Below, one piece after another: positions 1-64,000 of a stretch of DNA of 64,000 bases (position 1 is its first letter; each line of letters starts with the position of its first letter). The notes under the pieces were generated by a model. It did no database searches. It was given only the letters and a program-made list of their open reading frames with translations, and was not told the DNA's origin. The stretch is from Hyphomicrobiales bacterium (GTDB lineage: Bacteria > Pseudomonadota > Alphaproteobacteria > Rhizobiales > Rhodobiaceae). The position numbers were made by a program, and so were the translations under genes. The DNA is taken from positions 682,001-746,000 of the forward strand of contig PKTR01000002.1 of the NCBI GenBank assembly GCA_002869065.1, written 5' to 3'.

Positions 1-1
1 C

Positions 2-436
2 GATCTGACCGATGCCGACAAGAAAGCCGCCTGGGCGGCCTGGGCAGTTATCGCGACCGCCCTGCCCGCCATCATCGAATCCTTCTACGAACACCTGCGG
101 TCGATTGACCAGGATTACCCACTCCACGGCATCGACATGCCGAGATTAAAGGCGCAGCAATTCGCCTATTGGGAGATGATTTTCACCGGCAACCTCGCGG
201 GCGCGGCCGAACTGCAGAACAAGCGCATCGTTGCCAAACACAAGGCGCGCGACATTCCGCTCAGCACCTATCTCGGTAGTTATGGCTGGTTCGGAACCCA
301 CTTCATGCAGGCGGTCACGTCGACGCCGCTGCCTGACGGCGTTTCGGTCGGCGCCGCGATGACGGCGATCCACAAGCTGATCGTACTCGACATGATGACG
401 GCGTCGGACGCCTACGATTCGTTCGCGGTACTTTAA
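2..436 (+). CDS. Globin-sensor (protoglobin-type) single-domain protein, 5' end cut by window
   Basis: The reading frame is open from base 2 and ends at a TAA at 434-436, leaving 144 residues. It starts inside the frame, so the true start lies before the window. The visible part aligns end to end with the complete paralogue at 960-1442, which lacks only about 15 N-terminal residues here. It shows the B-helix FYEHL motif with a Tyr suited to the distal haem pocket. It also has the F-helix stretch VAKHKARDI, whose His would be the proximal haem ligand as in HemAT-type globin sensors. No output domain follows, so this is a stand-alone globin domain. Family knowledge suggests O2 or NO binding; the ligand and partner are not visible. 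Confidence 0.82.
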   Translation, partial: DLTDADKKAAWAAWAVIATALPAIIESFYEHLRSIDQDYPLHGIDMPRLKAQQFAYWEMIFTGNLAGAAELQNKRIVAKHKARDIPLSTYLGSYGWFGTHFMQAVTSTPLPDGVSVGAAMTAIHKLIVLDMMTASDAYDSFAVL

Positions 437-959
437 GGAAAAATCCGAAGGCGAAAGACAGCACCGTGCGGCGCTGCCGAATGAGGTGTGTCCTGCCCCG
501 TTGAAAATGCGTCATCTTTTGTGTCACTGGGCCAGAGATTTTTTATACGAATTTCGGATATATGTCGTGAAATGATCAATAATTCTCAATTTTTTCTCAT
601 TTATACTGCACAGTTTTGGCGTTATTCTCCTATTGCTCTACGGAATAACTGCATTTCTTCCATTGGTTGCAATCTTCATGCATAGAAAATTAAATATTGC
701 ACTCGACGATAAGAAGAAATTGGGGATTCGCGGGGACTTCCTGGCCAACGTGACACGCTTCTTGACCTTTCTTCGGAATAGAACACGAATCAATGCTTGG
801 GCCGAGTGTCCATTACGGACTTATCTCAATTTCAACGCCGAAAATTCTTGCTGGCGCTCGCGAGCGAGCAAGATGCTCGATCACCCTTCGTTTCGCTGCT
901 GAACCCGCGCACATCCGACATCCACCGTTTCACCGAGCAATCAAGAAGAACATGCAGCC
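437..959. other. Intergenic gap with an AT-rich core
   Basis: This 520-base gap separates the two globin paralogues. Bases about 535-800 are clearly richer in A and T than the surrounding genes. One frame is open from 576 to 902 and would encode a hydrophobic segment (ILLLLYGITAFLPLVAIF) followed by a basic tail. It has no ATG before the hydrophobic part (only TTG at 633 or ATT) and no clear ribosome binding site. It could be a remnant or acquired DNA, or simply the promoter region of the downstream globin gene. I do not call a gene here. Confidence 0.4.
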
Positions 960-1442
960 ATGAACGCCACCGCAAGAAACCTGCTGAACCACCATGAAGC
1001 CTTCGTCGACCTGACCGCATCCGACAAGGCCGCGGCAGAGGTGGCGTGGACCATCATCGGCCCGCAATTGCCAAAGGTGATCGACGCGTTCTACGAGCAC
1101 CTTGCGCGCATTCGACAGGATCGCCAGCTGATCGGTATCGATGTCGAAGCGCTGAAGAAGAAACAGTTCGCCTATTGGGAGATGATGTTCGCGGGCAACC
1201 TGAAAGGGGTGTTCGAGGCGCAGAGCAAGCACATCGTCGCCAAGCACAAGGCCCGGGATATCCGCCTCAGTACCTATCTCGGCAGCTATGGCTGGTACGG
1301 CATCCGCTTCATGGCGATGATTGAAGGCGCGGAGATCCCGGAGGGCATGACCGCGAGTTCGATCATGGCCGCCATCCACAAGCTGATCGTGCTCGACATG
1401 ATGGTGGCCTCCGACGCCTACGACAATTTCACCCTGCTTTAG
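960..1442 (+). CDS. Globin-sensor (protoglobin-type) single-domain protein
   Basis: A complete 160-residue protein consisting of one globin-sensor domain. The B-helix reads FYEHLARI with a Tyr in the expected distal position. The F-helix holds VAKHKARDI, with His96 the probable proximal haem ligand. That His is shared with the upstream paralogue, whereas the nearby His of SKH is Arg there. The Y-x-GSYGW motif after the F-helix is also conserved. Length and composition leave no room for a kinase, cyclase or methyl-accepting domain, so any signal would have to pass through a partner protein. The start is the first ATG of the frame and sits after AAGAAGAAC. It forms a tandem pair with the gene at 2-436, and a cytochrome c'-like gene is convergent downstream. 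Confidence 0.88.
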   Translation: MNATARNLLNHHEAFVDLTASDKAAAEVAWTIIGPQLPKVIDAFYEHLARIRQDRQLIGIDVEALKKKQFAYWEMMFAGNLKGVFEAQSKHIVAKHKARDIRLSTYLGSYGWYGIRFMAMIEGAEIPEGMTASSIMAAIHKLIVLDMMVASDAYDNFTLL

Positions 1443-1484
1443 CCGCCCGCTTGCCCGCGGGGGTTTGAGCGACGCGCTTTTGTG

Positions 1485-1961
1485 TTAGTGAATCCGGAAT
1501 GCCGCGTGGCAGGCGACGCAGGTTTCGGTGACCGCGCCGAGCGCGGAGAAAATCGCCTTGCGACCCTCGGCGCTGTTGGCGAGATCGGCATCCTGGACGG
1601 CGACCACGAAGCGGCTGGCGGCGTGATGCATCTCGGTGCCGATGGCCTGCATCCGCTCGGGCATGAAGGGCGCCATGTGCGCCGCGCCATGCGATCCAAG
1701 CGACGACATGCCGAGACGGGCTTCGGCTATCTTGCCGGCCGCAGCCGGATCGTCGTCGGCCAGCGCGGCAAGAATTTCGTTCACCGCAGCCAGGTGATCG
1801 CGCATGTTGCCGAGCATGTGCTCCTGCATCATCGCCGGCAGCTCGACCAGCTCGCGCTCGTCGCCGGCGGCATTCAGTGAAACCGGCGCCAGCGCGGCCA
1901 GAGTGAATGCGGTCAGCGCGAATGCGGCCGACACGCCTGCTGTGATGAGTTTCCTGCGCAT
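1485..1961 (-). CDS. Cytochrome c'-like periplasmic c-type cytochrome
   Basis: A 158-residue exported protein. Residues 1-30 form a signal peptide (MRRKL, then a hydrophobic Ala/Leu core ending near LNAAG). The mature part is helical and ends with a single haem c motif CVACH (Cys148, Cys151, His152) followed by AAFRIH. One CxxCH at the very C-terminus is the hallmark of the four-helix-bundle cytochrome c' family (cytochrome C_2). Members of that family bind NO and some transfer electrons in the periplasm. I chose the internal ATG at 1961 because it begins the signal peptide; the frame continues upstream to 2042 without recognisable sequence. It is convergent with the globin genes, which suggests but does not prove a shared gas-response theme. 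Confidence 0.85.
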   Translation of the reverse strand: MRRKLITAGVSAAFALTAFTLAALAPVSLNAAGDERELVELPAMMQEHMLGNMRDHLAAVNEILAALADDDPAAAGKIAEARLGMSSLGSHGAAHMAPFMPERMQAIGTEMHHAASRFVVAVQDADLANSAEGRKAIFSALGAVTETCVACHAAFRIH

Positions 1962-2087
1962 GATGTCTCCTCCCCTACGGTCGACGCACTCTAGCGAGCC
2001 GATGCGAGGAAGTGCCATCACGCATCGGCATGGCGCAGTCATTTTTTCGCGAGCAGAGGACGGACCGGCACAGCCGGGCGGGCGGTG

Positions 2088-2717
2088 CTATTTGGTGCCG
2101 TACATGCGGTCGCCGGCATCGCCGAGACCGGGCACGATATAGCCCTTCTCGTTGAGGTGATCGTCAATCGCCGCGGTAACGACCGGCACATCCGGATGCG
2201 CCTTTGTAAAGTGCTCGATGCCTTCGGGGGCGGCCAGAAGGCAGAGGAAACGGATATGCGAGGCGCCGCGCTCCTTCAGCTTGTCGATGGCCGCAACGGC
2301 GGAATTGGCGGTTGCCAGCATCGGGTCGACAACAATCACCAGCCGGTCGCCGAGGTCCTCCGGCGCCTTGAAGTAATACTCGACCGGCTCCAGCGTTTCG
2401 TGATCGCGGTAGAGCCCGACATGAGCAACGCGGGCCGACGGCACCAGATCGAGCATGCCTTCGAGCAGGCCGTTGCCGGCGCGCAGGATCGAAGCGAAGA
2501 CGAGCTTCTTGCCGGACAGGACCGGCGCCTTCATCTTCGCCAGCGGGGTCTCGATTTCGATCTCTTCCAGATCGAGCGGGCGGGTGATCTCGTAGCACAG
2601 AAGCAACGATATCTCGCGCAGCAGGCGACGGAAACCGGCGGTCGACGTGGACTTGTCGCGCATGAGGGTGAGTTTGTGCTGTACCAGCGGATGGTCGACG
2701 ACGGTCACGTCCGACAT
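2088..2717 (-). CDS. upp: Uracil phosphoribosyltransferase
   Basis: A 209-residue enzyme, the normal length for Upp, that makes UMP from uracil and PRPP in the cytoplasm. The PRPP-binding loop is present as [11 protein letters not shown], and the C-terminal [11 protein letters not shown] matches the uracil-binding end of the family. The start at 2717 ([10 protein letters not shown]) matches the usual N-terminus; an in-frame ATG at 2768 would add 17 unconserved residues. It lies 105 bp downstream of deoB on the same strand. It probably recovers the uracil released when uridine or deoxyuridine is phosphorolysed by the other genes of this locus. Confidence 0.95.
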
Positions 2718-2822
2718 TGGCTTTCCCCGAGATTTGCCTGCCGGCGCGTGAGAGAAGGCGCCCGGCACATCGTCAAACGATAGAAGCTCCGGGACACCGG
2801 GGAAAGGCTCAGGCGTGAGGAC

Positions 2823-4043
2823 TCACAGAAAACTGGTGCCGTGGGAAAGGCTGGGGAGCTTCAGCCAGCCGGCGACCGAGGCGCCGATATCGGCGAAGGT
2901 CTTGCGGGCACCGATATCGCCGGCGCCGAGCATGCGGCCGAAAGCAAGCACCGGCACGTATTCGCGGGTGTGATCGGAGCCCGGCCAGGTCGGGTCGCAG
3001 CCGTGGTCGGCGGTCATGACGACGAGGTCGTCGTCGCGCAGCGCCGCCTCAAGCTCCGGCATGCGCCGGTCGAAGGCCTCAAGCGCCGCAGCGTAGCCCG
3101 CGACATCGCGGCGGTGGCCGTAGAGCATGTCGAAGTCGACGAAGTTGACGAAGACGAGGGCACCGTCGGGCGCGTCGGCAACGGCATCCAGCGTGGCGTC
3201 AAACAGCGCGTCGTTGCCGGCTGCCTTGACCGTGCGGGTAATGCCCTGGTGGGCGAAGATGTCGGCAATCTTGCCAACGGCGATGACGGACCGCCCCGCA
3301 TCCTTGGCAACATCGAGCAGGGTCGGCGCCGGCGGTGGCACCGAAAAATCACGGCGGTTCGCGGTGCGCACGAAGCTTTCCGCGTCCTCGCCGACGAAGG
3401 GCCGCGCGATCACCCGGCCGATGTTTAGCGGATCGACCAGTTCGCGGGCGATCTTGCACAGCGCCATGAGACGTTCGAGCCCGAAGTGGTCTTCATGGGC
3501 CGCGATCTGGAACACGGAGTCGGCCGAGGTGTAGCAGATCGGTTTGCCGGTGCGGATGTGCTCCTCGCCGAGTTCCTTGATGATCTCGGTGCCGGACGCG
3601 TGGCAATTGCCGAGAATGCCCGACAGATCGCCACGGGAAATCAGCGCCTCGGTCAGCGACGCGGGGAAACAGGGGATTTCGTGCGGGAAATAGCCCCAGT
3701 CGAAAAGGACGGGGACGCCGGCCATTTCCCAATGGCCGGACGGCGTGTCCTTGCCGCGCGAGGTTTCCGCCGCAAAACCCCACAGGCCCTGCGGCGCGCC
3801 GTTTGCGGGGATGCCCTTGACGCCCTCGCCGCGGGCGGCAAGAGCGGCGGCGGCAAGGCCGTGGCCGATCAGGTTGGGGATGACGAGGGGGCCTGAGCGC
3901 AGGCCATCGCAGTCGCCATCGCCACGGGCACAGGCTTCGGCGATATGGCCGAAGGTGTCGGCGCCGACGTCGCCGAAGCGATCGGCGTCACCGGCCGCGC
4001 CGATGCCGAAGGAATCGAGTACCAGTATGAAGGCTCGCGCCAT
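2823..4043 (-). CDS. deoB: Phosphopentomutase
   Basis: A 406-residue alkaline-phosphatase-superfamily enzyme that interconverts (deoxy)ribose 1-phosphate and 5-phosphate. The metal site at the start reads VLDSFGIGA. The central [11 protein letters not shown] motif is present, as is the C-terminal metal-binding stretch [21 protein letters not shown]. The protein is full length. It takes the product of DeoA and PunA and supplies DeoC, completing the sugar branch of the nucleoside pathway. It is upstream of upp and probably co-transcribed with it, although 105 bp separate them. Confidence 0.97.
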
Positions 4044-4192
4044 GGAAAAACCCCGCTTGCCACGGGATTCATCCCGCGACCTCTGTCGGTCATTCCCTCA
4101 ACATATAGGCGTTGGCGGAAACGGAAATAATCCCGCCACGAAAAAACCTCGCCGGTGCCGGGCGGCGCGGCCGCGTGTCCCGCGCTTTTCGT

Positions 4193-4660
4193 TTATCCGG
4201 CCGCCCCGCAGGCAAGGAAGCGGGCGACGACGTAGGCTTCATAGGGAAGGTCCTCGCCCATCAGCGGTTCGAAGCGCTCTTCGCGCCAGGAGAGGATATC
4301 CGTCTCGCCGAGCTGCACGGTCTGCCGGCTGCCGGCATCGCCGAACTTGCCCCAGCCGTATTTCTCGTAGGTCAGCGCGAAGGGATCGCCGCAGGTCAGC
4401 GTCAGCATACCCTTGTTGACCGCCTTTTCGTTGGTCTCGAAATAGATCTTGCGGGCCGTGCCGTCGGCGCTTTCGACCGCCACCGCCCAGGTCGTGTAGG
4501 CCATGCCGAGATATTGCCGGTAGATCGGCACGACCGTCTTGCCGGGCCGAAAGTCGCTCGGCTTTTCCGCCAGAGTCATTTCGGCCCTTGAGTCCGCCGC
4601 GATCGCCATGGACAGACCGGCAACAAGCGCTGCCAGCGCAAACCGAAAAACCGCCTTCAT
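4193..4660 (-). CDS. Exported protein of unknown function
   Basis: A 155-residue protein with a clear signal peptide (MKAVFRFALAALVAGLSMAIA, cleavage near DSRAE). The mature region is rich in Tyr, Trp and charged residues. It has two Cys, in TLTCGDP and in FLACGAAG near the end, which could form a periplasmic disulfide. I do not recognise the family. The start at 4660 is the ATG that opens the signal peptide; the ORF upstream to 4720 reads as noise. It sits between deoB and a lipoprotein gene on the same strand, with about 150 bp gaps on both sides, so it may have its own promoter. Confidence 0.7.
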   Translation of the reverse strand: MKAVFRFALAALVAGLSMAIAADSRAEMTLAEKPSDFRPGKTVVPIYRQYLGMAYTTWAVAVESADGTARKIYFETNEKAVNKGMLTLTCGDPFALTYEKYGWGKFGDAGSRQTVQLGETDILSWREERFEPLMGEDLPYEAYVVARFLACGAAG

Positions 4661-4813
4661 GAAATCCCTCTCCTCGAAATCGCATCCGCACTCAGCGTGC
4701 GAAAAGCCGCCCGCCGCCACTTTGTCCGTGGCGACAAGGCGGGGTCAAGGAAGAGGACCCCGTTCGACCGCCGGAGCCAAACATGTTCCGGGACGCTGGG
4801 GTTATGCCGGCGC

Positions 4814-5593
4814 CTACAGGCGACGCAGTATCGGCACGATCACCGATGCCTTGTTGGTGATCTCACGATCGAGCCTGAAGTCGTAATTGCCGGACGCGTT
4901 CCGGAACACCTTGAGAACGTAATAATTCGCGAGCGCCGGGACGTTCTCCCCCTCGAACTCGACCTTGTCGTAGCCCTTGAGAGTGACGCCGGCGCCGGCG
5001 AGATCGAAGCTGCTCAGAGTCACCTTGCCGTTTGCCACTGCGTTGCGGTTTCCGACGATGCTGCCCTTGTCGGCGCGCAGGGTCTTGCGGACAATGATGT
5101 AGCGCCACGGGGAGCCCGGTTCGGCGGCTTCGTCGAGGAACCAGGTCTGGCGGATATCCTCGTCGCCCGCACTGATCCGCCGATTGATCTCGCGGCCGAA
5201 TTTCGTGAAAGCCTCGTTTATCGAACGGCCGCGAACATTGTTTTCGAGCTTGATAGCCAGATCGCCTTCGAGTTCGGTCTTCAGACCAACCGGGACAGGC
5301 TTGTTGATGTCTGCGGACAAGGAAACACCGCTGAGATTGTTCGCGACGACCGAAGTTCGACTGAAGCCGTCGACCGTGACCGGAAGCTGGAGTCCGGAGA
5401 GAACCTCGGAAAACCCGGTTTCCTTGTTCCAGACGATGATCTGCCCCTCAACGTAACGCGAAGAATTGATATAGCCCTCATCCGTCTTGAGGTGCGAGAT
5501 ATCAACAACATAAGTGCCCGGCCCGCTGGTGTGGTGACACCCAGCCACCAGCGCGGCCACTGCAAACGTGCCGATTGACTTGCCGAATTTCAT
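4814..5593 (-). CDS. Putative lipoprotein of unknown function
   Basis: A 259-residue protein whose N-terminus (MKFGKSIGTFAVAALVAGC) is a lipoprotein signal with lipobox LVAGC, so Cys19 is the likely lipidated residue. The mature part is predicted beta-rich from its alternating hydrophobic pattern. It contains two related-looking stretches on polymer-like beta strands but no motif I can name. It is preceded by GGGGCAG as a ribosome binding site. The gap upstream (5594-5751) is AT-rich and may hold its promoter. It lies inside the deo arm without an obvious link to nucleoside metabolism. Confidence 0.72.
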   Translation of the reverse strand: MKFGKSIGTFAVAALVAGCHHTSGPGTYVVDISHLKTDEGYINSSRYVEGQIIVWNKETGFSEVLSGLQLPVTVDGFSRTSVVANNLSGVSLSADINKPVPVGLKTELEGDLAIKLENNVRGRSINEAFTKFGREINRRISAGDEDIRQTWFLDEAAEPGSPWRYIIVRKTLRADKGSIVGNRNAVANGKVTLSSFDLAGAGVTLKGYDKVEFEGENVPALANYYVLKVFRNASGNYDFRLDREITNKASVIVPILRRL

Positions 5594-5751
5594 CGCTGCC
5601 CCCTATGCTTCTTTTAATTGCAGATTCTATTTATACTCGTTTCAAGCGTACTTCAGGGCAAATGTGAAAATCAACCGGCAACCCCGCTGATTGCCGAGAG
5701 TGGGAAACACGAATTTCCACGGATCAGTTAGCCGTTTAAGCGAACGGAGGC

Positions 5752-7065
5752 TCAGGTGCCGATGCGCTCAATGATGGCGCCGCCAGGCGCCATTTTCTCG
5801 CTGACACTTATGTATGCTGCACGCAGTCGTTTTGCAGCGCGATCGGCATCGCTGTCATTCGCGGCATGAACGACAGCAAGCGGTGCATCGGGGCCAACGG
5901 CCGCGCCGAGCCCGGCGAGCACCGTGAAGCCGACACGGTGGTCGACGGCATCCTGCGGGCGGGTTCGACCGCCGCCGAGTTCGACCACGGCCACGCCGAC
6001 GGCGCGGGTGTCGATCGACGATACGAAGCCGCTTCGCTCGGGGTGGATGGCGCGCACCACAGGCGCTGCAGCGAGATATGCCTGCGGGCGCTCGATGAGA
6101 TCGACGGGCCCGCCAAGCGCCACGACCATCTTCGCGAAACGTTCAGCCGCCGCGCCAGAGGTGAAGGCATCGGCAATACGGCGTTCGCCCGCGGCGGCGT
6201 CTTCGGCAAGACCCGCGGTCGCCAGCAGCTCGCCGCCGAGCGCCACCGTCACCTGCCACAAGCGAAGATCGGCCATTTTGCCGGTGAGGAAGTCGATCGC
6301 GTTGACGATTTCGAGCGCGTTGCCAGCACCCGACGCGAGCGGCTCGTTCATGTCGGTCAACAGCGCGGTCGTCTTCAATCCCGCGCCATTGGCCACCGCG
6401 ACGAGGCTTTTCGCCAGATCGCGGGCGTCGTCGACGCTCGCCATGAAGGCGCCGGAGCCCGCCTTGACGTCGAGCACCAGAGCATCCAGCCCTGCGGCGA
6501 GCTTCTTCGACAGGATCGAGGCGGTGATGAGGTCGATCGATTCGACCGTCGCCGTCACGTCGCGGATGGCGTAGAGCCGGCGGTCGGCAGGAGCGAGATC
6601 CACCGTCTGGCCGATGATCGCGCAGCCGGCCTCCATGAGTGCGGAGCGGAACAGCGCGAGGTCGGGCTGGCTGACATAGCCGGGAATGGAATCGAGCTTG
6701 TCGAGCGTGCCGCCGGTGTGGCCAAGGCCGCGCCCGGAGATCATCGGCACATAGGCACCGCAGGCAGCAAGTGCCGGCGCGAGCATCAGCGAGACATTGT
6801 CGCCGACGCCGCCGGTCGAATGCTTGTCGAGCGCCGGGCCGGGCAGATCCGACCAGTCGAGCACGGTTCCCGAGTCGCGCATGGCGAGCGTCAGCGCGAC
6901 GCGCTCCTCCGTGGTCAGTCCGCGAAAGAACACCGCCATCGCAAAGGCCGCCGCCTGTCCCTCGCTGACGGCGCCGGCGGTGAGGCCTTCGATGAGAAAG
7001 CTGATTTCCTCGGCGCTCAGCACCTCGCCTTCGCGTTTCCTGCGGATGATTTCCTGCGGCAGCAT
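5752..7065 (-). CDS. deoA: Thymidine phosphorylase
   Basis: A 437-residue cytoplasmic enzyme that phosphorolyses thymidine and deoxyuridine to base and deoxyribose 1-phosphate. Its length and sequence are close to the enterobacterial enzyme. The phosphate-binding motif KHSTGGVGD is present, as are the following [16 protein letters not shown] and the [13 protein letters not shown] segment. The start at 7065 ([13 protein letters not shown]) matches the family N-terminus; the ATG at 7095 adds ten unlikely residues. A perfect TATAAT lies 30 bases upstream of this start. It is followed far downstream by deoB and upp on the same strand. Confidence 0.96.
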
Positions 7066-7094
7066 CGGTCGTCCTCGTTCGTCGGCAATAGTCA

Positions 7095-7100
7095 ATTATA
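7095..7100 (-). promoter_or_regulatory. Possible -10 element of deoA
   Basis: Read on the minus strand, these bases are TATAAT, about 30 bases before the deoA start. The position 17 bases further upstream (in the 15-bp repeat) does not match a -35 consensus. If it is used, it may need an activator. Short leader, inference only. Confidence 0.35.
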
Positions 7101-7144
7101 GCAGGCCCCGTTTTAGCAGGCCCCGATTTAGCAGGCTTTGCCCC
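7100..7144. repeat. Three copies of a 15-bp direct repeat between hrpB and deoA
   Basis: The sequence AGCAGGCCCCG recurs with a 15-bp period starting at 7100, 7115 and 7130 (the last copy decays to AGCAGGCTTTG). The array fills the gap between the hrpB stop and the possible deoA -10 element. It could be a regulator-binding array or replication slippage. Confidence 0.6.
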
Positions 7145-7156
7145 GCGCCGTCCGGC

Positions 7157-9646
7157 TCATTGTTTGCGCGGCTTCGCCCCGCGTTGCGGATGGGCGTTCG
7201 CCGGATCTTCCGGCCAGTCGTGTTTCGGATAGCGGCCGCGCATGTCGCGACGGACGTCGGCCCAGGAGCCCCGCCAGAAACCCGGCAGATCGCGCGTGAC
7301 CTGCACCGGACGCTGCGCCGGCGACAGCAATTCAAGTACCAGCGGGATGCGGTGGACGCCTACGGTCGGGTGTTCGGCAAGGCCGTAAAGCTCCTGCACC
7401 TTGACCGAAACGGAGGGCCCGGCTTCGGCGGCATAATCGACGGCGATGCTGCGCCCGGTCGGCACGGTGACACGCGGCGGCGCGAGCCGGTCGAGATCGG
7501 CCTTGCGGTCCCACGGGATCATCGCGTCCAGCGCGGATTTCAGGTCGCCGGGCTTGATCTGTGCGAGCGCCGTCTTGCCGGCGATGAAAGGGCCGAGCCA
7601 GCCGGCGAGACCCTCGGCCAGCGCCGTATCGGACATGTCCGGCCAGGGGTTGTCGCCCTCGCCGGCGGCGTCGCGATGGAGGAAGCCGATGCGGGCGCGC
7701 AGGCGGGTCAGATCGTCGGTCCACGGCAGGCATCCGAGCCCCTTCGCTGCGATGCCCGCGAGCAGCGCTTCCGCGACGCGATCGGGATCTGGCAACGGAT
7801 CGTGCGCCGCGTCGAGCACGACACGGCCGAAGCGGCGCGTTCGCCGCGCACGCACACTGCCGGAACCGGCATCGAACTCCGCACTCGTGCCGGCGTCGAT
7901 ATGGTCGGCGAACAGCTCCTCGATGTCACTCTTGTCGAGCGGCGCGGCGAGCAGGATGCGTCCCGCCTGAGCACTGCCCTGCACTTCGGCAACGGCGAGG
8001 TATTTTTCGCGGGCGAGCGGATCGGCAGGGTCGAGTCTGGCACCGCGCCCGTTGGCGAGGCGGTACGCGCCCGGTGCGCCACGGGCCTCGGCCACCCGGT
8101 CGGGATAGGCGAGCGCCAGCAGGCGGCCGGCATCGGCGTCCGAAGTTCCGCCGTCGCCGCCACCCGCGCCGGCGAGTTTCGCCCAACGGTCAGCGAGGCG
8201 GCGCGCTTCGCTTGCGCGCCCTCCCTCGCGGGCAAGACGGCGGAGCCGTTCGCGCAGATCGGTATCGGTGCCGCCGAGCGCGTGTTCGGACACGGTTACG
8301 GCGATGCGGGCGGCGGTGCGCACCGCCCCGGGTTCGAACAGCGTCTTATCGCTCGCGCGGTGGATCATGTGGGCGAGGCGCGGGTGCAGCGGCAAACGGG
8401 AAAGCGCCCGCCCCTCGTCGGTGAGGTGTCCCGCTACGTCGATCGCTTCGAGATCGCGCAGCAGCGCGACAGCCTCGCTCCATGCCGGTGCCGGCGGCGG
8501 GTCGAGCCAGGTGAGCGCGGCCGGGTCGGTCACGCCCCAGGCAGCGAGATCGAGCACGAGATTGCACAGATCGGCTTCGAGGATTTCGGGCCGGTCATAG
8601 GGTGCGAGCGCCGCAGTCTGGCCCTCGTCCCACAGCCGGTAGCAGCGGCCCGACGCGGTACGCCCGGCGCGGCCTCGACGCTGGTCGGCGGCGGCGCGGG
8701 AAACGCGCATGGTCTCCAGCCGCGTCATGCCGGTCGCCGGTTCGTAGCGCGGCTTGCGGGCGAGCCCTGAATCGACAACCACCGTGACGCCATCAATGGT
8801 GAGCGACGTCTCGGCGATCGCGGTCGCAAGCACGATCTTGCGGCTGCCTCCCGGCGCCGGCCGGATCGCCGCGTCCTGATCCTTGCCCTCCATCGCGCCG
8901 TAGAGCGTATGCACGCTGACGGTCGCCGGCACCTTGTCGCGCAGACGTTCGGCGGTGCGTTCGATTTCGCCGCGTCCGGGCAGGAAGGCAAGCACGGATC
9001 CGGCCTCTTCGCGGCAGGCGCGCAGGATCGCAGAGGTCATGTCGTCTTCGATGCGGAGCGCAGAATTCCGGGAAATATAAATTGTATCCACCGGATACAT
9101 TTTGCCTTCACTGGCAATGACGGGAGCATCGCCGAGCAGGCCTGCAACGCGCGCGCCGTCGACGGTCGCCGACATCACCACAAGCCGCAGATCGGGCCGC
9201 AAGGCCCCTTGCGCGTCGAGCGCCAGCGCCAGGCCGAGATCGCCGTCGAGGCTGCGTTCGTGGAACTCGTCGAACAGCACGGCGGCAACGCCGGACAGCT
9301 CCGGATCGTCGAGGATCATGCGCGTGAAGACGCCCTCTGTGACCACCTCGATGCGGGTGCGGACGGAGATGCGGGCATCCATCCGGACCCGGTAGCCGAC
9401 CGTCTCGCCGACCTTCTCACCGAGCGTTTCGGCCATACGACGGGCGGCGGCGCGGGCGGCAAGGCGGCGCGGTTCGAGCACGATGATGCGCTCGTCGCCG
9501 CGCCAGTCGGCTTCGAACAGGGCGAGCGGAACGCGGGTGGTCTTGCCGGCGCCCGGCGGTGCGACGAGAACGGCGGATGGTTGCGCGTCGAGAGCTGCAA
9601 GAAGATCGGGAATAGCGGCATCGACGGGCAGCGGAGCGGGGCGCAT
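7157..9646 (-). CDS. hrpB: ATP-dependent RNA helicase HrpB
   Basis: An 829-residue DEAH-box helicase, the usual size for HrpB. Motif I is APPGAGKTT near residue 30, motif II is DEFHER, motif III is SATVD, and motif VI is QRRGRAGR. These are followed by the helicase-associated region and the HrpB C-terminal domain. The start at 9646 (MRPAPLPVD) is preferred over the ATG at 9685 because the extra 13 residues are unconserved. The function in bacteria is poorly known; RNA remodelling is assumed from family. It is interposed between glk and deoA on the same strand and has no evident role in nucleoside use. Confidence 0.95.
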   Translation of the reverse strand: MRPAPLPVDAAIPDLLAALDAQPSAVLVAPPGAGKTTRVPLALFEADWRGDERIIVLEPRRLAARAAARRMAETLGEKVGETVGYRVRMDARISVRTRIEVVTEGVFTRMILDDPELSGVAAVLFDEFHERSLDGDLGLALALDAQGALRPDLRLVVMSATVDGARVAGLLGDAPVIASEGKMYPVDTIYISRNSALRIEDDMTSAILRACREEAGSVLAFLPGRGEIERTAERLRDKVPATVSVHTLYGAMEGKDQDAAIRPAPGGSRKIVLATAIAETSLTIDGVTVVVDSGLARKPRYEPATGMTRLETMRVSRAAADQRRGRAGRTASGRCYRLWDEGQTAALAPYDRPEILEADLCNLVLDLAAWGVTDPAALTWLDPPPAPAWSEAVALLRDLEAIDVAGHLTDEGRALSRLPLHPRLAHMIHRASDKTLFEPGAVRTAARIAVTVSEHALGGTDTDLRERLRRLAREGGRASEARRLADRWAKLAGAGGGDGGTSDADAGRLLALAYPDRVAEARGAPGAYRLANGRGARLDPADPLAREKYLAVAEVQGSAQAGRILLAAPLDKSDIEELFADHIDAGTSAEFDAGSGSVRARRTRRFGRVVLDAAHDPLPDPDRVAEALLAGIAAKGLGCLPWTDDLTRLRARIGFLHRDAAGEGDNPWPDMSDTALAEGLAGWLGPFIAGKTALAQIKPGDLKSALDAMIPWDRKADLDRLAPPRVTVPTGRSIAVDYAAEAGPSVSVKVQELYGLAEHPTVGVHRIPLVLELLSPAQRPVQVTRDLPGFWRGSWADVRRDMRGRYPKHDWPEDPANAHPQRGAKPRKQ

Positions 9647-9705
9647 GTCAGCCCCTTTCACAGGACCGGGCACCCCGGATCGCAACGCTCCAGGTCACCC
9701 CGTCC

Positions 9706-10740
9706 TCAAGCGCGCCAGCGACGGCGGTCGCAATCAAGTGCAAACGCACTCGGCGTGCGGGCGAAAGCGGCCATGCCGACGAGACCGGGGAACGGATGCT
9801 TGACGATCTGCGTCGGGATCCGCGACATGATCGCGCGATGCGGGCCCTTGGCCTCGAAGGCGGCGCGGAAAGCCCCGCTGGTGAGCCAGCGCTCAAGGCT
9901 GCCGACGACACCGCCGGCGAGGTAGACGCCGCCGCGGGCGAGATAGACCAGCGCCAGATCGCCTGCGATGCGGCCAAGGATGATGGCAAAGCGCGTCAGC
10001 GTCTGCGAGGCGAGTTCATCGCCGGCATCGGCGGCCGCGGTCACGGCTTCCGGCGTTTCGAGAACCGGATCGACGCCGTTGAGCGATGCGAACGCGCGGT
10101 AGAGCCGCATCACGCCGGAGCCGCTCAGCACGTTCTCGACGCTGAGCCGCCCGTCCGGGACCTCGATATGCGGCCAGAGCGCGAGTTCTTCCTCACCGAT
10201 CGGGCCGAGGCTCATATGGCCGGCCTCGCCGGCAACCGGACACCAGCCGCAGCAGGTGCGCACGAGTCCGGCGGCGCCGAGGCCCGTGCCGGGGCCGAGG
10301 ATGAGCCGCGCCGTGTCAGGCACCGGCTGGCCGTCGCCGATCACCTGCAGGTCTTCGGGCGCGAGACCCGGCAGCGCCAGCGCGTCGGCCTCGAAGTCGT
10401 TCACCACCATCACTTCGCGCAGGTCGAACGCGCGTCGCAAAGCCGCAGGATCAATGGTCCAGCTGCTGTTGGTGATGCGGAAAGTGACGCCGTCAACAGG
10501 GCCAGCGAGCGCCAGCATCGCGCTTTGCACCTTCGGCCGGGACGAATCAGTCAGGATGTCGCTGACCGCCGATTCGAGCCCGTCATAATCGGCGCAACGC
10601 CGCACCGGCAGGAATTCCGGCTGGGCCTGCGGCCCTTCGAGCACCGCCAGCCGCAGATTCGTGCCGCCGATATCCGCCAAAAGCATGGGAAAACAGAACG
10701 GTTCGGAGAATTCGGGCGCTGGCGTCATGGATCCACTCAT
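9706..10740 (-). CDS. glk: Glucokinase
   Basis: A 344-residue glucokinase of the bacterial Glk family (not ROK), which phosphorylates glucose with ATP. The N-terminal phosphate motif LLADIGGTNLRLAV is clear, as are the glucose-binding VVNDFEADALALPG, the LGPGTGLGAAG loop and the C-terminal ARGGVYLAGGVV. Two ATG codons four residues apart (10740 and 10728) are possible starts; neither has a strong ribosome binding site, and I give the longer form. It is divergent from the nucleoside-transporter operon across a 257-bp gap holding a perfect hairpin. Confidence 0.93.
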   Translation of the reverse strand: MSGSMTPAPEFSEPFCFPMLLADIGGTNLRLAVLEGPQAQPEFLPVRRCADYDGLESAVSDILTDSSRPKVQSAMLALAGPVDGVTFRITNSSWTIDPAALRRAFDLREVMVVNDFEADALALPGLAPEDLQVIGDGQPVPDTARLILGPGTGLGAAGLVRTCCGWCPVAGEAGHMSLGPIGEEELALWPHIEVPDGRLSVENVLSGSGVMRLYRAFASLNGVDPVLETPEAVTAAADAGDELASQTLTRFAIILGRIAGDLALVYLARGGVYLAGGVVGSLERWLTSGAFRAAFEAKGPHRAIMSRIPTQIVKHPFPGLVGMAAFARTPSAFALDCDRRRWRA

Positions 10741-10817
10741 TGGTCAGGTGGCAACGGCCTGCCGATCCACCGTTCGGTCGGCGCGTGAGCCGGCTGGGTG
10801 TCCGGCCCGTTCCGTTG

Positions 10818-10848
10818 CCGGCACTGTGGGCGAAATCCACAGTGCCGG
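10818..10848. promoter_or_regulatory. Perfect 12-bp inverted repeat in the glk / transporter divergent region
   Basis: The arms CCGGCACTGTGG (10818-10829) and CCACAGTGCCGG (10837-10848) are exact reverse complements around a 7-base loop. There is no T-run on either side, so it does not look like an intrinsic terminator. Its place 150 bases before the binding-protein gene and 77 bases before glk suits an operator for a regulator such as a LacI, GntR or DeoR protein. Confidence 0.55.
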
Positions 10849-10997
10849 TCAAGGACACCGATCGTGACGAGAATTTACGCCTTTCGTCGCATGAAAGAGC
10901 ATGCAAATCACGCCAGCCCGTGCCAATCTGCCTTCCGCGCGCCGCCCGACGCCGTTTTGCGGCGGCGCCACGTTCTTTCATTCCAAGGGGAACTCCG

Positions 10998-11993
10998 ATG
11001 ATTGGAAAGATTTTCGCGGCCGCTGCCGCCCTCGCTCTGACCGTGGCGCCGGTCATGGCAGAGGATATCAAGCCGGCCGTCGTCTACGATCTCGGCGGCA
11101 AATTCGACAAGTCGTTCAATGAGGCTGCCTATATCGGCGCAGAAGAATTCAAGAGCGCGACCGGTATCGATTTCCGTGACTTCGAAATCCAGAACGATTC
11201 CCAGCGCGAGCAGGCGCTGCGCAACTTCGCGCGCAAGGGGTATTCGCCGATCGTGGCGATCGGCTTCAGCCACGGCGCTGCGGTGGAAAAGGTTGCCGAC
11301 GAGTTCCCGGACATCAAGTTCGCCATCATCGACATGGTCGTAGACAAGCCGAATGTGCGCTCGGTCGTGTTCAAGGAGCATGAAGGCTCGTATCTGGTCG
11401 GCATGCTGGCCGCGATGGCCTCGAAAACCGGCAAGGTCGGTTTTGTCGGCGGCATGGACATCCCGCTGATCCGCAAGTTCGCCTGCGGCTACGTGCAGGG
11501 CGCCAAGGCGGCCAATGCGGACGTCACGGTATTCCAGAACATGACCGGCACCACGGGTGCCGCCTGGTCCGATCCGGTCAAGGGCGGCGAGCTTGCCAAG
11601 TCGCAGTTCGACCAGGGCGCGGACGTGGTCTATCAGGCCGCCGGCGGCACCGGCATCGGCGTGCTGCAGGCTGCAGCCGACGCCGGCAAGCTCGGCATCG
11701 GCGTCGACTCCAATCAGAACCACCTGCACCCGGGCGCGGTTCTCACCTCGATGCTGAAGCGCGTCGACGTTGCCGTCTTCAACGCGTTCAACGACGCCAA
11801 GGAAGGCAAGTGGTCGACCGGCGTGCAGGCGCTTGGTCTGGCCGAGGACGGTGTCGGCTGGGCGCTCGATGAAAACAACCAGGCGCTGATCACCGACGAC
11901 ATGAAGGCGGCGGTCGAAAAAGCCAGCGCCGGCATCATCGACGGCTCGATCAAGGTGCACGACTACATGTCGGACAACACCTGCCCGTTCTAA
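10998..11993 (+). CDS. BMP-family nucleoside ABC transporter substrate-binding protein
   Basis: A 331-residue periplasmic binding protein of the BMP/PnrA family. The signal peptide (MIGKIFAAAAALALTVAPVMA) is cleaved before EDIKPAV; there is no lipobox. The mature part opens with VVYDLGGKFDKSFNEAAY, the family signature for the ligand pocket, and later has GFSHGAAVEKVA and YQAAGGTGIGVLQAA. The start at 10998 follows the good ribosome binding site AAGGGGAA; the frame is open to 10740 but only noise lies before. Ligands of this family are usually purine or pyrimidine nucleosides. The downstream cdd, punA and deoC genes support that here. Confidence 0.92.
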   Translation: MIGKIFAAAAALALTVAPVMAEDIKPAVVYDLGGKFDKSFNEAAYIGAEEFKSATGIDFRDFEIQNDSQREQALRNFARKGYSPIVAIGFSHGAAVEKVADEFPDIKFAIIDMVVDKPNVRSVVFKEHEGSYLVGMLAAMASKTGKVGFVGGMDIPLIRKFACGYVQGAKAANADVTVFQNMTGTTGAAWSDPVKGGELAKSQFDQGADVVYQAAGGTGIGVLQAAADAGKLGIGVDSNQNHLHPGAVLTSMLKRVDVAVFNAFNDAKEGKWSTGVQALGLAEDGVGWALDENNQALITDDMKAAVEKASAGIIDGSIKVHDYMSDNTCPF

Positions 11994-12009
11994 GACCGAG
12001 ACGACAGAG

Positions 12010-12046
12010 CGGCCCCGCGTAATCTTCCCGCGGGGCCGAAATTTTT
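12010..12046 (+). terminator. Intrinsic terminator (probably partial) after the binding-protein gene
   Basis: A perfect 10-bp stem, CGGCCCCGCG (12010-12019) with CGCGGGGCCG (12029-12038), is followed by AAATTTTTC. It lies 16 bases after the binding-protein stop and before the ATPase gene of the same transporter. Partial read-through would give more binding protein than membrane components, a common arrangement for ABC importers. Confidence 0.8.
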
Positions 12047-12151
12047 CGTACCCGGAGCGCCCACGATTGCGGCCCCGCGAGAAGCGCCTGGCATGGCGGC
12101 GTTTCGCGCGCTGACATCATCAGGCCGGGTGAAGTTGCCGAAAGGTCCGCA

Positions 12152-13710
<1,559 letters not shown>

Positions 13711-13714
<4 letters not shown>

Positions 13715-14823
13715 GCGCGCCGATACGCCGCCTTCCCGGCTGGGTCGATTACGGGCTGTTGCCGCTGATCAATGTGGCGATGGCGTTCGCGGTTGCCGGC
13801 CTCGTCGTCCTGATGGTCGGCGAGAACCCGTTCGAAGTGGTGCGGATCATGATCGCCGGCGCCTTCGGCTATGGCGAGGGCATCGGCTACACGCTGTTCT
13901 ACACCACCAATTTCATCTTCACCGGCCTTGCCTTCGCGGTTGCCATGCATGCGGGCCTGTTCAATATCGGCGCCGAGGGCCAGGCCTATATGGCCGGCAT
14001 CGGGCTCGCCTTCGTCTGCCTCGCGCTCGATCAGCTCCTGCCGTGGTGGCTGGTGGCACCGCTGGCGCTGATCGGCGCGGCGGCCTTCGGCGCGGGCTGG
14101 GCGTTCATTCCCGCCTATCTGCAGGCCAAGCGCGGCAGCCACGTGGTCATCACCACGATCATGTTCAACTTCATCGCCGCGACGCTGGTGCAGTACCTGC
14201 TCGTCAACGTGCTGCGGAAGCAGGGCTCGATGCAGCCGGAAACCCGCACCTTCGAAGCAGGCGGCCATCTGCCGAAGATGCAGGAGGCGCTGTCCTGGGT
14301 CGGCATCGAGATCGCGCGCTCGCCGCTCAACCTTGCCTTCGTCGTAGCGGTGCTCGCCTGCATCTTCGTCTGGGTGCTGATTTGGCGCTCGAAACTCGGC
14401 TACGAGATGCGCACGGTCGGCTACAGCCCGGCGGCGGCGACCTACGCCGGCATCTCGACGACCCGCATCACCATCATCGCGCTGATGATTTCCGGCGGGC
14501 TCGCCGGGCTGATGGCGATGAACGAGATCATGGGCGAACAGCACCGCATGCTGCTCGATTACACCAGCGGCTACGGCTTCGTCGGCATCGCGGTCGCCCT
14601 GATGGGCCGCAACCATCCGGTCGGCATCGCGCTCGCCGCGCTGTTGTTTGGCGTCCTTTATCAGGGCGGCGCCGAGCTCGCCTTCGAAATCCCGGCGATC
14701 ACCCGCGACATGATCATCGCCATCCAGGCGCTGGTGATCCTGTTCGCCGGCGCGCTCGAACATATGTTCCGGCCGGCGCTTGCCCGCATATTCGCGCGCC
14801 CCGAGCGCGTGGCAACGGCGTGA
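13711..14823 (+). CDS. Nucleoside ABC transporter permease 1
   Basis: A 370-residue integral membrane protein of the branched-chain amino acid/sugar/nucleoside permease family (BPD_transp_2). It has about nine to ten hydrophobic segments and the cytoplasmic loop EMRTVGYSPAAATYAGIS that contacts the ATPase, followed by SGGLAGLMAMNEIMG. It starts within the stop of the ATPase gene and ends 14 bases before the second permease. It forms the channel together with the second permease. Confidence 0.93.
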
Positions 14824-14837
14824 GAGGAGACGCAGCC

Positions 14838-15809
14838 ATGGACCTCCTCACCACCATCGTCCTGATCCTCGACTCGACCGTGCGGCTTTCGGTGCCGCTG
14901 ATCTTTGCAGCCCTTGCCGGCATGTATTCGGAGCGCTCCGGCGTGTTCGACATCGGGCTCGAAGGCAAGATGCTCGGTGGCGCGTTTGCCGCCGGCGCAA
15001 TCGCGGCCGTCACCGGCTCGGCCTGGCTCGGCCTGCTGGCGGCGATCGCCGTTGCGGTGCTGCTGGCGCTGGTGCACGGCTTTGCCACCATCACCCATCG
15101 CGGCAACCAGATCGTTTCCGGCGTGGCGATCAACTTCCTCGCCGCCGGCCTGACCGCCTTCCTTGGCCAGCACTGGTTCCATCAGGGCGGCAAGACGCCG
15201 CCCGTCTCGGGCGCCGCCCGCTTCGGCGACATCACCCTGCCCTATGCCGAAGAGCTGCGCGACGTGCCGGTCGTCGGGCAAATCTACTCCGAGCTGTTGT
15301 CCGGCCACAATCTGCTCGTCTATGTCGCGTTTGCCGCCGTGCCGTTTTCCTGGTGGGCGCTCTATCGCACCCGCTTCGGACTGCGGCTCAGGGCGGTCGG
15401 CGAGAACCCCGCCGCCGTCGACACCGCGGGTATTTCGGTGATCTGGCTGCGCTATCGCGCCGTCATGGTCTGCGGCGTGCTGACCGGGATGGCCGGCAGC
15501 TATCTGGCGATTGCCCAGTCGGCCTCGTTCATCCGCGACATGACGGCGGGCAAGGGCTTCATCGCGCTCGCCGCGCTCATTTTCGCCAAGTGGAAGCCGG
15601 TCCCCGTGCTGTTCGCCTGCCTCTTGTTCGGCGTGCTCGACGCGGTCGCGATCCGCCTGCAGGGCAAGAGCCTGCCGCTGATCGGCGAAGTGCCGGTGCA
15701 GGCGATCCAGGTGCTGCCCTATGTGCTGACCGTGGTGCTTCTGGCCGGCTTCATCGGCAAGGCGATCCCGCCGAAGGCCGGTGGCGTTGCCTATGTGAAG
15801 GAACGCTGA
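14838..15809 (+). CDS. Nucleoside ABC transporter permease 2
   Basis: A 323-residue membrane protein, the second half of the channel. The N-terminus shows LIFAALAGMYSERSGVFDIGLEGKM, the characteristic start of this permease type (YufQ-like). The coupling loop is RLRAVGENPAAVDTAGISV. The start ATG at 14838 follows GAGAGGAGACGCAGCC; the frame is open further upstream, but that part overlaps permease 1 out of frame. The cdd gene begins two bases after its stop. Confidence 0.93.
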   Translation: MDLLTTIVLILDSTVRLSVPLIFAALAGMYSERSGVFDIGLEGKMLGGAFAAGAIAAVTGSAWLGLLAAIAVAVLLALVHGFATITHRGNQIVSGVAINFLAAGLTAFLGQHWFHQGGKTPPVSGAARFGDITLPYAEELRDVPVVGQIYSELLSGHNLLVYVAFAAVPFSWWALYRTRFGLRLRAVGENPAAVDTAGISVIWLRYRAVMVCGVLTGMAGSYLAIAQSASFIRDMTAGKGFIALAALIFAKWKPVPVLFACLLFGVLDAVAIRLQGKSLPLIGEVPVQAIQVLPYVLTVVLLAGFIGKAIPPKAGGVAYVKER

Positions 15810-15811
15810 GG

Positions 15812-16207
15812 ATGAGCAATGACCTTTTCGAAGCGGCAAAGGCGGTGCGCAAGCGCGCCTATGCGCCTTACTCGAAGTTTGCCGTCGGCGCGGCGCTGCG
15901 CACCCCGTCCGGCGCGATCCATGCCGGTGCCAATGTCGAGAACGCCAGCTACCCGGAGGGCTGCTGCGCGGAGACCTCGGCGATCAGCCAGATGATCGCG
16001 GCAGGCGAAACGAAAATCGCGGAAGTCCTGGTCATCGCCGACCGCGATCCGCCGATCACGCCGTGCGGCGGTTGCCGCCAGCGACTGGCCGAATTCGGTA
16101 GCGCCGACACGCCGGTCCATGCCGCCGATCTTTCCGGGGTGCGCAGGACCTTCACGCTTAGTGAGTTGTTGCCAGCCGCCTTCGACCTGTCGGAAGAGAA
16201 ACGATGA
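15812..16207 (+). CDS. cdd: Cytidine deaminase
   Basis: A 131-residue homotetrameric-type cytidine deaminase that converts (deoxy)cytidine to (deoxy)uridine. The zinc and catalytic residues are in CAETSAI (Cys and catalytic Glu) and PCGGCRQ (two Cys ligands). The substrate-binding NVENASYPEG is also present. The start at 15812 lies two bases after the permease stop, with GAGG in the preceding stop region. It overlaps punA by four bases. It supplies uridines for phosphorolysis and uracil salvage. Confidence 0.96.
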   Translation: MSNDLFEAAKAVRKRAYAPYSKFAVGAALRTPSGAIHAGANVENASYPEGCCAETSAISQMIAAGETKIAEVLVIADRDPPITPCGGCRQRLAEFGSADTPVHAADLSGVRRTFTLSELLPAAFDLSEEKR

Positions 16208-17040
16208 TCCCGCCGATTGCCGAAGCCCGCGACGCCGGGCGTGTTGCTGCAGACGCCGTACGTGCCCGCGCCGGCGACAGGTACGCCATCGGTATCGTGC
16301 TCGGATCGGGCCTCGGCGCACTCGCCGATGCGGTCGAGGATGCGGTGCGCATCCCCTATGGCGATATTCCCGGCTATCCGCGCTCCGGTGTCACCTCGCA
16401 CGCCGGTATGCTGGTCGCCGGCCGTCTCGGCGGCAAACGCGTGATCGTGCTTGCCGGGCGTTCGCACACCTACGAGCACGGCAATCCGGCGGCGATGGCG
16501 GTGCCGATGGCGATGCTGGCCGCGCTCGGCTGCTCGGCTGTGTTCCTGACCAATGCCGCAGGCTCGCTGAAGGACGACATGCCGCCCGGTTCGCTGATGG
16601 CGATTGCCGACCACATCAATCTGACCGGGCTGAACCCGCTGGTCGGAGCCGAGGGCGACAGCCGCTTCGTCGACATGTCGAGCGCCTACGACCCCGGCTT
16701 GCGGAAAACACTTTCTGCGGCGGCTCAGCATTTGGACACAGGTTTGTCACATGGGACTTATATGTGGTTCCCGGGGCCATCCTTCGAAACGCCGGCGGAG
16801 ATTCGCGCGGCACGGGTTCTCGGCGCCGATGCTGTCGGCATGTCGACCGTTCCCGAAGCGGTGCTTGCGCGCTATTTCGGCCTTAGGGTCGTCGGCCTGT
16901 CGACGATCACCAATTTTGCGGCGGGAATGACCGGAACGGCGCTGTCGCACGAGGAAACCAAAACGGTCGGCGGCGCCAACGCCGACAAGGTCTGCCGGCT
17001 GATCCCGGCCTTTCTGGAGGAGTTCGACCATGACGGCTAG
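16204..17040 (+). CDS. punA: Purine nucleoside phosphorylase
   Basis: A 278-residue trimeric-class (PNP/MTAP) phosphorylase that splits purine nucleosides into base and pentose 1-phosphate. The phosphate loop is VLGSGLG near residue 37, followed by YPRSGVTSHAGM, the RSHTYEHG motif and LTNAAGSL. The C-terminal VVGLSTITNFAAGM holds the purine-binding Asn region. It overlaps cdd at its start and deoC at its end, showing a tightly packed operon. Confidence 0.94.
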   Translation: MIPPIAEARDAGRVAADAVRARAGDRYAIGIVLGSGLGALADAVEDAVRIPYGDIPGYPRSGVTSHAGMLVAGRLGGKRVIVLAGRSHTYEHGNPAAMAVPMAMLAALGCSAVFLTNAAGSLKDDMPPGSLMAIADHINLTGLNPLVGAEGDSRFVDMSSAYDPGLRKTLSAAAQHLDTGLSHGTYMWFPGPSFETPAEIRAARVLGADAVGMSTVPEAVLARYFGLRVVGLSTITNFAAGMTGTALSHEETKTVGGANADKVCRLIPAFLEEFDHDG

Positions 17041-17767
17041 CGAGACCCGAGCAATTGCCTGGCGCGCGCTGCCCCTGGTCGACCTGACCGACCTCACCGA
17101 TACCTGTACACCCGAAGCGATCGACCGGCTGTGCGACGACGCCCAGACCCGGCATGGACCGGTTGCGGCCGTGTGCGTTTGGCCGCGCTTCGTGGCGCAA
17201 TCGCGCGAGCGCCTCGCCGGCACCGGCATCCGCATCGCGACCGTGGTCAATTTCCCGCAAGGCGGCGAGGATACCAACCCGGTTCTCGCAGAGACCCGTC
17301 AGGCGCTTGCCGATGGCGCCGACGAAATCGACCTCGTAATGCCATATCGCGCGTTTGCCGCCGGCAACACCGAGCTTGCCGCCACGCAGATTTCCGCGGT
17401 GAAGGACGAACTCTCGCCGCGTGCTCATCTGAAGGTCATTCTGGAAACCGGCGAACTGAAAGACCCGGCGCTGATCCGCGCGGCATCCGACATGGCGATT
17501 GCGGCCGACGCCGACTTCATCAAGACCTCGACCGGCAAGGTCGGCGTCAACGCGACGCCGGAAGCCGCCGAAATCATGCTGTCCGCCATTCGCGAGAGCG
17601 GCCGCCCGGTCGGGTTCAAGGCGGCCGGCGGCATCCGCACCGTCGAGGAAGCCGGCGTCTATCTCGAAATCGCCGACCGACTGATGGGGCCGACCTGGGT
17701 CAACCCGGAGACCTTCCGCTTCGGCGCCTCCAGCCTGCTTTCCGCACTCGCCAAGGCGATCGATTAG
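17030..17767 (+). CDS. deoC: Deoxyribose-phosphate aldolase
   Basis: A 245-residue TIM-barrel aldolase that cleaves deoxyribose 5-phosphate to acetaldehyde and glyceraldehyde 3-phosphate. The Schiff-base Lys lies in DFIKTSTGKV, and the proton-relay Lys is in GFKAAGGIRT. The Asp of DEIDLVMPY is also conserved. It overlaps the end of punA by 11 bases and closes the operon; the following 300 bases carry only palindromic repeats. Confidence 0.96.
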   Translation: MTASETRAIAWRALPLVDLTDLTDTCTPEAIDRLCDDAQTRHGPVAAVCVWPRFVAQSRERLAGTGIRIATVVNFPQGGEDTNPVLAETRQALADGADEIDLVMPYRAFAAGNTELAATQISAVKDELSPRAHLKVILETGELKDPALIRAASDMAIAADADFIKTSTGKVGVNATPEAAEIMLSAIRESGRPVGFKAAGGIRTVEEAGVYLEIADRLMGPTWVNPETFRFGASSLLSALAKAID

Positions 17768-17891
17768 AAATCCAGCGCGGCGCCACTCCCCTCGCCGTCG
17801 TCTGTCCCGTTGGTCGGAAATCCTCCGCACCCTTTTGTGCTCGGGTCATCCTTCGCCCTCTTTCCGTCATCCTCTGCGCCTTTCCCTCTCC

Positions 17892-18004
17892 CGTCGTCCT
17901 CCGGCTTGACCGGAGGATGACGTGGTGCGGGTGGCCAGGACAGGGCGACCCGCGACCGGCATACCGTTCCGAAAGAGGCAATAGGCCCCGGCTCAAGGCC
18001 GGGG
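17892..18004. repeat. Intergenic palindromic repeats after deoC
   Basis: The 310-base gap between deoC and the enoyl-CoA hydratase gene contains two stem-loops. The first is CGTCGTCCTCCGG / CCGGAGGATGACG with loop CTTGA (17892-17922, one mismatch). The second is CCCCGGC / GCCGGGG with loop TCAAG (17986-18004). Motifs of the type 'GTCATCC...CTTGA...GGATGAC' are common dispersed intergenic repeats in alphaproteobacteria. No gene is supported here. The repeats could also act as a terminator between the convergent genes. Confidence 0.65.
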
Positions 18005-18078
18005 TGACGGGGAGTTCGTGTAGTTAGGTAGTGGCCCCTGACAAGGGTTGCAGGGTTTTGAGCGCTAGCCCCTCAGAC

Positions 18079-18840
18079 TCAAAAGTCCTTCAGCAGCCGC
18101 GTCGTTTCGGGATCGAGGAAGCCGGCGATGGTGGCTTCGGTCTCGAGACGTAGCGCGCGGGAAAGATCGGTCGAGGCGGTCTCGTTCAGCACCCGCTTCA
18201 TGGCGCGCACGGCCAAGGGCGGCAGCGCCGCGAGCTTGGCCGCCACCTTTTCCGCTTCCGCCATCAGCTCGTCAGCCGGCACGACCCGCCAGGCGACGCC
18301 CATCTCCTTCAACTGCGCGGCCGAATAACGCTCGCCGAGCAACAGCATCTCGCGCGCGGTATTGAGGCCAACGAGCGCCGGCAGCAGCGAGGTGACCGCG
18401 CCGGTGACGAAGAGATTGAGCGAGACTTCCGGGAAAAAGCCTTTCGCCGCGTCCGACCAGATCGGGAAATCGCAGTTGATCGCCCATTCGAAACCGCCGC
18501 CGACGGCCCAGCCATTGATTGCGCCGACCACCGGGCAATGGCCGAAGACGATCGCATCGGTGGCGCGCTGGATGGCGTCGACCAGATCGCGGGCCTCGGC
18601 TTCCGATTCCGGGTGGACGTGTTCGTGGCGGTCGTCGCCAGCGCAAAAGGCGCGGCCCGAACCGGTGAAGATGATGGCCCGGGTCTCCGGGTCGGCATTG
18701 GCGTCGTTGAAGGCGGCGGCAACATCGTCGATGAGCTGCCGGTTCATGGCGTTGAGGCTGTCGGGCCGGTTCAGTGCGATGGTGCGCACACCGTTGTCGC
18801 CGCGCGTGCTCAGCACGGTCTTGTAGGTCTTGTCGCTCAT
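18079..18840 (-). CDS. Enoyl-CoA hydratase/isomerase family protein
   Basis: A 253-residue crotonase-fold protein. The oxyanion-hole segments are GRAFCAGDD (near residue 64) and AINGWAVGGGFEWA. The positions of the two usual catalytic acids carry Glu in GGGFEWA and in GFFPEVSLN, so hydratase activity is plausible. Its start overlaps the stop of the upstream AMP-ligase gene (ATGA), which ties the two together. The pair probably activates and then hydrates an acid as its CoA thioester. The substrate, possibly aromatic or unsaturated, cannot be read from sequence. Confidence 0.85.
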   Translation of the reverse strand: MSDKTYKTVLSTRGDNGVRTIALNRPDSLNAMNRQLIDDVAAAFNDANADPETRAIIFTGSGRAFCAGDDRHEHVHPESEAEARDLVDAIQRATDAIVFGHCPVVGAINGWAVGGGFEWAINCDFPIWSDAAKGFFPEVSLNLFVTGAVTSLLPALVGLNTAREMLLLGERYSAAQLKEMGVAWRVVPADELMAEAEKVAAKLAALPPLAVRAMKRVLNETASTDLSRALRLETEATIAGFLDPETTRLLKDF

Positions 18841-20150
18841 GTGTGGCTCCTGATGACCCGTTTGGTCTTGCCTTCCGTCCGCGGCAGGCTGTGCGACGGC
18901 AACAGCGTCACCTTGGCGGTGGCGCCCAGCGTCTTCTTCAAACGATGCTCGATCGCTTCGGCCAGCCCGTCGGAGGCGGTGACGCCGTCGGCCAGCTCCG
19001 CCTCGACCGGCAGCACGTCATAGGGCGGCGGCGTGTCGAGCACGATGCGGTATTCGCCGGAAAGCTCCGCAAATGTATGCAGCACTCCGGCGACCATCGC
19101 CGGGAACATGTTGAGCCCGCGCACCACGACCATGTCGTCATTGCGGCCGATGACGCGGAAGCGCGGCGCGGTGCGGCCGCAGCGGGCACGGCCCGTGCCG
19201 GTGACGCGGATGATGTCGCCGGAACGGAAGCGCACCAGCGGCTGACATTCCTTGGCGAGATGGGTCAACACCAGCTCGCCACTCTCGCCGTCGGCAAAGG
19301 GCTTCACGGCGCCCGTGTCGGGATCGATCAGCTCGGGATAGAGCACGTCGAGCGCGACGAAATGCAGATCGTTGTCGACCTCGCTCTGGCCGGCGAAATT
19401 GCACAGCACGTCGGAGACGCCGTAATTGGCGTTGCGCGGCTTCATGCCCCAGGTCGTCTCGATGCGCTCGCGATAGGCCGGCTCGTCGAGCCCCGCCTCG
19501 CCGCCGAACAGGCCGAGCTTGAGGCCGAGATCCTTCGGCGCCACGCCCGGATAGTGTTCGGCCAACACCTTTTCGAGCACCGCCGGGTAGGACGGCGTGC
19601 AGGAGATCGCCGTGATGCCGAGTTCGCGGATGGTGTGGATCAGGCCGACCGTGCCGCCAACGCCATAGGGGATGACGGTGGCGCCGGTCGCCTCCAGCGT
19701 CGCGTGGTCGGTGTAGCCACCCATCCAGAGCTGATAGTTGAGGCAATGAACGACGCGGTGTCCGGGACCGAGGCCGGAGGCTCCTTGCGCGCGGCCACCG
19801 ACTTCCGCCGTCATCAGCGCATCCATCGCGGAAAGCGCGAGGTTCATGGCGACGCCCGTCGTGCCCGACGTGCGGTGGACGCGGGAGACGCGCTCCGGCG
19901 GGCAGGCGAGATAGGTGCCGAAGGGCTCGTGATCGCGCTGGTCGTCGCGCAGCATTTCCTTGGTGGTGAACGGCAGATCGGGCAGTTCCTCGAGCCGGCC
20001 GGTCAGCGCGTGACCGGCGAAATGCGTCCGGTAGAGCGGCGAAGCCTCGGCGACATAGGCCGCCTGTCTTTGCCACAGCGCGCGCTGATGCTTTTCGATG
20101 TCGGCGAGGTCGCAGAAATCGGCCTTCGGCAGGGTTGGACGCTCGGTCAT
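18837..20150 (-). CDS. AMP-dependent ligase of the phenylacetate-CoA ligase (PaaK) family
   Basis: A 437-residue adenylate-forming enzyme, the size of PaaK. The phosphate-binding loop is HRTSGTTGVAMN. The adenylation core YGVSDVLCNF is followed by VRFRSGDIIRVT and the hinge VIGRNDDMVVVRGLNMFP. The C-terminal subdomain ends in LPRTEGKTKRV, with the catalytic Lys. It is likely to make an acyl-CoA from a carboxylic acid, ATP and CoA. It is the first gene of a two-gene operon with the enoyl-CoA hydratase. No other paa genes are present, so phenylacetate itself is not assured as substrate. Confidence 0.85.
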   Translation of the reverse strand: MTERPTLPKADFCDLADIEKHQRALWQRQAAYVAEASPLYRTHFAGHALTGRLEELPDLPFTTKEMLRDDQRDHEPFGTYLACPPERVSRVHRTSGTTGVAMNLALSAMDALMTAEVGGRAQGASGLGPGHRVVHCLNYQLWMGGYTDHATLEATGATVIPYGVGGTVGLIHTIRELGITAISCTPSYPAVLEKVLAEHYPGVAPKDLGLKLGLFGGEAGLDEPAYRERIETTWGMKPRNANYGVSDVLCNFAGQSEVDNDLHFVALDVLYPELIDPDTGAVKPFADGESGELVLTHLAKECQPLVRFRSGDIIRVTGTGRARCGRTAPRFRVIGRNDDMVVVRGLNMFPAMVAGVLHTFAELSGEYRIVLDTPPPYDVLPVEAELADGVTASDGLAEAIEHRLKKTLGATAKVTLLPSHSLPRTEGKTKRVIRSHT

Positions 20151-20272
20151 GAGGACACCGTTCAGATGCAGGAAAATCCGCGAAAGGACAACGCCGTCAC
20201 GTTACGGCGACAGGAACCGTAGCGACGCTTTCCAACGCACGCAACGGGAGATCGCGGCGGCGTCACGCAATG

Positions 20273-20836
20273 TCAGACGGTGAGATGATCGAACAGGATC
20301 GCGACGCCGAGACCGATGAGACCGAGCCCTCCGAGCACTTCGGCCCAGCGGCCGAACCGGACGCTAATGAGGCGGCCGACCATGACGCCGATCGTCGAAA
20401 AGGTGAAGGTACTGAGGCCGATGGCGAGCGCGACCACGACGATGTTCACCTGCAGGAAAGCGAGTGACACACCGACGATCATGGAGTCGATGCTGGTGCC
20501 GACGGCCGTCACGACGAGGATGAGAAAAGACCGGCCTTCGGCCACCGCCGCTTCGTCGACCTCGCGGCGCAGCGCGTTGACGATCATGCGGCTGCCGACG
20601 ATGGTCAGCAGGATGAGAGCGATCCAGTGATCGACGGCGGCGATGTAGTGGCTTGCGGCGATGCCGGCGAGCCAGCCGAGCAATGGCGCCGTCATCTCGA
20701 CGCAGCCGAACACGAGCCCGGTGCGCAGCGCATCGACGAGGCGCGGCCGGTGCAGACCGGCGCCGCGGCTGATCGAGGCGACCAGCGAATCCATCGACAT
20801 GGACATGGCGACAACGGCGATGGCGAGGGGCGACAT
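20273..20836 (-). CDS. mntP: Manganese efflux pump MntP family protein
   Basis: A 187-residue, six-segment membrane protein of the MntP (formerly DUF204) family. It has the internal two-fold repeat with acidic residues: MSMSMDSLVASISRG in the first half and GTSIDSMIVGVSLAF in the second. It probably exports Mn2+. The start at 20836 opens directly into the first membrane segment; the ATG at 20893 would add 19 polar residues. I searched the 150-base leader for the Mn-sensing yybP-ykoY riboswitch that precedes mntP elsewhere and did not find its conserved loops. Confidence 0.88.
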   Translation of the reverse strand: MSPLAIAVVAMSMSMDSLVASISRGAGLHRPRLVDALRTGLVFGCVEMTAPLLGWLAGIAASHYIAAVDHWIALILLTIVGSRMIVNALRREVDEAAVAEGRSFLILVVTAVGTSIDSMIVGVSLAFLQVNIVVVALAIGLSTFTFSTIGVMVGRLISVRFGRWAEVLGGLGLIGLGVAILFDHLTV

Positions 20837-20982
20837 GGCATATCCCGGCGACAGACGCAGGCCGGCCGTGAAATGATTGTCGCACCGCAACATTCGCCGA
20901 CTGCGTCCGATTAGGGAGTTCCGGCTTTCAAGTCAAATTCCTACGGACCCGGTGTGTGGGCGCAGGGTGCCGATCCGCGTCG

Positions 20983-22416
20983 CTAACCGCGTGAGGCCGC
21001 ACCGGCTTCCTTGACCGCCTCGTAGCCAGCGAGCGCGGCAGCGCGCGCCTTTGCATGATCGACGATCGGGGCGGGATAGGTTTCGCCGAGCCGCACGCCG
21101 GCGCGCATCAGGTCCATTGGCGCGGCCTCGCACGGCGCGTGGATGTCCTTCACGTCGAGCTTCGTCAGTTCCGGACACCAGCGGCGCACATAGGCGCCGT
21201 CGGGATCGAATTTCCAGCCCTGCGAGGTGGGATTGAAGATGCGGAAATAGGGTGCGGCATCGGCGCCGCTGCCGGCGACCCACTGCCAGCTTGCCGCATT
21301 GTTGGCGAGGTCGGCGTCGACCAGCGTGTCGCGGAACCAGGCTTCGCCGTGCTTCCAGTGCAGCCTCAAATGCTTGACGAGGAAACTCGCGGCGACCATG
21401 CGCACGCGATTGTGCATGTAGCCGGTCTGCCAGAGCTCGCGCATGCCGGCGTCGACCAGTGGGTAGCCGGTGCTGCCCTGTTGCCAGGCGGCGAGGTCTT
21501 CGGCGCTTTCCCGCCAGGGATAGGCGTCGAAGGCGGGTTTCCAGTTTTCGTCGGGCAGGGTCGGGAAGTGCCACAGGAGATGGTGCGAGAAATCGCGCCA
21601 ACCGAGTTCGGCGAGGAATTTCTCACCGTCGCGGGCAAGGGCCGGATCCGCGCCGCTTGCGAAGCGGATACGCGCATAAAGCTGGCGCGGCGAGATTTCT
21701 CCGAAATGGAGATGCGGCGACAGGCGCGAGACGTTTTCGCGATCCGGCCGGTCACGCAGCGTCGCGTAGCCCTGCAGCCCGTCAACGATGAAGTCCTCGA
21801 AGCGCGCAATCGCGCCGGCCTCGCCCGGCTGCCAGATATCGGTCCAGCCCGCCGCCCAGTCCGGCTTCGTCGGCAAGAGCGCCCAGTCGGCAAGCGTGTC
21901 GCCGCTTTTTGCCAGAACGACATCGAGCTTTTCCGGCGCCGGCATGGGCCGCGCGATATCGTGCGCCGACAGCGCTTTCCAGAACGGGGTGTAGACCTTG
22001 AACGGCCCGCCGGTCTTGGTCTCGACCTCCCAGGGTTCGGCAAGCAGCGAAGCGTTGAAGCTCTCGACCGTCAACCCACTCTCGCGGAGCGCAGATTTCA
22101 GATCGGTGTCGCGCGCAACCGCACGGGGTTCGTAGAGCCGGTTCCAGACTATCGCACCGGCGCCGGTCTCAGCCGCGACGCGTGGCAGGATCTCGGCCGG
22201 ATCGCCGCGTATCAGCGTCAGGCCGCCGAGGCTTTTTGCAAGCACGGCGAGGCTGTGATGCAGCCACCAGCGGCTCGCGCCGCCGAGCCGATGCGGGTCG
22301 TCCTCATCGTCCTCGAGGATGAACAGCGGCACGACCGGCCCGCGCCGGGCGGCTTCGAAGAGCGCGGGATTGTCGGCAAGCCGGAGATCCCGGCGAAACC
22401 AGACGATGGTGGTCAT
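20983..22416 (-). CDS. phrB: Deoxyribodipyrimidine photolyase
   Basis: A 477-residue class I cryptochrome/photolyase. The N-terminal antenna domain begins TTIVWFRRDLRLADNP. The C-terminal FAD domain carries GWRDFSHHLLW, STGYPLVDAGMRELWQTGYMHNR (split here only for description) and GSGADAAPYFRIFNP. The segment GADAAPYFR with NPTSQGWKFDP matches CPD photolyases rather than plant-type cryptochromes. It repairs UV-induced pyrimidine dimers using blue light. It is followed downstream on the same strand by mntP after 145 bases. Confidence 0.95.
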   Translation of the reverse strand: MTTIVWFRRDLRLADNPALFEAARRGPVVPLFILEDDEDDPHRLGGASRWWLHHSLAVLAKSLGGLTLIRGDPAEILPRVAAETGAGAIVWNRLYEPRAVARDTDLKSALRESGLTVESFNASLLAEPWEVETKTGGPFKVYTPFWKALSAHDIARPMPAPEKLDVVLAKSGDTLADWALLPTKPDWAAGWTDIWQPGEAGAIARFEDFIVDGLQGYATLRDRPDRENVSRLSPHLHFGEISPRQLYARIRFASGADPALARDGEKFLAELGWRDFSHHLLWHFPTLPDENWKPAFDAYPWRESAEDLAAWQQGSTGYPLVDAGMRELWQTGYMHNRVRMVAASFLVKHLRLHWKHGEAWFRDTLVDADLANNAASWQWVAGSGADAAPYFRIFNPTSQGWKFDPDGAYVRRWCPELTKLDVKDIHAPCEAAPMDLMRAGVRLGETYPAPIVDHAKARAAALAGYEAVKEAGAASRG

Positions 22417-22511
22417 GGGCGCGGCCCCGTCAGTGAAACATTTTCAAAGACTATGGGGCAGACAACGGAGACGGCAACGGCTGATGCTTGCAGCATCTTC
22501 GCCCGATGGTT

Positions 22512-23219
22512 TTACAAAGCCGCGGCGATTTCCTCGACGATGGCTTCCGCCGCCGCTCGGCGGTTCTCGGCGCCAACGACCGGGCGGCCGACGACGAGAT
22601 AATCGGATCCGTCGCGGATGGCGTCGCCGGGTGTTGCGATGCGCTTCTGGTCGCCCGCTGCCGACCCCGCCGGGCGGATGCCGGGGGTGACGAGCACCAT
22701 GTCGGGACCGACGACCGCGCGCATGGCGCCGACTTCCTGCGGCGAGCAGACGATGCCGCTCATGCCGGCGGCGCGGGCATCCGCCGCGCGGCGCGCGACG
22801 AGGTCCGACACCGTGCCGGCATAGCCCGCATCGGCGATGTCGCCATCGTCCATCGAGGTCAGCACGGTGACGCCGAGGAGGCCGAGCGGCGCGTCGCCGC
22901 GGGCCGCCACCGCCGCCCGCATGGTCTTTGGATAGGCGTGCAGCGTCATGAAGGTCATGCCCATGTCGACGATGTTCTCGATCGCCTTGGCAATCGTGTT
23001 GTCGATGTCGAGCAGCTTGACGTCGAGAAAGATGCGGTGCCCCTCGCTCGCCAGTTCGCGGGCGAATTCGAGCCCGCCGGCGAATTGCAGCTGCATGCCG
23101 ATCTTGTAGATGCCGACGGCGCCGGCGGTCTCGGCGACGATGGCGCGGGCCTCGTCCACGGTCGGCACGTCGAGCGCGACGATCAGGCGGTCGGTCGGGG
23201 TTTTCGGGGCAAGGTTCAT
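22512..23219 (-). CDS. pyrF: Orotidine 5'-phosphate decarboxylase
   Basis: A 235-residue TIM-barrel enzyme that makes UMP from OMP in de novo pyrimidine synthesis. The catalytic Lys/Asp array is in [13 protein letters not shown] (D-x-K-x-x-D), the N-terminus reads LIVALDVPT, and the phosphate loop is YLVVGRPVV. The protein is full length. It is separated by about 95 bases from the photolyase gene downstream and faces a 436-base gap upstream. Confidence 0.95.
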
Positions 23220-23396
23220 CGGCGGCGCTCCTTACAACGGGCACGGCGGCGGGATGGGCGAACGGTCTGGAGACCGGACAGGCTTTAGCAGAGTCGGCGA
23301 AAATGGGGAATGGGCGGCGTGATCACCGCCGATTGCATTGCCGGCGCCGGGATGCCACCCTGTCACCGTGCGATGGCTTCACCAACGAGCGACGCG

Positions 23397-23456
23397 ATGA
23401 ACACGCTGCCCCGACCGATCTATTCGGTCTCGCCACCACCACCACTCGGTTCGTGA
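23397..23456 (+). CDS. Possible 19-residue leader peptide upstream of an MFS transporter
   Basis: An ATG-started ORF encodes MNTLPRPIYSVSPPPPLGS and ends in TGA, four bases before a perfect hairpin. Four consecutive CCA proline codons (and six prolines in all) near the stop are the kind of run that slows ribosomes. It lies about 200 bases before the MFS start. There is no strong ribosome binding site (GAGCGACGCG precedes it), so this may be chance. If real, it would couple translation to folding of the following RNA and so to expression of the exporter. Confidence 0.3.
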   Translation: MNTLPRPIYSVSPPPPLGS

Positions 23457-23460
23457 GGAG

Positions 23461-23487
23461 CGTCCCGCTTTTGCGGGACGTCCTTTC
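23461..23487 (+). terminator. Perfect hairpin following the putative leader ORF
   Basis: CGTCCCGC (23461-23468) pairs exactly with GCGGGACG (23473-23480) around a TTTT loop. The flanks AGGAG and TCCT extend the stem imperfectly, and TCCTTTCC follows. It resembles an attenuator or the 3' end of a small RNA, although the U-run is interrupted. Confidence 0.45.
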
Positions 23488-23656
23488 CGAGACGCCGATC
23501 AGGCTGACCCGGTCCACAAGGGCCGGGCGCTTTCCTGCGTGACCTGATCCGTCTCGTCCTTCCCGGAATTTCTTTTCGTATCGACCCGCGGCGTCGCGAC
23601 GCCGTTCGCGTGTGTGAGCATTCGCGGGCGACGCGAGAACCGAGTGGATTTGTCCC

Positions 23657-24805
23657 ATGCAGAGGTTTTCACCCCTTCTCGTTCTTTGCATTGCCGCGTT
23701 CTTCCTGATGATCGGCGTCGGCATGATCGTCTCCCTGCTGCCGCAAAAAGTGTTCGCGGCAACCGGCTCGCTCGAAAGCGTCGGCCTCATCGCCTCCGTC
23801 TTTGCGCTGGCCTATTTCGTCGCCCAGTTGCCGGTCGGTATGCTGGCAGACCGCTTCGGCGCCAAACGCCTGCTCGTCGCGGGATACACGCTGTGCGGAC
23901 TGGCTGGCCTCGTCTTCCTTGCCGCACAAGATGCCGGTGCGGTCTTTGCCGGCCGGCTGATACAGGGCATTGGCGAAGCGCCGATCTGGGCGCTTGGGCC
24001 CGCCGCCCTGTCCGTCGCCTATTCGCATCAGAAAGGCCGGGTCATCGGCATCTACAATGCGACGATCCACGCAGGGCTGACCGTTGGGCCGCTGGCGACG
24101 CTGGTGATTGCGGCGGACGCCCGCGCCACCGTGCCGTTCGCGCTGTTTGCCGGCCTGTGCCTGGCGGCTGCCGTTTTTCTGGCCGTCTTCTTGCGGCGCG
24201 CTCAACCGGTTCCGTCCAGCACCACGGCGAGCAATCCGCTCGCCTCGTTGAAGACGGCGCTGGCGACCCGAAGCGCGGGAACGGTGCTTGCCGGCGTCTT
24301 TCTCTACGGCGCAGGCTATGGCGTTTTCATCAGCGTGCTTCCGGTCACGATGACGCTGAACAACGGCTTTAACCCGTCGACGGTGGCGATCCTGTTCACA
24401 TTGTTCTACGCCGGGATCAGCCTGTCGCAGATCGTTGCCGGCCCGCTGTCCGACCGGATCGGACGATGGCGCGTGATGATTGCGGGCATGGCGGCAGCCG
24501 CGCTCGGCTTTGCGCTGTTGCCGTTCGTCCCGGGGCTCATCGCCTTCGGGCCGCTGGCCTTCGCCAGCCTCGGCCTTGGGGTCTATTGCGTCGCCTCCAT
24601 AGCCGCGCTTGCCGACGCCGTCCCGGATCACGCGAGAGGAACCGTCTCGGGCGCCTACTACCTGTTCTGGGGGTTCGGCTATTTCGCCGGGCCGATGGCG
24701 GTCGGCGCGCTTGCCGCGGACTGGTCCGTCTACGCCTATCTGGCACTCTCGGCAGCCATGGCGGCGCAGGTTGCGGTTTCCGCAGTCGTTCGCAGCCAGC
24801 GGTAA
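23657..24805 (+). CDS. MFS transporter
   Basis: A 382-residue protein with about 12 membrane segments. The loop 2-3 signature is GMLADRFGAKRLL near residue 60, repeated in the second half as GPLSDRIGRWRVM. The N-terminus enters the membrane at once (SPLLVLCIAAFFLM). The family exports drugs or metabolites by proton antiport; the substrate is unknown. It ends five bases before a strong hairpin shared with the convergent WD40 gene. The long leader with a proline-rich ORF and hairpin suggests regulated expression. Confidence 0.85.
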   Translation: MQRFSPLLVLCIAAFFLMIGVGMIVSLLPQKVFAATGSLESVGLIASVFALAYFVAQLPVGMLADRFGAKRLLVAGYTLCGLAGLVFLAAQDAGAVFAGRLIQGIGEAPIWALGPAALSVAYSHQKGRVIGIYNATIHAGLTVGPLATLVIAADARATVPFALFAGLCLAAAVFLAVFLRRAQPVPSSTTASNPLASLKTALATRSAGTVLAGVFLYGAGYGVFISVLPVTMTLNNGFNPSTVAILFTLFYAGISLSQIVAGPLSDRIGRWRVMIAGMAAAALGFALLPFVPGLIAFGPLAFASLGLGVYCVASIAALADAVPDHARGTVSGAYYLFWGFGYFAGPMAVGALAADWSVYAYLALSAAMAAQVAVSAVVRSQR

Positions 24806-24809
24806 CCGT

Positions 24810-24830
24810 GCGGCCGGGCGACCCGGCCGC
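24810..24830. terminator. Perfect hairpin between convergent genes
   Basis: GCGGCCGGG (24810-24818) and CCCGGCCGC (24822-24830) form a 9-bp stem with a CGA loop, filling the 25-base gap between the MFS stop and the WD40 stop. It has no T-run on either strand, so it is a terminator-like insulator rather than a classic intrinsic terminator. Confidence 0.55.
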
Positions 24831-27149
24831 TCACTTCGAAAGCGATATCGGCTGCAGGCCATCCTTGCCGAGGGTCTGCAGCAGATCGCTTCCGGCACTC
24901 TCCTCGCAGCGTTGCTCTGTCCAATCGCAGGAGGCCCAGCCGCCGTCGCGGCCGACGATGAAGATCTTCCGTGGCTCGCCGAATTTCGACCAGGTTTCGA
25001 TCAGCCCGCCACGGTCGCTGGTGACGATGACTTCGCCGTCGCGGTGCCAGTCGAAGGACGAGAACACACGACCGGGCGCATTGAAGGCGAACAGGCGGAA
25101 GCCCCAGCGGGTCTCGAACTGCATGATCGGAGCGAATTTCGACCCGGAAACCACCAGCTTTCCGTCCGGCGACCAGGCGGCAAAATCCGGGTAATGACTG
25201 TGCGCCTCGTGCGCCTTCAGGATCTCCCCGCTGGCGCGTGTCCAGACGACCGGCACGGCGTTCATCGACGACAAAAGGCGCGAGCCGACCGGCGACCAGA
25301 CGAGGAGACCCGTATTGTCGCCCGAGCAGCAGATCGCCTTGGCGGTCTTGCCGGCGGCAACATCGAACATGCGAACCGAGCCGTCATAGGAGGCGCTTGC
25401 AAGCAACGTCCCGTCCGGCGACCAGGCGACCGACAGGACACTGTCCTCATGGCCCGTGTGGCGCGTGGTTTCCGTGCCGTTTTCGGGATCGAAGATGCGC
25501 ACGATGCCATCGTAGCCGGCGGTTGCGACCCGGCTGCCATCGGGCGACCAGGCGACGCCCATGACGCTGTCCTTGTGACCGGAAAGAACGGCGAGCTCCT
25601 TGCCGGTCGCGCCGTCCCAGATGCGCGCCGTGTCGTCATAGGAGCCGGTGGCGAGCCGTTTGCCGTCCGGCGACCAGTCGATCGAAAGGACGTCATTGGT
25701 ATGGCCGGTCAGGCGTGCGATTTGCGCGCCGGTTTCGACGTTCCAGAGGAAGTTCGCCTCTCGCTCGTCGGCGCTGGCGAGCGTCTTTCCGTCGGGCGAC
25801 CAGGAAAGCACCCGGGTTTTTGCCCTGTGGCCCTTCAGAATGTGGACCGGGCGTCCGGTTTCCTCGTTCCACAACACGATCCGGCCATCCTCGAAGGCGA
25901 TGGCGGCGAGCCGTGCAGTTGGCGACCAGGCGACGCGAATGGCTGGGCGGCTGCGGCCCTGCAGGACGATTTCGGCCTGCCCTGTCTTCACCATCCAGAT
26001 CCGCGCCGTCTCATCGTTCGAGCCGGAGACGAGCCGCGTTCCGTCCGGTGACCAGGCGAGCGTATTGATGGCGCCGGAGTGGCCGCTCAAGGGCGGCTGG
26101 AGCTTGCCTGCGGCGGGCACCCAAAGCTGGAGGCGGCCATCATCATCGCCTATGGCCAGGGTTTCGCCCTTCGGCGACCAGCGCAGGCTGGTGATCTGCG
26201 TTTTGGTGCTCGTGCCTTCAAAAAGAGCCAACTCTTTGCCGCTCGCCGCCTCTACGATACGTACCTTGTTGCCGCTTGCGGCGACGGTGAGCGCCGCGCC
26301 ATCCGGCGACCAGTCGAACGGTTCCGGGGCGTCCTCGTCGACATCGGCGATCGCGAACCGCTGCTTGCCGTCGCTGGCGGCCCACACGCTCACCGCCCCC
26401 TTGTAGTGACGACTCGCGAGAGCATCGCCCCCGGGCGACCAGTCAAGGCTTACGACGGAGCCAAGCTCATGGCTGACTGTCGAGACTAGCTCGTTGTTCC
26501 TGCTGCTCCAGACGGAAATCGCCATCCGGTTCGGGCTTTGCGAATAGTCCGTCGTTGCCGCCGCGATCCGATTGCCGTCCGGAGACCAGGCGAGGCCGTC
26601 GGCCACGGAAAAGCGGCCACGTATCAACGACACTGCGGTGCCGTCGGCTGCCCATATGCCGATCGCGTTCGGCGCCGCGACGGCCAAAAATGCCCCATCG
26701 GGCGACCAGGCCAGCGCCTTTGCAGCAAACCGCTCGGCGGGAAGCGCGGCAATCTGGCGGCCAGTGCGGGCGTCCCAGATGCGCGCGGCGTCGTCGCTCG
26801 CGCCCGTTGCGATCCGGCTTCCGTCCGGCGACCAGACAAGGGCCTCGATGGGACGGGTATGCCCGTGGAGTACCGCATCGAGCTTGCCGGTCATCGCGTT
26901 CCAGACCTGCGCGGTCGGATGATAGCCGGCGGTCGCGACGCGGGTGCCGTCCGGCGACCAGGCGACGTGATTGACCTGATCGATGAAGTGGCCGGAAAGC
27001 CCGGCGACGAGTTCGGCCGATACAGCGACCTTGCCGGCGACCGGCTCCGGCGTTGATGTCCCTTCGGCGGAGGTCGGCGAAATCGCCATGGCGATCAGTC
27101 CCGCTGCGAGGAGGAGCGACGCCCTGCTGTTCCGTTTGCCTGTCGTCAT
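24831..27149 (-). CDS. Exported WD40-repeat protein
   Basis: A 772-residue protein with a signal peptide ([22 protein letters not shown], cleavage near TSAEG). It is followed by about 16 repeats of roughly 40 residues, each carrying a WSPDG or close variant (WSPGG, WSPKG, WSPVG, WHRDG). Most have the usual WD-type strand endings such as ARIWD, VRMFD and FLWNV. Sixteen blades would make two seven- or eight-bladed propellers, a rigid interaction scaffold outside the cytoplasm. The last part diverges and contains three Cys. The start at 27149 opens the signal peptide. No catalytic domain is present and the partner is unknown. It is convergent with the MFS gene and divergent from hisB. Confidence 0.88.
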
Positions 27150-27293
27150 CGCCGATCTGTTCCGTTTGGGTTGTGCCGAATCTTGCTCTGTCGGGGGCCG
27201 GCAAATCCCGCCGCGGCAGGATGCCCCGGCAGTATCGTCTCGTTTGTGTCGAAGCGCACAGATCGTCGCATTACGACGCGCCGGCACAAAAAC

Positions 27294-27330
27294 ACGATAT
27301 CGCGCGCGCTGCAGCCGTTAGCGATATCGT
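27294..27330. promoter_or_regulatory. Paired GATATC palindromes upstream of hisB
   Basis: ACGATATCGC (27294-27303) and GCGATATCGT (27321-27330) are exact inverted copies, and each contains the 8-bp palindrome CGATATCG. Their centres are 27 bp apart. They lie about 70 bases before hisB and 145 before the WD40 gene, so they could be a two-site operator for either. Confidence 0.4.
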
Positions 27331-27397
27331 CGGCAATGGTTTCCCTCCGCCGCTCCGCCTGATAAAAGGGCGCGTTCGAATTCGTGAGGAAAATCCC

Positions 27398-27991
27398 ATG
27401 CGCACAGCCAGCGTCACCCGCACGACCAAGGAAACCGACATCTCGGTCGAGATCAATCTCGACGGAACCGGCGCGAGCGACATCGCGACCGGCATCGGCT
27501 TCTTCGATCACATGCTCGACCAGCTGGCGCGCCACGGCATGATCGATCTGACGATCCGCGCCAAGGGCGACCTCCACATCGACATGCACCACACGGTGGA
27601 AGACACCGGCATCGCGCTCGGTCAGGCGCTCAAAAAAGCGCTCGGCGACATGGCCGGCATCACCCGCTATGCGGATGCGCATCTGCCGATGGACGAGACG
27701 CTGACGCGGGCGGCCATCGACGTGTCCGGCCGTCCGTTCCTCGTCTTCGACGTGACCTTCCCGAAGGCAAAGATCGGCGACTTCGACACCGAGCTGTTCG
27801 AGGAATTCTTCCGCGCCTTTGCCTTCAATGCCGGCATCACGCTGCATGTCAGCAATCTCTACGGCGTCAACGCGCACCACATCGCGGAGAGCTCGTTCAA
27901 GGCGCTTGCTCGCGCGCTTCGCGCGGCGGTCGAGATCGATCCGCGCCGCGCCGGCGCCGTGCCCTCGACCAAGGGTCAGCTCGGAGGCTGA
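27398..27991 (+). CDS. hisB: Imidazoleglycerol-phosphate dehydratase
   Basis: A 197-residue monofunctional HisB that catalyses the sixth step of histidine synthesis. The metal-binding motifs are [25 protein letters not shown] and [15 protein letters not shown]. The start at 27398 (MRTASVTR) follows GTGAGGAAAATCCC, a good ribosome binding site; the open frame upstream to 27053 belongs to the divergent region. A DUF2628 gene and hisH follow closely. Confidence 0.97.
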
Positions 27992-27997
27992 GGCATC

Positions 27998-28477
27998 ATG
28001 GCCGTCTATACCGTCATGCTGCCGCCTGCCGCCGGCGATCCGGCGGGCGAGGCCGAGGACGCCGTTTTCCTGAAAGACGGATTTTCCTGGTGGGCCTTCC
28101 TCGTGCCGGTCGTCTGGCCGCTGTTTTACGGGCTGTGGCTGGTGTTTGCCGCGGTGCTGGTGCTTTCCGTGACGCTTGAACTCGTCGCCTACAAATTCGG
28201 CGGGCCGCTGCCCGGCGTCATCGGCTTTCTATTGTCGGCGCTGTTCGCGCTCGAGGCCAATACGCTGCGCGGCTGGACGCTTGCGCGGCGCGGCTGGCGT
28301 TTTGCCGGCGTGGTCGCGGGCAAGGGCGACGATGAGATGGAGCGTCGCTTCTTCGCCAGCCTCGCCGCCGGCGAGGTGACCCCGCAAATCGTTTCGCGGC
28401 CGCAGCGCCGTTATCAGCCGGCCGCAGACAGCGAAACTGTGCTCGGCCTCTTCCCGACCCCGGAGGGCAAATCATGA
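27998..28477 (+). CDS. DUF2628 family membrane protein
   Basis: A 159-residue protein with two or three membrane segments ([19 protein letters not shown], then VLSVTLELV and [18 protein letters not shown]) and a cytoplasmic tail. The middle [14 protein letters not shown] and the EANTLRGW loop are typical of DUF2628. A gene of this family sits between hisB and hisH in many Hyphomicrobiales genomes. Its function is not established. It lies six bases after hisB and overlaps hisH by four. Confidence 0.85.
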
Positions 28478-29124
28478 CCGTCGCCATCATCGATTACGGG
28501 TCGGGCAATCTGCATTCGGCGGAAAAAGCGTTCGAGCGCGCGGCCCGCGATCATGGCCTGCCGTCGCCGATCCGCGTCACCGCCGATCCGGACGTGGTCG
28601 CCTCGGCCGACCGCGTCGTGCTGCCCGGCGTCGGTGCGTTTGCCGACTGCCGTGCGGGTCTGCTTGCCGTCGACGGCATGATGGACGCGCTCACCGAAGC
28701 GGTCACCAACCGCGGCCGGCCGTTTCTCGGCATCTGCGTCGGCATGCAGCTTATGGCCTCGCGCGGGCTGGAGCACGGCGTCACCGAGGGATTCGGCTGG
28801 ATCGCCGGTGACGTCGATCGCATCACGCCGTCGGACCCGAGCCTGAAGATCCCGCATATGGTTTGGAACACGATCACGCTGAAGCGCGATCACCCCGTCT
28901 TTGAGGGCATCGAGACGGGGCCGGACGGGCTGCACGCCTATTTCGTGCACTCCTACCATTTGAAGACGGCCAATCCGGACGAGCTGATCGCCGAAGCCGA
29001 ATATGCCGGGCCGATCACCGCGACGGTCGGGCGCGACAACATGGTCGGCACGCAGTTCCACCCGGAAAAGAGCCAGGCGCTCGGCCTGCAGCTCATCGCC
29101 AATTTCCTGCGCTGGGTGCCTTGA
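28474..29124 (+). CDS. hisH: Imidazole glycerol phosphate synthase, glutaminase subunit
   Basis: A 216-residue class I glutamine amidotransferase. The nucleophile Cys is in [10 protein letters not shown], and the His and Glu of the triad are in TQFHPEKSQ. It supplies ammonia to HisF, which makes IGP and AICAR. In related genomes hisA and hisF usually follow, but here the coding stops at a hairpin and an array of 39-bp repeats, so the partner gene must lie elsewhere. The start overlaps the DUF2628 stop (ATGA). Confidence 0.96.
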
Positions 29125-29128
29125 TAAG

Positions 29129-29162
29129 CAACGGTCCGAAATGCTTACGCATCGGACCGTTG
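29129..29162 (+). terminator. Long hairpin directly after hisH
   Basis: CAACGGTCCGA (29129-29139) pairs exactly with TCGGACCGTTG (29152-29162), and an inner TGC/GCA helix closes the loop TTAC. It begins four bases after the hisH stop. There is no T-run after it, so termination may need Rho, or the stem may protect the mRNA end. Confidence 0.6.
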
Positions 29163-29231
29163 AACACACGGCGATTGCCCGCTTGCACAATGCGCGGGCA
29201 TTCGCCGTAAGGAATACCGAGGCTCATCTGC

Positions 29232-29363
29232 GATGACCTCGGTATGCTGCTGCCTGTGGGGCTCATCAGCGATGACCTCGGTATGCTGCTGCCTGTGGGG
29301 CTCATCAGCGATGAGCTCGGTATGCTGCTGCCCGTGGGGCTCATCTTCGATGACCTCGGTATG
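29232..29363. repeat. 39-bp tandem repeat array between hisH and zur
   Basis: Units begin at 29232, 29271 and 29310, each opening GATGACCTCGGTATG (GATGAGCTC in the third). A partial fourth starts at 29349 and breaks off after 15 bases. Copies 1 and 2 are identical and copy 3 differs at a few positions. Because 39 is divisible by three, all frames stay open, giving false repetitive peptides on both strands. There are no spacers, so it is not a CRISPR array. It looks like a minisatellite. Confidence 0.85.
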
Positions 29364-29383
29364 GGGCGCTCCAGGACTTCTGA

Positions 29384-29782
29384 TCAGGCTGCCGCGCACT
29401 GGCGGCAAAGGCCGCGGATTTCAATCGTCGTTTTTTGCGGCGTGAAACCATTCGCTTGCGCCCAGCCGCCGAGACGGGCCTCGATCTCATCGTCGGAAAA
29501 CTCCGAGACCTGACCGCAGCCCTCACAGATCGCAAACGCGATGGTCCCGTGGGCGTGGCATTGCGGATGAGCGCAGGCGACGAAGGCGTTGAGGCTTTCG
29601 AGCCGGTGCACGAGGCCGAGAGCCAGCAACTTGTCGAGCGCGCGGTAGACCTGCAGCGGGGCGCGGAAGCCCTGATCTCGCAGTTGATCAAGGATTGTGT
29701 AGGCGCTGAGCGGCCCTTCGGCACGGGTCAACGCCTTGAACACCAGCGACTGATTGTGGGTGAGGTTCGCACTGGCGGTCAT
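29384..29782 (-). CDS. zur: Zinc uptake regulator Zur (Fur family)
   Basis: A 132-residue Fur-family repressor. The N-terminal winged helix (NLTHNQSLVFKALTR to ALDKLLALGLVHRLES) is followed by the dimerisation domain. That domain has paired Cys motifs: CAHPQCHAHG, CEGCGQ and the terminal CRQC, able to hold structural and sensory zinc. Adjacency to znuB and znuC, with a start overlapping the znuB stop by four bases, identifies it as Zur rather than Fur or Mur. It should bind the two boxes upstream of znuC and znuA when zinc is plentiful. Confidence 0.92.
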   Translation of the reverse strand: MTASANLTHNQSLVFKALTRAEGPLSAYTILDQLRDQGFRAPLQVYRALDKLLALGLVHRLESLNAFVACAHPQCHAHGTIAFAICEGCGQVSEFSDDEIEARLGGWAQANGFTPQKTTIEIRGLCRQCAAA

Positions 29783-30606
29783 CTGTTCGCCCCTCCCGGA
29801 GCGTGGCTGGACGGGCGGGCGCCGAACGGCAGCGGCAGCAGGCTGACGAGGAAGAGACAAAGCGCGGCGACGACGATCGACGGGCCGGACGGCGTGTCGA
29901 AGGAGAGCGACCCGTAAAGCCCGCCAACGACGGCACCGACGCCGATCAGCGAGGCGAACACCGCCATCGTCTCCGGCGTCGTGGCAAAGCGGCGGGCGGT
30001 CGCGGCGGGGATGATCAGCAGCGATGTGATCAGCAGAATGCCGACGATCTTCATCGCTATCGCGATGACCAACGCCATCACCAGCATGAAAGCGACGCGG
30101 GCGCGCTCTGGCCGCAAACCCTCGGCCTCGGCCAGTTCGGCGCTGACGGTGGAGGCGAGCAGCGGCCGCCACATCAGCGCGATGACGGCGAGCACGAGGG
30201 CGCCGCCGCCATAGATGAAGGCGATGTCGGTGCGCGTGACGGCAAGAATATCGCCGAACAGGAAGCCCATCAGATCGACGCGAATCCAGGTCATGAAGGC
30301 GACCATGACGAGGCCGAGCGCCAGTGTCGAATGCGACAGGATGCCGAGCAGTGCGTCGGTCGACAGCGCGCCGCGCCGCTGCAGCAGCAAAAGGGCAATC
30401 GAGACGAGCGCGGCCACGACGAAGACGCCGGCCATCAGATTGATGTCGAACAGGAAGGCGATGGCGATGCCGAGCAGCGCCGAATGGGCCATGGTGTCGC
30501 CGAAATAGGCCATCCGCCGCCAGACGATGAAGCAACCGAGCGGGCCGACGGTGAGCGCCAGTCCGATGCCGGCGACAAGCGCGCGGACGAAGAAATCGTC
30601 AAGCAT
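29779..30606 (-). CDS. znuB: Zinc ABC transporter permease
   Basis: A 275-residue membrane protein of the ABC-3 permease family with about eight hydrophobic segments. The early WRRMAYFGDTMAHSALLG is the family signature, and GFLFGDIL and LLIIPAATAR are also typical. Of two ATG codons, 30606 (MLDDFF) is preferred because GGAG stands six bases before it, whereas it would abut the ATG at 30612. It overlaps znuC by eight bases and zur by four, so znuC-znuB-zur form one operon. Confidence 0.94.
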   Translation of the reverse strand: MLDDFFVRALVAGIGLALTVGPLGCFIVWRRMAYFGDTMAHSALLGIAIAFLFDINLMAGVFVVAALVSIALLLLQRRGALSTDALLGILSHSTLALGLVMVAFMTWIRVDLMGFLFGDILAVTRTDIAFIYGGGALVLAVIALMWRPLLASTVSAELAEAEGLRPERARVAFMLVMALVIAIAMKIVGILLITSLLIIPAATARRFATTPETMAVFASLIGVGAVVGGLYGSLSFDTPSGPSIVVAALCLFLVSLLPLPFGARPSSHAPGGANR

Positions 30607-31510
30607 CGGCATCTCCTTTCGCCGGCGCAGGCGCGCCATGGTCATGACTGTGTTGAGCGCGGTCGTGGTGATGGTGGTGGTGGCCGTCGTCCATGTGGCC
30701 CTCATGGGCGTGGTGGCCGTCACCGAGCCCGCAATGGTCGGTGATGGTGCCGTCGGCGTGACGCACCCGGCCGTCGGGCAAGTGGACGTGATCGTGGTGG
30801 TGGCTGTAGACGGCGAGCGTTTGTGCCGCGCGGGCGCCGAACAGGTCGCGGTATTCCGGGCTCGAGGCCACCGATTGCGGCGTGCCGCGACAGCAGACAT
30901 GGCCGTTCAGACAGATCACCGTATCGGTCGCGGCCATCACCACATGCAGGTCGTGCGAGATCAGCAGGATACCGCAGCCGGTGCGCTCGCGGATCTTGGT
31001 GATCAACTCGTAGAGCGCGACCTCGCCGGCGAAGTCGACGCCCTGCACCGGCTCGTCGAGGACGAGGAAATCGGGTTTACGGATCATCGCGCGAGCGAGA
31101 AGCGCGCGTTGGAACTCGCCGCCCGACAGATGCTGCACCTCGGCGCCGGCCAGATGGGAAATGCCGGTCCCGGCGAGCGCGTCGTCGATCTCGGCTTTGG
31201 TGTGCGGGCTGGTCAGCGTCATCAGCCGGGTCACGGTCAGCGGCAGGGTCCAGTCGATACTGAGCTTTTGCGGCACGTAGCCGACGGTGAGGCCGGGCGC
31301 GCGTTCGACGCGGCCTTCATCGGCCTTCAGGACTCCGATGGCGGTCTTTGCCGTTGTCGACTTGCCCGATCCGTTCGGCCCGATCAGCGTGACGATCTCG
31401 CCGCGACGCACGGCCAGGTCGATTCCGCGCACCAGCCAGCGGCCGTTGCGGAATACCCCGACATCGGAGAGTTTGATCAAAGGCTGTTCGCCCGGCGACG
31501 GCCCATTCAT
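30599..31510 (-). CDS. znuC: Zinc ABC transporter ATP-binding protein with His-rich tail
   Basis: A 303-residue ATPase: Walker A GPNGSGKST near residue 46, signature LSGGEFQRA, Walker B FLVLDEP and switch His in LLISHDLH. The last 70 residues are unusually rich in His and Asp (SHHHDHVHLPDG, then runs such as DDGHHHHHHDRA). This suggests a zinc-binding or zinc-sensing tail added to the core. The start at 31510 (MNGPSPGEQP) follows AGGGAA; the ORF upstream to 31672 is the divergent promoter region. It powers ZnuB and the periplasmic ZnuA. Confidence 0.94.
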   Translation of the reverse strand: MNGPSPGEQPLIKLSDVGVFRNGRWLVRGIDLAVRRGEIVTLIGPNGSGKSTTAKTAIGVLKADEGRVERAPGLTVGYVPQKLSIDWTLPLTVTRLMTLTSPHTKAEIDDALAGTGISHLAGAEVQHLSGGEFQRALLARAMIRKPDFLVLDEPVQGVDFAGEVALYELITKIRERTGCGILLISHDLHVVMAATDTVICLNGHVCCRGTPQSVASSPEYRDLFGARAAQTLAVYSHHHDHVHLPDGRVRHADGTITDHCGLGDGHHAHEGHMDDGHHHHHHDRAQHSHDHGAPAPAKGDADA

Positions 31511-31774
31511 TTCCCTGTCTGCTCCTTGCACCGCGAATGCGTGGCACCCGGCCAGCAACGGTACAGCCTCGCCACTGCCGCATCCGTTAAGCGGCCGTAT
31601 GATGCTCCGCGCCAGTCCCGGCAAACGCGGCAAATCCTCGGCGCCGTGCCGTCGTTCGTTCAGCCCACCCACCGGACCGGTGCATCCCGCGCAACCCGAT
31701 AACGAGAAGGAATCGGCCGACTTGGTCGACTCACACGGCGTGAAAATCGTGCCTTGCAGACCTCTATTGCATAC

Positions 31775-31787
31775 GTTATAGCATTAC
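31775..31787. promoter_or_regulatory. Zur-box candidate 1
   Basis: GTTATAGCATTAC is a near-palindrome of the form GT-W-AT-N3-AT-W-AC, matching the GTnATnnnnTnAC character of Zur sites in alphaproteobacteria. It stands 69 bases before the znuA start. Confidence 0.65.
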
Positions 31788-31797
31788 GCAATCTGAT

Positions 31798-31810
31798 GTA
31801 ATGAAATAAC
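31798..31810. promoter_or_regulatory. Zur-box candidate 2
   Basis: GTAATGAAATAAC has the same pattern as candidate 1, with its centre 23 bp away, about two helical turns, so two Zur dimers could bind on one face. It stands 33 bases before znuA, where it would cover the promoter. Confidence 0.65.
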
Positions 31811-31843
31811 ATTGCACCACCCCAAGCGAACCAAGGACACGTT

Positions 31844-32956
31844 ATGTCGCTCCGAACTGCTCTCCTCGCCGCCGCAGCGGTGGCGTCGCTCGCATCGGCA
31901 ACCCTCCTGCCGGCGCAGGCCGCGGACAGGGTGGTCGCCTCGATCCGCCCGGTCCATTCGCTCGTCGCCGCCGTCATGGCCGGGGTTGGCGAACCGGAGC
32001 TGATCGTCGGCGCCGGCGCTTCCCCGCACACCTACAGTCTGAAGCCGTCGAACGCGCGGGCTCTGCAGGACGCACGGCTGATCATCTGGGTGTCGCCGGG
32101 ACTGGAAACCTTCCTCGAAAAGCCGATCGAGGCGCTTGGCACGAACGCCGCCGTCCTGACGCTTGCCGAGGTTCCCGGCGTGACGCTGCTCGACCAGCGC
32201 TCCGGCGGCGCCTTCGAAAAACACGACCACGACGGCGAAGATCATGACGGGGATCGCGAGGCCGAGCACAAGGACGATCATGATCATGACGCTGATCACA
32301 AGGCGGAATATGAATCCCAAGACCACGATCATGAAGCTGTAAATAATCATGACGATGGTCAAAAAGAAGTTTATGATGTCCATAATGCCGATCACGACAA
32401 CGAAAAATATGCGGGTGACGAGCAAGAACATGGCCGCGACGGGAACGACTGGCATATGTGGCTCGATCCCGCAAACGCCAGGGCTTTCGTTGCCGCGATC
32501 GCGATGAAACTCGCCGAGGTCGACCCCGACAACGCCGACCGTTACGCCGCGAACGCCAAAGCGACGACGGCCCGGATCGATGCGCTGATCGGCAAGATCG
32601 AGGCCGACATCGCGCCGCTGCGGGACAAGCCCTTCATCGTCTTCCACGATGCCTACCAGTATTTCGAGCATCGCTTCGGGCTAGAAGCCGTCGGTTCGAT
32701 CACCGTCAGCCCGGAGGCGATCCCCGGCGCGGCGCGGATCGCGGAAATGCGTGAGACGGTCGAGCACAGCGGTGCAGTCTGCGTCTTCGCCGAACCGCAG
32801 TTCCCGCCGAAGCTGGTCAATGTGGTGATCGAGGGAACAGGTGCGAAGGCCGGCGAACTCGATCCGCTCGGCACAGACATCGCCGACGGGCCGGATCTCT
32901 ATTTCGAACTGATCGAGCGGATGGCCGAGTCGTTCAAGGACTGCCTCACCAACTGA
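31844..32956 (+). CDS. znuA: Zinc ABC transporter substrate-binding protein
   Basis: A 370-residue periplasmic metal-binding protein, longer than usual because of a charged loop. The signal peptide ends at LLPAQA before ADRVVASIRPVHSLVAAV, with a His ligand in RPVHSL. A second ligand lies in GASPHTYSLKPS. Residues about 125-200 form a His/Asp/Glu-rich loop (KHDHDGEDHDGD and onward), far longer than in most ZnuA proteins. The DWHMWLDPANA ligand motif and FHDAYQYFEHRFG follow. The loop is thought in this family to collect zinc for the pocket. It is divergent from znuC and preceded by two Zur boxes. Confidence 0.95.
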   Translation: MSLRTALLAAAAVASLASATLLPAQAADRVVASIRPVHSLVAAVMAGVGEPELIVGAGASPHTYSLKPSNARALQDARLIIWVSPGLETFLEKPIEALGTNAAVLTLAEVPGVTLLDQRSGGAFEKHDHDGEDHDGDREAEHKDDHDHDADHKAEYESQDHDHEAVNNHDDGQKEVYDVHNADHDNEKYAGDEQEHGRDGNDWHMWLDPANARAFVAAIAMKLAEVDPDNADRYAANAKATTARIDALIGKIEADIAPLRDKPFIVFHDAYQYFEHRFGLEAVGSITVSPEAIPGAARIAEMRETVEHSGAVCVFAEPQFPPKLVNVVIEGTGAKAGELDPLGTDIADGPDLYFELIERMAESFKDCLTN

Positions 32957-32966
32957 ACCGGCTCAT

Positions 32967-32998
32967 GCCGGCGGGGCATAGTTCCCTGCCGGTTTTTG
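32967..32998 (+). terminator. Intrinsic terminator of znuA
   Basis: A 9-bp stem, CCGGCGGGG (32968-32976) with CCCTGCCGG (32984-32992, one G-T pair), is followed by TTTTT. It begins 12 bases after the znuA stop. Confidence 0.8.
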
Positions 32999-33003
32999 TG
33001 CCC

Positions 33004-33130
33004 TAGAGCGTTTCCTGTGAGCGTTGAATCACTGAAAACGCTCTATCGAGTTGTTTTGACGCGTATTCTTATCCGAAAACCGGTTCCCACTTTCCGCTTA
33101 CGCGGACCTTCGGTTCGGGAATACGCTCTA
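33004..33130. repeat. Dispersed intergenic repeat, copy A
   Basis: This copy is bounded by TAGAGCGT (33004-33011) and its reverse complement ACGCTCTA (33123-33130). It contains an inner hairpin TAGAGCGTTT/AAACGCTCTA (33004-33045). The core CGTATTCTTATCCGAAAA (33062-33079) and CGGACCTTCGGTTCGGGAA (33103-33121) is shared with copies B and C. The final CTA doubles as the reverse complement of the polA TAG stop. Similar 'AGAGCG...GGAACCGG' repeats occur widely in Hyphomicrobiales. Confidence 0.75.
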
Positions 33131-36052
33131 ATGCGCAGCTTCCCAGTTGTCGGCGGCCTTGGCGTCGACCTGTAGCGGGACGGAGAGTTCGAGCAGCGGC
33201 AACGTCGCCTGCTCCATCACTCCGGTGACGACCGGCAGGGTCTTGTCGACCTCATCCTCGGGAACCTCGAAGATCAGTTCGTCGTGCACCTGCAGCAGCA
33301 TCTGCGCCTTCAGGCCGGCATCGGCGAGCGCATCCTCCATGCGGATCATGGCGCGGCGGATGATATCCGCGGCGGACCCTTGAATCGGCGCGTTGATCGC
33401 GGCGCGCTCGAAGAAGGACCGCATGTTCGGGTTCTTGGTGTTGATCTCGGGATAGTAGGCACGGCGGCCGAACAGCGTTTCCACATAGCCGTGCGCGTGG
33501 GCGAAGGTCTTGGTGCTCTCCATATAGGCGCGGATGCCGGGGAAGCGCTCGAAATACTTGTCGATATATTCCTTCGCCTCGCCGCGACCGATGCCGAGCT
33601 GCGCCGCGAGCCCGAAGGCGGAAATGCCATAGATGATGCCGAAATTGATCGCCTTGGCGCGGCGACGGACCATCGGGTCCATGCCTTCAACCGGCACGCC
33701 GAACATTTCCGACGCCGTCATGGCATGAATGTCGAGCCCGTCGGCGAAGGCCTGTTTCAACTGCGGCACGTCACCGATATGGGCGAGCACGCGCAACTCG
33801 ATCTGGCTGTAGTCGGCGGAGATCAGCTTCATGCCCTTGTCGGCAACGAAGGCGCGGCGGATCTTGCGGCCGGACTCGGTGCGCACCGGGATGTTCTGCA
33901 GGTTCGGCTCCGACGATGCCAACCGCCCCGTGGTCGTTGCAGCCAGTGAATACGATGTATGCACCCGCCCCGTCTCGGGGTTGATAAAGCCAGGCAAAGC
34001 ATCGCTGTAGGTCGATTTCAGCTTCGACAACTGGCGCCAGTCGAGCACGCGCGCCGGCAGGTCGTGACCCTGCGCGGCGAGATCTTCGAGCACGCCCGCG
34101 CCGGTGCCCCAGGCGCCGGTCTTGGTCTTCTTGCCGCCCTCGAGACCCATCTTGTCGAACAGGATTTCGCCGAGCTGTTTCGGCGAGGCGATGTTGAAAT
34201 TCTCGCCCGCCAGTTCGTGGATTTCGGCTTCGAGCGCAGCCATGGCTTGCGCGAAATCGCCCGACAGGCGCGACAGCATCTGCCGGTCGACGACGATTCC
34301 GCGCCGCTCCATGCGCGCCAGCACCGGCACCAGCGGCCGTTCCAGCGTCTCGTAGAGCGCCGTCATACCTTCGGCGACGAGACGCGGTTTCAGCACCTGC
34401 CACAGCCGCAGCGTGACGTCGGCGTCTTCCGCGGCATAGGCAGTCGCTTTGTCGATCGGCACGTGATCGAATGTGATTGCCGACTTGCCCGACCCCGCGA
34501 CTTCCTTGAACGGGATCGGCTTGTGGCCGAGCCAGCGCTCGGACAGTTCGTCCATGCCGTGGCCGCCCTTGCCGGCGTCGAGCGCATAGGAGATCAGCAT
34601 GGTGTCGTCGAACGGCGCGACGTCGATGCCATAGCGCTTCAGCACCAGCCAGTCGTATTTCAGGTTCTGTGCGACCTTCAGCACCGAGGCGTCTTCGAGC
34701 AGCGGCTTCAACCGCGCAACCGCGTCGTCGAGCGGGATCTGGTCGGCGCTGAGGCCGCCGCCGAGCAGGTCGCCGACGCCGTCCTTGTGGCTAAGCGGAA
34801 TGTAGCAGGCGCGGCCGGGGGCAAGCGCCAGCGAGACGCCGACGAGCTCCGCCTGCATGGCATCGAGCGAGGTGGTCTCGGTGTCGACCGCAACATGGCC
34901 GAGTTCGAAGGCCTCGGCGATCCAGCTGTCCAGCGTTGCGAGATCGCGCACGGTCTCGTAGCCGTCGGGCTCGACCTTGGCGTCGAGCGCGGCCGCGGCG
35001 CGCGCCTCGGCCAGCGCCGCCGGCGTCATGCCGAGCCCGTCGCCGGTCGTCGCCGCAGCGCTCTCTTCGGGAGCCTCCGGCGCTTCCCAGCCTTTGACGC
35101 TCACCGATGCGCTCTCGACCTCGCCGGCCTCGACGTCGGCGGCTTCGGCGACGCGGCGTGTGAGCGTGGTGAATTCCATCGCCTTCAGAAACGCGACAAG
35201 CTGCGCGCCGTCGAGATGGTTGGCGGTCAGCGCCTCGACCGGCGTGTCCACCGGCACGTTCTTGTCGAGCTCGACGAGGCGGCGGGAGATGCGCGCCTGA
35301 TCGGCGTATTCGATCAGGTTCTCGCGGCGCTTCTTCTGCTTGATGGTCTCGGCATTGGCGAGCAGGTTTTCCAGATCGCCGAACTCGCCGATGAGCTGGG
35401 CCGCCGTTTTCACGCCGATGCCCGGCACGCCCGGTACGTTGTCGACGGAGTCGCCGGCAAGCGCCTGCACCTCGACGACCTTGTCGGGCGACACGCCGAA
35501 CTTTTCGACCACCTCGTCGGGGCCGATGCGGCGGTTCTTCATGGTGTCGACCATGATGACGCCGGGCTCGATCAACTGCATCAGATCCTTGTCGGAACCG
35601 ATGATGACGACCTCGGCGCCGGCCTCGCGGGCGAGCCGGGCATAGGTCGCGATCAGATCGTCGGCCTCGTAGCCTACCTGCTCGATGCAGGCGACGTTGA
35701 AGGCGCGGGTCGCCTCGCGGATCAGGCCGAATTGCGGTCTGAGATCCTCCGGCGGATCCGGCCGGTGCGCCTTGTACTGATCGTAGATCTCGTTTCGAAA
35801 GGTGTGTCCGGAAGCGTCGAAAATGACGGCGAAGTGGGTCGGCTCGTCGCCCTCGGCCTCGGTCAGCCCCTCCTGCAGCAGCTTCCACAGCATGTTGCAG
35901 AAACCGGCGACGGCGCCGACCGGCAGACCATCGGATTTGCGGGTCAGCGGCGGCAGCGCGTGATAGGCACGGAAGATGTAGGAAGAGCCGTCGACCAGAA
36001 AAATCCGGTCGCCGGCTTTCAGCGCGGGGAAGGCGTGAGAATCGGTCGTCAT
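33128..36052 (-). CDS. polA: DNA polymerase I
   Basis: A 974-residue polymerase with all three domains. The N-terminal 5' nuclease (residues 1 to about 300) has IFLVDGSSYIFRAYHAL and GSDKDLMQLI. The 3'-5' exonuclease near residue 390 keeps its first motif, VAVDTETTSLD. The polymerase domain has SADYSQIELRVLAH (motif A), RRRAKAINFGIIYGIS (O-helix) and QVHDELIFEVP (motif C). Proofreading therefore looks intact. The start at 36052 (MTTDSHAFP) is chosen because the ORF upstream to 36223 is not conserved. The stop codon lies inside a dispersed repeat. Confidence 0.96.
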   Translation of the reverse strand: MTTDSHAFPALKAGDRIFLVDGSSYIFRAYHALPPLTRKSDGLPVGAVAGFCNMLWKLLQEGLTEAEGDEPTHFAVIFDASGHTFRNEIYDQYKAHRPDPPEDLRPQFGLIREATRAFNVACIEQVGYEADDLIATYARLAREAGAEVVIIGSDKDLMQLIEPGVIMVDTMKNRRIGPDEVVEKFGVSPDKVVEVQALAGDSVDNVPGVPGIGVKTAAQLIGEFGDLENLLANAETIKQKKRRENLIEYADQARISRRLVELDKNVPVDTPVEALTANHLDGAQLVAFLKAMEFTTLTRRVAEAADVEAGEVESASVSVKGWEAPEAPEESAAATTGDGLGMTPAALAEARAAAALDAKVEPDGYETVRDLATLDSWIAEAFELGHVAVDTETTSLDAMQAELVGVSLALAPGRACYIPLSHKDGVGDLLGGGLSADQIPLDDAVARLKPLLEDASVLKVAQNLKYDWLVLKRYGIDVAPFDDTMLISYALDAGKGGHGMDELSERWLGHKPIPFKEVAGSGKSAITFDHVPIDKATAYAAEDADVTLRLWQVLKPRLVAEGMTALYETLERPLVPVLARMERRGIVVDRQMLSRLSGDFAQAMAALEAEIHELAGENFNIASPKQLGEILFDKMGLEGGKKTKTGAWGTGAGVLEDLAAQGHDLPARVLDWRQLSKLKSTYSDALPGFINPETGRVHTSYSLAATTTGRLASSEPNLQNIPVRTESGRKIRRAFVADKGMKLISADYSQIELRVLAHIGDVPQLKQAFADGLDIHAMTASEMFGVPVEGMDPMVRRRAKAINFGIIYGISAFGLAAQLGIGRGEAKEYIDKYFERFPGIRAYMESTKTFAHAHGYVETLFGRRAYYPEINTKNPNMRSFFERAAINAPIQGSAADIIRRAMIRMEDALADAGLKAQMLLQVHDELIFEVPEDEVDKTLPVVTGVMEQATLPLLELSVPLQVDAKAADNWEAAH

Positions 36053-36095
36053 GGGCGGATCATGCCCGCCCATGCGACCCGAGGAAAGCCCTTTC

Positions 36096-37133
36096 CTATT
36101 CCGCCGGCACGGCGACTTCGCGGCGGCGCGGCGGGCCGAGACGGGCCCAGGCCGGACGTTCGAAGAGCCAGCGGAACCAGGTGTTGCGGACCATCCAGAA
36201 CAGCACCAGCGGACCGATGACACCGGCGGCGGTGACGATCAGCGAAATCGTGCCGAGATCGAGGAACGGCGCGAATTTCAGCAAGATCACGCGGGCGACC
36301 GCCATCGGCAGGAAGAAGCCGAGATAAATGACGATCGAGTTCTGGCCGCAATAGCGCAACACGCTCATCCAGCGCAGGTTCGACAACAGAGCCGAGACGG
36401 TGACGACGGCCACCGCGCCGAACATGCCGAGCATCAGATTGATGCCGGGAAGATCGGCCATCGAATGTTCGCCGAGGTGGCTGAAGACGAGCCAGCCGTT
36501 GATGTTCGCCCACACCAGGATCAAGGCGGTTGCCTCGAGCCAGGACTCCTTCGCCCAGGCGGCGATGCGGAAGATCAGCGGCGCGAAGGCGTAGCCGGTG
36601 TAGAAGAAGACGAAGCGCTCGGCGAACTGATCGCCGATATACCAGCCGGTTTCGAGCGGCAGGACGTGCAGCACGGCCGCGACGCCGCCGACGGTCCACC
36701 ACGGCAGGCTCCGCGTCAGCTTGGTGACGACGAAGAAGATCGGCAGCATGTAGATGAACCACATCGTCCCGAACGGGCTCAGATAGGCCATCAGATAGCT
36801 GGATACGGCCGCATCGACGCCACCCTGGGCAACGATCCCCGGCGCCTTGAAGGCGAACTGGATGGTCAGCCAGAGCACATAGAAATAGGCGAAGTGCACG
36901 ACCTTGCGGTCGAGATAGTCGCGCCAGTTGCGATCAATCACGCGGGCGAGAAACAGGCCGGCGATGAGGAAGAAGTCGGGCATGCGGAAAGGCCGCGCGA
37001 AGTCGACTACGGCATGCAGCCAACCTTCCGCACCAGCGGCCTTCTCGACGCCGAGCGTCGAATGCATCATCACGACGGCGATGATGCAAAAACCCTTCGC
37101 ATAATCGACCCAGTCGATCCGCGTATTAACCAT
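36096..37133 (-). CDS. Acyltransferase 3 family membrane protein
   Basis: A 345-residue protein with about ten membrane segments. The N-terminus IDWVDYAKGFCIIAVVMMHS carries the family pattern (D-x-x-K-G, then a membrane-embedded His). The Arg-containing FARPFRMPDFFLIAGLF is the second typical motif, and CGQNSIVIYLGFF lies near the end. The family transfers acyl groups to exported sugars or glucans. It lies 43 bases downstream of polA's start on the same strand, but its substrate is not visible. Confidence 0.85.
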   Translation of the reverse strand: MVNTRIDWVDYAKGFCIIAVVMMHSTLGVEKAAGAEGWLHAVVDFARPFRMPDFFLIAGLFLARVIDRNWRDYLDRKVVHFAYFYVLWLTIQFAFKAPGIVAQGGVDAAVSSYLMAYLSPFGTMWFIYMLPIFFVVTKLTRSLPWWTVGGVAAVLHVLPLETGWYIGDQFAERFVFFYTGYAFAPLIFRIAAWAKESWLEATALILVWANINGWLVFSHLGEHSMADLPGINLMLGMFGAVAVVTVSALLSNLRWMSVLRYCGQNSIVIYLGFFLPMAVARVILLKFAPFLDLGTISLIVTAAGVIGPLVLFWMVRNTWFRWLFERPAWARLGPPRRREVAVPAE

Positions 37134-37355
37134 TTCGGAGCGCCTCCGTTCAGGGACACGCCCCGCCCTTACCCGCTAACACCTTGGCATAACTGAGCCC
37201 GGCGAGTCGTTAAGGGCGCCATTTATCGATTGGTAACCTTAATGGCGGAGGGCCGCAGGAACCGCGTACTTAACCGCCTCTTAAATCGCCACATTTAGCC
37301 TGCATTGGCAGGGCCGACTCGAATTGGGATCCACGGTCGGAAGGGGATTTACGGC

Positions 37356-39539
37356 ATGGCGAGACGTTCCAGACGACAGGAACGGGTCGAACCGCGGCTT
37401 GATGACGACAGCGCGCGCGACGGCAGCCTCGATCTGCGCCTTAGCGAAGCGGACCGGGCAAGCAGCCACGGCACGCGGCGCAAGCGCGGCCGCAAGAGCA
37501 CATCTTCCGCACCCGCGGCCGACACGACGGCACGGTCCGCACCGAAGAAGCGGGCCAAGCGGCGCGGCTCGTCGTCTTCCGGCGGTGGCGGATTTTTCGG
37601 CCGCCTGTTCAAGCGTACGGTCTATTGGGGCCTCGTTGCCGGGCTGTGGGGCGGCATCGCTTTCGTCGGCATGCTCGCCTATTACGCGGCCCATCTTCCG
37701 CCGACCTCGGAATGGGCGGTGCCGAAACGGCCCCCGAACGTCAAGATCGTCGACGCCAACGGCAAGCTGGTCGCCAATCGCGGCGATACCGGCGGCGAGT
37801 CGGTGCGTCTCGAACAATTGCCGCCGCACATGATGCAGGCGGTTATGGCGATCGAGGACCGGCGCTTCTACTACCATTTCGGCATCGACCCGATTGGCCT
37901 CGGCCGCGCCATGGCGGTCAATCTCGCCAAGGGACGGCTAACCCAGGGCGGCTCGACACTGACCCAGCAGCTCGCCAAGAACCTGTTCCTCGAGCCCGAG
38001 CGCACCTTCCGCCGCAAGATGCAGGAAGTCGTTCTGTCGCTGTGGCTCGAAGCGAAATTCTCCAAGGAAGAAATCCTGGAGATGTATCTGAACCGGGTCT
38101 ATTTCGGCGCCGGCGCCTATGGCGTCGATGCCGCCGCACGGCGCTATTTCGGCAAGTCGGCGCGCCAGGTGACCGTCGCCGAGGCCGCCGTTCTCGCCGG
38201 TCTTCTGAAGGCGCCGTCGCGCTACTCGCCGACACGCAATCCCGATCTGGCGGACGCCCGCGCGCAGACCGTGCTGGCGGCCATGCAGGACGCCGGCTAT
38301 CTGTCCGCCAAGCAGGTGAAGCAGGCCAGGGCGGCGCCGGCGACAGTGACCAGCCGGCACAATTCGGCGAGCGAGAACTATGTCGCCGACTGGGTGATGG
38401 ATCAGTTGCCGAGCTACGTCGGTTCGCTTGATGAAGACATCATCGTCGACACCTCGGTCGACAGCACGCTCCAGAATTCGGCCGAGAAGGTGTTGCGCAA
38501 CGCGCTTTCGGAAAAGGGCGGCAAGCTCAATGTCGGTCAAGGCGCGATTGTGGTGCTCGATGCGGGCGGCGCGGTGAAGGCGCTGGTCGGCGGGCGCGAC
38601 TACGGCCAGAGCCAGTTCAACCGTGCTGTCTCGGCGCATCGCCAGCCGGGATCCGCCTTCAAGCCGTTCGTCTATCTCGCCGCGCTCGAACGCGGCATGA
38701 CGCCGGAAACCGTGCGCCAGGACGCGCCGATCACGATCAAGGGCTGGAGCCCGAAGAACTACACCAAGAAGCACTATGGCAACGTCACGCTGGCAAAGGC
38801 GCTGTCGATGTCGCTCAACACGGTCGCGGCGCGGCTTGCCTATGAGGTCGGGCCGAAGCGCGTGGTCAGTACCGCCCACCGGCTCGGCGTCGCCTCGAAG
38901 CTGAACGCAACGCCGTCGATCGCGCTCGGCACATCGGAAGTGACGCCGCTCGAGATCACCGCAGCCTATGTGCCGTTTTCCAACGGCGGCTACGGCGTGA
39001 TGCCCTATGTCATCCGTCGCATCCATACCGCCGGCGGCAAGGTGCTCTACGAGCGTGCCGGCTCGGGCATCGGAAAGATCGTGGCGGCCGAGCACATCGG
39101 CATGATGAACGCGATGATGCGACGGACGCTGGAGAGCGGCACCGGCAAGAAGGCCTCGCTCGGCGAAATGCCGGCTGGCGGCAAGACCGGCACCAGCCAG
39201 GATTTCCGCGATGCCTGGTTCATCGGTTACACGGCCTATTACACGGCCGGCGTCTGGCTCGGGAACGACGACAACAGCCCGACCAAGCGGGCGACCGGCG
39301 GGTCTCTGCCGGCGGAGATCTGGGCCGAGGTGATGAAGGAAGCCAATCGCGACCTCGCCATCGCCGACCTGCCGGGCAACTACCGGCTCGACGACAGCGA
39401 TGCGATGACGGCGGAGGTGGGCGATGTCCCGACCGGGACCGTACCGACGCCGCAGCGCTCACCGCAGAATGCGCGCAGCGAGCACGTTATGCCGCGGCCG
39501 AACGAACGCGGTCTGTTGCAAAGGCTGTTCGGCGGGTAA
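37356..39539 (+). CDS. Class A penicillin-binding protein (PBP1A family)
   Basis: A 727-residue bifunctional peptidoglycan synthase. A basic, Ser-rich cytoplasmic stretch (residues 1-75) precedes one membrane anchor (YWGLVAGLWGGIAFVGMLAYY). The glycosyltransferase domain has the catalytic Glu in AIEDRRFYYHFGID and the GGSTLTQQLAKNLFL motif. The transpeptidase domain has SAFK (in QPGSAFKPF), SLN (in MSLNTVAARL) and KTGTS. It polymerises and cross-links glycan strands. The start at 37356 follows AAGGGGATTTACGGC. It is divergent from the acyltransferase gene across 220 bases. Confidence 0.94.
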   Translation: MARRSRRQERVEPRLDDDSARDGSLDLRLSEADRASSHGTRRKRGRKSTSSAPAADTTARSAPKKRAKRRGSSSSGGGGFFGRLFKRTVYWGLVAGLWGGIAFVGMLAYYAAHLPPTSEWAVPKRPPNVKIVDANGKLVANRGDTGGESVRLEQLPPHMMQAVMAIEDRRFYYHFGIDPIGLGRAMAVNLAKGRLTQGGSTLTQQLAKNLFLEPERTFRRKMQEVVLSLWLEAKFSKEEILEMYLNRVYFGAGAYGVDAAARRYFGKSARQVTVAEAAVLAGLLKAPSRYSPTRNPDLADARAQTVLAAMQDAGYLSAKQVKQARAAPATVTSRHNSASENYVADWVMDQLPSYVGSLDEDIIVDTSVDSTLQNSAEKVLRNALSEKGGKLNVGQGAIVVLDAGGAVKALVGGRDYGQSQFNRAVSAHRQPGSAFKPFVYLAALERGMTPETVRQDAPITIKGWSPKNYTKKHYGNVTLAKALSMSLNTVAARLAYEVGPKRVVSTAHRLGVASKLNATPSIALGTSEVTPLEITAAYVPFSNGGYGVMPYVIRRIHTAGGKVLYERAGSGIGKIVAAEHIGMMNAMMRRTLESGTGKKASLGEMPAGGKTGTSQDFRDAWFIGYTAYYTAGVWLGNDDNSPTKRATGGSLPAEIWAEVMKEANRDLAIADLPGNYRLDDSDAMTAEVGDVPTGTVPTPQRSPQNARSEHVMPRPNERGLLQRLFGG

Positions 39540-39572
39540 GTCACGCTCTACGACGTTGCGCCGGCGACGATA

Positions 39573-40805
39573 TCAGTCGCCATGCGGGGTCGGCAGCGGC
39601 CCGTGGCTCTGCCGCGTCGTGCGGGTGACCAGAAATGTCCCGTAGGTGATGAGCCCCATGATCAGCACGGTCGCGGTGAGCGGCCAGGCGGATTCGCCGA
39701 TGAAGTGGCCGACGGCGACGCCGAGCACGCCCGCCGAGATCATCTGCAGGAACCCCATCAGCGACGACGCGGCCCCCGCGCGATCCGGGAACGGCATCAG
39801 CGCGCCGGCGATCGCCTGCGGCATGGAGATCCCGAGGCCGACCATATAGACCATCATCGGCACGACGATTTCAGCGGCGTGGCCCGGTCCGAAGGCGACG
39901 GCAAGCGCCATGGCGACACCACCGATCGCATTCAGCATCGTGCCCCATCCGACGAGGCGGGCAATGCCGTAACGGCCGACCACGCGCTGCGCGAAATAGG
40001 CGCCACTTGCGTATGACAGTGCCACCAGGCCGAAGCAGATGCCGTAGACCACCTCGGAGAGACCGTAGACGTTCTGCAACACGAAGGACGAGGCGGAGAT
40101 GAAGGCGAACAACCCGCCGAAGGTGCCGCAGACGATGATCACATAGGCACGGTAGGCGGCGTGGCCGAGCAGGCCGTTGAAGGAGCGCAGGATCGCGCCG
40201 ACGCTGAGCGGATCGGTGCGCCGCGTCGTCAGGGTCTCACCGAGGCGGAACTGGACGGCGGCAAGCGCTGCGGCGCCGAAGATCGCCGTGCCGACGAAGC
40301 TTGCATGCCAGTCGAACATCGCCTGCAGGAAGCCGCCGATGGTCGGCGCCACCGCCGGCACCAGCCCCATCAGCGAGCCGATGCGGGCGAGTTCGCGTCC
40401 CGCGCGATTGCCCTCATAGACATCGCGGACCATCGAGCGGGCGAGCACGATCGGACCCGAGGCGCCGAGCGCCTGCAGGAAACGGGCGAGGATGAGGATT
40501 TCGATGGTCGGCGCGAGCGCACAGGCAAGACTCGCCAGCGCATAGATGACGAGACCGACGGCGAGCAGCGGCTTGCGGCCATAGCGATCCGACAGCGGGC
40601 CATAGAAGATCTGGCCGGCGGCGAAGCCGAACAGGAACAGCGACAGGGTGAGCTGGACCGAGGACGGATCCGCGTCGAGCGCCGCACCGATATTTGGCAG
40701 CGACGGCAGATACATGTCGGTCGACAGCGGGCCGAGCGAGGTCAGGATGGCCAACAACAGGGTGAAGGCAAGCGTGTCGGGCTTCAACAAGATGGAAAGT
40801 TCCAA
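39573..40805 (-). CDS. Bcr/CflA family drug-resistance MFS transporter
   Basis: A 410-residue protein with 12 membrane segments. The start LLAILTSLGPLSTDMYLPSLPNI is the Bcr/CflA hallmark, followed by GQIFYGPLSDRYGRKPLL and ARFLQALGASGPIVLARSMVRDV. The family exports bicyclomycin, chloramphenicol-type drugs or sulfonamides; its true substrate is unknown. It is convergent with the penicillin-binding protein gene. Confidence 0.92.
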   Translation of the reverse strand: MELSILLKPDTLAFTLLLAILTSLGPLSTDMYLPSLPNIGAALDADPSSVQLTLSLFLFGFAAGQIFYGPLSDRYGRKPLLAVGLVIYALASLACALAPTIEILILARFLQALGASGPIVLARSMVRDVYEGNRAGRELARIGSLMGLVPAVAPTIGGFLQAMFDWHASFVGTAIFGAAALAAVQFRLGETLTTRRTDPLSVGAILRSFNGLLGHAAYRAYVIIVCGTFGGLFAFISASSFVLQNVYGLSEVVYGICFGLVALSYASGAYFAQRVVGRYGIARLVGWGTMLNAIGGVAMALAVAFGPGHAAEIVVPMMVYMVGLGISMPQAIAGALMPFPDRAGAASSLMGFLQMISAGVLGVAVGHFIGESAWPLTATVLIMGLITYGTFLVTRTTRQSHGPLPTPHGD

Positions 40806-40926
40806 ACGTAACTAATTCACCCAAAGACCCTGCCGTGGGTGCGACATAAATGCAATCGCCAATTCGGAATAGCTTGCAAAATGAAATGCATGGCGGGCCG
40901 AAAACGGGCGCGGGCGGCGGCGGTGG

Positions 40927-41775
40927 TCAGCCTTCGGCGTGGCCGTAGGCATGTAGCGCGTGGCCATGACGGCGCAGCCATTTACGCGCTTTCTCCGTGC
41001 CGGGATGGAGATCCGCGACGATCGCCCAGAAGCGCTTTGAATGGTTCATCTCGGCAAGGTGGGCGACTTCGTGGGCGGCGACATAGTCGAGGATTTCAGG
41101 CGGGGCGAGCACCAGCCGCCAGGAAAAGGATAAGTGACCACGCGCCGAGCACGAGCCCCAGCGGCTCGTCGTGTCGCGCAGGGTGATGCGGGCGGGCTGC
41201 TTGCCGAGGCGTTCGGCGTGGGCGGCGACGGCGTCTTCGAGATCGCGGCGGGCTTCCTTCTTCAGCCAGTCGGTCAGACGGCGCGGCAGATGGTCGATGC
41301 CGCCGGCGACGCACAGAAGCGGCCCGCCCTCCCCGGCCTCCGTCCACACGGTACCGCGACGTCCGGCGCGATGTTCGATCCGGTGCTCGACACCGCGCAG
41401 CGGCAGGGCCGCCCCATCGGCAAAGGGCACGAGGCCCGGACGGGCGGCGAGTTTTTCGGCCAGCCAGTCGCGATGACGCTCGATGAAGCCAAGAGCTGCG
41501 GCGCTCGATGTCTTCGGCGGCACGGTGACGACCGGCTCGTTGCCCTTGGTCGGCAGACGCAGGCTGATACGGCGGGCGCGGCCGTCGCGGTTAAGCCGCA
41601 CGGTGACCGGGCCGGTGTCGAGCTCGACGACGAGACGCTCGACCGTCGCCGTCTTGCCCGCGGTCGTCTTGCCTCCGGTCGCCTTGCCCCCAGTCGCCTT
41701 GCCCCCAGTCGCCTTGCCAGGGGCTTTGACCGTGCGCTTTGCCGCGCCGCGTCCAAGGGCATCGAACAGTCGCAT
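40927..41775 (-). CDS. YgjP-like (DUF45) zinc metallopeptidase family protein
   Basis: A 282-residue protein whose C-terminal half is the YgjP-like metallopeptidase domain. The zinc motif is AAHEVAHLAEMNHSKRFW (HExxH with a third His), and SRWGSCSARGHLSFSWRLVLAP is the conserved preceding segment. The N-terminus contains a low-complexity stretch with repeated KATGG units, encoded by a 15-bp repeat at about 41680-41725. The start at 41775 (MRLFDALG) precedes that stretch; the ORF to 41859 is not conserved. The substrate is unknown. Confidence 0.88.
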   Translation of the reverse strand: MRLFDALGRGAAKRTVKAPGKATGGKATGGKATGGKTTAGKTATVERLVVELDTGPVTVRLNRDGRARRISLRLPTKGNEPVVTVPPKTSSAAALGFIERHRDWLAEKLAARPGLVPFADGAALPLRGVEHRIEHRAGRRGTVWTEAGEGGPLLCVAGGIDHLPRRLTDWLKKEARRDLEDAVAAHAERLGKQPARITLRDTTSRWGSCSARGHLSFSWRLVLAPPEILDYVAAHEVAHLAEMNHSKRFWAIVADLHPGTEKARKWLRRHGHALHAYGHAEG

Positions 41776-41867
41776 CGGGCCGTTGTCTCTCCGTTTGCCG
41801 AATCGTCGGCGTCCATGATGGCGGTGCGCTTGGCGCGCGTCGAGGCATCTGCGCCCCATGCTTTATC

Positions 41868-41947
41868 TGAATGATTTCACGCGTTTTCTTATCCGAAAAG
41901 TCCGTCAATTTTTCGCAGTCGCGGACCTTCGGTTCGGGAAAGCGCTT
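41868..41947. repeat. Dispersed intergenic repeat, copy B
   Basis: ACGCGTTTTCTTATCCGAAAA (41879-41899) and GCGGACCTTCGGTTCGGGAA (41921-41940) match copy A with one short indel between them and copy C in reverse orientation. It lies between the ygjP-like gene and the terminator of the DUF2852 gene. Confidence 0.75.
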
Positions 41948-41950
41948 GGA

Positions 41951-41985
41951 CGAAAAAGGGCGATGCCGAGGCACCGCCCTTTTTT
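41951..41985 (-). terminator. Intrinsic terminator of the DUF2852 gene, probably bidirectional
   Basis: AAAAAGGGCG (41953-41962) pairs with CGCCCTTTTT (41975-41984), with an inner TGC/GCA helix. Read on the minus strand the stem ends in TTTTTCG, about 40 bases after the DUF2852 stop. T-runs on both strands allow use in both directions. Confidence 0.85.
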
Positions 41986-42025
41986 CATTGCCGGCCCGTT
42001 ACGGACCGGCCGTTCGGTGGTCCGT

Positions 42026-42427
42026 TCAGGCGTCGCCCATGCTGCCCGCCGGACGGCGTTCAGACATGAAGCGGTCGAACTCTTCCTTGTCGCGGGCGCG
42101 ACGCAGATCCGCCATGTAGGCGTCGAATTCGGCACGCATCTCATCGAGACGGCGACGTTCTTCCTCGAGCCGCTTCAGTTCGGCGTCGCGATACTCATCG
42201 AAAGCGACGTTGCCGGTACGGCGGCTGTGACTGCAACCGGAACGGCGATGCGCGCGCGGCGCATTGAACTGACCGCGGGCATCGCGGACCATTTCGTGAA
42301 TGCGATCGCCCCACAGGATATAGGCAAGCATGGCGAGGCCGAGCGGCCAGAAGACCACAAAGCCCAGAACCATCAGGCCAACCGTAACAGGCGTCCACTC
42401 AGGACGGATCGCGGTAGTGTGTGTCAT
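42026..42427 (-). CDS. DUF2852 family membrane protein
   Basis: A 133-residue protein with one hydrophobic segment or hairpin (VGLMVLGFVVFWPLGLAMLAYILWG, described over residues 15-39). A charged coiled coil (RLEEERRRLDEMRAEFD) and the terminal REEFDRFM-like motif (KEEFDRFM) follow. This is the DUF2852 layout common in Hyphomicrobiales. The function is unknown. The start at 42427 is the second ATG; the first (42457) adds ten residues without conservation. Confidence 0.85.
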   Translation of the reverse strand: MTHTTAIRPEWTPVTVGLMVLGFVVFWPLGLAMLAYILWGDRIHEMVRDARGQFNAPRAHRRSGCSHSRRTGNVAFDEYRDAELKRLEEERRRLDEMRAEFDAYMADLRRARDKEEFDRFMSERRPAGSMGDA

Positions 42428-42543
42428 GTTCGTCCCCACATTGATCACGATGACCAAGACGTGGGAACGCGGTTAACGGTTTTCAAGGAAAAACCGGACA
42501 GCAGATCGTCGCCGCCAGATCGGCAGGAAGGTCAGCCGCCAGT

Positions 42544-44109
42544 TCAGCCAGCGGCGAGATCGCGCGCCTGGGCGCTCCAGTTCTCACGGCCGGCGCGGCC
42601 CTTGAAGCCTAGCTTTTCCTCGATCGGCGCCCAGTCGTCGGCGCTCATTTCAGCCATCCGCGCGAAGCTTGAAATACCGGCCTCGGCGAGTTGGTCGGCG
42701 ATCTTCGGCCCGACGCCCTTGATGCGGGTGAGATCGTCGGCTTTCGCACCCTTGACCGGCTTGGCGGCCGGTTTCGCGGGTTTCGCCGCCTTCTCAACCT
42801 TCGCCGGCGAGGTCATGGCGCCATTGCCATTGACCGGCTTTGCGGCCAGCGGAGCCGGCTTGGTGCCCGACGACGGGCGGTTGTTGTTGTGGGTCAGCAC
42901 GAAATCGGCGATGCGCGGGGCGATCTCGGAGCGGAAGCGCGAGCCGTTGAAAACGCCGTAATGGCCGACACCGGGCTGCACGTAATGGGCGCGCAGGGCA
43001 TCGGGGATGTTCGGGCAGATATGCTGGGCCGCCTCGGTCTGGCCGACGCCGGAGATATCGTCCTTCTCGCCTTCGACGGTGAACAGCGCCACGTTGCGGA
43101 TCTTGGTCGTGTCGACCCGCTCGCCGCGATGCATCATCTCGCCCTTCGGCAGCCAGTGCTCGATGAACACCGTCTCGACGGTCTGCAGATAGAACTCGGC
43201 GGTCAGGTCCATCACGGCAAGATACTCGTCGTAGAACTCGCGGTGCTTCTCGGCGGAGTCGCCGTCACCCTCGATGAGGTGATTGTAGAATTCGTGGTGG
43301 GCGTTCATGTGGCGGTCGAGGTTCATGCCCATGAAGCCGGAGAGCTGCAGGAAGCCCGGATAGACGTCGCGCCAGAAGCCCGGATGCGGGAACGGCACCT
43401 TCATGATGACGTTGCGGCGGAACCAGTCCATGCCCTTTGCCTGGGCGAGATCGTTGACCGCCGTCGGGCTGACGCGGGTGTCGATCGGACCGCCCATCAG
43501 CGTCATCGAATGGGGCACATACGGGTCGCCGGCAGCTTCCATCACCGCCATCGCGGCCAGCACCGGCACCGAGGGCTGACAGACGGCAAGCACATGCACG
43601 TCGCCCTTCATCAGGTGCATCATCGAAACGATGTAGTCGACATAATCGTCGAGATCGAAGCCACCGTCGGTCATCGGCACCATGCGCGCGTCGACCCAGT
43701 CGGTGATGTAGACATCGTGATCGGGCAACAGCGCCTCGACCGTGCCACGCAGCAGCGTCGCGTAGTGACCCGACATCGGCGCGACGACGAGGATGCTCGG
43801 CTGCGGCTTGGGCTGGCTGACCATGCGCTCGAAATGCACCATCCGGCAGAACGGGCGTTCCCAAACGACCTGCTCGCGCACCGGAACCCGAACGCCGTTG
43901 ACCACCGTCTCGTTGAGCCCGAATTCCGGCTTGCCGTAGCGCCGCGTGGTGCGTTCGAACACCTCGCAGGCGGCCGCCATGCTGCGACCGAACGGCGTGT
44001 TGGAGACCGGATTGAACGGGTTCTTGAAGTAGAGCTTGGTCACGTCGGCGGCGGCCCGCATCGGCGCCAGCACAGCGTGGTTGATCTCGTAGAGGTGATA
44101 ATACGGCAC
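42544..44109 (-). CDS. phaZ: Intracellular polyhydroxyalkanoate depolymerase with C-terminal HhH domain
   Basis: A 521-residue protein. Residues 1 to about 410 match PHB depolymerases of the PhaZa type, with the nucleophile Cys in LAVCQPSVP and the His in GVGHYGVFNGSRF. It degrades stored polyhydroxybutyrate. An Ala/Lys/Pro-rich linker (about residues 420-460) leads to a 60-residue C-terminal domain. That domain has LTRIKGVGPKIADQLAEAG, a helix-hairpin-helix of the type appended to varied bacterial proteins. Normal family length is 400-430, so this is an extended form. I prefer the GTG start at 44109 (VPYYHLYEINH) because it matches the family N-terminus and follows GAGGG; ATGs at 44166 and 44181 are alternatives. 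Confidence 0.9.
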   Translation of the reverse strand: MPYYHLYEINHAVLAPMRAAADVTKLYFKNPFNPVSNTPFGRSMAAACEVFERTTRRYGKPEFGLNETVVNGVRVPVREQVVWERPFCRMVHFERMVSQPKPQPSILVVAPMSGHYATLLRGTVEALLPDHDVYITDWVDARMVPMTDGGFDLDDYVDYIVSMMHLMKGDVHVLAVCQPSVPVLAAMAVMEAAGDPYVPHSMTLMGGPIDTRVSPTAVNDLAQAKGMDWFRRNVIMKVPFPHPGFWRDVYPGFLQLSGFMGMNLDRHMNAHHEFYNHLIEGDGDSAEKHREFYDEYLAVMDLTAEFYLQTVETVFIEHWLPKGEMMHRGERVDTTKIRNVALFTVEGEKDDISGVGQTEAAQHICPNIPDALRAHYVQPGVGHYGVFNGSRFRSEIAPRIADFVLTHNNNRPSSGTKPAPLAAKPVNGNGAMTSPAKVEKAAKPAKPAAKPVKGAKADDLTRIKGVGPKIADQLAEAGISSFARMAEMSADDWAPIEEKLGFKGRAGRENWSAQARDLAAG

Positions 44110-44173
44110 GTGGTCAACCCTCGCCTGTCGCGTGATTCCGTCGCTATTGCAGAGCAGTAAAGACATGCCGCAC

Positions 44174-44191
44174 TGCAACACGTTTGTTGCA
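44174..44191. promoter_or_regulatory. TGC-rich palindrome upstream of phaZ
   Basis: TGCAACA (44174-44180) and TGTTGCA (44185-44191) are perfect inverted arms around CGTT, 65 bases before the phaZ start. Sites of the PHB regulator PhaR are TGC/GCA-rich, so this is a candidate. It could equally serve the divergent actS gene. Confidence 0.35.
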
Positions 44192-44409
44192 CGATAGTCT
44201 CGAAAGGGCGAGCCGGCAACATAAACGGAGGTTTAACCCGGGTTTTCCCGCCGGTTTGGGCAAATGGCGGGGCAAGAGGCCGTCCGCCGGCCAACCTGAC
44301 GCGGTGCGACTTGTGTTCGGCTTTTGCGTCAAAACCGATATAACGGCGACAGAAGCGAAGGGCCGTGCCGGTTCGGCGCGCCCCATCCGGCAGGCGGATA
44401 GCGAAAAGA

Positions 44410-45744
44410 ATGAGCCTACTTCTCGATCCTCACGACCATACATCCCGCCTGCAGGTCAGGCTCGACACGCTGGTGCGGCTGCGCTGGCTGGCCGTGGTCG
44501 GTCAGGCGGCCGCCGTCCTGATTGTCGCGCAGGGGCTGCAATTCCCGCTGCCAACGCTGTGGTGTTTCGGGCTGATCGCGCTGTCGGTCTGGCTCAACCT
44601 GTTCCTGAAGATCCGCTATCCGTCGAGCCTGAGGCTCACCGAGGGCTGGACCTCGGCACTGCTCGCCTACGACATCGCCCAGCTCGGCGGCCTTTTGTTC
44701 CTGACCGGCGGTCTGACCAACCCGTTCGCGCTGTTGCTGATCGCGCCGGTCACGGTTTCTGCGGCCGCGCTGCCGCCGCGCAGCACGGTGTTTCTCGCGG
44801 TCCTGTCGTTCATCACGATCTGCCTGCTCGCCTTCTTCCATTTTCCGCTGCCGTGGCCAGAGGGCATTCCGTTCGAGTTCCCCCGCCTGCTGATCGTCGG
44901 CAACTGGCTGGCGCTGGCGCTCGGCTTCGCCTTCACCGCGATCTACACCTTCCGCATCGCCGACGAAGGCCGGCAGCTCGCCGAAGCGCTGGCGGCGACC
45001 GAACTGGTACTCGAACGCGAACAGCACCTTTCGGCGCTGGACGGTCTGGCGGCAGCAACCGCGCACGAGCTCGGCACCCCGCTCGCGACCATCGTGTTGA
45101 CAGCAAAGGAAGTACGGCGGGAACTGCCCGACGATCACGAACTGGCCGAGGACATCGCCCTGATCGCCTCGCAGGCAAGCCGCTGCCGGGAAATCCTGTC
45201 GCGGCTGTCGTCGCTGTCGGCGGATCCGAGCGACCACATCGGCCGCATGCCGCTGTCGCAACTGCTTGAGGAAGTGGTTGCCCCGCACCGCGATTTCGAC
45301 ACCGAGATCACGATCGAAATCGTCGACGAAGAGGGCGCGGAGCCCATCGGGCAGCGCAATCCGGGCATTCTCTACGGCCTCGGCAATATCGTCGAAAACG
45401 CCGTCGACTTCGCCCGTCGCAAGGTCATGATCAAGGCCTACTGGAACGAGAGCGAGGTGAAGATCTCTGTCAGCGACGACGGGCCAGGCTTTGCGCCGGG
45501 CGTGCTCGACCGGCTCGGCGACCCCTATGTCACCACGCGTTCGCGGCAGAGCGAGGCCGAGCAAAGCACCGGCGGCGGGCTCGGTCTCGGGCTGTTCATC
45601 GCCAAGACCCTGCTCGAGCGATCCGGCGCCCGGGTCACCTGGCGCAACCGACCGGGCCAGCAAACCGGCGCGGTCGCCGAGATTGTCTGGCCCCGGGCCG
45701 CGATGGAGCGCACCAAGACCAGCTGGGACACCCGCACGCGCTAG
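44410..45744 (+). CDS. actS: Redox sensor histidine kinase of the RegB/PrrB/ActS family
   Basis: A 444-residue membrane kinase. Six membrane segments fill residues about 25-180, with the quinone-site motif LTGGLTNPFALLL. The H-box AAATAHELGTPLA has the phospho-acceptor His219. The redox-active Cys of the family is present as Cys259 in ASRCREIL. The N, G1 and G2 boxes follow (GNIVENAVDFA, DDGPGFAP, GGGLGLGLFIA). It senses aerobic/redox state through quinone and Cys and phosphorylates ActR. It is separated by 245 bases from actR and divergent from phaZ. Confidence 0.95.
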   Translation: MSLLLDPHDHTSRLQVRLDTLVRLRWLAVVGQAAAVLIVAQGLQFPLPTLWCFGLIALSVWLNLFLKIRYPSSLRLTEGWTSALLAYDIAQLGGLLFLTGGLTNPFALLLIAPVTVSAAALPPRSTVFLAVLSFITICLLAFFHFPLPWPEGIPFEFPRLLIVGNWLALALGFAFTAIYTFRIADEGRQLAEALAATELVLEREQHLSALDGLAAATAHELGTPLATIVLTAKEVRRELPDDHELAEDIALIASQASRCREILSRLSSLSADPSDHIGRMPLSQLLEEVVAPHRDFDTEITIEIVDEEGAEPIGQRNPGILYGLGNIVENAVDFARRKVMIKAYWNESEVKISVSDDGPGFAPGVLDRLGDPYVTTRSRQSEAEQSTGGGLGLGLFIAKTLLERSGARVTWRNRPGQQTGAVAEIVWPRAAMERTKTSWDTRTR

Positions 45745-45989
45745 GCGAAGGCACCAGAAGACGCCAAAAAAACCTTGCCCGCGCCGGAAACCAAAGGTGC
45801 CGTTGTCTTTCCTTTGGCCGACAAAATGCTTAGAACGGGGCTGAAGCCAAGGTAATTCGCGCTGCCCGAATGGGGCAACGCTTGCTCCGGACTTGCAACT
45901 GAGTATAAGTATAAATTATGCGCATATGCTAAAATAGCGTGACAAGAAACGGAGACCGGTTGGTGGAGGAAGCACGGGAGCGCGGCACC

Positions 45990-46547
45990 ATGAATGACGA
46001 GTCAGAAATGACCGTGGTCGGCGACGACACTTCTTTGCTGATTGTCGACGACGACAAGCCGTTTCTTACCCGAATTGCCCGGGCGATGGAGAAGCGCGGT
46101 TTCGTGACTGCGACGGCGGAATCCGTTCAGGACGCCATCTCTCAGGTCGACGGCAACCCGCCGGCCTATGCGCTGGTGGACATGCGGCTGGGCGACGGCA
46201 ACGGCCTCGATGTGGTCGAGACGCTGCGCAGCAAGCGGCCCGACGCGCGCGTCGTGGTGCTGACCGGTTACGGCAATATCGCGACCGCGGTGACCGCCGT
46301 GAAACTCGGTGCCATCGATTATCTGGCAAAGCCCGCCGATGCCGACGAGGTGTTCGCCGCGCTGACCCGCGACCCCGAGAACAAGGCCCCGCCGCCGGAA
46401 AACCCGATGTCGGCCGACCGCGTTCGCTGGGAACACATCCAGCGGGTCTACGAGCTGTGCGACCGCAACGTCTCGGAAACGGCGCGGCGGCTCAACATGC
46501 ACCGTCGCACCCTGCAGCGCATCCTCGCCAAGCGCGCCCCGCGCTGA
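45990..46547 (+). CDS. actR: Redox response regulator of the RegA/PrrA/ActR family
   Basis: A 185-residue regulator, the standard length. The receiver has the acidic pair VDDDKPF, phospho-acceptor Asp64 in LVDMRLGDGNG, Thr in VVLTGYG and Lys in YLAKPAD. A Pro-rich linker (KAPPPENP) leads to the Fis-type helix-turn-helix CDRNVSETARRLNMHRRTLQRIL, which is nearly invariant in this family. It controls redox-dependent genes such as those for CO2 and N2 fixation, respiration or denitrification. The start at 45990 is preferred over the GTG at 45939. The gap before it has an AT-rich stretch at 45900-45935 that may be its promoter. Confidence 0.95.
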   Translation: MNDESEMTVVGDDTSLLIVDDDKPFLTRIARAMEKRGFVTATAESVQDAISQVDGNPPAYALVDMRLGDGNGLDVVETLRSKRPDARVVVLTGYGNIATAVTAVKLGAIDYLAKPADADEVFAALTRDPENKAPPPENPMSADRVRWEHIQRVYELCDRNVSETARRLNMHRRTLQRILAKRAPR

Positions 46548-46588
46548 GCAGGCTTCCGGTTTTCCCTGATTTTTCCTGAAGCAGGCGC

Positions 46589-47053
46589 CTAGATGCTCGG
46601 ATCCGCGAGATCGTGGATCCGGCTTGCGGCGACGCGCGTCAGCTTCAGCATCAGGCTTTTGCGGGTCGCGCCGGCGAGCTTGTGCTCCGGTGCCTCGCGC
46701 AAAAAATCGGCGCTGTAGCCATCGGACAGGATGAGACCGGCATCCTCGGGAAAGATCTCCAGCGGCACGCCGGGCAAGGTGGCGAAGAACAGCCGGTCGC
46801 AATGGGCGCGGTATTCCGGCCACTTGTTGTCGGCGCGGAAATCCTCCAGCGACGACTTGATCTCGACGATCCAGATCTCGCCCTTGCGGCCAACCGCGAT
46901 CAGGTCGGCGCGGCGGCCCGAGGCGAGCGTGAATTCCGGCACGCAGGCGAAATCATGCCGGCGCAGCAGGCGACCGACGCCGCGCTGCACGGTCAGCGCA
47001 TTGTCCGACTGACGGCCGTCGGCGGGCATGGTGAGCGGGTTTGTGGTCCACAT
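46589..47053 (-). CDS. mmcB: MmcB family DNA repair protein
   Basis: A 154-residue protein of the MmcB family, named for mitomycin C sensitivity in Caulobacter. The nuclease-like core has the pattern RRADLIAVGRKGEIWIVEIKSS, i.e. an Asp followed by E-x-K as in PD-(D/E)xK enzymes, and later NKWPEYRAHCDRLFFATLP. The start at 47053 is chosen for GAGAT six bases ahead; ATGs at 47077 and 47104 are possible. It overlaps in promoter space with the divergent flavoprotein gene. Confidence 0.88.
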   Translation of the reverse strand: MWTTNPLTMPADGRQSDNALTVQRGVGRLLRRHDFACVPEFTLASGRRADLIAVGRKGEIWIVEIKSSLEDFRADNKWPEYRAHCDRLFFATLPGVPLEIFPEDAGLILSDGYSADFLREAPEHKLAGATRKSLMLKLTRVAASRIHDLADPSI

Positions 47054-47196
47054 GGCGATCTCGTTGTCGGGCGACATTGTTCGGCATTTGTTCTGCAAAA
47101 GCAAGGTACGCGCCGGCGTCGGCGCGGGTTTTGTTTGACCTCGCGGCCAAGGGCGATTACCCCGCCTTCAGTCTTCTCCAACCGGATCGTCTCGTC

Positions 47197-48375
47197 GTGG
47201 ACACCGTCGATGTCGTCATTCTTGGCGCCGGAGCCGCCGGCATGTTCGCGGCGATCGAAGCCGGACGGCGCGGCCGCTCGGTGCTCGTCCTCGACCATGC
47301 GCGCGCGCCGGGCGAGAAGATCCGTATCTCCGGCGGCGGCCGCTGCAACTTCACCAATCTCTTCGCCGCGCCCGACCGCTATCTGTCGCAGAACCGGCGC
47401 TTCTGCATCTCCGCGCTGAAACGCTACACGGCGGGGGACTTCATCGCGCGAGTGAAGAAACGCGGCATCGCCTTTCACGAAAAGACGCTGGGGCAATTGT
47501 TCTGCGACGGCTCGGCGACCGAGATCGTCGCCATGCTGACCGACGAGATGGCGGAGGCAAACGTGCGCCTGTCGCTCGCGACTTCGGTCGAAAAGGTCGA
47601 ACGGGAGGGTGACGGGTTCGTCGTCACGCATTCGGGCGGACGGGTGCGAGCCTCGTCGCTCATCGTCGCGACCGGCGGCAAGTCGATCCCGAAGATGGGC
47701 GCGACCGGCCTCGCCTACCGGCTGGCGGAGCAGTTCGGCCTTCGCGTCACCGAACTCCGGCCCGGCCTCGTGCCGCTGACTTTCGGCGACGCCCTGAAGG
47801 AGGCAATGACGCCGCTGTCCGGCGTCTCGGTCGACGGCGTCGTCGCCCACGGCAAGACGCGTTTCGCCGAGGCCGTGCTGTTCACCCATCGGGGCCTCAG
47901 CGGCCCGGCGATCCTGCAGATCTCGTCCTACTGGCGCGAGGGCGACGAGATCGTGCTCACGCTCGCGCCGGGCACGGATATCTTCGAATTGCTGAAGGCC
48001 GCGCGGAGCGAAAACGGGCGGCAGGCAGTGCGTACGGTTCTATCCAGCACGCTGCCGAAGCGGCTCGCCGTCATGGTCGAGGAAACGACGGGCACCGGCG
48101 GCAACATCGCCGATCTCGGCGACAAGCGGCTCAGGGCCATCGACGCGGCGGTCAACGCCTGGCGCATCAAGCCGACCGGCAGCGAGGGCTATCGCACGGC
48201 GGAAGTCACCGTCGGCGGCATCGACACGCGCGACCTCAATTCCGCGACGATGGAAGCGAAGGCGGTGCCGGGGCTCTATTTCATCGGCGAGGCGGTCGAC
48301 GTCACCGGCTGGCTTGGTGGCTACAATTTCCAATGGGCCTGGTCGTCCGGCTGGGCGGCGGGACAGGTTGCCTGA
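47197..48375 (+). CDS. HI0933-family flavoprotein (NAD(P)/FAD-dependent oxidoreductase)
   Basis: A 392-residue protein. The FAD-binding Rossmann motif DVVILGAGAAGMFAAIEAG is at the N-terminus. The family signature ISGGGRCNFTN follows near residue 50, and the C-terminus holds TGWLGGYNFQWAWSSGWAAG. The frame is open from 47041 with only alternative starts; the GTG at 47197 gives the normal N-terminus. The reaction is not known for this family (the BaiN name reflects one proposed role). The methyltransferase gene starts 13 bases after its stop, so they may be co-transcribed. Confidence 0.9.
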   Translation: MDTVDVVILGAGAAGMFAAIEAGRRGRSVLVLDHARAPGEKIRISGGGRCNFTNLFAAPDRYLSQNRRFCISALKRYTAGDFIARVKKRGIAFHEKTLGQLFCDGSATEIVAMLTDEMAEANVRLSLATSVEKVEREGDGFVVTHSGGRVRASSLIVATGGKSIPKMGATGLAYRLAEQFGLRVTELRPGLVPLTFGDALKEAMTPLSGVSVDGVVAHGKTRFAEAVLFTHRGLSGPAILQISSYWREGDEIVLTLAPGTDIFELLKAARSENGRQAVRTVLSSTLPKRLAVMVEETTGTGGNIADLGDKRLRAIDAAVNAWRIKPTGSEGYRTAEVTVGGIDTRDLNSATMEAKAVPGLYFIGEAVDVTGWLGGYNFQWAWSSGWAAGQVA

Positions 48376-48388
48376 AGGGCAAAACGGC

Positions 48389-49246
48389 ATGACGGAAGAC
48401 AACGCGGAAGAGTACGAATTCGACGAAGAAGCGCTCGCCGAAGCCTACGAGAAGGCGCTGGCGCTGGAAAAGGCCGGCGACATCGAGGGCGCGGCGGAGG
48501 GCTGGCGCGAGGTGCTGCGGCTCGACCCGGCGGACCACGGCGGCGCGGCGGTGCGGCTTGCAGCCCTCGGGCGCGGCGACACGCCGCCGAAGGCGCCCGA
48601 CGCCTATGTCGCCACTCTGTTCGACCAGCATGCGGAGATGTTCGACGCCATTCTCGTCGACCAGCTGGGTTATCACGTGCCGGAAATGGTGCGGGACATT
48701 CTCGGCGAATGCGCGCCCAAACACTCACTGCCGGGCACGTTTTCTCGCCTGCTCGATCTCGGCTGCGGCACCGGGCTTGCCGGCGAATATCTGCACGACC
48801 GGTGCGATCATCTGACCGGCGTCGATCTCGCCGAGACCATGATCGAGATGACCGACGAGCGCGAGGTCTATGACGACCTCTATGTCGGCGAGGCGGTCGC
48901 CTTTCTCGAAGCCTCACTGGAAGAAGGCGACGAACCGTGGGATCTCGTCGTCGCGACCGACGTGCTTCCGTATCTCGGCGGTATCGAGGCGTTCATTGCT
49001 GGCGCGGCCGCGGTCACGGCGCCGGGCGGGCTGTTCGCCTTTTCCAGCGAGACGTTGTCCGACGAGACGCTTGCCGGACGGCCCTACATGGTCGGTCCGA
49101 AGCAGCGCTTTGCCCATTCCGGGGCTTACGTGCGCGAGGTCCTTGCCGCCAACGGCTTCGACTGCCTCGAACAGCGGCCGATCGTGGTGCGCTATGAGGA
49201 TGGCGAAGCGGTGCCCGGACATCTGGTGCTTGCCAGAGCCGGGTGA
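48389..49246 (+). CDS. TPR-containing class I SAM-dependent methyltransferase
   Basis: A 285-residue protein. An acidic N-terminus with one TPR-like helical pair (EKALALEKAGDIEGAAEGWREVLRLDP, residues about 20-46) precedes a class I methyltransferase domain. Motif I is LLDLGCGTGLAGEYL, followed by LTGVDLAETMIEM and DLVVATDVLPYLGG. The start at 48389 (MTEDNAEEY) follows GAAGGGC. The substrate is unknown; similar fused proteins are widespread in alphaproteobacteria. Confidence 0.87.
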   Translation: MTEDNAEEYEFDEEALAEAYEKALALEKAGDIEGAAEGWREVLRLDPADHGGAAVRLAALGRGDTPPKAPDAYVATLFDQHAEMFDAILVDQLGYHVPEMVRDILGECAPKHSLPGTFSRLLDLGCGTGLAGEYLHDRCDHLTGVDLAETMIEMTDEREVYDDLYVGEAVAFLEASLEEGDEPWDLVVATDVLPYLGGIEAFIAGAAAVTAPGGLFAFSSETLSDETLAGRPYMVGPKQRFAHSGAYVREVLAANGFDCLEQRPIVVRYEDGEAVPGHLVLARAG

Positions 49247-49294
49247 CGGTAACAGGCTGTCTGGAGCCGAGGCGCCCAAGGCGCAATTGGCAGG

Positions 49295-49858
49295 CTACAC
49301 GAGTTTCTTGAGCGCGATCTGGTTGCCGATCTTGAACTCGATGTTGAATTCCTTGGTGGCAAGCGCCTCGTGGAAGGCGTCGATGACGCCACGCTTCCAC
49401 CAGCCGTTCATGGCGTAATCATCGCCGAGCAGAAGCCCGTTTTTCTTCAGCTTGGGGGCATAGGCCGCGATATCGGCGGTGACGCCTTCGTAGGAATGAT
49501 CGCCGTCGATGTAGACCCAGTCGAAATAGCCGTCGTCGAATTTCGCCGCGGCGGCAGCACCGAAATCGCGTACCACGTCAACCTCAGGCGCCGCCGCAAA
49601 TCTTTTGACGACCGACTGGTGCCGCTGGTCCATTTCAGACTGCGTGACTGTCTTGGTCCCGTACCAGGAGTTTTCGTGCCCCTCGTCCTCGAAGACCGTC
49701 CACGGATCGATGAGATGCAGCTTGGCAGGCTGCACCACCTTCAGTATCCGCGCGGAAAAGTTCCCGAGATGAACTCCAATCTCCGCACCGACGGAGCCCG
49801 GCGCAAGGAGATCCAGAATTGCTTCACGAGGCATAACGCGGATTTTCATATTCGACAT
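49295..49858 (-). CDS. Class I SAM-dependent methyltransferase (Methyltransf_24 type)
   Basis: A 187-residue protein. Motif I is GAEIGVHLGNFSARIL near residue 24, and the Asp-rich FDWVYIDGDHSYEGV motif is typical of the Methyltransf_24 group. It also has GLLLGDDYAMNGWWKRGV, with metal-type acidic residues. The group methylates sugars or small molecules. It lies in a slightly lower-GC patch, and the 130 bases upstream are AT-rich with a 17-bp palindrome, so it may be an acquired gene. The substrate is unknown. Confidence 0.82.
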   Translation of the reverse strand: MSNMKIRVMPREAILDLLAPGSVGAEIGVHLGNFSARILKVVQPAKLHLIDPWTVFEDEGHENSWYGTKTVTQSEMDQRHQSVVKRFAAAPEVDVVRDFGAAAAAKFDDGYFDWVYIDGDHSYEGVTADIAAYAPKLKKNGLLLGDDYAMNGWWKRGVIDAFHEALATKEFNIEFKIGNQIALKKLV

Positions 49859-49971
49859 TCCCCAAGAATCGCTATCTCTTCGAAGAAGAATTAATGACTC
49901 TAGGGATCAATGTCTATTGAAACGTATTTTGACAGGATTTTCTCGCAAAACGTGTTCGCGGCAGGCGACGC

Positions 49972-49988
49972 ATTGTGCATTGCACAAT
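49972..49988. promoter_or_regulatory. 17-bp palindrome downstream of the AbrB-type gene
   Basis: ATTGTGC (49972-49978) and GCACAAT (49982-49988) are exact inverted arms with an ATT centre. It lies five bases after the AbrB-type stop and 115 bases before the methyltransferase start on the same strand, so an operator is more likely than a terminator. Confidence 0.35.
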
Positions 49989-49992
49989 AAAT

Positions 49993-51045
49993 CTATGCCG
50001 CAGCTCGCTTCTGCAACCGCATGGCGGCAATGATCATCGGCATCGCGAGGCTGATGACGACGAAGCGCAGCACGTGGTGGGCGGCGACATAGGTCGGATC
50101 GAGATCGAGCGATAGCGCGATGGCTACCATCGCCTCGACGCCGCCGGGCGCAAAGGCAACCCAGACCTGGCCGAAGGGCATCGCCAGCAGGACCGCGACG
50201 GCGAGCGCAAACGCCGCCGAGATCAGACTCGCGACCACCATCACCATGACGCCGGCACCGACGGCGGCGCGCAGTTCCGCCCCGGTGATGCCGGCGAAGC
50301 GGCTACCGGTGAGGCAGCCGGTGATGATGAAGCCCGGCGCGACCAGCCAGAGCGGCAGGCCGCCGACTACGGTGTCGGTGAGATGGGCGCCAACACTGAC
50401 CAGCATACCGCCGATCAGATAGGGCGCGGGGATGCGCAGTTTCGCGCACAGCGCGCCCGCGGCAAAGCCGGCGACGATCACACCAACGATGGCAAGTGGC
50501 GCCATGATGGGCCGGTCAGGCTGCGGTCCGACGGTAGACACGAGATCGACGAACAGCGGCACGGTCGTGATCAGCACGATGAGGCGGATGCTTTGCACCA
50601 GCGCGACGGTGCGCGCTTCGCCGTAGCCTTCGAGCGCCAGCGCCACATTGTAGCTGAGCACGCCCGGCACGGCGGAGAGCAGCGCGGTACCGCGGTCGTA
50701 GCGGTTGACGACGCGCAGATAGGCGTAGACGGCGGCGATGATGACCGCGACGCAGACAACCACCATGACGAGGCTCAGCGGCCAGCGGGCGCTCTCGGTA
50801 ATCGTCTCATGCGAAACGCCGGACCCCATCGACAGGCCAATGGAGACGAAGGCAAGGTCGCGCAGGCGCGGCGGGATCGAGGTATCGACGCCCGACACCG
50901 CGGCGATGGTGACGGCAACGGCGGCGCCGATCAGCCAGCCGGCTGGCACGTCGAACGACGCGGCCGCGGCCCCGCCGGCGGCGCCGATCGCCAGCGTCAG
51001 CAGGATCGCGCCAAGGCGCCGAGGATCGAGGGCCGGGAGCCGCAT
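49993..51045 (-). CDS. AbrB family membrane protein
   Basis: A 350-residue protein with about ten membrane segments in two related halves, each opening with a PAGWLIGAAVAVT or PAPYLIGGMLVSVG type motif. That matches the AbrB duplication family (PF05145, once called ammonia monooxygenase by mistake). The C-terminal FAPGGVEAMVAIAL is also diagnostic. Members are putative transporters or regulators with no firmly known substrate. The start at 51045 is the ATG nearest the first membrane segment; the ORF to 51150 is basic and unconserved. Confidence 0.85.
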   Translation of the reverse strand: MRLPALDPRRLGAILLTLAIGAAGGAAAASFDVPAGWLIGAAVAVTIAAVSGVDTSIPPRLRDLAFVSIGLSMGSGVSHETITESARWPLSLVMVVVCVAVIIAAVYAYLRVVNRYDRGTALLSAVPGVLSYNVALALEGYGEARTVALVQSIRLIVLITTVPLFVDLVSTVGPQPDRPIMAPLAIVGVIVAGFAAGALCAKLRIPAPYLIGGMLVSVGAHLTDTVVGGLPLWLVAPGFIITGCLTGSRFAGITGAELRAAVGAGVMVMVVASLISAAFALAVAVLLAMPFGQVWVAFAPGGVEAMVAIALSLDLDPTYVAAHHVLRFVVISLAMPMIIAAMRLQKRAAA

Positions 51046-51203
51046 GAACTTCGTTCCGGGGATGGCCCTTCTAGCGGGCGCTGAGGGTCTCGGGACCGCC
51101 GCAAGCAAGCGACGGGCGGCAATCATCGGAGATTTGGTGAGTGCGGGCAAGGGAATGCGCGAAAGGCAAGACGGTCAGCGGTGCGCGCTGCTAGTTTCCC
51201 GCC

Positions 51204-51902
51204 ATGACCGAGTTCTTCCTCGCCCTTTTCGTCTTTCTGCTCGCCCACGTCATCCCGACGCGGCCCGGCGTGCGCCGCGCAGCGACCGAGGCAATCGGCG
51301 AGCGTAGCTACATCGTCGGCTATTCGGTGATGTCGACGGGGCTACTCGCGTGGCTGATCTTCGCTGCCTGGCGGGCGCCGTCGGAACAGGTCTGGGACCC
51401 GGCGCCGTGGCAGGCGGGGCTGGCGCTCGTGCTGGTGCCGCTCGGCTTCGTGCTTTTCATCGCCGGTTCGCTGACCCGCAACATTCTCTCCGTCACCTTC
51501 CGTGCCGGCGCCGACAGCAGCGCGGGCGCGGTGCTGGCGCTGACCCGCCATCCGGTTCTGTGGGGCCTCGCTCTCTGGGCACTTGCCCACACCGTTGCCA
51601 ATGGCGACCTGGTCGGCATCGTGCTGTTCGGGACGCTCGCGGCGTTCGCAATGCTCGGCACGCTGATCGTCGACAAGCGCAAGAAGAGGCTTCTCGGAGC
51701 GGAACGCTGGGCGGAGCTTGCCGAGGGCACCGCCAATCTGCCTTTCATCGGCATGGTGAGCGGCGGACGGCGGCCGCGGTTCGATGCGCCGCTCGCGATC
51801 GCGATTGCCGCCACAGCGATCGTGGTGCTGCTGCTTCTCGTCGTGCCGGGCCACCAATGGCTGTTCGGCATGGACCCCGTGTTCTGGTGGGTCGAGCGGT
51901 AA
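51204..51902 (+). CDS. NnrU family membrane protein
   Basis: A 232-residue protein with about six membrane segments and the NnrU features LAHVIPTRPGVR near the start, LTRHPVLWGLALWALAH in the middle and GAERWAEL. NnrU was linked to expression of nitrite and NO reductase in Rhodobacter, and the fold is related to carotenoid isomerase Z-ISO. No nir or nor genes are in the window, so its role here is open. The stop is immediately followed by repeat copy C. Confidence 0.88.
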   Translation: MTEFFLALFVFLLAHVIPTRPGVRRAATEAIGERSYIVGYSVMSTGLLAWLIFAAWRAPSEQVWDPAPWQAGLALVLVPLGFVLFIAGSLTRNILSVTFRAGADSSAGAVLALTRHPVLWGLALWALAHTVANGDLVGIVLFGTLAAFAMLGTLIVDKRKKRLLGAERWAELAEGTANLPFIGMVSGGRRPRFDAPLAIAIAATAIVVLLLLVVPGHQWLFGMDPVFWWVER

Positions 51903-51985
51903 ACCGCTTCGCCAAACCGAAGGTCCGTGTCAGCGAAAAGTCGGCAGACTTTTTGGATAAGAAAACGCGAGCAAACAGAAGGCTG
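51903..51985. repeat. Dispersed intergenic repeat, copy C (reverse orientation)
   Basis: Read on the minus strand, the core CGCGTTTTCTTATCC (51955-51969) and CGGACCTTCGGTTTGGCGAA (about 51907-51927) match copies A and B. It starts within a few bases of the nnrU stop. Confidence 0.72.
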
Positions 51986-52000
51986 ACGCGCCTTCACAAC

Positions 52001-52036
52001 GCAAAAGAAACGGGCGGGAACCGTCGTCCCCGCCCG
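52001..52036 (-). terminator. Intrinsic terminator of the SPFH gene
   Basis: Stem CGGGCGGG (52011-52018) with CCCGCCCG (52029-52036). Read on the minus strand it is followed by TTTCTTTTGC, and it lies 35 bases after the SPFH stop. Confidence 0.8.
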
Positions 52037-52070
52037 CGCATTGCGAAATGCCATTTGGCCGTCAGCCGAT

Positions 52071-53870
52071 CTACTTCTGCTGCATCGCGGGGATTTCCCG
52101 CGCCGCCTGGCCGAAATTGGAGCCGAAGATCGCGGCCGCACCGGCGAGGCCGCCCTCGCTGCCGCCGACCACCGTGTTCGGCACCAGCTTGCCGACGATC
52201 TGCACAAGCTCAGGCCGGCGTTCGAGGCTCGCCAGCGTCTTTTCCAGCGCCTGCAGGAGCGCGACGCGATCCTGTCCGAGCACGGTCGCCTGCGCCATCT
52301 GGCCCTTGGCAAGCTCTTCCAGGTATTTGCGTTCGGCGCGGCCGAGCGCTTCGCGTTCCTTTTCGCGCTGATTGGCGACCTGCACGGCGATCTGCGCCTG
52401 CACCAGACGCGGCTGCTCGTTAGCGGTCGAGCGGGCCTGCTCGGTCTCGATGCGCTTTTGCTGCGCGTCGGTTTCGCGCTCATATGCCTTGGAGAGCTGA
52501 TCGGCGAGCTGCACACGCAGCCGCGAGACCAGCAGTTCCGGCGGGATCGCAGGTTCGCCGAGGCGGATTTCGCGAATGTCGACACCGGCCTTGGCGCCTT
52601 CGATCTTGATCTTGGTCTCGATCGTTTCTTCCAACGCCTCGCGGTTTTCGATCAGGTCGAGCACGCGGGTGAGGCGAACCTCATATTCGATCGGCTCCTT
52701 GATCGTGCCGTCCGGGTTCTTGATCGGCACCCGCACGGTCGAACCGGCAACGTTGCGCACGATAGAGCGAATGGCCGGCGTCAGGATCCGGTCCTCGATC
52801 TCGTCGAGACCGCCAACGGAGCCGACGACGATCGGCGCGTGATCCGGCGAGACCTGCACGAGGGCGCGCAGCTCGAGCGGGATATCCCAGCCCTCGACCT
52901 TGACGAAGACCGCACGGTCGGCGGCGCTTTCAGGCGTCTGTTCGGTGACCTGACGCTCGACCTGCTTGATGTTGCCTTCCTGATCGACCGACAGATCGAT
53001 GATACGTTTGACGTAGCCGCCCTTGTACTCCCAGGTCTGCACGCGCACGTCGACTAGGGTCACCTCGTAGGCGCGCCGGTTGAGATAGTAGGCGCCGGGC
53101 AGCAGCGGGTCCTTCCAGATGCCGGCACAGCCGGGCGGCACCAGCGGCACCGTCAGCGCGCCACGCGTGGCATCGGTCGAGACTTCCTCTTCCTTGCAGA
53201 CCGCATTCGGCTGGGCGACGTTCGACTTGACGACGCCGACGAAGCCTTTCGGGATCACCGTCGCCTCGGTCTGCTCATCGATCTTGATACCCCAGAGATA
53301 ACGATTGAGACGATACTGACCGGGCTTCATGACGGTTTCCTGCGGCCCCTTGATGCCACCGTTCTTCAGGAAGAACGGGGCGTTCAGCATCTCGCCGAGC
53401 TTGTCGTCGGCGATGGTCGGCGCGATGTACATGCCGGCCGGCATCGGCGCGCCGTCGAGCGCGCGCAACTGCCCGTAATAGCCTTCCGGCACGGTGATGA
53501 CGCCATATTCCTCATAGTCGTAGAGCACGCGGACCAGCGGGATGAAATGAAAACCGGGACCGAGGATCTGTGCCTGCGGGCCTTTTTCGCCGGCTAGCGC
53601 GACGATGCGGCCCTGCGGCAATTCGTTGAAGGCGTAGATGCGCTTCAGATGCCCGACACCGTTCGCGTTGACGTAGATGAACGACGTCGAGGCGAGCAGG
53701 AAAAAGCCGAACAGCGTGAGGATGATACCGATGCCGCGCCGGCCGAGCTTGGCGACCAGTGCGGTGAAGCGATTGCCGCCTGTTGGCGCTTCCTCCGAGC
53801 TGCTGCTCCCCCGCAGGAGAAGAAAGACGCCGATCAGCAACGCGACGACGCCAAGGATAACCCGTTCCAT
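52071..53870 (-). CDS. SPFH (band 7) domain membrane protein
   Basis: A 599-residue protein. Two N-terminal hydrophobic segments (ILGVVALLIGVFLLL and IGIILTLFGFFLLAS) anchor it. A long SPFH region (about residues 60-420) follows, including FVKVEGWDIPLELRALVQVSPDHAP. A helical coiled coil rich in Glu/Arg/Ala (about 440-560, ending AERKYLEELAKGQMAQ) comes next, and then a short tail. This is a flotillin-like layout but longer than ordinary flotillins, since the middle includes an extra segment around residues 180-290. Such proteins assemble membrane microdomains; the cargo is unknown. There is no NfeD partner next to it. Confidence 0.86.
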   Translation of the reverse strand: MERVILGVVALLIGVFLLLRGSSSSEEAPTGGNRFTALVAKLGRRGIGIILTLFGFFLLASTSFIYVNANGVGHLKRIYAFNELPQGRIVALAGEKGPQAQILGPGFHFIPLVRVLYDYEEYGVITVPEGYYGQLRALDGAPMPAGMYIAPTIADDKLGEMLNAPFFLKNGGIKGPQETVMKPGQYRLNRYLWGIKIDEQTEATVIPKGFVGVVKSNVAQPNAVCKEEEVSTDATRGALTVPLVPPGCAGIWKDPLLPGAYYLNRRAYEVTLVDVRVQTWEYKGGYVKRIIDLSVDQEGNIKQVERQVTEQTPESAADRAVFVKVEGWDIPLELRALVQVSPDHAPIVVGSVGGLDEIEDRILTPAIRSIVRNVAGSTVRVPIKNPDGTIKEPIEYEVRLTRVLDLIENREALEETIETKIKIEGAKAGVDIREIRLGEPAIPPELLVSRLRVQLADQLSKAYERETDAQQKRIETEQARSTANEQPRLVQAQIAVQVANQREKEREALGRAERKYLEELAKGQMAQATVLGQDRVALLQALEKTLASLERRPELVQIVGKLVPNTVVGGSEGGLAGAAAIFGSNFGQAAREIPAMQQK

Positions 53871-54046
53871 ACCGTTTCCCTCGATAGAATCGCCCTTTCC
53901 GCTACCCTAGCGGAAGTCAGCCGCACTTGCACAGTGCCGGGCGAACCGACGCAGGTCTGTTCACGCGGTGGTGATCACCATCGCGGCGAGAGACAACAGA
54001 TCGATGACAGGAAGACACCCGTCGTCGGGCGGCGCCGGCACCGGGG

Positions 54047-54850
54047 TTAGTTGGCCCGCCAGCGCTCGCCGAGGCGCTTTTCGACCTCTTCGGGCAGATG
54101 GACCGCACCGCGGAAATCAGTGTCCTTGAAGATCGCGTTGCGCACGTCGACGCCATCGAGGCGGGCGCCGACGAAGCGGGTCGAGATCAGCCGGGTGCCG
54201 GTCAACTTGCTGCCGGAGAGATCGGCGCCGGAGAAATTGGATTCCTCGGCACTGGCGCCGGTAAGGTCGGCGTTGCGCAATGTGGCCCAGCGAAAGTCCG
54301 AGCCGATGATGACACCGCGCAGCATGTAGACGCCCGAAAGGTTCGCCCGGCGGAAGCGGGTTTCCTCCATCAGCACGTCCTTCATGTTGGCGCCGCTCAG
54401 ATCGGCGTTGTCGAGACGGGCATAGTTGAGGTCGGTGCCGAACATGAAGGCCTTGTGCAAATTGGCATCCGACATGTCGGCATAGTCGAGGCGGGTATGG
54501 AACAGATCGGCGCCCGACAGGTCCGCCCGGCGCATGCGGCAACCGCTCAGATTGGCCCATTTGAGATTGGCGCCGCGCAGATCCGCGCCGGTCAGGTCGC
54601 AGTCGGTGAGGGTCGCGTTCGACAGGTCGACGCCGGCGAGGACAGCGCCGTGCAGATCAATTTTGGCGAGCTTGCGGCCCTGGAAGGAACATTTCCGCAA
54701 ATCGGCACCGGCGACGGGGGCTTCACAGGCCTTGGCCGGGTCTTCAGCTGCCGGCGCGGCGGTCAGCCCCGCCAGCGACAGGATCGCTGCCAGGATGACT
54801 CGTCGAACCGAGCTGCCGAAATGGCCGATGGCCTTGTGCTGGTATCGCAT
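54047..54850 (-). CDS. Exported pentapeptide-repeat protein
   Basis: A 267-residue protein with a signal peptide (VILAAILSLAGLTAAPAA, cleavage before EDPAK). Some 35 consecutive pentapeptides of the A(D/N)LXX type follow (for example ADLRGANLKWANLSG, ADLSGADLFHTRLDY), ending near residue 255. Four Cys are scattered in the first third. Pentapeptide repeats fold into a right-handed beta helix. Being exported argues against a gyrase-protecting Qnr-type role. Its start lies about 80 bases from the next gene's stop on the same strand. Confidence 0.88.
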   Translation of the reverse strand: MRYQHKAIGHFGSSVRRVILAAILSLAGLTAAPAAEDPAKACEAPVAGADLRKCSFQGRKLAKIDLHGAVLAGVDLSNATLTDCDLTGADLRGANLKWANLSGCRMRRADLSGADLFHTRLDYADMSDANLHKAFMFGTDLNYARLDNADLSGANMKDVLMEETRFRRANLSGVYMLRGVIIGSDFRWATLRNADLTGASAEESNFSGADLSGSKLTGTRLISTRFVGARLDGVDVRNAIFKDTDFRGAVHLPEEVEKRLGERWRAN

Positions 54851-54931
54851 TGAACACGCCTCCCAAGCTCGCCGGAGCCCATCGGGGTCTCCCGGATCGG
54901 CGGTTAAATCGACTTGCGCGGCGCGGCCGGA

Positions 54932-55276
54932 CTACGCCGCCTTGCGTGAACCCGGCGCGGGCAGCGCGGTCTTCGGTGCCACCTGTTCCTTCAACGCCTC
55001 GGCCTCACGTTCGGCGCGGGACGCTGCGAACCGGTTGCGGCGCGCCGCGCGGCGCCATTTGCCCTGACGCAGCCAGACAGCGACGCCGCCGAGGATGATG
55101 CCGAGCGCGAGCGTGGCGAAAAACAGCCAGAAAACCGGCACCGTGACTGCCAGCGCCGGCGTATCGGTCGCAAACGGATCGAGAGACAAGGTCACGGGGT
55201 GGCGGTTGGCCACGGCAAGGACAACGACGATCAGGCTAATCGGTGCGATGATGATCGCCAGACCCAAATTCTTCAC
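54932..55276 (-). CDS. lapA: LapA domain (DUF1049) membrane protein
   Basis: A 114-residue protein with two membrane segments (LGLAIIIAPISLIVVVLAVAN and VPVFWLFFATLALGIILGGVAV). A basic coiled-coil tail typical of LapA/DUF1049 follows. In enterobacteria LapA is linked to LapB and LPS assembly. Its place after sppA and ihfB is the conserved alphaproteobacterial order. Confidence 0.87.
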   Translation of the reverse strand: MKNLGLAIIIAPISLIVVVLAVANRHPVTLSLDPFATDTPALAVTVPVFWLFFATLALGIILGGVAVWLRQGKWRRAARRNRFAASRAEREAEALKEQVAPKTALPAPGSRKAA

Positions 55277-55423
55277 CGGACATTCCCTGTATGATCACGC
55301 GGGACGGGCCCGCAAACAAAAGACCCCGCCACCATTTCGTAGCGGGCGAACGGCATCATACAACGATGAACGTGTCGAGAAAACGTCTGTAACGCGACGG
55401 ATCCGCGGTCCGGAGCGGAGAAC

Positions 55424-55729
55424 CTACTCGTCGTCGTCGTCGCCGGCATCGCCGCCGTTGAGGCGTTCGCGCATTTCCTTGCCGGTCTTGAAGAACGGAA
55501 CGTATTTTTCCGAAACCGAGACCTTGTCACCGGTCCGCGGATTGCGGCCGACGCGTGCCGGTCGGTTCTTGACGGAAAACGCCCCGAAGCCCCGCAATTC
55601 GACCCGATCGCCCCGCATCAGCGCGGCCATGACCTCATCGAGAATCGCGTTGACGATATTCTCGACATCTCGCTGGTAGAGATGCGGATTCTGGTTCGCG
55701 ATCCGCTGCACCAGCTCTGATTTGATCAT
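55424..55729 (-). CDS. ihfB: Integration host factor subunit beta
   Basis: A 101-residue DNA-bending protein. It begins [17 protein letters not shown], has [15 protein letters not shown] and the DNA-arm sequence [12 protein letters not shown] with the intercalating Pro, and ends in an acidic tail (GDDDDE). Leu-Tyr-Gln after PH fits the beta subunit. It lies 12 bases after sppA on the same strand. Confidence 0.95.
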
Positions 55730-55741
55730 CGAGCTCCCCCC

Positions 55742-56734
55742 TCACTCTGCCGCATTTTTCCCTGCGGTTTCAGCCTGCCAAAGTGACACAAGACCGTCAA
55801 GCACAACCTTGTCGCGCATTGATGCGGCGATACCGCCACCAAGTTCAGCGATTTCCCCGCCGACTGCACGCACTATCATCGCTGCGACGGTCTCGGACAA
55901 CGACAAATCTTCAAATCGCCCGTCAACCTTCCAATCCCGGATCGGCAGGTCCTCGGCGACATCCTTTTCTTTCTCAAGCCAGGCGACGGCTTCCTTCTCG
56001 CCACCGATTGCGTCTATCAGCCGCGCATCGAGCGCCTGGGCGCCGGAGAACACGCGACCATCGGCGAGCTTTCCGGCTGCATCCTGCGCGAAGCCCCGGC
56101 GTTCGGCAACCAGACCAACGAACCAGTCATAAGAATCGGTTACCAGCCCCTGCAGCATAGCGCGGGCTTCCGGACTGGTCGGCTTGAAGAAGGTCGGCTC
56201 CGCCTTCAGCGGGCTGCTCTTGACCTCCTCGAACTTGATGCCGAGGGTCTTGAGGAGGTCGCTGAACTCGCCATACTGCATGATCACGCCGATCGAGCCG
56301 GTCAGCGAGGTGCGATGGGCGACGATATGGTCGGCCGCAAGCGCCGTCATGTAACCGGCCGAGGCCCCGACGGTGCCGATCTGGGCGACCACGGGTTTCT
56401 TCTCGGCGAGATCGCGCAGGGCGTTGTAGAGCTGTTCGCCGCCGGTGGTGCTGCCACCCGGGCTGTTGATCGACACGATGACACCGCTGACCGAATCCGA
56501 CTTGCCGATCTTCTCGATCAACTTGAGGCGCTTGCGATCCTCGATGATGACGCCGGTCACGCTGATGCGGGCGATATGGGCGCGATGCTTGGTGACCAGA
56601 TCGGAGTCCGCGGCGAAGGCGTAAAAGAGCGCGATGACGAACCCGATCAGCGCGACAATGCCGACGATGCGCCAGACCGTGAGCTTGCGGCGCAGGCGGC
56701 GTCTGTCGACAAGCATGTCGGCGTCGAGGGTCAT
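55742..56734 (-). CDS. sppA: Signal peptide peptidase SppA
   Basis: A 330-residue short-form SppA. One N-terminal membrane anchor (IVGIVALIGFVIALFYAFA) precedes a single S49 protease domain with INSPGGSTTGGEQLYNAL, catalytic Ser in GTVGASAGYM and the SLTGSIGVIMQ strand. The general-base Lys is probably in KSSPLKAEPT. It degrades signal peptides left in the membrane. The start at 56734 is preferred over 56773. In related genomes rpsA is immediately upstream, but here about 4 kb intervene. Confidence 0.93.
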   Translation of the reverse strand: MTLDADMLVDRRRLRRKLTVWRIVGIVALIGFVIALFYAFAADSDLVTKHRAHIARISVTGVIIEDRKRLKLIEKIGKSDSVSGVIVSINSPGGSTTGGEQLYNALRDLAEKKPVVAQIGTVGASAGYMTALAADHIVAHRTSLTGSIGVIMQYGEFSDLLKTLGIKFEEVKSSPLKAEPTFFKPTSPEARAMLQGLVTDSYDWFVGLVAERRGFAQDAAGKLADGRVFSGAQALDARLIDAIGGEKEAVAWLEKEKDVAEDLPIRDWKVDGRFEDLSLSETVAAMIVRAVGGEIAELGGGIAASMRDKVVLDGLVSLWQAETAGKNAAE

Positions 56735-57105
56735 ATCGACCGGGGCCCCTTGGTAAAATAAACGGTAAGCCAATGGGTTAGCAGGAAGTCAGGCGCTCCG
56801 CAAGGGATCATCGGCGCTGCGGACCAATTTGCCGGCCGCACCGGCGCGATTTGCTGCAGCGCACTTCGATATTTCGCGAGGAATGGCGTCTTCTGCTCCC
56901 TTGATCGCTTCCGCAAGGTCAACTTCCGCAGCGCTCGTCGGCGATTTGTTTTCTGCAGCGCAACATTGTATGAGAGCGCAACGAATGGATCCGGGAACCG
57001 CCCGGATGGCTCTTCCGGCTGCCGAACCGTCGGATCAACCACACAATCCCTCCTGATTGGCCGGGGCGCCCGCGCTGCCTCGGGCAATCATATTTTGGAC
57101 CGCTC
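56735..57105. other. Divergent gap between sppA and the SulP gene
   Basis: This 371-base gap has open frames on both strands but none with conserved sequence, a ribosome binding site or normal codon character. I see no repeat, tRNA or terminator. It probably carries the promoters of the two divergent genes. Confidence 0.5.
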
Positions 57106-58596
57106 ATGATCTCTCTCTCGCACTATCGGAACCAGTGGACGGGCAACATCCGGGCCGACCTGTTGTCGGGCCTGGTGGTCGCGCTGGCGCTGATCCCCGA
57201 AGCGATCGCGTTTTCGATCATTGCCGGCGTCGACCCGAAGATCGGCCTTTACGCCTCGTTCTCGATCGCCGTCATCACCGCGATCACCGGCGGGCGGCCG
57301 GGCATGATCTCTGCGGCAACCGCGGCGACGGCCGTACTGATGGTCACGCTCGTGCGCGATCACGGGCTGCAGTATCTGCTCGCCGCGACGGTGCTTGCCG
57401 GCGTGCTGCAGATCGGCGCGGGCGTGCTGAGGCTCGGCTCAGTGATGCGCTTCGTGTCGCGCTCGGTGATCACCGGCTTCGTCAACGCGCTCGCCATCCT
57501 GATCTTCGTCGCGCAGTTGCCCGAACTCGACCCGACCCGCGTGCCGCCGCTGACCTTTGCGTTGGTCGCGGCGGGGCTGGCGATCATCTATCTGTTTCCG
57601 CGCCTGACGAAGGCGATCCCCTCGCCGCTCGTCACCATCGTCGTGCTGACAGCGCTGACCGTCTCTTTCGGCTGGGACGTGCGCACGGTCGGCGACATGG
57701 GCGAGCTGCCGGACACGCTGCCGGTGCTCCTCATCCCCGACATCCCGTTCACCTTCGAGACGCTGCAGATCATCTTCCCCTACTCGCTCGCGGTCGCCGT
57801 CGTCGGCCTCCTGGAGAGCCTGATGACGCAGCAGATCGTCGACGATCTCACCGACACGGCGTCGGACCGCAATCAGGAATGCATCGGCCAGGGGCTCGCC
57901 AACACCATGACCGGCTTTATCGGCGGCATGGCGGGCTGCGCCATGATCGGCCAGTCGATCATCAACGTGAAATCGGGTGGGCGCGGTCGGCTGTCGACGT
58001 TTGCCGCCGGCACCTTCCTGCTGTTCTTCGTCGTCGTGCTCGGCGATGTGGTCGGCCGCATTCCGATGGCCGCCCTCGTCTCGATCATGATCATGGTGTC
58101 GATCGGCACCTTCTCGTGGAGCTCGATCAAGAATTTGCGCGAGCATCCGCGCTCGTCGTCCATCGTCATGCTGTCGACGGTGTTCTTCGTCGTCTACACG
58201 CACAATCTGGCGATCGGCGTTCTGGTCGGCGTGCTGCTTTCCGGGCTGTTCTTTGCCTGGAAGATCGCGCAGCTTTTCCGCATCACCACGACGATCAGCC
58301 CGGACGGGCGCCACCGCACCTATCGCGTCGAGGGGCAGCTGTTCTTCGCCTCGACCGAGGACTTCATGAAGGGTCTCGACTTCCGCGAGGTGCCGGAGAA
58401 GGTCACCATCGATGTCAGCCACGCGCATATCTGGGACATCTCTTCGGTGTCCGCGCTCGACATGGCGGTGGTGAAATTCCGCCGCGAAGGCGCCGAGGTC
58501 GATATCATCGGCATGAACGAAGCGTCGGAAACCATCGTCGACAGGCTTGCGATCCACGACAAGCCGGGCGCGCTCGAGAAACTGCTCGGGCACTGA
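57106..58596 (+). CDS. SulP family anion transporter
   Basis: A 496-residue transporter. The membrane domain (about residues 10-400) starts [22 protein letters not shown], with the SulP signature early on. A C-terminal STAS domain includes [21 protein letters not shown], where the phosphorylatable Ser position is DISSVS. Members carry sulfate, bicarbonate or other anions; the exact ion cannot be told. It is followed after 72 bases by a universal stress protein gene, a pairing often seen for SulP transporters. Confidence 0.9.
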
Positions 58597-58668
58597 TCTT
58601 TTCTGCTATCGCGGCGCCGGGGCGCTTCGTGCGACCGGCCCACGCGGACCCTGCCTTGGGAGGCACCT

Positions 58669-59523
58669 ATGACAACCGGCACCCTGATCGCCTTTGTGGA
58701 CGGCTCGAAATATTCCGAGAGCGTGTGCCACTACGCGGCGTGGATCGCGAAACGGGCCGAGGCCACGGTCAAGATCTATCACGTGCTCGGGCGCGCTGAA
58801 GGCAGCGACCGACAGGATCTGAGCGGCGCGATCGAGCTCGGCGCCCGTTCGCATCTGCTGGAGGAGCTGAGCGAGCTCGATGCCAGACGCGCGAAACTGG
58901 CGCAGGCGCAGGGCCGCGCCATCCTCGAGGACGCCAGGGCGATCGTCGAGGCCGAAGGGGTGCGGGTCGAAACCCGGCTGCGCCAGGGCGATCTGATCGA
59001 CAGCCTGCAGGCAAAGGAAGACACCGGCGACCTGATCGTCGTCGGCAAGCGCGGCGAGACGATGGGCGAGGCGAAGCCCGATCTCGGCTCGCATCTGGAG
59101 CGGGTCATCCGCTCAAGCCACAAGCCGGTCTTCGTCGCCAACCGCGAGTTCAAGCCGGCCGAGCGGGTTCTGCTCGCCTTCGACGGCGGGCAATCCTCGA
59201 TGAAGGCGGTCGACTATGTGGCGCGCAGCGGGGTGCTGGCCGGCCTGCCGATCACGCTCGGCTTTGCCGGCTCGGAGACCGCAGGCGTCCGCAAGGCGCT
59301 AGAAAACGCCAAGGCGACGCTTGGCGGCGGCGGCTTCGAGGTCGACATCGTCGTCGCGGCCGGCAAGCCGGAAACCGCCTTTACCGGCATTATCGAGGAG
59401 CGCTCGATCGACATGGTGGTGATGGGCGCCTACGGGCACTCGCGCATCCGCAACCTGATCATCGGCTCGACCACGTCGGACATGATCCGCTCGTGCAAGC
59501 TGCCGATCCTTCTGGTGCGCTGA
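58669..59523 (+). CDS. Universal stress protein with two Usp domains
   Basis: A 284-residue protein with two Usp domains of about 140 residues. The second ends in the ATP-binding pattern VVMGAYGHSRIRNLIIGSTT (G-x2-G-x9-GST), while the first has the weaker VVGKRGETMGEAK, so only the second may bind ATP. The start at 58669 follows GGAGGCACCT, a strong ribosome binding site. Next to a SulP transporter it may modulate ion transport or survival under stress. Confidence 0.9.
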   Translation: MTTGTLIAFVDGSKYSESVCHYAAWIAKRAEATVKIYHVLGRAEGSDRQDLSGAIELGARSHLLEELSELDARRAKLAQAQGRAILEDARAIVEAEGVRVETRLRQGDLIDSLQAKEDTGDLIVVGKRGETMGEAKPDLGSHLERVIRSSHKPVFVANREFKPAERVLLAFDGGQSSMKAVDYVARSGVLAGLPITLGFAGSETAGVRKALENAKATLGGGGFEVDIVVAAGKPETAFTGIIEERSIDMVVMGAYGHSRIRNLIIGSTTSDMIRSCKLPILLVR

Positions 59524-59586
59524 GGGATTTCCGTTTCTTTTCGAGGGTTTTTGCAGCGCCAACCGCTCCGGCTGGTTGCGCGATGC

Positions 59587-59955
59587 TTATTGCGTCGACG
59601 GCACACCAACCATGGACATGAAAGCCACCGTGGCACCAAACGACAGAGCTGTCGCTGCCCAGCAGAAAGCCAAGACCTTGAGTATCGGCCGCAATTCCCT
59701 GGACATCAGCGCGCGCTCCCATTTGAGAACCCCGCGGACGTATCTCTGCGTCCACGAGTAGCGCTCCCTTTCCTCAGCAGTTGGGAAGGGGCCAACGCGA
59801 AAAATCACGATCGCCTGAACGATGATCGTGACAACGATGCACGCACAAGTGAAGAAAAACAGCACGGGCATAACGATGTTGAACAGGTCGGACTGATCCT
59901 CCCACCTGTACGCCGTCGCGTAGACCAGATGCTCGTGGAATTCCTCACGCGTCAT
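59587..59955 (-). CDS. Small membrane protein with YRWEDQ motif, copy 1
   Basis: A 122-residue protein. A polar N-terminus (MTREEFHEHLVYATAYRWEDQ) is followed by DLFNIVMPVLFFFTC and a first membrane segment, a basic cytoplasmic stretch with EERERYSW, and a second membrane segment near the C-terminus. It aligns over its whole length with the neighbouring gene at 60047-60427: same start (M-x-RE-x-x-x-EH), same YRWEDQ-x-DLF, same EERER, same end (GVPST). I do not recognise the family. The start at 59955 is the ATG matching the paralogue start. The upstream bases CATTGCCGATCCGCCTGC are also shared with the paralogue. Confidence 0.72.
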   Translation of the reverse strand: MTREEFHEHLVYATAYRWEDQSDLFNIVMPVLFFFTCACIVVTIIVQAIVIFRVGPFPTAEERERYSWTQRYVRGVLKWERALMSRELRPILKVLAFCWAATALSFGATVAFMSMVGVPSTQ

Positions 59956-60046
59956 TGCCGATCCGCCTGCACTCCAAGCGCGGACGCCCTCAGGAAAACC
60001 AAACGCAATTTCAAACGGGTGTTCCAAGGCCTCGTACCGGATCGTT

Positions 60047-60427
60047 TCAGGGTGTCGACGGCACGCCGAACAGCGCGATGAACACAAATTGCGAGCCGAA
60101 CAACAGGAACGACGCAGCCCAACAGGCATACGTAATCCTGCGCAACACCGTCATTTTTTCGGAAGAGAAAGTGTCGAAGAAACGGCGGCGCGCGCGTAGC
60201 TGTAACTCGCGTCGTGAAAACCGTTCTCTTTCTTCCACCGTCGGAGGGGAATAGCAGCGAGTGAACACGATAAACTGGACGACGACGGTGACGACGAAAG
60301 TGACGACGAAGCTCACAGGAGCGAGGAAGTCGAGCACGGGTACTATCTGGTGGAACAGGTCGGTCTGATCCTCCCACCTGTACGTTACGCCTAAGACCAT
60401 ATGCTCTTGTAGTTGTTCGCGCGCCAT
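60047..60427 (-). CDS. Small membrane protein with YRWEDQ motif, copy 2
   Basis: A 126-residue paralogue of the gene at 59587-59955. It has MAREQLQEHMVLGVTYRWEDQ, then DLFHQIVPVLDFLAP, a first membrane segment (FVVTFVVTVVVQFIVF), a basic loop with EERERFSRRELQLRARRR and a second membrane segment (ITYACWAASFLLFGSQFVFIALFG). It ends GVPSTP. Two membrane spans with a basic loop inside suggest a small sensor, anchor or toxin-like membrane protein, but nothing shows which. The pair lies between the stress-protein gene and rpsA and is convergent with the former. Confidence 0.72.
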   Translation of the reverse strand: MAREQLQEHMVLGVTYRWEDQTDLFHQIVPVLDFLAPVSFVVTFVVTVVVQFIVFTRCYSPPTVEERERFSRRELQLRARRRFFDTFSSEKMTVLRRITYACWAASFLLFGSQFVFIALFGVPSTP

Positions 60428-60544
60428 TGCCGATCCGCCTGCCTTGGGACACGCTGATCCTTGTCGGCGAAACCGAGCACAATTTCAAGTTGATTGGACA
60501 GACATCTTCGGGTGCAGGCGCGGCCGCTGGTAGCCTCCCCGTCG

Positions 60545-60580
60545 GCACAAACAAAAAGGGCCCGCGTGAGCGGGCCCTTT
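60545..60580 (-). terminator. Intrinsic terminator of rpsA
   Basis: AAAGGGCCCGC (60555-60565) pairs exactly with GCGGGCCCTTT (60570-60580) around GTGA. On the minus strand the stem is followed by TTTTTGTTTG. It lies 50 bases after the rpsA stop. Confidence 0.9.
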
Positions 60581-60629
60581 CCGTGTCTCGTTGCGGTGCC
60601 GGAGCGCCGCGTGAAGAAGCAAGCGAGGC

Positions 60630-62327
60630 TTACTCGTCGTCTTCGCGCGCCTTGAGGGCGGCACCAAGGATGTCGCCGAGCGAGGCACCGGAGTCGGTCG
60701 AGCCGTACTGCGCGATCGCTTCCTTTTCCTCAGCCATTTCCAGCGCCTTGATCGACACCGACAGCTTGCGGTTCTTCTTGTCGAACTGGGTGACGCGGGC
60801 GTCGAACTTCTCGCCGACGGCGAAACGCTCGGGGCGCTGTTCGGCACGGTCGCGGGCCAGATCGGAGCGGCGGATGAAGGCCGACAGATCGGAACCGGCG
60901 ACCTTGACCTCAAGGCCGTTCTCCTTGACCTCGGTGACTTCGCAGGTCACCACCGCGCCGCGGCGGACTTCACCGCTGGCGTCGGCGAACGGATCGCCGC
61001 CAAGCTGCTTGATGCCGAGCGAGATGCGTTCCTTGGAGACGTCGACGTCGAGGACCTGAGCCTTGACCATGTCGCCCTTGCGGTACTCGTCGATGACCTG
61101 TTCGCCGGGACGGTTCCAGTCGAGATCCGACAGGTGAACCATGCCGTCGACATCGCCGTCGAGGCCGATGAACAGACCGAACTCGGTCTTGTTCTTGACC
61201 TCGCCCTCGACCACGGTACCCACCGGGTACTTGTCGGCGAAGACATCCCACGGATTGTCGAGGCACTGCTTGAGGCCGAGCGAGATGCGGCGCTTGACCG
61301 GATCGACCTCGAGGATCATGACCTCGACTTCCTGGCTGGTCGAAACGATCTTGCCCGGATGGACGTTCTTCTTCGTCCAGGACATCTCGGAGATGTGGAT
61401 CAGGCCTTCGATGCCCGGCTCCAGCTCAACGAACGCACCGTAATCGGTGATGTTGGTCACGCGACCGGTGAAGCGGGCGTCGACCGGGTACTTGGCTTCG
61501 ATGCCATCCCACGGATCCGCCTCGAGCTGCTTCATGCCGAGCGAGATACGGTGGGTTTCCTGGTTGACGCGGATGATCTGCACCTTGACCGTCTGGCCGA
61601 TGGCGAGAACCTCGCTCGGATGGTTGATGCGGCGCCACGCGATGTCGGTGACGTGCAGCAGACCGTCGATGCCGCCGAGGTCGACGAACGCACCGTAATC
61701 GGTGATGTTCTTGACCACGCCTTCGATGACCTGACCCTCTTCGAGGCTCTGGACCAGTTCCTGGCGCTGCTCGGCACGGCTCTCCTCGAGAACCACACGG
61801 CGCGAAACGACGATGTTGCCGCGGCGCTTGTCCATCTTGAGGATCTGGAACGGCTGCGGGGTGTGCATCAGCGGGCCGACGTCGCGAACCGGACGGATAT
61901 CGACCTGGGAGCGCGGCAGGAAGGCCACGGCGCCGTCGAGGTCGACGGTGAAACCACCCTTGACCTGGTTGAAGATATGGCCGGTGACCTTCTCGTTGGC
62001 CTCGAAGGCCTTCTCGAGACGGATCCAGCTTTCCTCGCGGCGCGCCTTGTCGCGCGACAGCACGGCTTCACCGAGCGCGTTTTCGATGCGCTCGAGGTAA
62101 ACCTCGACTTCGTCGCCGATCTTGAGGCCGCTTTCGCGACCCGGTGCGCCGAATTCCTTCAGCTGCACGCGGCCTTCGACCTTGAGGCCGACGTCGATGA
62201 CGGCCAGGTCCTTTTCAATGCCGACAACCGTGCCCTTGACCACGGAGCCTTCATACATCTCGGTATCGGCGAGGGACTCTTCGAGAAGAGCGGCAAAATC
62301 CTCGCGGGTGGGGTTCAGTTCAGTCAT
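60630..62327 (-). CDS. rpsA: 30S ribosomal protein S1
   Basis: A 565-residue protein with six S1 RNA-binding domains. Repeated motifs such as [52 protein letters not shown] and [25 protein letters not shown] mark domains 3-5. The first two are the more divergent ribosome-binding domains, and the sixth ends near [16 protein letters not shown]. It brings mRNA to the ribosome. The start MTELNPTRE matches the family. A 300-base leader separates it from cmk; S1 often represses its own translation through such a leader. Confidence 0.97.
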
Positions 62328-62627
62328 TTAAACTCCTGGAGCATCTCGCTCCTACTGCGCCGACGCTTGTGTCTCGTTGGCCGATCCATCGTTTCGGTTC
62401 CAGTGCGGAACGACCGTCTTAGATAGACGGGCCGGCGCGTGCGAACCGATGGGCCGACACTCCTGTGTCTGGTCTGACCCGGCCCCGATCCGCGCCTGAA
62501 ACAGGAGCGAATGCGTGGTGGACCGAAATCCTTCCTGAATGCTGTCCGTACCTTCCTCGCGGCCAAAACCGGCTTTCGAGGACCAGGCAAAGTGAACGCC
62601 AAACGGGGCGTGTCGGAAGACCGCCCC
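62328..62627. other. Leader region between cmk and rpsA
   Basis: This 300-base gap should hold the rpsA promoter and translational leader. A small hairpin CCGTCT/AGACGG is at 62414-62430. No conserved short gene or terminator is visible. Confidence 0.45.

Positions 62628-64000
<1,373 letters not shown>

Follow-up and report, generated by a model that had tools for sequence, protein, structure and literature searches.

The window analyzed here, a stretch of 64,000 nucleotides from a Hyphomicrobiales bacterium (contig PKTR01000002.1, positions 682,001 to 746,000), contains a phaZ gene whose product joins a PHB depolymerase to a C-terminal helix-hairpin-helix (HhH) domain (Table 1). The minus-strand open reading frame of 521 amino acids begins with a GTG codon at 44107-44109 and ends with a stop codon at 42544-42546. 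The list of open reading frames also offers a longer start, at 44181; the start was set at 44109 because similarity begins there in the relatives that match from residue 1. Adjacent to phaZ and divergent from it, at 44365-46547, lie genes for a membrane histidine kinase (with a PilS-like membrane part, Pfam) and a response regulator, which by reading constitute a RegB/RegA-type redox pair. A link to a defense system was considered and rejected, as a PADLOC search returned no match.

Table 1. Coordinates of the tail-bearing phaZ gene and of its parts in the window.
Feature	Coordinates	Strand	Basis
phaZ-HhH gene	42544..44109	minus	GTG start, 521 aa; similarity to relatives begins there
PhaZ catalytic region, residues 4-404	42898..44100	minus	TIGR01849, PF06850, alignment, model
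Disordered Ala/Lys/Pro-rich linker, residues about 411-453	42751..42879	minus	low pLDDT, charge
Helix-hairpin-helix tail, residues about 454-521	42547..42750	minus	PF14520 HHH_5; NF045508 PhaH, bL21/NuoE/uS2 models; alignment; models; fold search

The catalytic region scores 645.1 bits on the depolymerase family model TIGR01849, for which the curated cut-off is 300.75, aligns to positions 2-403 of the 406 in that model, and matches PF06850 with 331 bits. Residues C177, D350, and H383, which we take to be the catalytic triad by comparison with Cupriavidus necator PhaZa1, are invariant across 45 aligned PhaZ sequences, and the protein is predicted to be a complete and active intracellular PHB depolymerase with its catalytic residues intact. 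Because the TIGR01849 match covers residues 4-404 of 521, the C-terminal extension amounts to approximately 117 residues. The sequence-only reading had described a PHB depolymerase fused via an Ala/Lys/Pro linker to an HhH domain, an assignment that is borne out at both ends of the protein, and had put the extension at about 100 residues, which is right as to its existence and somewhat short as to its length. The 42 residues separating the two aligned domains carry a net charge of +7; PhaZ linkers are mildly basic (median +3 over 50 PhaZ). They are followed by a tail of about 68 residues, comprising the hairpin IKGVGPKIADQL and then a conserved GR..R..W..QA, a motif that is common to the tails in an alignment of 28. 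The Pfam HHH_5 model (PF14520) scores 27.6 bits on the whole protein and 30.7 bits on the tail piece, against a gathering score of 27. In the AlphaFold2 model of the full-length protein, built on a 45-row alignment (mean pLDDT 88.8), the helices of the enzyme and of the tail are confident; pLDDT falls below 50 over residues 420-453 and returns to block means of 88-97 over residues 461-521. When modeled alone, the tail piece has a mean pLDDT of 79.2, floppy start included, and reaches about 90 where it is folded. A chance or wrong-frame origin of the tail was also considered and is ruled out by the in-frame tail on 50 distinct PhaZ and by the high pLDDT.

The distribution of the tail on PhaZ was followed at two depths. 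Among the best 80 named PhaZ loci of at least 575 obtained from a contig scan, a set biased to close relatives, 25 bear the tail, and these include Rhodobium, Roseibium, Stappia, Pannonibacter, Bauldia, Chthonobacter, Oryzibacter, one Pseudovibrio, and one Cohaesibacter. The other 55 loci, among them Bradyrhizobium, Xanthobacter, Chelatococcus, Alsobacter, and a second Pseudovibrio and Cohaesibacter, encode the same enzyme family (TIGR01849; 62-72% identical in the best segment) but end a median of 22 residues past the catalytic region, without an HhH. In the second sample, each of the 52 families present in a draw of 297 genomes was represented by a single genome. PhaZ exceeded the cut-off in 42 of these families, and comparison by eye of the coordinates of the PhaZ and tail matches placed the tail in frame on PhaZ in 12 of them and on none of the PhaZ of the remaining 30. 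Outside the order, PhaZ occurs in 60 genomes of the class (E up to 1e-60); a tail-profile search of 50 of these genomes found no tail on PhaZ, and eight of the 50 have the tail on some protein (E up to 1e-10). The tail is frequent on PhaZ of the order and is not peculiar to the genome of the window. The sequence-only reading had named a frequent and known accessory of PhaZ in this order as an outcome that would count against it; frequent it is, whereas no published description of it on PhaZ was found in a search of open-licence papers. The window PhaZ tail (42547-42762) is 51-53% identical to those of Rhodobium orientis and its apparent twin G002, whereas the catalytic regions of the window PhaZ and of the congener G001 share 78% identity; thus, the tail seems to change faster than the enzyme.

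An unrooted tree of 106 PhaZ catalytic regions, 50 of them with the tail, contains a branch with a support of 97 that gathers 49 of the 50 tail-bearing rows on one side, together with nine tail-less rows. The tail label changes seven times on this tree, and at least five of the changes are forced by well-supported branches. The tree suits a history in which the tail was gained early, was lost repeatedly, and was acquired again once or twice. In Cohaesibacter, the tail of one PhaZ (L069:5462-5677) groups with the tails of membrane proteins and NuoE in a weakly resolved tree and is perhaps a separate fusion; another Cohaesibacter PhaZ (L087) has no tail. Donor relations among tails are in general weak, because the tree of tails was built on few columns and shows few starred branches (10 of 239). 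The patchy spread, the number of label changes, the families whose PhaZ does without the tail, and the possible separate fusion in Cohaesibacter would all agree with the notion that the tail is a passenger, gained by fusion as a spacer or an aid to solubility that is readily copied, and has no specific job on PhaZ. Against this notion stands the long retention of the tail across families, in which the W of the motif is kept in 56 of 56 PhaZ tails and each R of GR..R in 54 of 56, and we consider a mere passenger improbable.

PhaZ is not the only host of the tail. In the genome of the window, a profile search shows that the tail also caps bL21, uS2, NuoE, and one membrane protein with a single helix, recognized by eye (L002, L003, L004, and L005). 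The membrane protein has a long Ala/Lys/Glu segment, and it shares with NuoE an extra C-terminal KRV..GDVP extension. The tail is present somewhere in 51 of the 52 genomes that represent the families (25/25 and 25/26, plus the genome of the window). A census of places over 40 bits, from which the PhaZ of G009 and G016 were left out, comprised 178 distinct carriers with scores of at least 40 bits, which cluster as NuoE (31), bL21 (31, with one further fragment among the singletons), uS2 (31), bL19 (14), PhaZ (10), RND pumps (3), ABC ATPases (3), one related pair, and 53 singletons; the clusters were named from Pfam scans of single members and otherwise by reading. Many of the singletons listed, again by reading, combine an N-terminal membrane helix with one to four tails. 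Large transport proteins (L239, of the AcrB family by Pfam, and L237 and L245, which fall in the same cluster) carry an HhH tail, or two of them, close to the C-terminus, and a PAS-GGDEF-EAL protein (L289:311-4906; Pfam) from another family of the order has four copies. The same tail family is found in protein-O of the Dinoroseobacter RC-LH1 complex, of which chain 8yy9_O scores 93.8 bits on the tail profile. The available part of the paper on that complex already notes a C-terminus shared by protein-O, NuoE, and others, calls its function obscure, and leaves the tail part of protein-O untraced in the RC-LH1 map (PMC12079452); the hosts in question are membrane or respiratory proteins, unlike PhaZ. 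No papers on tail extensions of bL21 or NuoE were found in the open-licence literature with the required terms.

The closest precedent on a storage granule is PhaH of Caulobacter crescentus (NF045508), a granule-associated phasin with a C-terminal HhH of the same family. The accessible text of a 2025 review describes the N-terminal part of Caulobacter PhaH as binding the granule and its HhH as binding DNA non-specifically; granules are disorganized without PhaH, and the HhH is needed for granule order (PMC13052382; primary paper Salinas 2023). When the 91-residue C-terminal piece of the window protein was compared with NCBIfam, PhaH gave the best score (73.7 bits) and bL21 the next (72.7 bits), residues 9-90 of the piece aligning to positions 152-233 of the 234-position PhaH model; with the whole protein, bL21 was ahead (70.8 versus 69.2 bits). 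The PhaH scores of 69.2-71.8 bits stand against a cut-off of 250, and the C-terminal part alone aligns, which is not the match of a full PhaH-type phasin: PhaH is a phasin, whereas in the protein studied here the granule-facing part would be the depolymerase itself. A special kinship of the PhaZ tail with PhaH beyond that of other hosts was looked for and not found; the PhaH model gives higher scores on the bL21 (77.7 bits) and uS2 (76.5 bits) tails of the same genome than on the PhaZ tail (71.8 bits). By sequence, the PhaZ tail resembles the tails of bL21 and PhaH to about the same degree.

A search of 53 genomes of the order gave no full PhaH over the cut-off, and a search of 240 genomes drawn from the class, at E up to 1e-45, gave none either; among 14 control genomes, Caulobacter vibrioides gave the only match. 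The genome of the window encodes three phasins over the Phasin_2 cut-off, all without the tail, and no clear phasin was recognized among the other listed tail carriers of at least 40 bits read in the 12 genomes with a PhaZ tail. Where PhaH is missing, PhaZ may thus be the tail-bearing protein of the granule. One phasin of the genome of the window (L131:1306-1839, Phasin_2), which adjoins a second (L130), has an Ala/Lys/Pro-rich N-terminal stretch that, from its composition, might bind DNA. Two other proteins, PhaM of Cupriavidus necator and PhaF of Pseudomonas putida, link PHB granules to the nucleoid by C-terminal DNA binding and, in the sections of the review at hand, do so via a histone-like domain and not an HhH (PMC13052382). 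In the window protein, unlike PhaM and PhaF, the basic Ala/Lys/Pro stretch is a linker ahead of a folded domain, and the Pfam listing at E up to 1, with 13 matches, includes no phasin or PhaF family.

The fold of the tail leaves room for more than one kind of partner. The nearest folds to the tail model were the N-terminal domains of RadA (Z 8.9), a Pol theta helicase domain (Z 8.5), and NusA AR2 (Z 8.2) in a VIA comparison that covered chains ranked by Foldseek (19 to 35% identity among the matches), although such Z values for helical domains may mean just a common arrangement; the best Foldseek E value was 0.029. These neighbors mix DNA-processing and protein-binding contexts. NusA AR2, an HhH solved together with SuhB (6ib8), is also among the nearest to the tail by sequence in a search of the PDB (23.8 bits). 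Together with the diversity of hosts (NuoE, bL21, uS2, bL19, membrane proteins, RND pumps, ABC ATPases) and the near-neutral or acidic charge of the tails, this resemblance is what a general alphaproteobacterial protein-docking domain would lead one to expect, in which the tail binds a shared partner or itself and recruits PhaZ there, not to DNA. To our knowledge, no protein partner of the tail is known. In G046, a genome of about 30 contigs with a completeness rating of 100%, a search at E up to 0.001 found no copy besides the PhaZ tail, and G036 and G051 each have a single copy, on uS2; therefore, pairing between different tail-bearing proteins is not essential. This, and the DNA binding reported for the PhaH HhH in the part of the review cited above (PMC13052382), count against docking, and we regard it as rather unlikely, while taking it seriously.

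Charge and the hairpin residue bear on binding to nucleic acids. The tail has a net charge of about 0 in the window protein and a median of -1 over 50 PhaZ, so that a generally basic tail, which was looked for in both, was not found, and charge therefore gives no support to DNA binding by the PhaZ tail. DNA-binding HhH motifs often have Lys or Arg after G-x-G-P. Of 56 PhaZ tails, 52 have one of these two residues there, as do both of two unassigned phasin-like tails; the position is basic in 25/32 NuoE, 20/76 other tails, 1/32 bL21, 1/31 uS2, and 0/14 bL19, in rows that are related to each other and thus do not provide independent counts. Since it is frequent in NuoE and is Lys in two of four bL21 tails outside the order, the hairpin Lys follows lineage as well as host. 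The PhaZ of G046 (L185), the sole tail carrier of that genome, has Ser at this position, which counts against a simple reading of the hairpin Lys. The ribosomal hosts invite a different proposal, in which the tail binds RNA or ribosomes, its main function being the one marked by the ribosomal copies, and brings PhaZ and complex I close to translation. Indeed, 76 of the 178 census carriers cluster as bL21, uS2, or bL19, and archaeal eL32 and uS13 have related HhH domains, which match the tail profile weakly in the PDB. The basic hairpin residue of PhaZ tails is, however, mostly absent from the ribosomal tails of the order, the PhaH precedent concerns DNA, and a ribosome structure with the tail is absent among the 29 PDB matches to the tail profile. 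We therefore hold this proposal to be improbable.

The reading that we prefer, at a probability of roughly 0.45, is that the tail serves as a tether to the nucleoid. The enzyme domain of PhaZ would sit on the granule surface, and the tail, on its flexible basic linker, would bind nucleic acid, chiefly chromosomal DNA, with no sequence preference, thereby keeping PhaZ and its granule beside the nucleoid. The sequence-only reading had proposed that the fusion ties storage granules to the nucleoid, and the idea has since gained a homologous precedent, because the HhH of PhaH, which is of the same family, is reported to bind DNA (available part of PMC13052382); it has lost ground to the finding that the tail is equally bL21-like, is present on ribosomal and respiratory proteins, and is uncharged on balance. 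In favor of the tether are the homology to the PhaH tail, the fold neighbors, the basic hairpin residue, and the old retention on PhaZ. In addition, PhaZ could fill the place of PhaH, which was not found in full in the 53 genomes of the order, and the lone PhaZ tail of G046 can do without a second tail-bearing protein as a partner. Against it are the near-neutral charge, unlike that of strongly basic DNA binders; the fact that the tail seems no closer to PhaH than to bL21; its presence on proteins of the ribosome, of complex I, and of the membrane, for which a nucleoid tether is not obvious; the 30 of 42 families that manage without a tail on PhaZ; and the occurrence of the hairpin Lys in NuoE and some bL21, with Ser in the PhaZ of G046.

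An HhH tail on a PHA enzyme is already in print: the accessible portion of a paper on Haloferax mediterranei describes an HhH extension of the PHA synthase PhaC, the function of which was unknown to its authors, who likened it to PhaH (PMC12028471). That PhaC and the PhaZ described here are both PHA enzymes in which a disordered extension at the C-terminus leads to a final HhH; however, the former is an archaeal synthase and the latter a depolymerase, and the two are likened by description, not by sequence. What is new is that a tail of the PhaH type sits on a depolymerase and not on a phasin. Furthermore, a domain whose function is called obscure in the available text on protein-O (PMC12079452) occurs in 51 of 52 sampled families, and any explanation must cover all of its hosts. 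It is tempting to speculate, as a long shot, that throughout the order the tail lends its hosts, namely ribosomal proteins, complex I, membrane anchors, and in some families the PHB depolymerase, an affinity for nucleic acid or the nucleoid; it would thereby gather storage mobilization, respiration, and translation round the nucleoid, PhaZ itself being the granule tether. If the tail on PhaZ does bind DNA, degrading the granule and holding it in place would fall to the same enzyme, and the position and the mobilization of the store would be coupled in one protein.
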